NCBI GenBank assembly: GCA_030824585.1
Contig: JAVBXM010000034.1
Span: 1-38,406, forward strand
Direction: 5' to 3'
DNA length: 38,406 nucleotides
From: Phaeospirillum sp.
GTDB lineage: Bacteria > Pseudomonadota > Alphaproteobacteria > Rhodospirillales > Magnetospirillaceae
This document shows, one piece after another, positions 1-38,406 of this stretch. Below the pieces are notes generated by a model that saw only the letters and a program-made list of their open reading frames with translations, was not told the origin of the DNA and ran no database searches. Every line of letters starts with the position of its first letter. The stretch's first letter is position 1. The position numbers and the translations under genes are program-made.

Positions 1-617
1 ACTGCGCCGGATCGAGGCTGAAGCCCGAGCCGTCGAGGCTGTAGACCGCGCCGGGCCCGCCGGTCTGGGCCAGGCCGACCACCGATAGGGCGGTGCCGTT
101 GTCCACATCGGACGCCCCGCCCAGCAGGTCGGCGGTATAGAGTCCGCCGTTCTGGCCGATACCGCCCGACAGCACGCCGGAGATCACCGGCGCATCGTTG
201 GAGCCGGTGACCACCACGGTCAGGCTTTGCGGTACCGAGCCGCCCTGGCCGTCGGAGACGCTGTAGCCGAACACCAGGGTCGCCGTCTCGCCCTCGGCGA
301 GGCTGGCGAACTGCGCCGGATCGAGGCTGAAGCCCGAGCCGTCGAGGCCGAACACCGCGCTCGGCCCGCCGGTCTGGGTCAGGCCAACGACGGACAGGGC
401 GGTGCCGTTGTCCACGTCGGACGCCCCGCCCAGCAGATCGGCGGTATAGAGGCCGCCGGTCTGGCCCACGCCGCCCGACAGCGCGCCGGAGATCACGGGA
501 ACGTCGTTGGAGCCGGTGATGCTTACCGCCACAGTGGCTGGTGAACTGAAGGCGCCCTGGTCATCCCGCGCCACCACCAGGAACCCGTCCTCGGCGCTCT
601 GCCCCAGGCCGAGGGAG
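1..617 (-). repeat. 309-bp tandem VCBS module repeat
   Basis: Bases 1 onward and 310 onward are nearly identical in long stretches, giving a unit of 309 bp (103 codons), in frame. The second copy is cut by the window edge. Each unit encodes one VCBS-type module with GGLYTADLLGGASDVDNGT and GFSLDPAQFASLAEGE segments. The high nucleotide similarity indicates recent duplication or gene conversion. More copies are likely to the left of the window. Confidence 0.85.
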
Positions 618-2413
618 ACCGCCCCGGCATTGGGGGTGAAGGTATAGATGCCGGTGGCCGGATCCATGGTGACGCTGCCGTGGGCGGTGGTCAGGCTGTC
701 CACCGCCTGGGTGCCGTCCCACAGATGGTAGGTCACAGTGGCGCCCTGGTCGGGATCGGCGGCGGCGGCACTTCCACTTCCGCCCACATGATCGGAGGTC
801 GAGACGCCGTTGATCCCGGTGATCGCCGGGGCGTCGTTGCGGCCCTCGATGGTCAGGGTCAGGTTCTGCGGCACCGAGGTGACGCCATCGGAGACCCGAT
901 AGGTGAAGGTCAGGGTCTCGGCCATCCCGGCCGCCAGGTCGTTGAACTGGGCCGGATCGAGGATCAGCCGGCCGCCCGCCCCCAGGGAATAGGCCACGTT
1001 TCGCCCGCCGGTCTGGCTCAGTTGCACCGCCGACAGCGGATTGCCGTCCACGTCGCGGGTACCGGCCAGCAGATTGACAGAGGTCGGGGAAGCATCCTCG
1101 TCGGAAGCGGCGGACAGCGGCCCGGCCAGGATGGGCGCGTTGTTGCGGCCATCCAGCCAGATAGTGTGATCGCCCAGCTGGATGCTCTCCACCCCGCTCA
1201 GGGCGGCGGAGTTGCCCGCATCATCCGAGACGCTCCAGGCGGAACCGGAGCGGCTGAAGTGGTAATCGGCGACATTGCCGGTCAGGACCAGGGAATCGGT
1301 GCCGCATCCGCCGTCGATACGGTCGGCGCCATCGAGACCGATAAAGACGTCGTTGCCGGCCCCGCCCGACAGGATATCGTTGCCGCCGCCGCCGATCAGG
1401 GTGTCTTTGCCGCCTCCGCCGTCCAGGGTGTCGTTACCGGCTCCGCCCGACAGAACATTGGCGCCGTCGTCGCCGGTGATGACGTCGTTCCCCGAACCGC
1501 CGGTAACATTCTCGATCTTGATCAGCACGTCCTTGTCGTGCTTTGAGCCGACCAGGGTGGCGCCGTGCTCGCGCAGATTGACCGACACCGCCTGGGGTCC
1601 GGTATAGGTGACGGTATCGAAGCCATCGCCACCATGGATGACGTTGCCCGATGGGGCGGTGACCACGAAGGTATCGTTGCCGCCGCCCCCCATCATCTCG
1701 GCCTGCGTCCCGGTGCTGACCAGGGTGTCGTTGCCGTCGCCGCCGAACAGCTCGTTATGGCTGCCGCCCAGGGCGGTGAGCGTGTCGTTGCCGCCGTTGC
1801 CCCGCAGCTGATTGAAGCTGCCGGTCGCCGTCAGGATATCGTTGCCTGCTCCGCCCCGCAGATCGTTGTGCTCACCGGTAGCGGTCAAGATGTCGTTGCC
1901 ATCGCCGCCCCGCAGTTGATTGAAACTGCCGGTGGCCGTCAGAATGTCGTTGCCGTCGCCGCCATTCAGGTCGTTGTGCTCGCCGGTGGCGGTCAGGGTG
2001 TCGTTGCCGTCGCCGCCGCTCAGGTTGTTGAAGCCGCCGATGGCCGTCAGGGTGTCGTTGCCGTTGCCACCGCTCAGATCATTGTGGCTGCCCGAGGTGC
2101 CCAGAACATCGTTGCCAGCCCCGCCGTTCAACTCATTGTGCTCGCCCCTGGCGGTCAGGGTGTCGTTGCCGTCGCCACCGAACAGGTCGTTGAAGCTGCC
2201 CGAGGCCGTCAGGATATCGTTGCCGCCCTTGCCCTTGAGGGTCAGGCGATTACCGCTTGCCGTGATGACATCGTTGCCAGAGGAGCCTTGGCCGGAGCCG
2301 TGCGAGGAACCATGGCCGTCATCTCCGCCGGAGTGATCGCAGGATGCCCCTTTCCCGCCATCGGCCGAAAGAGTCACCACATCCCACAACGATGTCCGTA
2401 TGTGCTGGCGCAT
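1..2413 (-). CDS. RTX/VCBS-repeat giant surface protein (N-terminal part)
   Basis: A continuous minus-strand frame runs from ATG 2413 past base 1, so the C-terminus is missing. The start is chosen because AGAGGGG lies about 6 bases upstream; an ATG two codons earlier is also possible. After a short Gly/Ser/His-rich leader, residues of about 45-370 are RTX-type calcium-binding repeats (GGxGND, U-x-L) in 18-residue units alternating EHNDL and SFNQL tails. From about residue 400 to the window edge are VCBS/cadherin-like modules, each ending in a TGSNDAPV-type motif. Such proteins are calcium-folded adhesins or biofilm proteins exported by type I secretion using an uncleaved C-terminal signal, which would lie outside the window. 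The divergent ABC exporter and adaptor at 2677-6644 are its likely export machinery. RTX at the N-terminal side is unusual, because these repeats usually lie near the C-terminus. The family is clear; the ligand and role are unknown. Confidence 0.88.
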   Translation of the reverse strand, partial: MRQHIRTSLWDVVTLSADGGKGASCDHSGGDDGHGSSHGSGQGSSGNDVITASGNRLTLKGKGGNDILTASGSFNDLFGGDGNDTLTARGEHNELNGGAGNDVLGTSGSHNDLSGGNGNDTLTAIGGFNNLSGGDGNDTLTATGEHNDLNGGDGNDILTATGSFNQLRGGDGNDILTATGEHNDLRGGAGNDILTATGSFNQLRGNGGNDTLTALGGSHNELFGGDGNDTLVSTGTQAEMMGGGGNDTFVVTAPSGNVIHGGDGFDTVTYTGPQAVSVNLREHGATLVGSKHDKDVLIKIENVTGGSGNDVITGDDGANVLSGGAGNDTLDGGGGKDTLIGGGGNDILSGGAGNDVFIGLDGADRIDGGCGTDSLVLTGNVADYHFSRSGSAWSVSDDAGNSAALSGVESIQLGDHTIWLDGRNNAPILAGPLSAASDEDASPTSVNLLAGTRDVDGNPLSAVQLSQTGGRNVAYSLGAGGRLILDPAQFNDLAAGMAETLTFTYRVSDGVTSVPQNLTLTIEGRNDAPAITGINGVSTSDHVGGSGSAAAADPDQGATVTYHLWDGTQAVDSLTTAHGSVTMDPATGIYTFTPNAGAVSLGLGQSAEDGFLVVARDDQGAFSSPATVAVSITGSNDVPVISGALSGGVGQTGGLYTADLLGGASDVDNGTALSVVGLTQTGGPSAVFGLDGSGFSLDPAQFASLAEGETATLVFGYSVSDGQGGSVPQSLTVVVTGSNDAPVISGVLSGGIGQNGGLYTADLLGGASDVDNGTALSVVGLAQTGGPGAVYSLDGSGFSLDPAQ
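1320..2280 (-). repeat. RTX nonapeptide repeat array
   Basis: This array of GGxGND-type codons recurs every 54 bp (18 residues) for most of its length and becomes a tighter 9-residue spacing around 1340-1470. The repeats bind calcium and fold as a parallel beta roll after secretion, according to the known family. On the plus strand it appears as recurring tcgttgccg(t/c)cgccgcc blocks. Confidence 0.85.
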
Positions 2414-2676
2414 GCCCATCCCCTCTTGCTCTGGCCGACGCGCAAGAAGCTCCGTTGACGGGTGCGAATGCACCGGCCTTCCAAAGCATCAAGTGCAACG
2501 TTTGCCCGCCATCGCCCGCGATGACGGTAGACGCAATGGTAGTAACCAGAAAGACGCAGCGTCAAGCCCACCCACACGATATAAAGCTATAAACCTGTTA
2601 TAATATTCTCCTTTTTGATGGCATATTTTGACATATTGCAGCCGACATCTGGACGACATAGCCTATTCCGCATCCG
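2414..2676. promoter_or_regulatory. AT-rich divergent intergenic region of the secretion locus
   Basis: This 263-bp region separates the RTX gene from the exporter operon and holds no convincing gene. Bases about 2580-2640 are strikingly AT-rich against the GC-rich surroundings and contain TATAAT at 2599-2604, TTGACA at 2628-2633 and a small palindrome TATAA-N5-TTATA at 2588-2602. Both divergent transcripts probably start here. No hexamer pair has ideal spacing, so the exact promoters are not assigned. Confidence 0.45.
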
Positions 2677-5004
2677 ATGGAACAGTCGGCGAAAATAGAG
2701 GGTTCGGTGACGAGTGGGGGTGATATCGGGGCAAAACACAATCCCGCCGGGGCGGAAGCTCCTCAGGCGGCCCCGCCGGATTCCGCCCTGGTCTGCCTCG
2801 CCTTATTGGCGAAGCTGTTCGAGAAGCCGGCCGACTACGAGGCCCTGCGCCATCGCCACGGCGATCCCGCCTCGGTTGTGGGCGAGATCGACCTGATCCG
2901 CTATGCCCGCGAGGTGGGGTTCAAGGCCAGCGCGGTTGATTCGTCGTTCGAGAAACTGGCCGCCACGCCGCTTCCCGCTATCGCCCGGCGACCCGACGGG
3001 GCATGGTTCATCCTGGCCAAGGTGGAGGGCGACAAGTGCATCATCCATGACCCGGCGGTGGGCCGCGCCGAGCAGGTCTCGGCCGCCGATCTGGCCGAGC
3101 GCTGGGATGGGCGGCTGGTGCTGATCGCCACGAGGGCGCAGCTGGCGGCCATGGGCTCGCGCTTCGACCTCACCTGGTTCATTCCGGCGGTGGTCAAATA
3201 TCGCAAGCTGTTCGGCGAGGTTCTCCTTGCCAGCTTCTTCCTGCAGCTGTTCGGCCTGATCAGCCCGCTGTTCTTCCAGGTGGTCACCGACAAGGTGCTG
3301 GTCCACCGGGCGCTGACCAGCCTCGACGTGCTGATCTTCGCCCTGGTGGCGGTCAGCATCTTCGAGGTGGTGCTGGGCTATCTGCGCACCTACGTCTTCT
3401 CCCACACTACCAACCGAATCGACGTGGAGCTGGGCTCGCGGCTGTTCCGGCACCTGATGAGCCTGCCCATCGCCTATCACGGGGCGCGCCGGGTCGGCGA
3501 CACGGTGGCCCGGGTGCGGGAGCTGGAGAACATCCGCTCCTTCCTCACCGGCTCGGCCCTGACCCTGGTGATCGATCTCTTGTTCACCGTGGTGTTCTTC
3601 GCGGTGATGTTCTGGTACGCGCCGATCCTGGCCTGGATCGTAGTAGGCAGCCTGCCGTTCTACGTGGTGCTGTCCCTGGCCGCCACGCCGGTGCTGAAGA
3701 CTCTCACCGAGGAAAAGTTCAAGCGCGGCGCCGAGAACCAGGCTCTGCTGGTCGAGGCCATCAACGGCGTCGAGACCTGCAAGGCCCTGGCGGTCGAGCC
3801 CCAGATGCAGCGCAAGTGGGACGAGCAACTGGCGGCCTATGTCCAGGTGTCGTTCAAGTCGGCCAACTTCAATTCCATGGCGTCCCAGGGGGTGCAGACC
3901 ATCCAGAAGCTGGCCACCGCCGCCACCCTGTGGTTCGGGGCGCGGCTGGTGATGGACGGCGAGCTCACCATCGGCCAGCTGGTGGCCTTCAACATGCTGG
4001 CCGGCCGCGTGGCCCAGCCCATCCTCCGCCTCGCCCAGCTATGGCAGGACTTCCAGCAGGTCCGCATCAGCGTCGACCGTCTGGGCGATATCCTCAACGC
4101 CCACCCGGAATCCTCGACGGGGGGCGGCAAGGCGGCGCTGCCCGCCATCGTCGGCACCGTCGAGTTCAAGGACGTGGTGTTCCGCTACCGCCCCGACCGC
4201 CCGCCGGTGCTGAAGGGCATCAACCTCACCATCCAGGCGGGCCAGGTGGTGGGCATCGTCGGGCCGTCGGGCAGTGGCAAGAGCACGCTCACCCGCCTGA
4301 TCCAGCGCCTCTATCTGCCCGAAAGCGGAAGGGTGCAGATCGACGGCTTCGACCTCTCCTCGGTGGACCCGGCCTGGCTGCGGCGCCAGATCGGCGTCGT
4401 GCTGCAGGAGAACTGGCTGTTCAACCGCAGCATCAAGGACAACATCGCCCTGGCCGATCCTTCCATCCCCTTGGACCGGGTGATCCACGCGGCCCGCATG
4501 GCCGGCGCCCATGAGTTCATCTCGGAACTGGCCGAGGGCTACGACACCGTGCTGGGCGAGCGCGGCTCGTCGCTATCGGGCGGCCAGCGCCAGCGGGTCG
4601 CCATCGCCCGCGCCCTGGTGACCAATCCCCGCATTCTGATCTTCGACGAGGCCACCTCGGCGCTGGACTACGAATCCGAGAAGGCCATCCAGGACAATAT
4701 GCGCAAGATCTGCCTGGGGCGCACGGTGTTCATCATCGCCCACCGCCTGTCCACCGTCAGGGATGCCAACCGCATCGTGGTGGTGGACAAGGGCGAGGTG
4801 GTGGAGGACGGCAGCCATGCCGAGCTGCTGCGCCTGCCCGACGGCCGCTACGCCAGGCTGTGGCACGCCCAGACCGGCCCCTCGGCCGAACCGCCTCCGG
4901 TACGGCCTGCCGCCCCCAATGCCAGCGTAGTGCGCGGCCCCGACGGCGAGATCATCGTGAGGCGACCGGTCCAGCTGCGCATGGCCGAGCAGCCGGGGGA
5001 ATGA
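2677..5004 (+). CDS. Type I secretion ABC transporter with inactive C39-like domain
   Basis: This 775-residue inner-membrane exporter is of the HlyB/LapB class and should drive ATP-dependent export of the divergent RTX protein. Residues about 30-165 form a C39-peptidase-like domain. In DSALVCLALL (35-44) the position of the catalytic Cys is Ser36, and the usual catalytic His region reads AWFIL, so the domain should bind substrate but not cleave. Residues about 175-440 are the membrane domain with several hydrophobic helices. The ATPase domain has Walker A GPSGSGKST near 529, signature LSGGQRQR, Walker B ILIFDEATSALD and the H-loop IIAHRLSTV. The stop overlaps the next ATG (ATGA), so export ATPase and adaptor are coupled. 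The start has only a weak ribosome site; GTG 2707 is an alternative. No TolC-type outer-membrane gene is visible. Confidence 0.93.
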   Translation: MEQSAKIEGSVTSGGDIGAKHNPAGAEAPQAAPPDSALVCLALLAKLFEKPADYEALRHRHGDPASVVGEIDLIRYAREVGFKASAVDSSFEKLAATPLPAIARRPDGAWFILAKVEGDKCIIHDPAVGRAEQVSAADLAERWDGRLVLIATRAQLAAMGSRFDLTWFIPAVVKYRKLFGEVLLASFFLQLFGLISPLFFQVVTDKVLVHRALTSLDVLIFALVAVSIFEVVLGYLRTYVFSHTTNRIDVELGSRLFRHLMSLPIAYHGARRVGDTVARVRELENIRSFLTGSALTLVIDLLFTVVFFAVMFWYAPILAWIVVGSLPFYVVLSLAATPVLKTLTEEKFKRGAENQALLVEAINGVETCKALAVEPQMQRKWDEQLAAYVQVSFKSANFNSMASQGVQTIQKLATAATLWFGARLVMDGELTIGQLVAFNMLAGRVAQPILRLAQLWQDFQQVRISVDRLGDILNAHPESSTGGGKAALPAIVGTVEFKDVVFRYRPDRPPVLKGINLTIQAGQVVGIVGPSGSGKSTLTRLIQRLYLPESGRVQIDGFDLSSVDPAWLRRQIGVVLQENWLFNRSIKDNIALADPSIPLDRVIHAARMAGAHEFISELAEGYDTVLGERGSSLSGGQRQRVAIARALVTNPRILIFDEATSALDYESEKAIQDNMRKICLGRTVFIIAHRLSTVRDANRIVVVDKGEVVEDGSHAELLRLPDGRYARLWHAQTGPSAEPPPVRPAAPNASVVRGPDGEIIVRRPVQLRMAEQPGE

Positions 5005-6644
5005 TGGAGCAAGGGCAGATTCACCACGAAGGCACGAAGGCACGAAGCGAGTCTTCGGGTGGCGAGGCCATACCTCCCGAAAGTTTGTGGAGAAAATTCA
5101 TTTCCGTTGCGCGGGCGGGAGGTGGGCTGGTGCCGCTGGCACGCCGTCTTCGTGCCTTCGCGCCTTCGTGGTTCACCTTCTCTTTTATTTCCCTCCGCCA
5201 CCGCATCGCCCTCCTCGACAAGCCCCTGGCCAAGATCGAAGCCATCGCCCACGGCCTCGCCCAGCACGTCGATATCTGGCGCGAAGCGCTGAAGGCCGAC
5301 CGCCTGCGCCCCAAGCTGGGCCCCCTGGGCGAGGCGGAGATGGCCTTCCTGCCCGCCGCCCTGGAGGTCTCCGAGCGCCCGGCCTCGACCACCGCCCGGG
5401 TCATCGCGCTCACGCTGTGCGCCTTCTTCGCCGGCTCGGTGGCCTGGGCATCCCTGGGCGAACTGGACATCGTGGCGGTGGCCGCCGGCAAGCTGATCCC
5501 CAGCGAACAGGTCAAGGTGATCCAGCCCCTGGAAACCTCCATCGTGCGCGCCATCCGCATCGCCGAAGGCCAGAAGGTCAAAAAGGGCGACGTGCTGATC
5601 GAGCTGGAGGTGACGGGCGGCGTCAACGACGTGGACCGCCTGCTGGCCGATTTCGACACGGCGCGCGCCGATGCCGCCCGTTTGTCGGCCCTGCTGGAGC
5701 CCCAGCCGGAAAAGGCCTTCGCCCCACCCGGCGATCTGCCCAGCCATCTGGTTGACCTGGCCCGCACCCAGATGAACGCCCAACTGGCCGAGCACCGCGC
5801 CAGGCTGGCCGCGCTGGATTCGGAACTGGCCAAGAAGCGGGCCGAAATGCGGACGCTGGCCGCCGACATGGCGCGGCTCGCCAACGTCATCACCCAGGCC
5901 GAGGACCGGGCAGGGCGGCGCAAGACGCTGACCGATCAGGGCTTCGGCTCCTTTCTCGAACTGTCGCGCGCCCAGCAGGAGGTGTCGGAGGCCCAGGGCA
6001 ATCGCGAGATGGCCAAAAGCCGCCAGGTGGAAACCCAGGCGGCCATTGCCGCGCTGGAAAACCAGAAGGACCAGGCCAAGGGCGAATTCCGCCGCGACGC
6101 CACCGCCAAGCTGGCCGAATCCCGCGCCAAGGCCAGCACGGCGGAACAGGAACTGGCCAAGGCCAACCAGCGCCAGCAGGTGCTGTCGCTGACCGCCCCC
6201 GTCGACGGCACCGCCCAGCAACTGGATATCCACACCGTCGGTGGCGTGGTCCAGCCGGCCCAAAAGCTCCTGGTGGTGGTCCCCGCCGGCGCCGTGCTGG
6301 AGATCGAGGCGAAACTCCCCAACAAGGACATCGCCTTCGTCGAGGTGGGCCAGGACGCCATCGTCAAGATCGAGGCCTTCCCCTTCACCCGCTACGGCAC
6401 CCTGAACGGCAAGGTGACCACCATCAGCCTGGACGCCGTCCAGGACGAGAAGACCAAGGAATACTTCTTCCCCATCCGCGTCGCCGTCGAACAGGCCGCC
6501 ATCACCGTCGAAGGCGGCAAACGCATCCCGCTCACCCCCGGCATGGCCGTCTCGGCCGAGGTGCGGACCGGCACACGAAAGCCCATCGAATACGTGCTGG
6601 CGCCGCTGCAGAGGTACAAGGATGAGAGCGGGAGGGAGCGGTGA
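5001..6644 (+). CDS. HlyD-family type I secretion membrane fusion protein
   Basis: This is the periplasmic adaptor that would link the ABC exporter to an outer-membrane channel. From ATG 5001, which overlaps the exporter stop, it has 547 residues. Residues about 131-152 are the single transmembrane helix. The conserved HlyD core follows at once (LGELDIVAVAAGKLIPS, then VIQPLETSIVRAIRIAEGQ, a biotinyl-lipoyl-like half). A long alpha-helical coiled coil runs from about 210 to 400, then the second lipoyl half (LTAPVDGTAQQL) and a beta-barrel end. The first 60 codons are not typical of the family and are made by an inserted inverted-repeat element at 5018-5177 that keeps the frame. An internal start downstream of the element is possible but was not identified. 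Confidence 0.92.
   Translation: MMEQGQIHHEGTKARSESSGGEAIPPESLWRKFISVARAGGGLVPLARRLRAFAPSWFTFSFISLRHRIALLDKPLAKIEAIAHGLAQHVDIWREALKADRLRPKLGPLGEAEMAFLPAALEVSERPASTTARVIALTLCAFFAGSVAWASLGELDIVAVAAGKLIPSEQVKVIQPLETSIVRAIRIAEGQKVKKGDVLIELEVTGGVNDVDRLLADFDTARADAARLSALLEPQPEKAFAPPGDLPSHLVDLARTQMNAQLAEHRARLAALDSELAKKRAEMRTLAADMARLANVITQAEDRAGRRKTLTDQGFGSFLELSRAQQEVSEAQGNREMAKSRQVETQAAIAALENQKDQAKGEFRRDATAKLAESRAKASTAEQELAKANQRQQVLSLTAPVDGTAQQLDIHTVGGVVQPAQKLLVVVPAGAVLEIEAKLPNKDIAFVEVGQDAIVKIEAFPFTRYGTLNGKVTTISLDAVQDEKTKEYFFPIRVAVEQAAITVEGGKRIPLTPGMAVSAEVRTGTRKPIEYVLAPLQRYKDESGRER
5018..5177. repeat. Inverted-repeat palindromic element within hlyD-like gene
   Basis: The left arm 5018-5047 and the right arm 5148-5177 are reverse complements at 26 of 30 positions. 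The arm is built of repeated ACGAAGGC units (core CCACGAAGGC). The 100 bases between them are unlike neighbouring hlyD sequence. Both arms and the interior are read in frame as part of the adaptor N-terminus. The structure resembles a REP/MITE-like or Rickettsia-palindromic-type element that has been accommodated in a coding region. Copy number elsewhere in the genome cannot be seen here. Confidence 0.7.
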
Positions 6645-6666
6645 GGGGGCTAGCGGCGCGCTAGGT

Positions 6667-7008
6667 GTGCGGTCCCGGATCAACGCGGCGGCAGAGACGA
6701 AACGGATGGCCCATGTCACCCCCGGCTCTGCGCAGGCCATGGTCTATGAGCGCAAGCTGGCCGAGGCGCGGGCCTATCAGGCAGCCGTTGATCCGCAGGC
6801 CGCCGATTATCCCCATCTCGCCGCCGGAATCGGTGTCACCGGCGACAACGTGGTCGCCGTCACCATCATCAACTAGACCGATACCTGGGCGCAGATATCG
6901 GCGGGCATCGAGGGGGAGCGCCTACGGGCCAAGGCGGAAGTACGGGCGGCGGTCGATGTGGAAGCGGTGGGAAAGGTGTTGCCTGGGCTATCGTTCATAG
7001 CCGAGTGA
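6667..7008 (+). pseudogene. Prophage tail-associated protein remnant with internal stop
   Basis: A frame reading VRSRINAAAETKRMAHVTPG, followed by AMVYERKLAEARAYQ, resembles the C-terminal part of phage tail-fibre-associated or DUF4376-like proteins that carry an Ala-rich segment ending in a helix with ...VEAV. The frame is stopped by TAG at 6874-6876 and then continues in the same register for 43 sense codons (starting TDTWAQISAGIE) to TGA 7006-7008. The 5' part is missing, and the fragment begins within 25 bases of the hlyD stop. This marks the left side of the decayed mobile region. GTG 6667 and an upstream ATG at 6622 could start translation, but no functional product is expected. Confidence 0.6.
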
Positions 7009-7065
7009 CCTGATGCACCGTAACTTCGGTCGGCGATAGTGCTCCCGCAAATTATCAGTAGTTGT

Positions 7066-7103
7066 CGCCGATTTGAGGTTATCACAAGGACCTCAAATCG
7101 GCG
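7066..7103. other. Perfect 14-bp stem-loop between phage remnant and IS fragment
   Basis: The arm at 7066-7079 (CGCCGATTTGAGGT) pairs exactly with 7090-7103, with a 10-base loop. There is no T-run directly after it, so it is not a typical intrinsic terminator on either strand. It could be a remnant phage terminator, or a terminal palindrome of a lost element. Confidence 0.5.
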
Positions 7104-7119
7104 CATTCCTCTGTCTAGA

Positions 7120-7608
7120 TGTGAAGTCTCAGGAGGTTGCCCACTCGATCTGAACCGAGGAAGCTGAAGTTGCGAGACTTTGGCTATCCAGGGAGAGACC
7201 GAATGGGCATCCACAAGAATGCCGCTCTGACGCCGACGGGTCGAGCGATTCTGGTCCGGCGCGTTATCGATGAGGGGCAAAGGCCCCTATCGGTGGCCAC
7301 CGATATGGGCGTGAGCCTCAGGACGGTCCGTAAATGGGTGTCTCGTTACCGATGTGAGGGCTTGCCCGGCCTGCACGACCGCTCATCGCGTCCGCATCAT
7401 TCCCCGGCGGAAACGCCCGCTGCCCTTGCCGAGCAAATAGCGGTCCTGCGGCGCCAACGCCGGACGGGGGGCGAGATCGCCGCCACTACTGGCGTTTCCA
7501 AGGCTACAGTCTTCCGCATTCTGGGTCGCCTCGGCATGAACCGGCTGAAGTCACTGGAACTCGCCGAACCGATGCGGCGCTACGAACGTGCCGAGCCGGG
7601 CGAGATGA
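7120..7608 (+). mobile_element. IS481-family insertion sequence fragment (left end)
   Basis: The sequence TGTGAAGTCTCAGGAGGTTG at 7120-7139 looks like the known IS481 left terminus (TGTGAAG-TTCA-AGGTTG pattern). It is preceded exactly by TCTAGA (7114-7119), matching the NCTAGN target preference of this family. The transposase inside is cut after its N-terminal HTH region. The right side is lost: the sequence passes at about 7608 into the polyvalent phage protein frame with no right terminus seen. Confidence 0.7.
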
Positions 7609-7619
7609 ACCGAACGTGA
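7203..7619 (+). pseudogene. Truncated IS481-family transposase
   Basis: From ATG 7203 the product reads MGIHKNAALTPTGRAI and carries the family's two helix-turn-helix segments (LSVATDMGVSLRTVRKWVSRY and the later GEIAATTGVSKATVFRILGRL). It then reaches the conserved YERAEPGEM stretch that normally leads to the DDE catalytic core. The frame ends four codons later (NRT, stop) with the whole rve/DDE domain missing. Only the DNA-binding part, 138 residues, could be made. An in-frame start at 7137 is upstream but lies inside the IS terminus and is not family-like. Confidence 0.8.
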
Positions 7620-7641
7620 CAATGCTGCCATCAAGGAAGCG

Positions 7642-10600
7642 TTGGCCCGCTATGCCAGTGTCGGTGAAGGCGATGCCTCGGCGCTACGCCAGCCGGTCAA
7701 TGTTGGGATAAATCTGGATCGGCGTCTGCCCTTTATCCCAGTGGCGCCGGTGGCCGAGCAGGGCAAGGTCGGCAAGCTGGGGAAGGAATCGGCCAAAGCC
7801 ATCGACACCGCCCCCATCACCAACGCCGATACCGGCTGGTCGTTCGAGGTATCGCGCGGCAAGCTCGATGCCATCGCGGGTAAATTCGAGAAATCGGTTT
7901 CCCACCTCGACCACCTGGCGGCACTGCGGGCCGTCCGCGCCATCACCGAGCAGGCGGTGCTGGTCGATAGCCATCCCGACGCCGCCGGCCGGGCCGGCAT
8001 CGTCCAGGCGCATCGCTTCTTCGCCCCCATTCAGGTGGACGGACGCCGTTACGCAGTCAAGACCACGGTGCTGGAATATGCCGATGGCCGCAGGAAACTG
8101 GACGAGGGAACGATCCTTCGCCTGCATGAGCAGCGGCTGGAGAAGAGGTTGCCCGCCGCGCCTGGTGCTGACGGCATTGGGGCGGGCGCTTCTTCCGCAG
8201 AGGTTCCCCCTCGCGAGGGCGCGGCATCCGAGGGAAGGCCTGACAGCACCGCCGTCCCCCGGCATACGGAAGCAGATATCAGCCTACGCGACCTGCTGGC
8301 CGGCATCAAGGATACAGACGGCCAGGCCTATGCCCAAGGCTCTGGCGGCCGGGCACGGGGCAGCATTACCTTCGGCGATGGCCGGACGATAATCACCCTG
8401 TTCCGAGATGCCGACCTCTCCACCCTTCTGCATGAATCGACGCATCTGTGGCTGGACGAACTGGTCCGTGACGCCACCCGCGCCGACGCCCCCGAGGGCT
8501 TGCGGGCCGATCTGGCGACGGTAATGCGGTGGATGAGGGTGGATGACCCGGGCATGATCACCGCCATGCACCATGAAAAATGGGCACGTGCCGGCGAGAG
8601 CTACTTCATGGAGGGCAAAGCCCCCAGTGCCGGACTGGAGGGGGCCTTCTCCCGGTTCCGGGCTTGGCTGGTGTCGATCTATCGGGCACTGCACGGCGCC
8701 GGCAATGCCATCAACGACGATATTCGCGGGGTGTTCGACCGCCTGATCGCCACCGATGAGCAGGTCGCGGCCAAGGCCGAGCAGCAGCGGCTGGGCCGGC
8801 TGTTCGCCTCGGCCGAGCAAGCCGGCATGACCGAGGCCGAATTCCGCGCCTATGTCGCCGCTGCCGACACGGCCCGCGAGGAGGCGCGCACCACGGTCGA
8901 ACGCAAGGCCATGGCCGAAATCCGGCGGGTTCAGACGGAATGGTGGAAGGCCGAGGAGGCCACCTTGCAGGCCGAGGTCAAGGGCGAGCTGTCCCGCCGG
9001 CCAGACTTGGCGGCATTGACCTATCTGCGGACGGGACGCATGCCCGATGGCAGCGAACCGGCGGCACGGCTGCGGCTGTCCCGCGATGCCCTGGTTCAGT
9101 TGCTGGGTAGCGAGGCAGGGCTGTCGCTATTGCCCAAGGGCGTCCCGCCCATCGTGGTCAAGAAGGGCGGCGTCCATCCCGATTTTGTCGCCGAGCTGTT
9201 CGGGTATCGCTCGGGCGAGGAGATGGTCAAGGCGTTGATGTCCATCGAGGCGCAACAGCGAGACTTGCGCAAGGCCGGCGACCGGCGGTCGGTGCTGAGT
9301 TACCTGATCGACCGGGAAACCCGTTCGCGCATGGAGGAGCGCCACGGTGACATGCTCAAGGACGGCAGCATCGAGGACGTGGCCTTGGCCGCCGTTCACA
9401 ACGACCGGCAGGGCGAAGTGCTGGCCACCGAATTGCGGACCCTGGCCCGGCGGAGCGGCAAAGACGGCGCCACGACTCCGGCGGCGCTGGCGCGTCAATG
9501 GGCCGCCCGCTTGATTGCCGAGAAAACGGTGCGCGACGCCATTGCCGTTGATCGCTATGTCCGGGCCGAAGCCGCCGCCGGTCGAGCGGCGGAGAAGGCG
9601 TTGCTCGCCGGCGACCACGCCGAGGCATCCCGTCAGAAGGAACGCCAGTTGCTCAACCACGCTTTGGTGATGGAGGCGAAGCGAGCAGCCGATGATGTTG
9701 ACGGAGCGGTGGCCATGCTGGCCAAGCTGGCGGCCAAGCCCACTCTCAAGGGCATGGCCCAGGATCACCTCGACCAGATCCACGGCCTGCTGGAGCGCTT
9801 CGATTTCCGGTATGCCCCGCGGCGAGCGGTCGAGCGGCGCAAGGCGCTGGCCGAATGGGTGGCCGAGCAGCACGACCTGGGCAACGAGGTGGCGGTGCCG
9901 GCCCGGCTGCTCGACGAGTCCGGCCGCCAGCACTACACCGACATGACGGTGGAGAACATGCGCGGCCTGGCCGACGCAGTCCGCAACATCGCCCATCTCG
10001 GCCGCCTCAAGCAACGGCTGCTGGACGGCAAGGAACAGCGGGAATTCGACGCGGTGGTCGAGGAGGCGGTGCGTCAGGCCGCCGATTTGCCCCAGCGCGA
10101 CCTGCCGCGCGAGCGCAATCCCGATGGCCCCTGGCACGGCTTCACCACCATGCTGCAGGGGTTCGACGCCAGCCTGTTGAAGATGGAACAGGTGTTCGAC
10201 TGGCTGGACGGCCACCAGGAGGACGGGGTCTTCAATCGGGTCATCTTCCGCCACGCCGCCGAGCGGCAGGGTGTGGAGAACGACCTGCGGCGAGCGGTGG
10301 CCGGGGAGTTGAAGACCCTCAACGCCCGCCTCGGCCCGGCGCTGCGGGCGGGGTTCGACCGTTACCTCCCCGATCTGCATGAACTGCCCGACAGCCGCAC
10401 CGGCGAGCCCACCCGGATGCGCAAGTCGGAGCTGCTGGCCCTGGCCCTCAACGCCGGCAACGAGTCCAATTTCGACAAGCTGACGCGCGGCGAACGCTGG
10501 AGCCCCGATGCGGTGTGGACAACCCTCCAACGCCACCTCACCCGGGCCGATTGGACCTATGTGCAGGGCGTCTGGGATCTGCTCGACCACACCTTGTGGC

Positions 10601-12177
10601 CCCAGGTCGAGGCCATGGAGAAGCGGATGAGCGGGGTGGCGCCCGAGAAGGTGGCGGCCCGCGAATTCACCGTGCGACCGGCCGATGGCGGCGAGCCCAT
10701 GACGCTGCGGGGCGGCTATTACCCGGTGGTCTACGACCCCTTGCGGGCCTTCGACGTGGAGCAGCGGCGCCAGCTCTCAGCCGACCGATTGTTCGAGAAC
10801 AACTACCAGCGCGCCACCACCCCCAAGGGCCACACCATCGAGCGTGTCGATGGATATGCCCGGCCGTTGCACCTGTCCCTGGATGTGCTGCCCCATCACC
10901 TGGAGGCGGTGGTGCACGATCTGGCTTGGCGCGAGTTCGTCATGGATGCCGACCGCTTCCTGGGCGACCGGCGTATCCGCGAGGCGGTGGAGCACACCTT
11001 GGGGCGCGAGGTCTACAAGCAGTTCCGCCCCTGGCTCCAGGGCATCGCCAATGACCGCGCCTATGATCCCCGCGGCTTGGCCTGGTGGGATCGCTCGGCC
11101 CATTGGGCGCGCACCAACACAACCATGGTCGGGCTGGGCTACCGCCTCACCACCATGCTGGTGCATGGCTCGACCGCCGCCTCCAACTCCATCGGCGAGG
11201 TCGGGACGAAATGGATGGGCGTCGGCGTGCGGGAGTTCTTCGGCGGGCCCGACAAGATAGCCAGGGCCCGCGACTTCGTGTTCGAGCGCTCCGCCGAGAT
11301 GCGCCACCGCATGAACGAGACCGACCGCGATGTGCGCGACGGATTGCGCGAGTTGCGGGGGCAGACCGGGCCGGTGGCCCAGGCCCGCCGCTTCGCCTAT
11401 TACGGCATCAGCATGCTGGACATGGCCAGCGCCATGCCCACGTGGATCGGTGCCTATCGCAAGGCGCTGTCCGAAGGCAAGGTCGAGGCGGACGCCATCT
11501 TCTCCGCCGACAAGGCGGTACGCAACGCCCATGGCGGCGGCGGCATCAAGGATCTGGCGGCGATCCAGCGGGGGAATGAGTTCCAGAAGCTGGCCACCAT
11601 GTTCTATTCGTTCTGGAACCACTTCTACAACCGGCAGCGCGACCTGGGCCGGCGGATGGGGCTGGCCTGGGACAAGGCCACTGATGGGCGGTTCGCCGAG
11701 GCCGGACACGACTTCGCCATGGTGCTGGCGCGATCCTGGTTCTACTTCGTGCTGCCGCAAATCTTCCATGGCTTGTTCAAGACCGGCGGGCCGGATGAGG
11801 ACCACGGCTGGCTGCCCTGGGCGGCCGAGGAAATCGCCCTCGGGCTGGTGTCCGGCATCCCGGTGGCGCGCGACGTGGCCAACAGCACCTTCACCGGCCG
11901 GGACTATCAGGCGACGCCGGTGGCCTCCATGGTCGAGAGCCTGCTCAACACCGGCCATGATGCCGCCGCAGCGGTGGGAATCGGCGAGCACGAACCCTCG
12001 GAACGCTGGTTGCGCCACGCCATCGAAACCACCGGCTATGTCTTCGGCCTGCCCACCGGCCAGCTTGGTACCGGCGTGCAGTTCACCTGGGACGTGATGC
12101 GTGGCGAACAGCGGGCCGATGATCTGGCCGACTGGCTTAGTGGTATCGCCATCGGCGGGCCGCGCAAGGCGCATTGA
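7642..12177 (+). CDS. Large polyvalent phage protein with zincin motif, 5'-truncated
   Basis: This frame encodes about 1511 residues from TTG 7642. The sense frame extends upstream to about 7609 (NAAIKEA...), where the IS fragment joins, so the native N-terminus is probably lost. Residues about 70-175 resemble an LPD3/PBECR-type domain (Barnase-EndoU-like fold) found in phage polyvalent proteins. HESTH at 264-268 is an HExxH zinc-protease motif, followed by the family segment GESYFMEGKAPS (Glu319 a candidate third ligand). Residues 390-870 are helical and charged. The C-terminal third has aromatic and hydrophobic stretches (GGYYPVVYDPLRAFD, MFYSFWNHFYNRQRD) like the structural or ejection-type tails of such proteins. 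Polyvalent proteins are thought to be delivered with phage or plasmid DNA to counter host defences. Its activity here is unknown, and it may be decaying. Confidence 0.72.
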   Translation: MARYASVGEGDASALRQPVNVGINLDRRLPFIPVAPVAEQGKVGKLGKESAKAIDTAPITNADTGWSFEVSRGKLDAIAGKFEKSVSHLDHLAALRAVRAITEQAVLVDSHPDAAGRAGIVQAHRFFAPIQVDGRRYAVKTTVLEYADGRRKLDEGTILRLHEQRLEKRLPAAPGADGIGAGASSAEVPPREGAASEGRPDSTAVPRHTEADISLRDLLAGIKDTDGQAYAQGSGGRARGSITFGDGRTIITLFRDADLSTLLHESTHLWLDELVRDATRADAPEGLRADLATVMRWMRVDDPGMITAMHHEKWARAGESYFMEGKAPSAGLEGAFSRFRAWLVSIYRALHGAGNAINDDIRGVFDRLIATDEQVAAKAEQQRLGRLFASAEQAGMTEAEFRAYVAAADTAREEARTTVERKAMAEIRRVQTEWWKAEEATLQAEVKGELSRRPDLAALTYLRTGRMPDGSEPAARLRLSRDALVQLLGSEAGLSLLPKGVPPIVVKKGGVHPDFVAELFGYRSGEEMVKALMSIEAQQRDLRKAGDRRSVLSYLIDRETRSRMEERHGDMLKDGSIEDVALAAVHNDRQGEVLATELRTLARRSGKDGATTPAALARQWAARLIAEKTVRDAIAVDRYVRAEAAAGRAAEKALLAGDHAEASRQKERQLLNHALVMEAKRAADDVDGAVAMLAKLAAKPTLKGMAQDHLDQIHGLLERFDFRYAPRRAVERRKALAEWVAEQHDLGNEVAVPARLLDESGRQHYTDMTVENMRGLADAVRNIAHLGRLKQRLLDGKEQREFDAVVEEAVRQAADLPQRDLPRERNPDGPWHGFTTMLQGFDASLLKMEQVFDWLDGHQEDGVFNRVIFRHAAERQGVENDLRRAVAGELKTLNARLGPALRAGFDRYLPDLHELPDSRTGEPTRMRKSELLALALNAGNESNFDKLTRGERWSPDAVWTTLQRHLTRADWTYVQGVWDLLDHTLWPQVEAMEKRMSGVAPEKVAAREFTVRPADGGEPMTLRGGYYPVVYDPLRAFDVEQRRQLSADRLFENNYQRATTPKGHTIERVDGYARPLHLSLDVLPHHLEAVVHDLAWREFVMDADRFLGDRRIREAVEHTLGREVYKQFRPWLQGIANDRAYDPRGLAWWDRSAHWARTNTTMVGLGYRLTTMLVHGSTAASNSIGEVGTKWMGVGVREFFGGPDKIARARDFVFERSAEMRHRMNETDRDVRDGLRELRGQTGPVAQARRFAYYGISMLDMASAMPTWIGAYRKALSEGKVEADAIFSADKAVRNAHGGGGIKDLAAIQRGNEFQKLATMFYSFWNHFYNRQRDLGRRMGLAWDKATDGRFAEAGHDFAMVLARSWFYFVLPQIFHGLFKTGGPDEDHGWLPWAAEEIALGLVSGIPVARDVANSTFTGRDYQATPVASMVESLLNTGHDAAAAVGIGEHEPSERWLRHAIETTGYVFGLPTGQLGTGVQFTWDVMRGEQRADDLADWLSGIAIGGPRKAH

Positions 12178-12503
12178 GCAATGGGGGGCGCGGCACATCG
12201 ATGATGTCGAAGGCTGCGGGCGCGAAGGTCGCCCAGGCTTGGCTTGATGCAGCCTTCCGCGATGGCGATGTGCTGTATCTCAATAACGAGAAAGCCTCGG
12301 GACTCTCCAGAGCGGCGAGGGTCAGAATCCCTGCGGTCCAGAAAGCTCGAGGCTTCAATGCGAAGGTGCTCTCGGAGCCCAATCTTGTCAAGCTTCGTAG
12401 GCGCAATCCGGCGCCACCGATCTCTGGCGTTTCCCCCAGTCCACCGCTACCATTGGCCGCGCCTTCGACATGCAGGGAACCGGCCTGGCCGGGATACCGA
12501 TCG

Positions 12504-12791
12504 ATGAAGCCCTTCCTGGTGACGAGTATCGTCTATCTGCTCTGCGGTCTTCTCAAGATCGGGGCGGACCTGCGCGAGCCCGCCTGCAACCGGCCAGCCT
12601 ATACTCGATCCATTCCGGCAATTATGATGGTGGCCCTGCTGTGGCCCTGGGCCGCCTTCCGCCAATGGTCCGCCGACCTCCGCTCGCACCGACGTCGAGG
12701 GCGGGCATTGCTGTGGCTGGTGCTGGGTCCGGCCCTGGTTGGTGTTCTGTATCTGGTGATCGAGACGGGGCTGGGGGTAGCGGTGAATTGA
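12504..12791 (+). CDS. Small hypothetical membrane protein
   Basis: A 95-residue product from ATG 12504 shows three hydrophobic segments (about 3-19, 36-51 and 70-90), with a basic loop SHRRRGR between the last two. It looks like an inner-membrane protein. The same frame is open upstream to TTG 12174 and has ATG 12201. That stretch (KVAQAWLDAAFRDGDVLYLN) resembles no known family and may be a separate or decayed coding remnant fused in frame. The ribosome site before 12504 is weak. It sits between the polyvalent protein and rhuM in the mobile region. No function can be assigned. Confidence 0.45.
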   Translation: MKPFLVTSIVYLLCGLLKIGADLREPACNRPAYTRSIPAIMMVALLWPWAAFRQWSADLRSHRRRGRALLWLVLGPALVGVLYLVIETGLGVAVN

Positions 12792-12812
12792 TGGGCCGGG
12801 GCGAAATGGGAG

Positions 12813-13865
12813 TTACGGCTTCGGTCGCCTCGGCTTTGGCAAAGCCTTATCCGTCCGCCTCAATTCGGAAATGACCCGATCAGCGTCCTTCTGGCGTTCA
12901 GCCTTTCGATTCGCGCTGTAGATTTCGTACTGTTTCTCTGCCCGCTTCTTCGCATCCGTCATCTTCACGTGCCCGCCCCCCGTGAGAACAACGCGGTTGA
13001 GCGACCTGAGCTGCTGATCGAGAAGTTTCTTTGCGTCCGCCATGACCACCAGACGCCCGATATCGAGTTGATCTTCGAAAATGTCGAGAAGGATGGTGGT
13101 CAGGCGGTTCAGTTCCTTGATTTCAGCATCGGCCAGATAATTCTTGGACACGGCGACATCCTGCTTCCGGATGTTGTCGTTTGGCCAGGTCGTCAGACCC
13201 ATGTCTGGTGCAGTCGCGTCGGCGCGCGATTTGATGATTTCGGCCGGAGTGTGCATCGTCACGGCATACATGAGCTTGGCCTGGGTGTTCCGATAAAACT
13301 CATGCCACTCCTCCGAGGAACCATCGTAGTCCTGGCACATGGCGCAGATGCGACGAAGCTCATGATAGACATTGGCCTCGTCTGCCCGGATGTCCCGGAT
13401 GATTTCGCGCAGTTCGGCAACGCGATCCGTGTTCTCGGGCTGCTTGAGGCGAACCGAATCAACCACGAATCCCTTGGTGGCGAATTGCACCAGCTTTTCG
13501 GTTGCCCACCGGCGAAAAAGGGTCGCCTGCTTGGAGGAAATGCGGTAGCCGACGGCGATGATGGCGTCTAGGTTATTAATCAAGGTCTTGCGACTGACCT
13601 CGCGCCCACCCTCGGTACGAACCTGCAAAATTTCCTTGCAGGTTGCCTCCCGCTCAAGTTCCCCCTCTTCGTAAATATTGTTCAGATGTCCGTTGACGCT
13701 CTGGCGTGTCACACCGAACAGATCGGCGATCTGTGCTTGGGTCATCCAAAGCGTTTCGCCCTCATACCTGACGTCGATACGGAGGCCCTTGTCCGTTCCG
13801 TAAACAAGGAAGCGGTCTCCCGTCTTTTCGTCTTCTTGAAGGATCACAGGCTCAAGCTCGGTCAT
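12813..13865 (-). CDS. rhuM: RhuM family protein
   Basis: This 350-residue cytoplasmic protein matches the virulence RhuM family. Features are an N-terminal segment GLRIDVRYEGETLWMTQAQI with a winged-helix-like ADLFGVTRQSVNGHLNNIY, then GGREVSRKTLINNLDAIIAVGYRISS and FRRWATEKL, which are family hallmarks. The C-terminal half (SNKNYLADAEIKELNRL-like, here SKNYLADAEIKELNRL) is also typical. It has a good ribosome site, AGGAG seven bases before ATG 13865. It follows the XRE gene by 18 bases, so both form one operon. RhuM proteins are frequent on islands, phages and near restriction systems; their biochemical role is not settled. The pairing with an autoregulated XRE protein suggests a toxin-antitoxin-like or defence cargo unit, which is inference. 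Confidence 0.9.
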   Translation of the reverse strand: MTELEPVILQEDEKTGDRFLVYGTDKGLRIDVRYEGETLWMTQAQIADLFGVTRQSVNGHLNNIYEEGELEREATCKEILQVRTEGGREVSRKTLINNLDAIIAVGYRISSKQATLFRRWATEKLVQFATKGFVVDSVRLKQPENTDRVAELREIIRDIRADEANVYHELRRICAMCQDYDGSSEEWHEFYRNTQAKLMYAVTMHTPAEIIKSRADATAPDMGLTTWPNDNIRKQDVAVSKNYLADAEIKELNRLTTILLDIFEDQLDIGRLVVMADAKKLLDQQLRSLNRVVLTGGGHVKMTDAKKRAEKQYEIYSANRKAERQKDADRVISELRRTDKALPKPRRPKP

Positions 13866-13883
13866 TTCATAGCTCCTGCAATC

Positions 13884-14129
13884 TCATTCACTCGGCTGCT
13901 TCTTCTGCCGGACACCAGGTCCACCGTCCCCTTGGTACGTTCCGCCGGTGATGAATGCGACCCCCCCGGCCTCCAACGCTGCCTGCATCTTGGTCACGGT
14001 GCTATGCATCGCCTCGCCGCTGTTCTCGAAGCGGCTCACCGTGTTCACGCCGACTTCGGCCTTCTCCGCTAGGTCGCGCACGCTCCACCCAAGGATGCCC
14101 CGGGCGGCACGGGATTGTTCAGGGGTCAT
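13884..14129 (-). CDS. XRE-family HTH transcriptional regulator
   Basis: The protein has 81 residues. It begins MTPEQSRAARGILGWSVRDL, followed by AEKAEVGVNTVSRFENSGEA, a canonical Cro/CI-type five-helix HTH in which VGVNTVSRFE is the recognition region. It ends with the family segment ALEAGGVAFI. It is the first gene of a leftward operon with rhuM. The palindrome TGTGGTGA-N5-TCACCACA at 14148-14168, about 19 bases upstream of its ATG, is the probable operator and suggests autoregulation, and possibly control of the divergent gene at 14245. Confidence 0.88.
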   Translation of the reverse strand: MTPEQSRAARGILGWSVRDLAEKAEVGVNTVSRFENSGEAMHSTVTKMQAALEAGGVAFITGGTYQGDGGPGVRQKKQPSE

Positions 14130-14147
14130 GGTGCCTCCGTATGCCTA

Positions 14148-14168
14148 TGTGGTGAAAATATCACCACA
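14148..14168. promoter_or_regulatory. Palindromic operator between XRE gene and divergent genes
   Basis: A perfect 8-bp inverted repeat TGTGGTGA/TCACCACA with a 5-base centre lies in the 115-bp divergent intergenic region. Its size and position fit an XRE dimer operator. Related half-sites GGTG and CACC recur nearby (14193-14196, 14215-14218 and 14226-14229), so there may be a second, weaker site nearer the rightward gene. Confidence 0.6.
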
Positions 14169-14244
14169 CAGAGGTTGACGCAAACCAAAGATTGGTGCGA
14201 TTGTTTCCGCATGAGGTGACAAACACACCAATGAGCTTCCACAA

Positions 14245-14514
14245 ATGACCATCGACCGCAGAGCCATCTTTATCGAAGCTTGGAAGTCTGCCCGCCGGAC
14301 ACGCGGCCAATATCAGACCATCCGCGCAGCCTTCGCCGCCGCCCTGCGCCGGGTGTGGGGACTGGTCAAGGCGATAGCGGCCGAGGTTGCCCGCCGCCCT
14401 ACCCGGATGCTCGTTCCAGCCCCCAAGACCTGGGAGGCCGAGAACCACCATCGAGCTGCCGCCGTAGCCGCTCATCGCGCCCGGCTGGGCACATATGTCA
14501 ACCACTGCTGGTAA
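14245..14514 (+). CDS. Small hypothetical basic protein
   Basis: An 89-residue product, MTIDRRAIFIEAWKSARRTR, followed by an Ala-rich helix (FAAALRRVWGLVKAIAAEVA) and a His/Trp-containing tail. It resembles short phage or island proteins with an AWxxAR...FAAALRRVW pattern, but no named family is recognised. Directly upstream is a 5-codon reading frame ATG 14231 (MSFHK) whose stop overlaps this start (ATGA), possibly coupling translation. The next gene follows after 9 bases, so the two are co-transcribed. Confidence 0.5.
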   Translation: MTIDRRAIFIEAWKSARRTRGQYQTIRAAFAAALRRVWGLVKAIAAEVARRPTRMLVPAPKTWEAENHHRAAAVAAHRARLGTYVNHCW

Positions 14515-14523
14515 GGAATCAAA

Positions 14524-15177
14524 ATGATCATGACCACTGCTGACCGTCGCTCCACCTCGTCCACCGCGCCTGCATCCGCCATGTCGTCCATGGACGAGAC
14601 AAATAGCGAAGATCCCGACAATCGCCTGCTTGCCCTTTATCAGGCTTTCAAACTGGCGCAGAGTGCTTGGCACGATGCCGACGCCGTTGCCGACGCCGCT
14701 CGATGCGCGGCTTTTCCCGAAATGCCTGATGAGCCCCTCAATCTTCAGAATCTGGTGGCATCGACCAAGTACCGTGTGTGGGATTTAAGCGAGGCCATCA
14801 TCGATGGCATCTATGCGCAGAAATGGCGGCGCGGGTTCTCCACCCTGTCCTTGGATGAACTGGTTGCGCGACGGGACGCTTCCATCACTATCTGGAAGGA
14901 ATGGAAGGCGCAGCGCCAATGTGCCTTTGCCAAGCATCGCGTTGATGAGTTGGAGGCTGCTGCCGGAGTGGCAGAAGAATGTTATGATCAGGCATTCGCC
15001 GCCTTTATCCAGGAACCTGCCCAGACGCTTTGGGGCGTCGCGCTGAAACTTGCGTGGTCCTGCAGCGATGGCAGCAGCTTCCATGAAGACGCTCAGAAGG
15101 GCGACATCTCGGCCCGGGCTCTCCTGGCGGCCCTGGCGGACGTCCAGGCCCTATCTGGTTTTCGGATGCCTGCGTAG
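14524..15177 (+). CDS. Hypothetical island protein
   Basis: A 217-residue cytoplasmic protein from ATG 14524 with AAGGA upstream. The first 30 residues are Ser/Thr-rich and low in complexity. The rest is predicted mainly helical, with many Ala, Trp and acidic residues (LLALYQAFKLAQSAWHDADA near the start, LDELVARRDASITIWKEWKA in the middle). No catalytic motif, signal peptide or membrane segment is visible and no family is recognised. It is co-oriented with the gene at 14245 and followed by a terminator at 15310, so these two make a short transcription unit. Confidence 0.6.
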   Translation: MIMTTADRRSTSSTAPASAMSSMDETNSEDPDNRLLALYQAFKLAQSAWHDADAVADAARCAAFPEMPDEPLNLQNLVASTKYRVWDLSEAIIDGIYAQKWRRGFSTLSLDELVARRDASITIWKEWKAQRQCAFAKHRVDELEAAAGVAEECYDQAFAAFIQEPAQTLWGVALKLAWSCSDGSSFHEDAQKGDISARALLAALADVQALSGFRMPA

Positions 15178-15309
15178 TGCTAATCCAGAGATAGCCCGCC
15201 AGTTCCTGCTGGCGACTTCCTGCCCACTCCTGGTCACCCGCTCTATGACCGGAAGAACGTCCGGGCAGCCCTGGAAGCAGGACAGGGGGAACCGGGATCC
15301 AATAGGAAG

Positions 15310-15350
15310 CCCCCGTCGGATGCACCGCCACCCGGCGGGGGTTTCTCTTT
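15310..15350 (+). terminator. Intrinsic terminator of the 14245-15177 unit
   Basis: The stem CCCCCGTCGG (15310-15319) pairs with CCGGCGGGGG (15332-15341), ten pairs including one G-T, and is followed by TTTCTCTTT. It lies 133 bases after the stop of the hypothetical gene. Confidence 0.7.
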
Positions 15351-15402
15351 CTGCCGGGATGCGTCAACATGCCGATCTGATCTCAAGCCATGGAGCTTGC
15401 CC

Positions 15403-15618
15403 ATGCTCGCTCGGCTGTATGCCATCCCGGCTCTCCTTGTCGCCGCTGGCGCCCTTGGGATAGCCACGACGGTGGGTGCCCACCTCTACTGGCCAGCCGC
15501 AGAGGCCATTGTCTTTCACATCCCGCCATGGACCGCCGAGGACATGCGTTACGCCACGGGTGGCGTACTCTTTGTTGGCCTGGGTATCCGCATCGCGTTG
15601 TGGCTCAGGTGCGCCTGA
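15403..15618 (+). CDS. Small hypothetical two-helix membrane protein
   Basis: A 71-residue product from ATG 15403, with GGAG seven bases upstream. Residues about 5-28 (YAIPALLVAAGALGIATTVG) and about 50-68 are hydrophobic, so it should be a small inner-membrane protein. A terminator lies just upstream, so it needs its own promoter, which is not identified. It is convergent with the relaxase gene. No family is recognised, and it could be spurious. Confidence 0.45.
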   Translation: MLARLYAIPALLVAAGALGIATTVGAHLYWPAAEAIVFHIPPWTAEDMRYATGGVLFVGLGIRIALWLRCA

Positions 15619-15642
15619 GCGTCGGCTCAAAGCGCTAACTCC

Positions 15643-16581
15643 CTACGGCGTACAGCTTCCGCAAGGCGCCCCATCCCATGTCGGCGTCCCCTGAAGGAAC
15701 TCGGCAACTTCGGCGTAAATGCGCTCCACATCTTCTGGTGTGGCATCGGTGAAGGCGACGGTGGCCCCGAACTCCTCGCTCACCCACACGCCAAGGGTGG
15801 CCATCCCCTCGTTGAGGTGCAGCACGCGGGCCATGAGGTCGTTCAACTCGGCCTGCTGAAGTCGCAACGCTGCCCGTTCCTGATCGAACGCCGCGCGCTC
15901 CCCATCCAGCGACTGCCGCTCTCTTTCCGCCTCGGCCAGCATGCGCCTGGCGGCCTCGTGCATCTGCTCGGCTTCGGCCATGTACTGGCGGGGAGACTTG
16001 TACCGCCGCCTGGGCTGCGGTGCTCCGGCGTCGCCATTCTCGGGAAGAATCAATGGTCGCTTTTTGCCCCGTTCCAGGCCGAGCGGACGGCCAAGTTCGC
16101 CCGCCCAATCCTGAAGCTCTCGCATCTGGCGTGGCCCGCCCAGCATGCCCTTGGCGTTCAGCTTCACCTTGCCACTCGGCTTCACCTCGAGCGGGACAAT
16201 GAAGGCGTGGATGTGGGGGGCCGTTTCATCCAGATGCCAGTCGATCCGGACCAGTCTGTCGCCGTACCGCTCAATGAGCTGCTGAACGGCGCGCGCCAGG
16301 AATGCCGCCGCCCTGGACGGATCGGCCTCGAACCATGCCGCAGCGGCCGTCAGGATCATCTCGACAGCCAGAACGGCATTCGACCGCAACGCCCCATCGA
16401 CTGTCGCCAGTTTGGCCTTGATGTCGCCCACCAGAGACGGCCCGCCGATGGGAACCTGATTCAGGTGGTGGCGCTCAGGATCGGCGCTCTTGGTGAAATG
16501 GGTCCGCCTGTTATGGCGGTCAGCCACGCCGATGGATGCCATCGACTTGATCCGGCGAATGCGACAAACGATCTCCGCCAT
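15643..16581 (-). CDS. MobV/Pre-family plasmid mobilization relaxase
   Basis: A 312-residue protein from ATG 16581, chosen because AGGAG sits seven bases upstream; the frame is open further to 16647 without a ribosome site. The N-terminus MAEIVCRIRRIKSMASIGVA, followed by DRHNRR, is typical of Pre/Mob (MobV) enzymes, which nick oriT to start transfer. The metal-binding three-histidine motif HLDETAPHIH lies at 116-125. The region 200-270 is a Gln/Arg/Glu-rich coiled coil (SLDGERAAFDQERAALRLQQ). It is somewhat shorter than many MobV proteins. No replication gene, integrase or coupling protein is seen nearby, so it may be left from an integrated mobilizable plasmid. Confidence 0.88.
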   Translation of the reverse strand: MAEIVCRIRRIKSMASIGVADRHNRRTHFTKSADPERHHLNQVPIGGPSLVGDIKAKLATVDGALRSNAVLAVEMILTAAAAWFEADPSRAAAFLARAVQQLIERYGDRLVRIDWHLDETAPHIHAFIVPLEVKPSGKVKLNAKGMLGGPRQMRELQDWAGELGRPLGLERGKKRPLILPENGDAGAPQPRRRYKSPRQYMAEAEQMHEAARRMLAEAERERQSLDGERAAFDQERAALRLQQAELNDLMARVLHLNEGMATLGVWVSEEFGATVAFTDATPEDVERIYAEVAEFLQGTPTWDGAPCGSCTP

Positions 16582-16860
16582 GATGCGTCTCCTCACGTTG
16601 ACCTTCCGCAAGGGTCGTGCGGATGGCGTGAAAGTGAGGCGGCTCAAAATTCTGACCGGATGCCGGAATGGTACTCACTAGACAATTTGGGGGCGGTCGA
16701 GGCGGCTACGCCGTCCATTCACACTCGTGCAGCCTCCGGCTCATACTCGCCAGCGGATGCTCCCCGGAACATCATTCGGCAGGTTCAAGGGTGCGACTTT
16801 GGTTCCCGTGATACCCCGGTGATACCCGGAGCCGCTCAGGCCATTATACCCCAAAAATGG
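16582..16860. other. Gene-free stretch: relaxase leader and possible oriT/island edge
   Basis: This stretch upstream of the relaxase gene has no supported gene. On the minus strand at 16674-16680 it carries TAGTGAG, similar to the TAGTGTG seen at nick sites of MobV plasmids, near a small CCGG-cat-CCGG inverted repeat. A tandem GTGATACCC(C/G)G duplication lies at about 16808-16828. A frame that begins inside the tRNA and runs leftward through here is rejected as a gene. Confidence 0.35.
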
Positions 16861-16861
16861 A

Positions 16862-16894
16862 AAGCCCCCGAAAGGCGTTACCTTTCGGGGGCTT
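16862..16894 (-). terminator. Intrinsic terminator of tRNA-Phe
   Basis: A perfect 14-bp stem (AAGCCCCCGAAAGG with its complement 16881-16894) with loop CGTTA starts four bases after the tRNA CCA. On the minus strand it is followed by TTTCCATTTTT, a good T-tract. Confidence 0.9.
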
Positions 16895-16898
16895 GAAG

Positions 16899-16974
16899 TG
16901 GTGCCCAGGGGCGGAATCGAACCACCGACACTGCGATTTTCAGTCGCATGCTCTACCAACTGAGCTACCTGGGC
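16899..16974 (-). tRNA. tRNA-Phe (anticodon GAA)
   Basis: A 76-base cloverleaf with encoded CCA. The acceptor stem GCCCAGG pairs with CCTGGGC, the D-arm GCTC-AGTTGGTA-GAGC is canonical, the anticodon loop is CTGAAAA with GAA at 16941-16939, and the T-arm is GTCGG-TGGTTCGATTC-like with TTCGATT. It decodes UUC/UUU. It lies at the edge of the mobile region, and tRNA genes are common integration sites for islands. Confidence 0.97.
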
Positions 16975-17003
16975 CTCGCACGCCTCGCGGCGAAGAGGAG
17001 GCG

Positions 17004-17033
17004 CTTATAGGCGACTTTCGGCGCCTTGGTCAA
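17004..17033 (-). promoter_or_regulatory. Sigma-70 type promoter of tRNA-Phe
   Basis: On the minus strand, -35 TTGACC (17033-17028) and -10 TATAAG (17009-17004) are separated by 18 bases. They are positioned to start transcription about 23 bases before the mature tRNA. Confidence 0.7.
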
Positions 17034-17054
17034 GCCCCCCTGAGGCAAAAAAGT

Positions 17055-17225
17055 TCAATCGTCCTCGGGAAGGCCTTCCGGGTCTTCCACGGCCGGCGCC
17101 CGGTAGGATTCGTTCAGCCAGCGATGCAGGTCCACGTCGGCGCAACGGGTCGAGCAGAAGGGCTTGTACTTGGGCTCGGCGGGCTTGCCGCAGATGAGAC
17201 AGGCCTGGGCCTTTTCCTCGGTCAT
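17055..17225 (-). CDS. yacG: DNA gyrase inhibitor YacG (zinc-binding)
   Basis: A 56-residue zinc-ribbon protein with the YacG pattern CLIC (9-12) and CSTRC (24-28), followed by DLHRWLNESYR and an acidic tail. In other bacteria YacG binds GyrB and inhibits supercoiling. The ATG at 17225 overlaps the stop of the RNase gene (ATGA), so translation is coupled. The start inside the upstream gene is supported by the family length. It is the last gene of the leftward cluster before tRNA-Phe. Confidence 0.92.
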   Translation of the reverse strand: MTEEKAQACLICGKPAEPKYKPFCSTRCADVDLHRWLNESYRAPAVEDPEGLPEDD

Positions 17226-18283
17226 CGGGTCATTTCCTCGATCAGCACGTCCTCGGGAGCGCGGGCGGCATCCTCCCGGATGGTCAGGGGGTGGCCCAGG
17301 CGGCGTTCGGCTTCCGCCCGCTCGGCGGCCAGCCCCGCCAGGGCGGCGGCCACCGGGGGAGCAGCGCGCAGGGCCAGTACCTTGCCCGGCCGGGCCAGCG
17401 CCTCGGCCAGCAGCGACCGCAGGGCGGCCAGGGCCAGGGTTTCCGGGGTGGCCGCCCGGGCGCGGCGGCACAGCAATTCGGCCAGGGCGGAGCCGCGCCG
17501 CTCGCGGGTCAGTTCCACCAGCCCCAGGGACGATACCCCGAACACATGGGTGGGAACCGGGTCGGCCGCCACCGCCTGCTTCAACGCCTCGGCCAGGCGG
17601 AACAGCGGTTTGCGGTCGCGGCCCGAGACGAAATCCACCACCACCTGCCCGCCGATATTGCGTAGGCGTAGCTGGCGGGCGATTTCCGCCACGGCCAGCC
17701 CATTGACCTCGGCGGGGCGGACACCGGCGGAATCGACGTCGATGGCGGTCAGGGCGGCGGCCTGCTCGATGACCAGCCGTCCACCGCCCGGCAGCGGCAC
17801 CACCGGATCGAGGGCGGCCTCCAACACCTCATCCACCTCGTGGTGGGCGTTGGGAACGATCCGGACGCCGGGAAAGGCGGCGCGCAGACCCTCCAGCGGG
17901 TCGGGCCGGCGCAGCAGGGCCGGGACCTCCCCCAACGCCGGGAAACCATCCTCGGGGGCCAGCAGAGGCCCCTTGCCGCCTCGGGCCTCGGCCCGCACCC
18001 GCACCACCGCCGTGGCGCCTTCGGACAGGCCCAGGCCCCTGGCGCCGGGCAGGAAGCCCGGGCGGTCGCTCCGGCCCAATTCCACGAAAGCGGCATCCAG
18101 CCCCTTGTCCAGGGCGGTTACCCGGCCGCGGAACACGGACCCCAGCAGCAGGGAGGGACGGTCGACGACCAGTTCCAGCGGGCGGCCATCGGCCAGTACC
18201 AGATAGCGGGCCTCGCCGGGGCCGGCGGAAACCAGGAGCTGGTATGCGGGCGGGACGCCCACGCTCCGGGAGGGCTCGGTCAC
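17222..18283 (-). CDS. Ribonuclease E/G family protein, short form
   Basis: A 353-residue RNA-processing enzyme from GTG 18283, which overlaps the maf stop (GTGA). The S1-like part GSVFRGRVTALDKGLDAAFV is followed by VELGRSDRPGFLPG. The catalytic core carries the two metal-binding aspartates in TAIDVDSAG and VVVDFVSGRDRK. The protein lacks the long C-terminal scaffold of RNase E and is shorter than E. coli RNase G; the Zn-link cysteines typical of RNase E are not visible. In alphaproteobacteria such short RNase E/G paralogues sit between maf and yacG. Its specific substrates are unknown. Confidence 0.88.
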   Translation of the reverse strand: MTEPSRSVGVPPAYQLLVSAGPGEARYLVLADGRPLELVVDRPSLLLGSVFRGRVTALDKGLDAAFVELGRSDRPGFLPGARGLGLSEGATAVVRVRAEARGGKGPLLAPEDGFPALGEVPALLRRPDPLEGLRAAFPGVRIVPNAHHEVDEVLEAALDPVVPLPGGGRLVIEQAAALTAIDVDSAGVRPAEVNGLAVAEIARQLRLRNIGGQVVVDFVSGRDRKPLFRLAEALKQAVAADPVPTHVFGVSSLGLVELTRERRGSALAELLCRRARAATPETLALAALRSLLAEALARPGKVLALRAAPPVAAALAGLAAERAEAERRLGHPLTIREDAARAPEDVLIEEMTR

Positions 18284-18852
18284 GGCTGAAAGCCGAAACC
18301 GTCCAGCAACTGCGCCGTCTCGAACAGCGACAGGCCGACGATGTTGGAATAGGAGCCCTGAATGTCGCGGACATGGCGCGCCGCCAGCCCCTGGATGGCG
18401 TAGCCCCCCGCCTTGCCGTCCCATTCGCCGGAAGCGACATAGGCGGCGATCTCGGCATGGGACAGGCGCTTGAAGGTCACCGAGCTGGTCACCGTGCGGC
18501 GCCCCACCCGCCCGTCGGGAGCGATCAGGCAGATGCCGCCCACCACGCGGTGGCGGCGGCCGGACAACAGGTCCAGGCACTTGCGCGCGGTGGCTTCGTC
18601 CTCGGCCTTGGGCAGGATGCGGCGACCGCAGGCTACCACCGTATCGGCGGCCAGCACGAAGGCCCCCGGGTGGCGGTCAGCCACGGCAAGGGCTTTCGCC
18701 TCGGCCAGACGGCGGGCGTGGGGAACCGGCAATTCGCCTTTGAGGGGCGTCTCGTCGATATGGGCGGGGTCGACGAGACCGGGCGTGATGGCGATCTGGC
18801 GAAGCAGGTCGAGGCGCCTGGGCGATGCCGACGCCAACACCAGAACGGCCAT
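18280..18852 (-). CDS. maf: Maf-family nucleoside triphosphate pyrophosphatase
   Basis: A 190-residue cytosolic house-cleaning enzyme that hydrolyses non-canonical or excess NTPs to the monophosphate. Visible signatures are LASASPRRLDLL at the N-terminus, HIDETP, the catalytic AADTVV near residue 69, and SYSNIVGLSLFETAQLL at the end. The start ATG 18852 lies 5 bases after infA ends, and its stop overlaps the RNase start, so infA-maf-RNase-yacG form one operon. Confidence 0.95.
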   Translation of the reverse strand: MAVLVLASASPRRLDLLRQIAITPGLVDPAHIDETPLKGELPVPHARRLAEAKALAVADRHPGAFVLAADTVVACGRRILPKAEDEATARKCLDLLSGRRHRVVGGICLIAPDGRVGRRTVTSSVTFKRLSHAEIAAYVASGEWDGKAGGYAIQGLAARHVRDIQGSYSNIVGLSLFETAQLLDGFGFQP

Positions 18853-18856
18853 GATT

Positions 18857-19075
18857 TTACTTATAGCGGAAGGTGATGCGCCCCTTGGTCAGATCATAGG
18901 GCGTCATCTCGACGTTCACCCGGTCACCGGCCAGCACGCGAATGCGGTTCTTGCGCATCTTGCCGGACGTATGGGCAAGAATCTCATGGTCATTGTCGAG
19001 CTTCACCCGGAACATGGCGTTCGGAAGCAATTCCGTCACCGTCCCCGAAAACTCGATCACATCCTCTTTCGCCAT
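18857..19075 (-). CDS. infA: Translation initiation factor IF-1
   Basis: A 72-residue S1/OB-fold protein starting [20 protein letters not shown] and ending GRITFRYK, the full expected IF-1 length. IF-1 binds the ribosomal A site during initiation. GGAGG lies four bases before ATG 19075. An 88-base gap separates it from the phosphatase gene upstream, so a separate promoter is possible there; a TTGACC lies near 19139-19134 on the minus strand but no clear -10 follows. Confidence 0.98.
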
Positions 19076-19163
19076 TTGTCCTCCAAACCGGGTTTTGCGC
19101 GCGCGACGATAAGTGAGCGCTGGCAGGTTTTTGGTCAAGCCTTTTCGAGCGGAAGCGGGGTTA

Positions 19164-19607
19164 TTATTCCCGTGCCATGCCCTGGGGCGGGAAGCGCTTG
19201 CGGATATGCCGCTCCAATTCGTCGCGCACTGCGCGGTAGGCGTCAAGGCGCACTTCGCGGCTGCCTTCGATCAACGTGGGGTCGAAGGTGGGCCAGAACT
19301 CCACCTCGCAGGCATTGTGCCGGGTCAGGTCCACCGCCTTGTGCTGGGCCTCGGGCGACAGCGACACCACCACGTCGAAACTGTCGTCCTCCAGTTCCTC
19401 GAACAGGCGCGGCTTGTGCTTGGAGACGTCGACGCCGATCTCGTCCATCACCTGGACCACGAAGGGATCGGGCTCGCCGCGCCGCACGCCGACGGAATAG
19501 ACGTAGATGCGCTTGCCGTGGATGCGCTTCATGATGCCTTCCGCCATGGGCGACCGCACCGCGTTCATGGTGCAGCAGAACAGCACGGCGGAGGGCAGGT
19601 CCCCCAT
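19164..19607 (-). CDS. Low molecular weight protein-tyrosine-phosphatase/ArsC-like protein
   Basis: A 147-residue protein with the phosphatase loop CTMNAVRS (C12-X5-R18) near the N-terminus and the general-acid region FWPTFDPT. It therefore belongs to the LMW-PTP/arsenate-reductase fold. Conserved placement between UPF0262 and infA is usual in alphaproteobacteria. Its substrate, phosphoprotein or arsenate, cannot be decided from sequence; no ars genes are nearby. The start has an SD-like GGGAG unusually close to the ATG. Confidence 0.9.
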
Positions 19608-19614
19608 CTCCCGC

Positions 19615-20088
19615 CTACCCCCTGATGTGGAGGACGCAGATGAGGGTGAACAGGCGGCGCGCGGTGTCGAAATCCACGTCGATCTTGCCCCCCAGGCGCT
19701 CGCGCAGCAGTTCCGAGCCCTCGTTGTGCAGGCCGCGGCGGCCCATGTCGATGGCCTCGATCTGGCTGGGCGTCGACTTCTTGATGGCGGTGAAATAGCT
19801 TTCGCAGATCAGGAAGTAGTCCTTGACGATGGACTGGAAGGTCTTCAGCGGCAGCGGCACCTGCACCAGGGGCGATTCGTCCTCCCTGCGCACGTCGAAG
19901 ATCAGCCTTGTCTCCTCCAGCCGGAGATAGAGGGCATAGGGACCGACGAAGTCGCCGTTGGGGGCGAAGTAATTCTCTTCCAGCAGGTCGTAGAGGGCGA
20001 CGGCCCGCTCGTGCTCCACCTCGGCGGCGCGACGGACCTGGTGCTTCTCCACCAGTTCGATCTTGGCCAGCTTCTGGCGGTGAGGCAT
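19615..20088 (-). CDS. UPF0262 family protein
   Basis: A 157-residue protein of the UPF0262 family, known almost only from alphaproteobacteria, in the usual place just after hisD. Recognisable stretches are [38 protein letters not shown] and the end [11 protein letters not shown]. The ATG at 20088 overlaps the hisD stop (ATGA). The function is not established; the conserved linkage to hisGD and infA suggests co-regulation rather than a role in histidine synthesis. Confidence 0.92.
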
Positions 20089-21386
20089 CAGCCCGGTCCC
20101 ATGTTGAGACGCAACGCCACGGACAGCCCATGCGCCCCCAGCCCCTCCGCCTCGGCCAGACGCACCGCCGCCGGACCGATGGCCCGCAAGCTGTCGGCAT
20201 CGCAGCCCAGGAGCGTGGTGCGCTTCATGAAGTCCAGCACCCCCAGGCCCGACGAGAAGCGGGCCGAGCGCGCCGTGGGCAGCACGTGGTTGGGGCCGCC
20301 GATATAGTCGCCCACCGCCTCGGGGGTGTAGCGCCCCAGGAAGATGGCGCCGGCGTGCCTGACCTTGGCGGCCAGGGCGTCGGGGTTCTCCACCGCCAGT
20401 TCCAGATGCTCGGGCGCGATGCGGTCGATCAGCGGCAGGGCGGCGTCCAGATCGGGCACCACGATGACGGCGCCATGGTTGTCCCAGCTTTCCCGGGCGA
20501 TCTTGGCGCGCGGCAGGGTCTTGAGGTGGGATTGCACCGCCTCGGCCACCCGGCGGCCGAAAGCGGCATCGTCGGTGATCAGGATGCTTTGCGCGGCGGT
20601 GTCGTGCTCGGCCTGGGACAGCAGGTCGGCGGCGATCCAGGCGGGATCGTTGAAGCGGTCGGCCACCACCAGGATTTCCGACGGCCCGGCGATCATGTCG
20701 ATGCCCACCGTGCCGAAGACCCGGCGTTTGGCGGCGGCCACCCAGGCGTTGCCGGGGCCGACGATCTTGTCCACCGGACGGATGGTCTCGGTGCCGAAGG
20801 CCAGGGCACCCACCGCCTGAGCACCGCCGACCCGGTAGATTTCATCGATCCCCGCCACCTTGGCGGCGGCCAGCACCAGCGGATTGAGCACGCCGCCGGG
20901 CGAGGGCACCACCATCACCAGCCGGGGCACCCCGGCGGCCTTGGCGGGAATGGCGTTCATCAGCACCGACGAGGGATAGGCGGCGGTCCCGCCCGGCACG
21001 TAGAGACCGGCGGCAGAAACCGGGCTCCAGCGCAGCCCCAGCCGCACTCCGGCGGCATCGGTGAAGGAATCGTCGGCAGGAACCTGACGGGCGTGGAAGG
21101 CGCGGATGCGCGTCGCCGCCAGTTCCAGGGCGCCGATCAGCTCGGGATCGCACGAGGCGTAAGCGGCCTCCACCTCGGCGGCGGTGATGCGCAGGGTGGC
21201 GGGTGTCAGGTCCAGGCGGTCGAAGCGCTTGGTGTACTCGATCAGCGCCGCGTCGCCGCGCGACCTCACTTCGGCCAGGATGGCGGCCACCGCCTGATCC
21301 ACGTCCTCGTCCACCTCGCGCTTCATGGCCAGCAGGGCGAGGAAGGCGGCTTCGAAGCCGGGACCCTGGGAATCGAGGTTCTGCAC
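20088..21386 (-). CDS. hisD: Histidinol dehydrogenase
   Basis: A 432-residue NAD- and zinc-dependent enzyme that oxidises L-histidinol to L-histidine, the last step of histidine biosynthesis. Signatures are [55 protein letters not shown] with the zinc and active residues, and [11 protein letters not shown] 21386 is chosen because GGAGG lies six bases upstream and the family N-terminus fits; upstream in-frame sequence belongs to hisG in another frame. Two bases separate it from the hisG stop. Confidence 0.97.
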
Positions 21387-21388
21387 GG

Positions 21389-22063
21389 TCAGCCTCCGCA
21401 GGCCTTGCGGCCACAAGCCTTGCGGAAAGCCTCGATCCAGCCGGTCATCTCGTCGGGGCGGGTCTTGAGCGCGGCGCGGTTGACGATCAGGCGGGACGTC
21501 ACCTCGGCCAGCACTTCCACCTCCTTCAGGCCGTTGGCCTTGAGCGTGGCGCCTGACGACACCAGGTCGACGATGCGGGTGCACAGGCCCAGGGACGGAG
21601 CCAGTTCCATGGCGCCGTTGAGCTTGACGCATTCGGCCTGGACGCCGCGCGCCGCGAAGTGGCGCCGGGTCACTTCCGGGTATTTGGTGGCGATGCGCAC
21701 GTGGCTCCAGCGCCGCGGGTCGTCCGAAGCGGCCAGGTCGTCGGGCTCGGCCACCGACAGGCGGCAGGCCCCGATGCCCAGGTCGAGCGGCGCATAGATT
21801 TCGGGATAGTCGAATTCCATCAGCACGTCGTTGCCGGCCACTCCCAGATGGGCGGCTCCGAACGCCACGAACGTGGCGACGTCGAACGAGCGCACCCGGA
21901 TGATGTCGATATGGGGATGGTTGGTGGCAAAGCGCAACAGTCGGGTCTTCGGATCATCGAAGGCGGGTTCCGGTTCGATGCCGGCGGCACGGACCAGCGG
22001 CATGGCCTCGTCGAGAATGCGGCCCTTGGGCAGGGCGATAACCAGTTTGTCTTGCGGGCTCAC
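21389..22063 (-). CDS. hisG: ATP phosphoribosyltransferase, short form
   Basis: A 224-residue enzyme for the first committed step, ATP + PRPP to phosphoribosyl-ATP. Its length, with no C-terminal regulatory domain, marks the HisG_S type, which needs a HisZ partner; no hisZ is in the window. Signatures are [15 protein letters not shown] at the N-terminus, [11 protein letters not shown], and the PRPP-binding region [20 protein letters not shown]. It is the first gene of the leftward his-infA cluster and is divergent from the OmpR-type regulator. Confidence 0.96.
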
Positions 22064-22148
22064 GTCTATGGAATCTCACATCGTCCGGGGAGCCCTGTTT
22101 ACCCGGTTTCGCGCCCCCATTCCAGTGCGGAGAAACAATCTTTCGTCT

Positions 22149-22202
22149 GTTACCATCGGTTACCGAAAAGCAACCGACGCCGCGCACGCCGCGCGCTATA
22201 TT
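22149..22202 (+). promoter_or_regulatory. Candidate response-regulator box and promoter upstream of 22331
   Basis: Two identical hexamers GTTACC begin at 22149 and 22159, spaced exactly 10 bases, with a degenerate third copy GCAACC at 22170. Direct repeats on one helical face are the usual binding pattern of OmpR/PhoB regulators. A TATATT at 22197-22202 could be the -10. Autoregulation of the downstream two-component genes is the inferred purpose; control of divergent hisG is also possible. Confidence 0.4.
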
Positions 22203-22330
22203 TTACGGTGAACCACTGACGTGGCTCACCTCGTTGCCCCTCGCCGGGCGCTCGCCTCCGCGAGCTTGGCCGCCGCCGCAATGGCGGCTGAAAGCCGGTG
22301 AACAGATTGATTTGACGGTTCGCTGGCATC

Positions 22331-23056
22331 ATGGACACTACCAATCCGCATATCCTGGTCGTGGATGACGACCGCGAAATTCGCGACCTGCTGACCAAGT
22401 TCATGATGCGGCACGGCCTGAGGGTCAGTGCCGCCAAGGACGGCGTCGAGATGATGAAGGTGCTCGACGAGCGCCGCATCGATCTGGTCGTGCTCGACCT
22501 GATGCTGCCGGGCGAGGACGGGCTGTCGCTCTGCCGCCGCCTGCGGGAAACCCGCTCGGGCGTGCCGATCATCATGCTGACCGCCATGGGCGAGGATACC
22601 GACCGCATCGTCGGGCTGGAGATGGGCGCCGACGATTATGTCGCCAAGCCCTTCAATCCCCGGGAATTGCTGGCCCGCATCAAGGCGGTGCTGCGCCGGA
22701 CCCAGACCGCCGACGAGACCGCCCCCGACCGCGGCAGTACCAAGGTCGGCTTCCTGGGCTGGACCTTGGACCTGGCCAGCCGCGACCTGCTGTCGCCCGA
22801 CGGCGTGATGGTGGCGCTGTCGGCCGGCGAATTCGGCCTGCTGCAGGTGTTCGTCGAGCATCCCCGCAGGGTGCTGTCGCGCGACCAGTTGCTGGACTTC
22901 GCCCGGGGCCGTTCGGCGGTACCCTTCGACCGTTCCATCGACATCCAGGTCAGCCGCCTGCGCCGGCGCATCGGCGACGACGCCCGCGACCCGCAGATCA
23001 TCAAGACGGTGCGGGGCGGCGGCTATCTCTTCACCCCCGAGGTGGAACGGTCATGA
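22331..23056 (+). CDS. OmpR-family response regulator
   Basis: A 241-residue DNA-binding regulator. Residues 1-125 are the receiver with acidic pocket VVDDD, phosphoacceptor Asp56 in LVVLDLMLPG, the Thr switch in MLTAMG and Lys in YVAKPF. Residues about 140-235 are the winged-helix output domain ending IIKTVRGGGYLF. The stop overlaps the kinase ATG (ATGA), so the two are a cognate pair. No strong ribosome site is seen before ATG 22331. The pair plus the flavocytochrome gene form a likely operon. Confidence 0.95.
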   Translation: MDTTNPHILVVDDDREIRDLLTKFMMRHGLRVSAAKDGVEMMKVLDERRIDLVVLDLMLPGEDGLSLCRRLRETRSGVPIIMLTAMGEDTDRIVGLEMGADDYVAKPFNPRELLARIKAVLRRTQTADETAPDRGSTKVGFLGWTLDLASRDLLSPDGVMVALSAGEFGLLQVFVEHPRRVLSRDQLLDFARGRSAVPFDRSIDIQVSRLRRRIGDDARDPQIIKTVRGGGYLFTPEVERS

Positions 23057-24522
23057 GCCCCGCCCGCGCCACCGGCATCAGGCTGCTGCCCGACAGCGTG
23101 GTGGGCCGCACCGCGCTGGTGCTGGTCGCCGCCCTGATGATTTCGGTGGCGGCGGCGGTGGTGCTGTTCGCCATCCAGCGGCAGGAAGCGCTGGAATCCA
23201 TCGGCGGACGCAATGCCGCCGAGCGGGTGGCAGGATTGGTCACCCTGGCCGAGCAACTGGTGCCCGAGCTGCGCCGGGACACGCTCTCCAGCCAGGACAC
23301 TCCCAATTTCCGCGTCGGCTGGGGACCGCAGCCGGTCGCCCTGGACAACGAGGATTTCGGGCTGGCCGCCTATGTCCTCTCCGCCCTGGAAGAGGGGCTG
23401 GACGGACGCGAGATCAAGGTCTCCACCCGTCCCGGCCCGTTGCTGGGCGGCCCCAGCACCGGCATGGGGCGGGGACGGCACATGCACGGCCCCGGCGGCC
23501 CGGGAGGCCCGGGAGGCGGCCCCGGAATCGGCGGCGGTCCCGGCGGCGGCGGCGGCCGGGTAATCGGCCCGGCGCTGCGCGTCTCGGTGCATCTCAAGGA
23601 CGGCTCGTGGCTGAACGTGCTGGCCCCGCTGGATTTGGGCGATCCCTTGTGGCGGCCACGCTTCGTGGCGCCGCTGGTCATCGCCCTGGTGCTGGTCACC
23701 CTGGCCGGCCTGGTGGCGGTGCGGCGCGCCACCAGGCCCTTCGCCACCTTCGCCCAGGCCGCCGAACGCCTGGGAGTGGACGTCTCGGCGCCGCCCCTGG
23801 CCGAGGCCGGCCCGCGCGAGGTGCGGCAGGCGGCCCAGGCCTTCAACGTCATGCAAAGCCGCATCGCCCGCTTCGTGCAGGACCGCACCCAGATGCTGGC
23901 GGCCATCAGCCACGACCTCAAGACCCCCATCACCCGGCTGCGCCTGCGCGCCGAGTTCATGGACGACGACGACCAGCGCAACAAGATGCTGACCGACCTG
24001 GAGGAGATGGAGGCGATGATCGCCGCGACCCTGGCCTTCGCCCGCGACGACGCGGCCAGCGAGCCGCGCATCCGTCTCGACCTCGCCGCCATGGTCCAGG
24101 GCATGGTCGAGGACCTGGACGACCTGGGGGCCCGCTGCTCCTATGACGGGCCGGGTTCCCTGGTGGTCGAGGCCCGCCCGGCGGCCCTGAAGCGCGCCCT
24201 GGCCAATCTGATCGACAACGCCATCAAGTATGGCGGCGAGGCGGCGGTCACCCTGGGGACCGGCGGCCGCGACGCCCTGGTCACCATCGACGACCACGGG
24301 CCGGGCATCCCGGCGGAGGCGCGGGAACGGGTGTTCGCCCCCTTCGTGCGGCTGGAAGCCTCGCGCTCGCGCGATACCGGCGGCACCGGCCTGGGCCTTG
24401 CCGTGGCCCGCGCCGCCATCCGCGCCCATGGCGGCGACATCACGCTGTCCGACCGTCCGGGCGGCGGGCTGCGGGTGACGGTGAGCCTGCCGGGGATGGA
24501 AAGCCTGATAAGGGCGCATTGA
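23053..24522 (+). CDS. HAMP-containing sensor histidine kinase
   Basis: A 489-residue inner-membrane EnvZ-like kinase. TM1 spans about 18-40. The periplasmic domain of about 165 residues ends in a Gly/Pro-rich run at about 146-170 (GPGGPGGPGGG and GGGPGGGGG). TM2 is at about 208-226 and HAMP follows. The dimerisation/phosphoacceptor box AAISHDLKTPITRLR has His287. The ATPase boxes are NLIDNAIKYGG (N), DHGPGIP (G1) and GGTGLGLAVAR (G2). It should phosphorylate the adjacent regulator. The stimulus is unknown; neighbouring ferric-reductase-like cytochrome suggests redox or metal sensing, as inference. Confidence 0.95.
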   Translation: MSPARATGIRLLPDSVVGRTALVLVAALMISVAAAVVLFAIQRQEALESIGGRNAAERVAGLVTLAEQLVPELRRDTLSSQDTPNFRVGWGPQPVALDNEDFGLAAYVLSALEEGLDGREIKVSTRPGPLLGGPSTGMGRGRHMHGPGGPGGPGGGPGIGGGPGGGGGRVIGPALRVSVHLKDGSWLNVLAPLDLGDPLWRPRFVAPLVIALVLVTLAGLVAVRRATRPFATFAQAAERLGVDVSAPPLAEAGPREVRQAAQAFNVMQSRIARFVQDRTQMLAAISHDLKTPITRLRLRAEFMDDDDQRNKMLTDLEEMEAMIAATLAFARDDAASEPRIRLDLAAMVQGMVEDLDDLGARCSYDGPGSLVVEARPAALKRALANLIDNAIKYGGEAAVTLGTGGRDALVTIDDHGPGIPAEARERVFAPFVRLEASRSRDTGGTGLGLAVARAAIRAHGGDITLSDRPGGGLRVTVSLPGMESLIRAH

Positions 24523-24538
24523 CTGATAGGGGGCCGCC

Positions 24539-25891
24539 ATGCAGCGGATCATCGTCTCGTTCTGGACCGTGCCGGTCCTGCTGACCGTGCTGTGGCTCGC
24601 CACCTCGCCCTTCGCGGCGGCGCCGGCCAATTTCTTCCAGCTCCGCACCGTCATGGTCCAGTATACCGGCATCCTTGCGGTGGGCTGCATGGGCCTGTGC
24701 ATGATCCTGGCCCTGCGGCCGCGCTGGCCGGAAAAGCGGCTGGGCGGACTGGACAAGATGTACCGCCTGCACAAATGGTTCGGCATCGCCGCCCTGGTCG
24801 CCGGCGTGGTCCACTGGCTGTGGGCCAAGGGTCCCAAATGGGCGGTGGGCTGGGGCTGGCTGGAACGGCCGGAGCGCGGCCCCAAGCCGGTTCCCGACAA
24901 CATGGTCGAACAGCTTCTCAGAACGTGGCGCGGCTTCGCCGAGGATGTGGGGGAATGGGCCTTCTACGCCGCCGCCCTGCTGATCGTGGCGGCGCTGCTG
25001 GCCCGCATTCCGTACCGGCTGTTCTTCAAGACCCACCGCATCCTGGCGGCGGTGTTCCTGGTGATGGCCTTCCATTCCGTCGTCCTGCTGAACTTCAAGG
25101 ACTGGATTTCCCCCCTGGGGCTGGTGGTGGCGGCGCTGCTGGCCTATGGCATCTGGGCGGCGGTGATCGTGCTGCGGCGGCGGGTCGCCGCCCATCGGCG
25201 GGTCGGCGGGGAAATCGTCTCCGTCCACTACTATCCCGGAGTGCGGGTGCTGGAAGCCGGCATCCACATCCCGGAAGGCTGGCCCGGCCACCAGAGCGGG
25301 CAGTTCGCCTTCGTCACCTCGGATGCCTCCGAGGGCGCCCATCCCTATACCATCGCCTCCGCCTGGAACGATGCCGAGCGCCGCATCACCTTCGTCATCA
25401 AGGAACTGGGCGACCACACGCGCCGCCTGCGCGAAAAGCTGCATGCCGGCCAGAAGGTGACGGTGGAAGGCCCCTACGGCTGCTTCACCTTCGACGACGA
25501 CTGCCCGCGCCAGATCTGGATCGGCGGCGGGATCGGCATCACGCCGTTCATCGCCCGCATGCAGCACCGCATCCTGGAACGGGAAGCGACCGGCCGGCCG
25601 CCGGAGCAGAATATCGACCTGTTCCACACCACCGCCGACGTGGACGACGGCGCCCTTGCCCGCCTGAAGACCGATGCGGACGCCGCCGGGGTGCGCCTGC
25701 ACATCTTGATCGATTCCCGCGACGGCCGGCTCAGCGGAGACCGCATCCGGGCATTGGTGCCGGAATGGCGCGAAGCCAGCCTCTGGTTCTGCGGCCCGGC
25801 CGGCTTCGGCACCGCCTTGCGGCATGATTTCCAGGCGCAGGGATTGCCGGTGAAGCGGCGCTTTCACCAGGAATTGTTCGCCATGCGGTGA
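24539..25891 (+). CDS. Ferric reductase-like transmembrane flavocytochrome
   Basis: A 450-residue membrane oxidoreductase. The N-terminal 220 residues have about six helices with two pairs of histidines spaced 13 residues apart (HKWFGIAALVAGVVH and HRILAAVFLVMAFH), which are the expected ligands of two b-hemes. The C-terminal ferredoxin-NADP reductase-type module has the FAD motif HPYTIAS, the NAD(P)H loop GGGIGITPF and FCGPAGFG. The enzyme should move electrons from NAD(P)H across the membrane to an external acceptor such as Fe(III) or Cu(II), as in the FRE/NOX family. It begins 16 bases after the kinase gene, so it is probably co-transcribed and may be the regulated effector. Confidence 0.9.
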   Translation: MQRIIVSFWTVPVLLTVLWLATSPFAAAPANFFQLRTVMVQYTGILAVGCMGLCMILALRPRWPEKRLGGLDKMYRLHKWFGIAALVAGVVHWLWAKGPKWAVGWGWLERPERGPKPVPDNMVEQLLRTWRGFAEDVGEWAFYAAALLIVAALLARIPYRLFFKTHRILAAVFLVMAFHSVVLLNFKDWISPLGLVVAALLAYGIWAAVIVLRRRVAAHRRVGGEIVSVHYYPGVRVLEAGIHIPEGWPGHQSGQFAFVTSDASEGAHPYTIASAWNDAERRITFVIKELGDHTRRLREKLHAGQKVTVEGPYGCFTFDDDCPRQIWIGGGIGITPFIARMQHRILEREATGRPPEQNIDLFHTTADVDDGALARLKTDADAAGVRLHILIDSRDGRLSGDRIRALVPEWREASLWFCGPAGFGTALRHDFQAQGLPVKRRFHQELFAMR

Positions 25892-25899
25892 ATGGGGGG

Positions 25900-25929
25900 A
25901 AAGGCGGGTCGAAGACCCGCCTTTCTTTC
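25900..25929. terminator. Bidirectional terminator between convergent genes
   Basis: Stem AAAGGCGGGTC (25900-25910), loop GAA, then GACCCGCCTTT (25914-25924), followed by CTTTC on the plus strand; a run of C/T also follows on the other strand. It sits in the 40 bases between the flavocytochrome stop and the cyclase stop. Confidence 0.85.
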
Positions 25930-25931
25930 TC

Positions 25932-28900
25932 TCAGCCCGGCTTCTTCGGCGGGGCCAGGGAGATTTCCACCTTGCCGGTGAAGGGGCGCGGCGCCGGCTT
26001 GGGCCGGGGCGGAGCCAGGGTGATGTCCTCGTCGGCCTCCAGCTTGGCCATGGCCGCCTCGACGGCGGCGGCCACCTTGGCCATTTCGGGATCGGCCCCG
26101 ATATCGGGCGCCTCGCCGGCCTCGGCCAGCAGGGCGCGCATGTCGTCCTCGGAAAAGCCGGTTCCGACGCCGATTTCCGGCAGCGGACCGGCGGGAAGCG
26201 GCGACTCGTCGGCGTCCTCAAGCATGGCGGCGATTTCGTCGTCGCTCATGGCCGCCCCCAGGCCAAACAGCGAGGATGGCTCGTCGGGAGCGCAGGGGAC
26301 CGCCTGCCGCGACAGGGCGGCCAGATCGTCATCGGAAAAACCGGTTTCCATCCCGATCCCGGGCGGCGTCTCGGCGGCAAAAGCGGGAGCCGGGGCGGAA
26401 GACTCGCCCTCTTCCTCCTCCTCACTCTCTTCCAGCAAGGCGGCGATATCGTCGTCGCTCATGGCGGTATGGAATGAGAAGTCGGGCTTGGGGGCCGTGT
26501 CGTCGGCCGCCAGTTGGGCATCGAACTCCTCTTCCTCCGTCGCCTCGGCCAACAGCGCCGACAGGTCGGAATCGGACAGGGTGGTGGAGGTCAGGTCGGC
26601 GGCGGGAGTGAACGGCTCCTCCTCGCTCTCGTCCTCGGGGTCCCCCATGGCGAGGATGGCGGCCAGATCGTCGTCGGACAGGGTACCTCTCGGCTCCACC
26701 GCCGCGGGGGCGTCGGCCTCCAGCGCCACAGCCTCTTCCTCAGGGAATCCTTCCCCCTCCGATGCGACCTCGGCCAGCAGGGCGGCAAGGTCGTCGTCGG
26801 ACAGGACGGTCGAGCCGAGATCGTCCGGGTCGACGGGAGCGCAGGGCGCGAAGTCCTCGTCCTCGCCCAGGTCCGCCACCTCGCCCATGGCCAGGATGGC
26901 CGCCATATCCTCGTCGGACAGGGCGCCTTCCAGCACCGGTGGCGGAAGCGGAGCCTCCTCCTCTGTTGCCCCCTCGCCGTCCAGACCGGCCTCGGCCGCC
27001 AGGGCGGCAAGGTCCTCGTCGGACAGGATGGCCGAGCCGAGGTCGCCCGGATCGGCGGGAGCGCAGGGCGCGAAATCCTCGTCCTCGCCCAGGTCCGTCA
27101 CCTCGCCCATGGCCAGGATGGCCGCCATGTCCTCGTCGGACAGGGTACCTTCCAGCACCGGCGGCGGCGAAGCCTCCTCCCCGGCGGTCCCTTCGCCGTC
27201 CGGACCGGCCTCGGCCGCCAGGGCGGCAAGGTCCTCGTCGGACAGGGCGGCCGAGCCGAGGTCGCCCGGATCGGCGGGAGCGCAGGGTGCGAAGTCCTCG
27301 TCCTCGCCCAGGTCCGCCACCTCGCCCATGGCCAGGATGGCCGCCATGTCCTCGTCGGACAGGGCAGCTTCGGAAACGGGCGGAGCCTCCTCCTCGGTGA
27401 CGGGGGGCTGATCCTCGAGGACCAGCGGCTCCTCGTCGGGGAGGGTTTCCCCGGAGACCGGTTCCTCGACCAGTTCGACCTCGGAAACGGGCTCGGCCTC
27501 GGAAACGGGCTCCTCGTCGGCCGGGAACGAGCGCATGACGTTCAGCAACTCGGTGGACAGCAGCGCCTGGGCATTGGGCTCGGGTGGCGGCTCGGGCGGC
27601 CAGGCCGGTTCCTCCATGGCCTCGGGCAGCGCCTCCATGGGCACCCGGCGGCGCAGGTGATAGACCGTCTGCTTGCCGAAATCCTTGGCCAGCGACAGCA
27701 CACCCACATATTCGCAGGCGAAACGCTCGACGAAATCCTCGCCCCGGTTCTGGGCCTCGGAGCGCATGGCGCTCTGCTCGGCGGTCAGCACCGCGACGAA
27801 TTGCTGGGTCGCATAGACGTGGCCGATCACCGTCACCGGCTCGAGCCTCGCGGCGCGGTTGATGTGGCTGCCGTAGAAGTTCTGCCGCCCGCAGATGGGA
27901 TCGATGGCCTGGAACACCGGGCCGGCATGCAGCGAGATGCGCAGGGAGAGGGGGTGGGGCAGCCGGTCGGCCAGTTCCTCGTCGGCCTTCAGCACCATTT
28001 CCTGCAGGGTCTGGGCGTATTCGGCCATGGGGGTGGCCTTGTCCATCACCGCGAAGATGGCGTCGCCCCAGGTGTTGATGGCCAGCGGCTGGTGTTCCAG
28101 CTCGGCCATGCCCTCGGAAATGATGCGCAGGAAGTCGAGGAATACCGGGGTGTGTTCCTCCTTCAGCTTGGAATAGCCGGCGATGTCGCAGAACATCATG
28201 GAGCGGATGACGCGGCCCTCGCCCTGCTCCTCGTCCTGGTCGCCGTCCAGGTCGGGCATGGCGGGCATGGAATCGCCGGCCAGGTCCGGGTTCTGCTGCA
28301 ACAATCCGTCCAGGTCGATGATGCGCAGCCGGGAGATGTCCTCCCACTGGTCGATGAAGTCGGCGGCCCCGCCGGCCAGCGAGCCGGGCATCATGTCCCA
28401 CACCGCCAGCAGGTAGGGCGCGGTGCGCAGGAAGGTGGCCCGCAGCGTCGCCAGCCCGTGCAGGCACTGGTTGGCGAAACGGTAGAGCATGCCGTGGCCG
28501 AGATAGCGTTCCTCGGTGGCGTAGGTCACCGTGTTGGCCAGCTTCAGCGCATTCCGAAAGCGCATTTCCCAGCGCGAACCGCCATAGCGCACGTTCTCGG
28601 CGATGAAGTCGTCGATGGCGTAGGGCATCACCACGTTCACCTCGGCGCCACGCTCCAGCATGGCCTCGATGAACAGCAGGTCCGAGCCGCAGGCGGCGGT
28701 GGAATAGCCCACCTGGGCGCCCAGTTCGTCCAGGGACTTGGCGATCTCGGCGCGAACGGCCGCCTCCAGCTCGGGCGGGAAGTGGGGGCCTTCGCCCGGC
28801 CGGTCCAGGGCGTGGCCGGTGAACACCACCACGGTGGGCGGCTTGATGACGTCGAAGACGGCGTCGGGAACGGCCAGCCCGCCTTCCTGCAACAGCGCCA

Positions 28901-29792
28901 GTTGCTTGAGCGCCGCCACGGTGCTGCCGTAATGGATGCCTTCCAGGGTACTGGCCCAGGCGAACGAGGCCAGGGCATCCTGCACCTCGCCCAGCAGCAG
29001 GTGGGCCTCGGCCACGGTGGCCAGCATCTGGTAGCGTTCTTCCGGCGAGAGCGTAAGGTCGGTCTCGGCGTGGGACACCCGGTCGCGGACCCGCCGGGCC
29101 AGTTCGCGGGCGCCTTCGTGGTCGCCCAGCAGCCACGAGGTCACCGCCGCGTCGATACCGTCGCGGGGCGCATTGCTGATGTGGAAGGCGCGCAGGAACA
29201 GCTCGCGGCAATGCTCGAGATCGGCGCGCGACCCCGAGGCCAGCCAGGCCTCGCGGAACACGCCGGCCAGGGAGGTGTAGGTCTCGGCGTCGGCACTGGC
29301 CACCAGCTTCTTGCCGCGCACCAGTTCCAGCGCCTCGGCCAGTTCGGCCATGGAGGCCAGGGTGTCCTGGTTGTCGGCCTGCTCCAGCCCCTCGACGGCG
29401 CGGCGCAGGCTGTTGTGCAGGCGGTGGAACGGCCCCTCGTCGATCAGGATGACGTCGAGAACCGGCTGCAGCAGCTTGCGCGCCTCGTCCACCGCGCCGG
29501 TCTGCGACAGCGCCACCGCGCCGAAGATGGCCAGCTTGAAGCTGTCGGGGTGTTGCCGCAGGCCCTCGCGCGCCGTGTCGTGGGCCAGGAAGTTCTGGCC
29601 CTCCTCCAGCAGCTCACGGGTAATCCGCTCCCACTCGGACAGGCTGCGGAGCGTATTTGCACCGGCACTGATCGGGGTCGAATCCGCCAAGGTGGGCCAA
29701 GCCTTTCCAATGGGTCTGAATACCTGTTTACCATGAGCCGGCCCGCCCCGGAAGGTCCCCCGGGACCACGGAGCGGAACAGCCCGCCCCCAC
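25932..29792 (-). CDS. TPR/class III cyclase protein with FliM-like motif array
   Basis: A frame of 1286 residues from GTG 29792; the true start may be further in (for example TTG in WPTLADST), as no ribosome site is clear. Residues about 45-330 are helical TPR-like repeats. Residues about 330-500 contain FTGHALDRPG, CGSDLLFIEAMLERGAEVNV and a conserved Arg-rich part typical of bacterial TPR-cyclase fusions. Residues about 530-720 are an adenylate/guanylate cyclase catalytic domain with the metal site MFCDIAGYSKL, NTWGDAIFAV and LRISLHAGPVF. From about 750 the chain is acidic and Pro/Ala-rich and holds twelve copies of (L/M/F)SDxDhAAhL. It should make a cyclic nucleotide in the cytosol. The tail motif resembles the CheY-binding peptide of FliM (LSQAEIDALL). 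Confidence 0.85.
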   Translation of the reverse strand: MGAGCSAPWSRGTFRGGPAHGKQVFRPIGKAWPTLADSTPISAGANTLRSLSEWERITRELLEEGQNFLAHDTAREGLRQHPDSFKLAIFGAVALSQTGAVDEARKLLQPVLDVILIDEGPFHRLHNSLRRAVEGLEQADNQDTLASMAELAEALELVRGKKLVASADAETYTSLAGVFREAWLASGSRADLEHCRELFLRAFHISNAPRDGIDAAVTSWLLGDHEGARELARRVRDRVSHAETDLTLSPEERYQMLATVAEAHLLLGEVQDALASFAWASTLEGIHYGSTVAALKQLALLQEGGLAVPDAVFDVIKPPTVVVFTGHALDRPGEGPHFPPELEAAVRAEIAKSLDELGAQVGYSTAACGSDLLFIEAMLERGAEVNVVMPYAIDDFIAENVRYGGSRWEMRFRNALKLANTVTYATEERYLGHGMLYRFANQCLHGLATLRATFLRTAPYLLAVWDMMPGSLAGGAADFIDQWEDISRLRIIDLDGLLQQNPDLAGDSMPAMPDLDGDQDEEQGEGRVIRSMMFCDIAGYSKLKEEHTPVFLDFLRIISEGMAELEHQPLAINTWGDAIFAVMDKATPMAEYAQTLQEMVLKADEELADRLPHPLSLRISLHAGPVFQAIDPICGRQNFYGSHINRAARLEPVTVIGHVYATQQFVAVLTAEQSAMRSEAQNRGEDFVERFACEYVGVLSLAKDFGKQTVYHLRRRVPMEALPEAMEEPAWPPEPPPEPNAQALLSTELLNVMRSFPADEEPVSEAEPVSEVELVEEPVSGETLPDEEPLVLEDQPPVTEEEAPPVSEAALSDEDMAAILAMGEVADLGEDEDFAPCAPADPGDLGSAALSDEDLAALAAEAGPDGEGTAGEEASPPPVLEGTLSDEDMAAILAMGEVTDLGEDEDFAPCAPADPGDLGSAILSDEDLAALAAEAGLDGEGATEEEAPLPPPVLEGALSDEDMAAILAMGEVADLGEDEDFAPCAPVDPDDLGSTVLSDDDLAALLAEVASEGEGFPEEEAVALEADAPAAVEPRGTLSDDDLAAILAMGDPEDESEEEPFTPAADLTSTTLSDSDLSALLAEATEEEEFDAQLAADDTAPKPDFSFHTAMSDDDIAALLEESEEEEEGESSAPAPAFAAETPPGIGMETGFSDDDLAALSRQAVPCAPDEPSSLFGLGAAMSDDEIAAMLEDADESPLPAGPLPEIGVGTGFSEDDMRALLAEAGEAPDIGADPEMAKVAAAVEAAMAKLEADEDITLAPPRPKPAPRPFTGKVEISLAPPKKPG
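26130..27370 (-). repeat. Twelve SDxD-hAAhL motifs, including a 3-copy ~220-bp tandem repeat
   Basis: Motif starts on the protein read LSDEDMAAIL, LSDEDLAALA (each pair three times, the last as LSDDDLAALL), then LSDDDLAAIL, LSDSDLSALL, MSDDDIAALL, FSDDDLAALS, MSDDEIAAML and FSEDDMRALL. The first six lie in three near-identical DNA units of about 216-222 bp (27147-27365, 26925-27146 and the one below), sharing the linker MGEVADLGEDEDFAPCAP. The units indicate recent duplication. Confidence 0.85.
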
Positions 29793-29794
29793 GG

Positions 29795-29860
29795 TAGGGC
29801 ATAAATGTTATTTTCTAATTAAATCAATCAGCTAAATCGATCATTGGCCGTACGCATCGT
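29795..29860. promoter_or_regulatory. AT-rich divergent promoter region
   Basis: Bases 29800-29845 are very AT-rich in GC-rich surroundings and lie between the cyclase and the SET gene. On the minus strand TTGATT is followed after about 17 bases by TTATGC, a possible cyclase promoter that would leave a very short leader. No confident plus-strand hexamers were found. Confidence 0.3.
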
Positions 29861-29941
29861 TCGTTGACGGAGACAATCGGCGAGATTACCTTGATAGGGA
29901 ATTCTCTCCTTTGGCTCTTGGATCGAGGTGCGCCGTTCGCC

Positions 29942-30460
29942 ATGACCGAGATCTATCCCCGCGAGATGATCGTCGACGAGTCGCTGCCCAATTCCGACCA
30001 GTTCGCTGTGACCGCGGTGAGCGGCAGGGTCGGCAGGGGGGTTCGGGCCAATATCCGGTTCGAGCGGGGCACGCGGGTCGCCAGGTTCGCCGGCGTCCTG
30101 TCCAATACCGTCTTTCAGCACAGCCTGCAGGTCTCGCCCGAGACCCATCTCCACGACCCCTATTTCGTCGGATTGCTGTCCCATTCCTGCGCCCCAAATT
30201 GCGTGCTGGACATGCAGCGCCTGGAAATTCTCGCCCTGCGGGACATCGGGCCGGGTGACCTGCTGACCGTCGATTACGCGGTGACCGAGGACACCTTGTA
30301 CCGTCAGTTCCCCTGCAATTGCGGCTCGTCGGGCTGCCGCCGCTGGATCACCGGCCGGCGCGAGGCCGTCAACGAGGCGGGCAAGGCCTATCTCGCCGGG
30401 CTGGAGGCCAAGAAGGTCCGCTCCATGGTGCCCCCCCGCGCCCGCCGGAGCGCGCGGTGA
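29942..30460 (+). CDS. SET-domain protein (putative protein lysine methyltransferase)
   Basis: A 172-residue cytosolic protein from ATG 29942; the frame is open upstream to TTG 29864. The SET core is compact: GRGVRANIRFERGTRVARFAG (an N-terminal GxG-like turn), then GLLSHSCAPNCVLD, which matches the NHSCxPN cofactor site, then DLLTVDYAVTED, and a post-SET zinc-type cluster FPCNCGSSGCRRWITG (CxC-X3-C). SET enzymes transfer methyl from S-adenosylmethionine to lysine. The last codons overlap the start of the decarboxylase gene (GTGA), so the two are coupled. The substrate is unknown. Bacterial SET proteins are uncommon, and a full post-SET motif suggests a genuine enzyme. Confidence 0.85.
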   Translation: MTEIYPREMIVDESLPNSDQFAVTAVSGRVGRGVRANIRFERGTRVARFAGVLSNTVFQHSLQVSPETHLHDPYFVGLLSHSCAPNCVLDMQRLEILALRDIGPGDLLTVDYAVTEDTLYRQFPCNCGSSGCRRWITGRREAVNEAGKAYLAGLEAKKVRSMVPPRARRSAR

Positions 30461-31620
30461 CCGACCAATATCCCTCGGTCGCCGCCTTCATCCAGGCCGA
30501 GCACCCGGAAGTTCCCGTCCATCTGCTGCGCCCCCATCGCCTCGAGGCCATGGCGCGGGAGTTCGTCGCCGGCTTTCCCGGCGACACCCTCTACGCCGTC
30601 AAATGCAACGCCCATCCCCTGGTGCTGTGGACCATGCGCCGCGCCGGCATCGGTCATTTCGACGTGGCCTCGCCCATGGAGATCGGCCGGGTGGTGGAAT
30701 GCGTGCCCGACGGGGTGATGTTCTATCACCATCCGGCCAAGACGCCGGGGCAGGTCCGGCTGGCCTGGGAATGCGGCGTGCGCTTCTTCGCCGTGGACTG
30801 CATCGCCGAACTGGAGAAGGTGGCGGCCCTGACCGACGCGACCATGCGGCCGGTGGTGCGTCTGGCCATTCCCAAGGGCTCGGGCGCCGTCTACGACCTT
30901 TCCACCAAGTTCGGCGCGGTCCCCGAGGTGTTCGAGGCGACCTTGGCCCAGGCGGCGGAAATGGGGCTGAAGCCCGCCGTGACCTTCCATGTGGGCTCGC
31001 AATGCCTGGACCCGCGGGCCTTCCGCCTCGGCATGGAGATGGCCTGCGCCGCCATCGACCGCGCCGGCATCGCCATCGACTGGATGGATATCGGCGGCGG
31101 CTTTCCCGCCTATTACCGCCTGACCCAGGCGCCGCCGCTGGCGGCCTATTTCCAGGTGATCGCGCAAGCCCACCGGGAGTTGACCGAGCCGCGCGGCATC
31201 CGCCTGGCCTGCGAGCCCGGCCGCGCCCTGATGGCCGAAGGCGGCTCGCTGCTGGCCCGCGTCAATCTCAGGAAGCCGGACTCGGTCTATCTCAACGACG
31301 GCATCTTCGGCGGCCTGACCGAGACCTATTGGGGCAAGGAGCAGTTGTCCCTGCCCTTCCGCCTGCTGGATTCCAAGGGGCGCCTGAAGAACGGCCCGGC
31401 CGGCGTCTTCACCGCCTTCGGCCCCACCTGCGACGGCAACGACAAGCTGCCCTGGCCGCTGGACCTGCCCGGAGACGTGGCCGAGGGCGACTACATCGAA
31501 TTCAACCTGATCGGTGCCTATGGCCGCGAGATGGCGGCTCGCTACAACGGAATGCATTCCGACCACGTGGCGGTAATCAACGCCGATTTCGCCGGCCACC
31601 AGGGCGTGGAAACGTGTTAG
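30457..31620 (+). CDS. PLP-dependent ornithine/lysine-type decarboxylase (fold type III)
   Basis: A 387-residue cytosolic enzyme from GTG 30457, which overlaps the SET stop; no upstream start gives family sequence. PLP binds Lys49 in LYAVKCNAHP. Further sites are HVGSQCLD, MDIGGGFPAYY, CEPGRALMAEGG and the second-subunit active-site segment GPTCDGNDKLPWP with Cys325, typical of ornithine and related decarboxylases. The reaction is removal of CO2 from a basic amino acid to give a diamine such as putrescine or cadaverine. Length and motifs match eukaryotic-type ODC rather than the biosynthetic SpeA/SpeC types. Substrate choice (ornithine, lysine or an N-methylated relative) cannot be read from sequence. 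Confidence 0.9.
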   Translation: MTDQYPSVAAFIQAEHPEVPVHLLRPHRLEAMAREFVAGFPGDTLYAVKCNAHPLVLWTMRRAGIGHFDVASPMEIGRVVECVPDGVMFYHHPAKTPGQVRLAWECGVRFFAVDCIAELEKVAALTDATMRPVVRLAIPKGSGAVYDLSTKFGAVPEVFEATLAQAAEMGLKPAVTFHVGSQCLDPRAFRLGMEMACAAIDRAGIAIDWMDIGGGFPAYYRLTQAPPLAAYFQVIAQAHRELTEPRGIRLACEPGRALMAEGGSLLARVNLRKPDSVYLNDGIFGGLTETYWGKEQLSLPFRLLDSKGRLKNGPAGVFTAFGPTCDGNDKLPWPLDLPGDVAEGDYIEFNLIGAYGREMAARYNGMHSDHVAVINADFAGHQGVETC

Positions 31621-31691
31621 ACGGGTGGACTCCCCTCCCAACCACTTGTATCGTTCGATCAGTTGTTTGTCGCATGAGAGGAGATGGGATT

Positions 31692-31904
31692 ATGAAGAAG
31701 ATTATTCTCGCCATGGGCGCCGTTCTGCTGCTGTCCGGCTGTGGCGCCGGCCGCTGGGAGCCCTTCGGCGGCTTCACCGATCCGGTGTGCATGCCCGACG
31801 GCTCGGTGGCGTTCTATCAGCAGGCCGACGACAAGGGCAACCTGGGCGCCCCGCGCGCCAACAAGGAAAACTGCCCCTGGAACAAGCCGGCCGCCAAGAA
31901 GTAA
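31692..31904 (+). CDS. Small lipoprotein
   Basis: A 70-residue secreted lipoprotein. MKKIILAMGAVLLLSGC is a clear type II signal with lipobox LSGC (Cys17 lipidated). The mature 54 residues contain two more Cys (about 33 and 61) in VCMPDGSV and ENCPWNK, which could form a disulfide. AGGAG lies eight bases before ATG 31692. It is followed by a strong terminator, and the 71-base gap from the decarboxylase means it may be a separate unit. No family name is recognised. Confidence 0.85.
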   Translation: MKKIILAMGAVLLLSGCGAGRWEPFGGFTDPVCMPDGSVAFYQQADDKGNLGAPRANKENCPWNKPAAKK

Positions 31905-31926
31905 GGTTGCCGACACGTTCACATGG

Positions 31927-31956
31927 AAAGGGCCCCATCCGGGGCCCTTTCTTTTT
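31927..31956 (+). terminator. Intrinsic terminator after lipoprotein gene
   Basis: Perfect stem AAAGGGCCCC (31927-31936) / GGGGCCCTTT (31941-31950), loop ATCC, followed by CTTTTT. It lies 22 bases after the lipoprotein stop and also faces the convergent thioesterase gene. Confidence 0.93.
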
Positions 31957-31993
31957 GGCTCGATGCCGTCGCCGGCCAGCAAGGCGGAGGGGA

Positions 31994-32416
31994 TCACTCC
32001 TCGGGCGGCACGGGGCGCTTCTTGCCCTTGTCGTCCACCGCCACATAGGTGAACACGGCGCTGGTCACCTTGACCAGGGAGTCGCTGCCGCCATGGCGGC
32101 GCACCCAGGCCTCGACACGGACCGACAGCGAGGTGCGCCCCACCCGGATGATCTCAGTGTAGCAACTGACCTCGTCGCCCACATAGACCGGCTGGTGGAA
32201 TTCCATGCCTTCCACCGCCACGGTGGGGGTATGGCCCCGCGCCCGGCGATAGGAATGGGTACCGCCGGCCAGGTCCATCTGGCTCATCAGCCAGCCGCCG
32301 AACACGTGACCGAACGGATTGGTGTCGGCGGGCATGGCGATGGCCCGGGTGGACAGGCGGCCACGCGGCGCGCCACTGATTTCGATGCTTTCGGGCCTGG
32401 AAGGGCTCTCGCTCAT
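31994..32416 (-). CDS. YciA-type acyl-CoA thioesterase
   Basis: A 140-residue single hotdog-fold enzyme that hydrolyses acyl-CoA thioesters. The family catalytic segment NPFGHVFGGWLMSQMDLAGG is present, followed by VAVEGMEFHQPVYVGDEVSC and VTSAVFTYVAVD. The length is normal for YciA. It is divergent from parE across an 84-base intergenic region. The substrate range is probably broad; no neighbouring fatty-acid genes help define it. Confidence 0.92.
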   Translation of the reverse strand: MSESPSRPESIEISGAPRGRLSTRAIAMPADTNPFGHVFGGWLMSQMDLAGGTHSYRRARGHTPTVAVEGMEFHQPVYVGDEVSCYTEIIRVGRTSLSVRVEAWVRRHGGSDSLVKVTSAVFTYVAVDDKGKKRPVPPEE

Positions 32417-32474
32417 GGGGATTCCCGATCTTACAATATCTTGTGGTTAACTCCGATGACGCTACAGCATGCGC

Positions 32475-32502
32475 TTGCGCATCGGGCACGCATTTCTATA
32501 AT
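32475..32502 (+). promoter_or_regulatory. parE promoter, probably giving a leaderless transcript
   Basis: -35 TTGCGC (32475-32480) and consensus -10 TATAAT (32497-32502) with 16-base spacing. Transcription would start about seven bases downstream, at or next to the A of ATG 32510, so little or no 5' leader is expected. The ATG at 32501 lies inside the -10 and cannot be the start from this promoter. Confidence 0.6.
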
Positions 32503-32509
32503 GCCAGCC

Positions 32510-34501
<1,992 letters not shown>

Positions 34502-34521
34502 GACGCCCCGGCACGGGAAGA

Positions 34522-34553
34522 GAGCGCTCCAAAAGGGTTGGAGCGCTCCTTTC
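34522..34553 (+). terminator. Intrinsic terminator after parE
   Basis: Stem GAGCGCTCCAA (34522-34532) / TTGGAGCGCTC (34538-34548) with loop AAGGG, followed by CTTTC. It lies 20 bases after the parE stop and may serve the convergent small gene too. Confidence 0.85.
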
Positions 34554-34573
34554 CCGGCCGCATCCTTGAAGAA

Positions 34574-34858
34574 TCAGGCGGCTTCCTTGGCGCTGGTCCA
34601 TTTGGTGAAGACCGTCAGGGAGGCTTCATAGACCTCGGCCAGGGCGGTTTCGCCGGAAGCCGCCGCGGCGGCGCGCAAAGCCTCCACGTCGCCTTCCATC
34701 GCCTTGACCTCGGCCATCAGGCCTTCGGCCTTCAGCTCATTCTTGTCGAGATCGAAATAGCCGTTGGTCCGGACCCGCGCCTCCGCCTGACGCTCGGCCG
34801 AGGTCACGCCCTGGCTGGCCTTGAGGAGATGCTTGAAGAGGGTTTCGGCTTTGCTCAT
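34574..34858 (-). CDS. Small helical hypothetical protein
   Basis: A 94-residue product from ATG 34858, with AGGAG six bases upstream. The sequence MSKAETLFKHLLKASQGVTS is followed by charged helices (VKAMEGDVEALRAAAAASGE). There are no Cys, signal or membrane segments. It appears to be a soluble helical protein, but no named family is recognised. The upstream region, about 34960-35100, is AT-rich, holds the inverted repeat AATAAG-N5-CTTATT (34973-34989) and probably contains its promoter. Confidence 0.7.
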   Translation of the reverse strand: MSKAETLFKHLLKASQGVTSAERQAEARVRTNGYFDLDKNELKAEGLMAEVKAMEGDVEALRAAAAASGETALAEVYEASLTVFTKWTSAKEAA

Positions 34859-35128
34859 TTCGTTCTCCTTTGGGCGCCATTCCGGCCGTGCCGCCTGGCC
34901 CCCGCCTGCGGCACAACATGATTGCGACACCGCCAAGACACGCTACACCCGAAGACGCTGCCAGTACCAATAAATAAGCCGCACTTATTGTGAATGATGG
35001 ACTTAAGTATTCTTGTCTCTATTGCGACAATTCTTGATTTTTATTTTGTAGCGTTTCCTACATTTCTCCTGTCCTGGAAATTATTCATACCGCTCGGACC
35101 AGGGGAGACCGCCTCCCCCGCCTTCCGA

Positions 35129-35887
35129 TCATACGAACATGCCGCCGGACGCCTCGACCCTCTGGCCGTTGATCCAGCCGGCTTCGCCGTCGAGCAGAGC
35201 GGCGACGGCACCGCCGATATCGTCGGGCAGGCCGACCCGACCCAAGGCCGTCTGGGCGGCGATCATGGCGTTGAGCTGGGCATCGTCACGCACCCGTCCG
35301 CCGCCGAAATCGGTCTCGATGGCGCCGGGCGCCAGGGTGTTGACGCTGATGCGGCGCGGCCCCAGTTCCTTGGCGAGGTAGGAGGTCAGCACCTCCACCG
35401 CCCCCTTCACGGCGGCGTAGGCGGCGTATCCGGGGAAGGAAAAGCGGGTCAGGCCGCTCGATACGTTGAGGATACGCCCGCCATCGGCCATCAGCGGCAG
35501 CAGGCGCTGAGTCAGGAAAAATACGCCCTTGAGGTGAATGGCGGCCATCTGGTCGAACTGGGCCTCGGTGGTTTCCATGAAGGGGGCATGAACCCCCACG
35601 CCCGCGTTGTTGACCAGGATGTGGAAATCCGACCGCCCCCAGGTCTCGGCCAGGGCGGCGCGAACCTGATCGGAGAAAGCGGCGAAGCCCGCCGTTTCGC
35701 CCACGTCCAGCCGCAGGGCGACCGCATGGCCGCCCGCCGCCCGGATGCCGGCCGCCACCTGGGCGGCCTCGGTCTCGCCGCTGCGGTAGGTGAGGATGAT
35801 TCCGACGCCGCGACGGGCCAGATGCTCCGCCATGTTTCTGCCCAGGCCCCGGCTGCCGCCGGTAACGATCGCGATTCTTTCGCTCAT
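35129..35887 (-). CDS. Short-chain dehydrogenase/reductase
   Basis: A 252-residue classical SDR from ATG 35887 (GGAG seven bases upstream; an in-frame ATG at 35893 is too close to it). Signatures are the NAD(P) site TGGSRGLGRNMAEH, LVNNAGVGV, catalytic Ser in NVSSGLTRFSF, YAAYAAVKGA (Tyr-X3-Lys) and the end GQRVEASGGMFV. It oxidises or reduces an unknown alcohol/carbonyl. TYRSGE after the second strand suggests NADPH preference. It is divergent from a LysR regulator, which probably controls it. Confidence 0.93.
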   Translation of the reverse strand: MSERIAIVTGGSRGLGRNMAEHLARRGVGIILTYRSGETEAAQVAAGIRAAGGHAVALRLDVGETAGFAAFSDQVRAALAETWGRSDFHILVNNAGVGVHAPFMETTEAQFDQMAAIHLKGVFFLTQRLLPLMADGGRILNVSSGLTRFSFPGYAAYAAVKGAVEVLTSYLAKELGPRRISVNTLAPGAIETDFGGGRVRDDAQLNAMIAAQTALGRVGLPDDIGGAVAALLDGEAGWINGQRVEASGGMFV

Positions 35888-35980
35888 GACCATGCTCCGT
35901 CCGTTAAGCCCCCGGTCGAGGGGGGCGGGGCCAAGGTATTGTTTTTGAAATTGGTGATAAATCCGGCATTCTTGGCTTCA

Positions 35981-36001
35981 TTGTTCGCCAATAGCAAACA
36001 A
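35981..36001. promoter_or_regulatory. Candidate LysR box between SDR and LysR genes
   Basis: TTGTT-N11-AACAA, an interrupted palindrome with the T-N11-A pattern typical of LysR regulators, 20 bases before the LysR ATG and about 94 bases before the SDR start. The placement fits autorepression and SDR activation. Confidence 0.5.
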
Positions 36002-36020
36002 ACCGTAGGGAAGGGGCTCC

Positions 36021-36911
36021 ATGGATCGCCTGGAACTGATGCACGTCTTCGTGCGCGTGGCGGAGTTGTCGGGCTTCACGGCGGCGGCCGACAGCCTGGG
36101 GCTGCCCAAGTCCTCGGTCTCCGGCGCGGTCAAGGACCTGGAACGCCTGCTGGACACCAGCCTGCTGCATCGGACGACGCGCCGCGTCACCCTGACCCAG
36201 GACGGGGCGGCTTTCTACGAGCGGGCCAAGGCCCTGCTGGCCGACGCCGACGAGGTCCAGAGCATGTTCCAGGAGAGCGACGCCGACATCGGCGGCCGGC
36301 TGCGAGTGGACATGCCGGTGGGGCTGGCCAAGAATCTGGTGATCCCGGCCCTGCCGGACTTCCTCGCCGCCCATCCCCGGCTGGAGATCGAACTGGGCAG
36401 CACCGACCGCCGCGTCGACCTGATCAAGGAAGGCTATGACTGCATCCTCCGGGTGGGATCGCTGAGCGACAGCAGCCTGATCGTCCGTCCGCTGGGGCGG
36501 CTGCGGCTGGTCAATGTCGCCTCGCCGGACTATCTCGCCCGGCACGGACTGCCGGAGACCCCCGCCGATCTGGCCGGCCATCGCCTCATCCATTACGCCC
36601 AGTCCCTGGGGACACCGCCCGACGGCTTCGAGGTGGACGGCATCGGGACCATTCCCATGGCGGGCGGGCTGACGGTCAATTCCAGCATCTCCTACGTGGC
36701 CGCCTGCCTGGCCGGACTGGGCATCATCCAGGCCCCCGACGCGGGGTTGCACCCGCTGATCGACGCCGACCGCCTGCGGGAAATCCTGCCGGACCACCGG
36801 GCGCCGCCCATGCCCGTGAACCTCCTTTACCCCGGCCGCCGCCATCTGCCCAAGCGGACCCGCCGTTTCATGGACTGGATCGCCCGGATCATCCGGCCCT
36901 ACCTTGCCTGA
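36021..36911 (+). CDS. LysR-family transcriptional regulator
   Basis: A 296-residue regulator. Residues 1-60 hold the winged HTH (MDRLELMHVFVRVAELSGFT, then AAADSLGLPKSSVSGAVKDL, LLHRTTRRVTLTQDG). Residues about 88-295 are the periplasmic-binding-protein-like effector domain (IGGRLRVDMPVGLAKNLVIP, GYDCILRVGSL). It belongs to the CrgA-like subgroup often found beside SDR or quinone-reductase genes. It is divergent from the SDR, its likely target. The effector is unknown. Confidence 0.94.
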   Translation: MDRLELMHVFVRVAELSGFTAAADSLGLPKSSVSGAVKDLERLLDTSLLHRTTRRVTLTQDGAAFYERAKALLADADEVQSMFQESDADIGGRLRVDMPVGLAKNLVIPALPDFLAAHPRLEIELGSTDRRVDLIKEGYDCILRVGSLSDSSLIVRPLGRLRLVNVASPDYLARHGLPETPADLAGHRLIHYAQSLGTPPDGFEVDGIGTIPMAGGLTVNSSISYVAACLAGLGIIQAPDAGLHPLIDADRLREILPDHRAPPMPVNLLYPGRRHLPKRTRRFMDWIARIIRPYLA

Positions 36912-37002
36912 GCCCCCCAGTTCGCCCCTCTCGACTCCCCGCGCGGTTTCTCGCATCATCGCGGCGCCGCCATCCTGCAACTCCGAGGAAGAGGAAACGA
37001 TC

Positions 37003-37176
37003 ATGGCCGACGAGAATTTGAGCCCCGGCAATATCGCCAAGGCGTTGGGCGTGTCCGACGGCAAGGTGAAGAAGGCCATCAAGGATCTGGCGCTCGAGCC
37101 CGCCGCCAAGCGTGGCGTGTGCAGCTTCTACGCTCCCGATCAGGTGGCCAAGATCAAGGCGGCCGTCGGGGCCTGA
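37003..37176 (+). CDS. Small HTH-like protein
   Basis: A 57-residue protein, MADENLSPGNIAKALGVSDG, then KVKKAIKDLALEP and YAPDQVAKIKAAVGA. The NIAKALGVSDGKVKKAIKDL part fits a helix-turn-helix like those of MerR or recombination-directionality proteins. GAGGAA lies eight bases before the ATG. It precedes the Crp/Fnr gene by 5 bases, so the two are co-transcribed. It could be a co-regulator; no targets are known. Confidence 0.75.
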   Translation: MADENLSPGNIAKALGVSDGKVKKAIKDLALEPAAKRGVCSFYAPDQVAKIKAAVGA

Positions 37177-37181
37177 GCCCC

Positions 37182-37844
37182 ATGGCCGCACCCGGTGCCG
37201 ACGACTGGACGCGGCAGGTTCCCGCCCTGGCCGGGCTGGACGAGGCGGCGCGCCAGCGCTTGCGGGAACTTTGCCGCCGCGCCGCCCTGCCGGCCGGCAC
37301 CCGGGTGTTCGGCGAGGGCAGCCCCTGCCAGGCCTACCTGATCTTGCTGTCGGGCGAAGTCCGGGTACAGAAGGTGGCCGAATCGGGCCGCGAGATCGTT
37401 CTTTACCGCGTCCAGGCGGGCGAGACCTGCATCGTCACCACCGCCTGCCTGATGAGCGGCGTGGATTACGATGCCGAGGGCATCGCCGAAAGCGACGTCG
37501 CCGCCCAAATCCTTCCCGAACCGGGTTTCCGCGAGTTGCTGGGCCGCTCCGAGGCCTTCCGGGACTTCGTATTCCGCGCCTATGGCTCGCGCATTTCCGG
37601 CCTGCTGATGCTGATCGACGAGGTGGCGTTCGGCCGCATGGACCGCCGCCTCGCCGCCTGCCTGCTGGCGCGGGCCAAGGGAAGCGGTGTGGTCACCGCC
37701 ACCCATCAGGACCTGGCGATGGAACTGGGCAGCGCCCGCGAAGTGGTCAGCCGCCTGCTCAAGGAATTCGAGCGCCGGGACTGGGTCGCCCTGTCGCGGG
37801 GCAGCGTGTCGCTCATTAATCCTTCCGCCCTGGCCGAAAATTAG
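37182..37844 (+). CDS. Crp/Fnr-family transcriptional regulator
   Basis: A 220-residue regulator. Residues about 20-130 are a cyclic-nucleotide-binding-like beta-roll (SGEVRVQKVAESGREIVLYR, then VQAGETCIVTTACLMSG). Residues about 171-202 are the HTH (THQDLAMELGSAREVVSRLL, KEFERRDWV), with SAREVVSR as the recognition helix. The usual cAMP-contact Arg/Glu pattern is not conserved, and Cys49, Cys83 and Cys89 are candidates for thiol or metal sensing. The Fnr N-terminal Cys cluster is missing. It is located between a small HTH gene and a DUF2892 gene, with a palindrome at 37853-37865 likely to be its site. Confidence 0.93.
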   Translation: MAAPGADDWTRQVPALAGLDEAARQRLRELCRRAALPAGTRVFGEGSPCQAYLILLSGEVRVQKVAESGREIVLYRVQAGETCIVTTACLMSGVDYDAEGIAESDVAAQILPEPGFRELLGRSEAFRDFVFRAYGSRISGLLMLIDEVAFGRMDRRLAACLLARAKGSGVVTATHQDLAMELGSAREVVSRLLKEFERRDWVALSRGSVSLINPSALAEN

Positions 37845-37852
37845 CAAAGTGT

Positions 37853-37865
37853 GTGACTAGGTCAC
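37853..37865 (+). promoter_or_regulatory. Candidate Crp/Fnr-type operator before the DUF2892 gene
   Basis: GTGAC-TAG-GTCAC is a perfect 13-base palindrome 9 bases after the Crp/Fnr stop and 73 bases before ATG 37938. GTGA/TCAC half-sites resemble those read by CRP-type recognition helices, though the spacing is shorter than the classical CRP site. Confidence 0.45.
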
Positions 37866-37937
37866 CGACATGCCCCCTCCCCCTCCCTATGCTGCCGTCC
37901 GGTTCCCTTGGCCGGTTTCACTTAAGGAGTGGATGAC

Positions 37938-38126
37938 ATGAACAAGAACATCGGCGGCATCGACCGCATCCTGCGCATCGTGGTGGGTCTGGCGCTGATC
38001 GGCCTGACCCTGGCCGGCGTGATCGGCCTGTGGGGCTGGATCGGCGTGGTGCCGCTGGCCACCGCCGCCATCGGCTGGTGCCCGGCCTATCTGCCCTTCG
38101 GCATCAAGACCTGCAAGACCCATTGA
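37938..38126 (+). CDS. DUF2892 family inner-membrane protein
   Basis: A 62-residue protein, MNKNIGGIDRILRIVVGLAL, with two hydrophobic helices (about 13-30 and 33-48) and the family end IGWCPAYLPFGIKTCKTH with two cysteines. DUF2892 domains, as in the C-terminus of YgaP, are associated with sulfur-transfer and rhodanese functions. AAGGAG lies eight bases before ATG 37938. The separate operator-like palindrome upstream suggests control by the adjacent Crp/Fnr protein. Confidence 0.88.
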   Translation: MNKNIGGIDRILRIVVGLALIGLTLAGVIGLWGWIGVVPLATAAIGWCPAYLPFGIKTCKTH

Positions 38127-38355
38127 TCCCAGTCAGGGCCGTCGGCGGATATCCCGCCGATGGCCCTGAGCGTCGCGCGGTGACCTCGAAGGTATCGCCG
38201 GCCTCGGCCAATTCCAGTAGGCGCTTGCCCCCACATCGATGCGGCTGAGGGCCAGCCACCCGCGCCCGGCCCACCCCGTCCAGGTCCCGCAACAGGATGA
38301 CGAAAGTTTCGTTGGCGGCGAAATTTCCCGCGGACTGCGAATTGTCAATGCGCGG
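38127..38355. other. Stretch with no confident gene
   Basis: A minus-strand frame from about 38380 to 38106 (segments TPRIDNSQSAGNFAANETFV and LLRDLDGVGRARVAG) reads like protein-coding sequence but has no ATG or GTG at a plausible place and is closed upstream by TGA. It may be a decayed gene or the end of one not understood. No RNA gene was recognised. Confidence 0.3.
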
Positions 38356-38387
38356 CGTCCAGGCCCGCCCATACCCTGGACGGGCTT
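38356..38387 (+). terminator. Terminator-like hairpin near window end
   Basis: CGTCCAGG (38356-38363) pairs with CCTGGACG (38375-38382), with an 11-base loop, then GGCTTTTC. It looks like a plus-strand intrinsic terminator, but lies 230 bases after the nearest plus-strand gene. Confidence 0.5.
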
Positions 38388-38406
38388 TTCACACGGAAAG
38401 GCCGAG

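Follow-up and report, generated by a model that had tools for sequence, protein, structure and literature searches.

Why should a nucleotide cyclase carry, in a single tail, twelve short peptides of one kind, similar to the one by which FliM docks on a receiver? The question is raised by the window analysed here, a stretch of 38,406 nucleotides from a Phaeospirillum sp. contig (JAVBXM010000034.1). The gene occupies 25935..29792 plus stop on the minus strand, as do all the protein features given below, and encodes 1286 residues from a listed, putative GTG start. A TPR-S domain (PF20308, residues 101-217, 29142..29492; 31.6 bits in Pfam, for a cut-off of 27.6) lies inside a larger helical-repeat N-terminal half, as Pfam and the structure model indicate. 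Then comes a Rossmann-like alpha/beta domain (about residues 320-493, 28314..28835), recognised from the secondary structure of the model; it has no Pfam match up to E 1, and we take it to be SLOG-like. The class III cyclase domain (PF00211, residues 531-688, 27729..28202) is identified by Pfam, alignment and Foldseek. Its 47.2 bits, well over the cut-off of 21.9, bear out the assignment made in the preliminary description, and its best Foldseek matches are class III cyclases (E 3.4e-7). No P2 or CheY-binding domain was matched by Pfam in this protein up to E 1. The remainder is an acidic C-terminal tail (about residues 717-1286, 25935..27644), so that array and TPR-S are parts of one polypeptide chain.

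The cyclase domain keeps residues of an active site. In an alignment of 22 rows (A1, whose numbering is used here), D497, D538 and R610 are invariant and N606 is present in at least 90%; we take D497 and D538 to be the two metal-binding Asp, and N606 and R610 the catalytic Asn and Arg. The substrate-selecting pair of class III cyclases is Lys and Asp for ATP, or Glu and Cys for GTP. Here the positions that presumably select the substrate, N534 and N599, are both Asn and are kept in at least 90% of the 22 rows. With Asn at both positions, the substrate of this cyclase is not predictable.

The tail repeats the consensus [LMFI]SDx[DE]hxAhL twelve times. The motif profile places LSDEDMAAIL at residues 811-820 (27333..27362), LSDEDLAALA at 850-859 (27216..27245), LSDEDMAAIL at 884-893 (27114..27143), LSDEDLAALA at 923-932 (26997..27026), LSDEDMAAIL at 958-967 (26892..26921), LSDDDLAALL at 997-1006 (26775..26804), LSDDDLAAIL at 1038-1047 (26652..26681), LSDSDLSALL at 1072-1081 (26550..26579), MSDDDIAALL at 1111-1120 (26433..26462), FSDDDLAALS at 1152-1161 (26310..26339), MSDDEIAAML at 1182-1191 (26220..26249) and FSEDDMRALL at 1213-1222 (26127..26156). 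The twelve sites, at 26127-27362, fall within a few base pairs of the array first reported at 26130-27370. The consensus given then, (L/M/F)SDxDhAAhL, describes the twelve motifs in outline and is too strict in detail: SE replaces SD in one motif, the second Asp is Glu in another, the first Ala is Ser once and Arg once, and three motifs end in Ser or Ala instead of Leu. The array is restricted to one gene: over the whole genome, the profile returns its 12 sites at E 1.2e-6 to 1.6e-3 and six other, weak matches at E 0.16 to 7.3. Shuffled tails hold 0.017 motifs on average and never more than 1 (2000 shuffles). A 219-bp tandem duplication (26768..27371; 2.7 copies, 91% match) carries two motifs per full unit, and the first 162 bp of its three repeat units are 90-96% identical, confirming that three units were duplicated almost exactly. 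As for the nature of the tail, its acidity is plain, and its disorder, also proposed at first, is suggested by composition and by a low-confidence model. C-terminal of the array, a helix, DPEMAKVAAAVEAAMAKLEA (26034..26093), and the very end, GKVEISLAPPKKPG (25935..25976), are conserved.

Orthologues occur in 14 of the 17 genomes of the genus (Magnetospirillum and allies) and hold 123 motifs by profile scan, 5 to 12 each; copy number does differ among related genomes, as the preliminary description had supposed it might. In six close orthologues, pN/pS is 0.141 for the six C-terminal motifs, 0.156 for the core and 0.376 for the linkers. Over the whole tail, where the repeats align less surely, it is 0.28 for motifs and 0.47 for linkers. 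Constraint on the six C-terminal motifs matches that on the core, and conservation acts on the motif itself; conservation of acidity alone had been named as the result that would count against the FliM reading. In the predicted structure of a 951-residue orthologue (mean pLDDT 49.5), five tail helices start at the Asp following the Ser of its five motifs; no confident docking of the tail appears in this model, which is too poor to decide the matter. Outside the genus, the array is absent from six TPR-S/class III cyclase relatives (L015-L020; five by profile, L019 by eye), some of which have, by eye, a helix resembling DPEMAKVAAAVEAAMAKLEA near their end (L015, L016, L019). In L003 and L014, other acidic repeats, of the EEEPAPIEEE and EDEPPVVE types, have expanded next to the array.

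The neighbourhood contains no chemotaxis gene by Pfam among the ten flanking ORFs of the window, two of which had no match, and PADLOC found no match to anti-phage defence. Looking only for window genes in eight relatives, we found a well-matched GyrB-like gene beside the cyclase in five, and the SET and PLP-decarboxylase genes in three; at L183 no close neighbour of the window cyclase is kept.

How close is the likeness to FliM? The FliM peptide LSQxEIDxLL and the cyclase motif, both short peptides in a flexible segment, share the register hydrophobic-Ser-x-x-acidic-hydrophobic-x-Ala-Leu-Leu. The form S/N-x-x-E-[IV]-x-A/S-L-L is matched by the cyclase motifs once D/E is allowed for E and L/I/M for I/V, a register partly fixed by the regular expression that yielded 116 motifs; the profile scans are independent of it. 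In these 116 motifs, Gln at position 2 of the FliM peptide is replaced by Asp (108), Glu (7) or Asn (1). The expression is unable to report Gln, yet Gln is found in none of the 123 profile matches. The Asp of the FliM 'ID' pair is kept in only 4 of the 116, with Ala or another residue in 112, at a position left free in the expression. In a published simulation, this Asp and CheY Lys119 stay joined by a salt bridge (PMC7012829), and a change of the Ile-Asp pair is reported to abolish CleA/CleD binding in Caulobacter (PMC5677366). The FliM of the source genome carries the peptide VLNQDEIDSLLGF.

When 17 distinct FliM motifs are scored with a matrix of cyclase motifs, their median is outranked or equalled by 3 of 351,628 background windows, a background that excludes the cyclase loci as well as 47 CheZ-like ORFs, and the own-genome FliM motif exceeds all but 12 of the same windows. 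The reverse test, with a stricter FliM matrix, gives a modest result: the median cyclase motif exceeds all but 108 of 351,628 windows. CheZ-like C-termini (by our reading), the positive control of this matrix, exceed all but 1; they had inflated its first background, and the test was repeated without them. The motif profile does not match own-genome FliM at E<=10, nor any FliM among PDB sequences, where it gives five chance-level matches (E 1.2 to 9.2). It scores FliM at 3.7 bits or less and CheA at 6.8 bits or less, and an unrelated S1-like N-terminus and ABC-F-like helices of other genomes at 14-18 bits. As these outscore both FliM and CheA, part of the likeness is a generic grammar of helix starts. 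The FliM interpretation is supported in part: the similarity stands in register, chemistry and matrix ranking; it fails at the Gln and the 'ID' Asp, and the profile HMM misses FliM.

Similar arrays exist elsewhere. A DNA pattern scan of genome contigs for two motifs gave 74 loci: 6 are this cyclase, 63 are CheA, all of one homologous family, and 5 are other. In gammaproteobacterial CheA, tandem ITDxEFEALLDxL repeats (e.g. ITDDEFEALLDQL), N-capped acidic amphipathic peptides like those of the cyclase array, occupy the linker between Hpt and P3; a literature search found no published description of them. Eight of the 63 were scanned with Pfam. Each contains Hpt, H-kinase_dim, HATPase_c and CheW, without any match to P2 or another CheY-binding domain, a provisional result since HMMER is reported to miss many P2 domains (PMC10542144). 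In two of the eight, SHOCT (short C-terminal domain) passes the cut-off on the repeats, an alternative reading of them, and GemA stays under it. Two other proteins bear arrays that follow the grammar of the cyclase motif, one an Armatimonadetes MshEN-domain protein (L078), the other an Oscillospiraceae membrane protein with no Pfam match (L126); three further loci (L084, L101, L110) look like chance. In 189 other genomes of the class, the motif profile has one match at E<=0.01 in each of six. We read three as ABC-F ATPase helices (L198, L199, L203), one as the N-terminus of ribosomal protein S1 (L201) and one as a pyruvate:ferredoxin-oxidoreductase-like enzyme (L202), and rejected these; L200 is the C-terminus of a receiver, confirmed as such by Pfam. 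Among 46 Cle-type receivers, a set retrieved with motif-bearing queries, 16 show a FliM- or cyclase-like peptide within the final 32 residues; with CheZ excluded, none of 1,020 background ORFs does. Twelve are Gln forms (e.g. LSQDEINALL) and four acidic (LSDAEIKALL, VSDDDIDAML, VTDDDIDAML, LSESDIMALL). Some are intermediate between the FliM and cyclase forms, and only 5 of the 16 have the 'ID' Asp. As receiver binders, the CheA and Cle peptides are themselves putative.

We predict, with belief and doubt about evenly balanced, that CheY- or Cle-like receivers of the chemotaxis/Cle branch dock on the tail, which would offer them a multivalent array. Its motifs would be short peptides, each probably an amphipathic helix N-capped by Ser, and might bind a receiver at its alpha4-beta5-alpha5 face in the manner of the FliM N-terminal peptide. 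The peptides would bind receivers as independent beads on a string, making valency rather than geometry the relevant property, and a bound receiver might gate the cyclase or simply be held beside it. The best candidate partner in the genus would be a REC-ARR-cNBD protein, since its Cle-like receiver is joined to a cyclic-nucleotide-binding domain that could read the product of the cyclase; ordinary CheY would come second. Both domains are confirmed by Pfam in three of three proteins scanned, and a homologue is matched in all 17 genomes of the genus, near full length in 16 (the copy of the source genome is cut). Co-occurrence of the cyclase with this protein or with FliM is uninformative, as both are also found in three genomes of the genus lacking the cyclase. 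None of the Cle-like receivers of the genus that we inspected ends in the motif.

The motifs might instead dock a non-receiver partner, e.g. a pole-organising or scaffold protein, and would then resemble FliM through the grammar common to short acidic helices N-capped by Ser. We find this doubtful, yet a serious contender: S1-like and ABC-F-like helices fit the profile better than FliM does, the MshEN-domain and membrane proteins (L078, L126) bear arrays of the same grammar, SHOCT is over its cut-off on the repeats of two of eight CheA (GemA below), and the FliM Asp is missing from the cyclase motifs. It sits less well with the predominance of CheA, 63 of the 68 non-cyclase pattern loci even if one homologous family, and with the 16 of 46 Cle-type receivers that end in such peptides, intermediate forms included. 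A partner could also be sought within the protein. TPR domains commonly bind short peptides, and array and TPR-S share one chain; the motifs might then bind their own TPR or Rossmann-like half, or act between copies, resulting in auto-inhibition or in a multivalent self-assembly that the range of 5-12 copies would fit. But homologues whose core is 64-77% identical do without the array, and the model of the 951-residue orthologue, though too poor to decide, has no confident docking, and we consider self-binding improbable.

Finally, the array might have arisen neutrally as repeats expanded in a GC-rich acidic spacer. The three long units are indeed a lineage-specific duplication in the source genome, and repeats of the EEEPAPIEEE and EDEPPVVE types also grow beside the array (L003, L014). 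Yet the motif columns gather synonymous changes and few that alter the peptide, and each of the 14 orthologues retains five copies or more while its linkers diverge. This explanation, already disfavoured, seems to us very improbable.

If receivers are what the motifs bind, short linear peptides, in place of a fused domain, would connect the cyclase with the chemotaxis branch, and the tail would be a naturally occurring multivalent trap for receivers, of a capacity that differs among species. The same binding could explain how P2-less CheA kinases retain CheY, and account for the FliM-like peptide at the end of many Cle-type receivers. One might speculate further, though we think it unlikely as a whole, that FliM-type peptides are a general docking currency for receivers in Proteobacteria, single in FliM, CheZ and Cle C-termini and in arrays in P2-less CheA and the cyclase. 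The Magnetospirillum array would then gather REC-ARR-cNMP-binding proteins round their own source of second messenger, so that phosphorylation, c-di-GMP and cyclic nucleotide would be read at one spot, with copy number as capacity.

Comparison with known systems places the array as follows. The array-less relatives (L015-L020) have the same core, 64-77% identical, and differ in their tails, of 26-99 residues in five of the six and longer in L019; one related peptide, LGDDDIARLL, stands at the end of L020 and scores under the 8-bit profile threshold. FliM has one copy of its peptide where the cyclase tail has 5-12. The C-terminal CheY-binding peptide of CheZ belongs to the same class by the FliM matrix, but it occurs only once, at the terminus of a phosphatase, and the cyclase matrix ranks it weakly (735 of 351,628 windows reach its median). 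CheA also has an array, of 2-4 copies by regular expression and 28-57 residues apart, which sits on a kinase and differs from the cyclase motif by Phe at position 5 and, usually, a Leu three residues past LL. The nearest sequence forms to the cyclase motif are held by the Cle-type, i.e. CheY-like and ARR-bearing, receivers (VSDDDIDAML, LSDAEIKALL, LSESDIMALL), in which a single copy ends the receiver, whereas here an array is borne by an enzyme.

The acidic tail of the cyclase, 27% of which is Asp and Glu, carries twelve copies of the short motif [LMFI]SDx[DE]hxAhL, at 26127-27362 of the window. When the tail was shuffled 2000 times a mean of 0.017 motifs was found, and a profile built from 49 different motif copies and run on the whole genome matches all twelve sites (E 1.2e-6 to 1.6e-3), with six further matches at E 0.16 to 7.3. 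The array of the preliminary description thus stands more firmly than when first stated. A degenerate DNA pattern agrees with the profile on the cyclase gene: 9 of its 11 matches in the whole genome lie there and 2 in other genes, which by reading we take to encode sugar-nucleotide enzymes. We found no description of such arrays in the open-licence PMC literature. In the model of a 951-aa orthologue (L007), poor overall (mean pLDDT 49.5, pTM 0.30), five tail helices start at the Asp after the Ser of its five motifs and one more is the C-terminal helix; at this quality no docking of the tail on the core is readable from the model.

The gene itself (25935-29792, minus strand) encodes 1286 aa from the GTG start as listed. 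Two domains exceed their Pfam cut-offs, TPR-S (residues 101-217) and class III cyclase (residues 531-688; 27729-28202). An AlphaFold model of the 706-aa core, made with 22 sequences (mean pLDDT 81.5), passes from helical repeats through a Rossmann-like alpha/beta domain, which on reading we take to be SLOG-like, to the cyclase fold, and class III cyclases are its top PDB matches (Foldseek, E 3.4e-7). Assuming the usual metal-binding and substrate-choosing roles for the aligned residues, both metal Asp are invariant across 22 relatives, and Asn, which at least 90% of these relatives keep, stands at both positions choosing between ATP and GTP. Because of these Asn the product of the cyclase is not predictable.

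On one side of the gene lies a SET/PLP-decarboxylase/GyrB-like group and on the other a ferric-reductase-like gene, which a response regulator/histidine kinase pair (22331-24522) directly precedes. Among ten flanking ORFs scanned with Pfam, two of them unmatched, there is no chemotaxis gene. When the window's genes were sought beside the cyclase in eight relatives, the GyrB-like gene was well matched in five and SET and decarboxylase were present in three. At 1349-2225 the window also holds tandem repeats of 27, 54, 108 and 162 bp in which a GTCGTTGCCG unit recurs, by our reading possibly an RTX-like protein.

The cyclase protein is matched in 27 of 60 related genomes (E<=0.001) and, within the genus (Magnetospirillum and allies), in 14 of 17. 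By the profile, at an 8-bit threshold, these 14 orthologues hold 123 motifs in total, 5 to 12 each (one, L006, ends at a contig end). The array is absent from six relatives of other genera (L015-L020; five by profile, L019 by eye). One of them, L020, has a single related peptide, LGDDDIARLL, six residues from its end, which falls below the 8-bit threshold, yet the cyclase matrix puts it above all 351,628 windows of a background of 1,020 real and antisense ORFs (loci L072-L174, CheZ-like ORFs set aside). By eye, the helix that follows the array looks like one close to the C-terminus in some relatives without an array, which makes it probable that the array entered between the cyclase and a pre-existing C-terminal end. 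Separate Glu/Pro-rich repeats (EEEPAPIEEE and EDEPPVVE types) have expanded directly before the array in two tails (L003 and L014), and the orthologue of G009, a one-contig genome, has an apparent frame break near residue 145 (G009:C1:3639855-3640223 versus 3637888-3639867).

Is it the peptide that is conserved, or acidity alone? Among six close orthologues, pN/pS is 0.141 in the six C-terminal motifs, 0.156 in the core and 0.376 in the linkers between and after these motifs; for the entire tail, in which the alignment of repeat copies is less certain, it is 0.284 in motifs and 0.470 in linkers. Synonymous change in the six motifs is not low (pS 0.40). Hence, the peptide itself is conserved, beyond DNA or acidity alone. 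Three long units (219 bp) of the source genome, described as almost exact duplicates, are indeed 90-96% identical across 162 bp and cluster together (support 0.988), and copy number has therefore changed recently in this lineage; the units of other species do not all cluster by species.

We think that the likeliest function of the tail would be that of a multivalent docking array for CheY/Cle-like receivers, a reading in which our confidence is evenly balanced. Besides helices of other proteins, the motif profile found in 190 genomes of the class a 181-aa CheY-like receiver (L200) that terminates in TVSDDDIDAMLAQ and has a tandem [YF]xGPx[RK]R element, the c-di-GMP-binding ARR of Cle proteins (PMC5677366). 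We fetched 46 related receivers (L204-L219, L204 being L200 again, and L240-L269, the top 30 of a longer set of loci), and a regex finds the element one or more times in 45 of them. Of the 46, 16 have a FliM-like or cyclase-like peptide within their last 32 residues, against 0 of the 1,020 background ORFs at equal threshold; as the fetching queries bear the motif themselves, this count of 16 is probably too high a share for Cle-like proteins at large. Such receivers are found among L240-L259, L200, L207 and L215, and in 13 of the 16 the peptide stands exactly two residues from the C-terminus. Twelve peptides have Gln (e.g. LSQDEINALL, LSQAEVEALL) and four are acidic (LSDAEIKALL, VSDDDIDAML, VTDDDIDAML, LSESDIMALL), so an acidic residue can replace Gln; Asp stands at the "ID" place in 5 of 16. 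The region after the ARR is called variable in PMC5677366, and the passages of that paper covered here make no mention of a FliM-like peptide there. These terminal peptides could possibly dock in cis or in trans.

The closest Magnetospirillum Cle-like receiver (L270-L275) combines a single ARR-type element with a long extension, with a cyclic-nucleotide-binding domain beside the receiver in all three loci scanned with Pfam (L270-L272). Homologues occur in 17 of 17 genus genomes, near full length in 16; the source-genome copy (G000:C9, L220) stops at a contig end after receiver and ARR. As it could read the cyclase product, and as the tail looks like a receiver docking site, this protein is an attractive candidate partner, and we speculate that the two may pair. 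It occurs as well in three genus genomes lacking the cyclase, and none of the genus proteins read terminates in the motif. L200 has 78 receiver-like matches in the source genome (E<=1e-4), so further partners are possible.

Tandem peptides of this kind recur in CheA. We searched genome_contigs (84,980 species) for pairs of cyclase-type motifs separated by 28-38 codons. The pattern, made without FliM reference, rules out the FliM Gln, demands Ala at position 7 and leaves the codons of the first Ser-Asp only partly free. The 74 loci comprise 6 of this cyclase, from records named Magnetospirillum, Paramagnetospirillum and Phaeospirillum, 63 CheA, assigned by sequence signatures and named as Gammaproteobacteria or simply Proteobacteria, and 5 others (L078, L084, L101, L110, L126). 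By regex, the CheA linker after Hpt has 2-4 tandem copies of peptides such as ITDDEFEALLDQL (type ITDxEFEALLDxL; loci L072-L145, e.g. L073:2011-4131). Pfam scans of eight of the 63 gave Hpt, H-kinase_dim, HATPase_c and CheW in every protein, and no P2 or CheY-binding domain in any of them at E<=0.01. We infer that the repeats would hold CheY. Another reading would make them SHOCT, a short C-terminal domain, which is above cut-off on the repeats of 2 of the 8 (27.7 and 36.4 bits versus 27). According to PMC10542144, P2 is missing from more than half of CheA sequences even when HHpred is used, and HMMER overlooks many P2 domains; the word "motif" is absent from the main text of that study, and a literature search for EFEALLD found nothing. 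Being one homologous family, the 63 CheA count as one independent case.

How far, then, does the tail resemble FliM? LSQxEIDxLL is the conserved CheY-binding motif, and in Caulobacter changing its Ile-Asp abolished binding of CleA and CleD (PMC5677366); in simulation a Lys119-Asp12 salt bridge held 90% of the time (PMC7012829). The source-genome FliM bears VLNQDEIDSLLGF, and E[IV][DN] is present in 58 of 59 FliM motifs (30 from near relatives, 29 from the phylum). Cyclase motifs have Ser in 115 of 116 and Ala at position 7 in 110 (both partly fixed by the regex); the free position matching Asp12 is occupied by Ala 68 times, by Glu 11 times and by Asp 4 times. With the cyclase matrix, only 3 of the 351,628 background windows reach the median of 17 distinct FliM motifs and only 12 the source-genome FliM motif; with the stricter FliM matrix, 108 reach the median cyclase motif. 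When run as a positive control, the FliM matrix recovered C-termini that by reading we take to be CheZ. The CheZ C-terminus is a known CheY-binding peptide. The profile HMM speaks against counting the tail motifs as FliM-type: FliM scores at most 3.7 bits, is unmatched up to E 10 in the source genome and is not found in PDB.

The same HMM gives an S1-like N-terminus and ABC-F-like ATPase helices 14-18 bits, so the likeness is partly a general grammar of Ser-capped helix starts. This would suit the main rival explanation, rather unlikely in our view, that the tail docks a different partner through a generic acidic helix. So would L078 (L078:3188-4834), an MshEN-domain protein of Armatimonadetes whose long acidic region contains several MSDEDIAAMF/ALL copies, and L126 (L126:4918-7998), an Oscillospiraceae membrane protein without Pfam match whose acidic repeats are of similar grammar; the grammar is therefore not confined to chemotaxis. 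The likeness to FliM drawn in the preliminary description holds in register and breaks down at two hallmark residues, the Gln and the salt-bridge Asp, both absent from the cyclase tail motifs; the missing Asp also suits the rival. Yet the CheA and Cle proteins support the resemblance indirectly and speak for receiver docking, and Cle-type receivers appear to form a bridge between the FliM and the cyclase forms of the motif.
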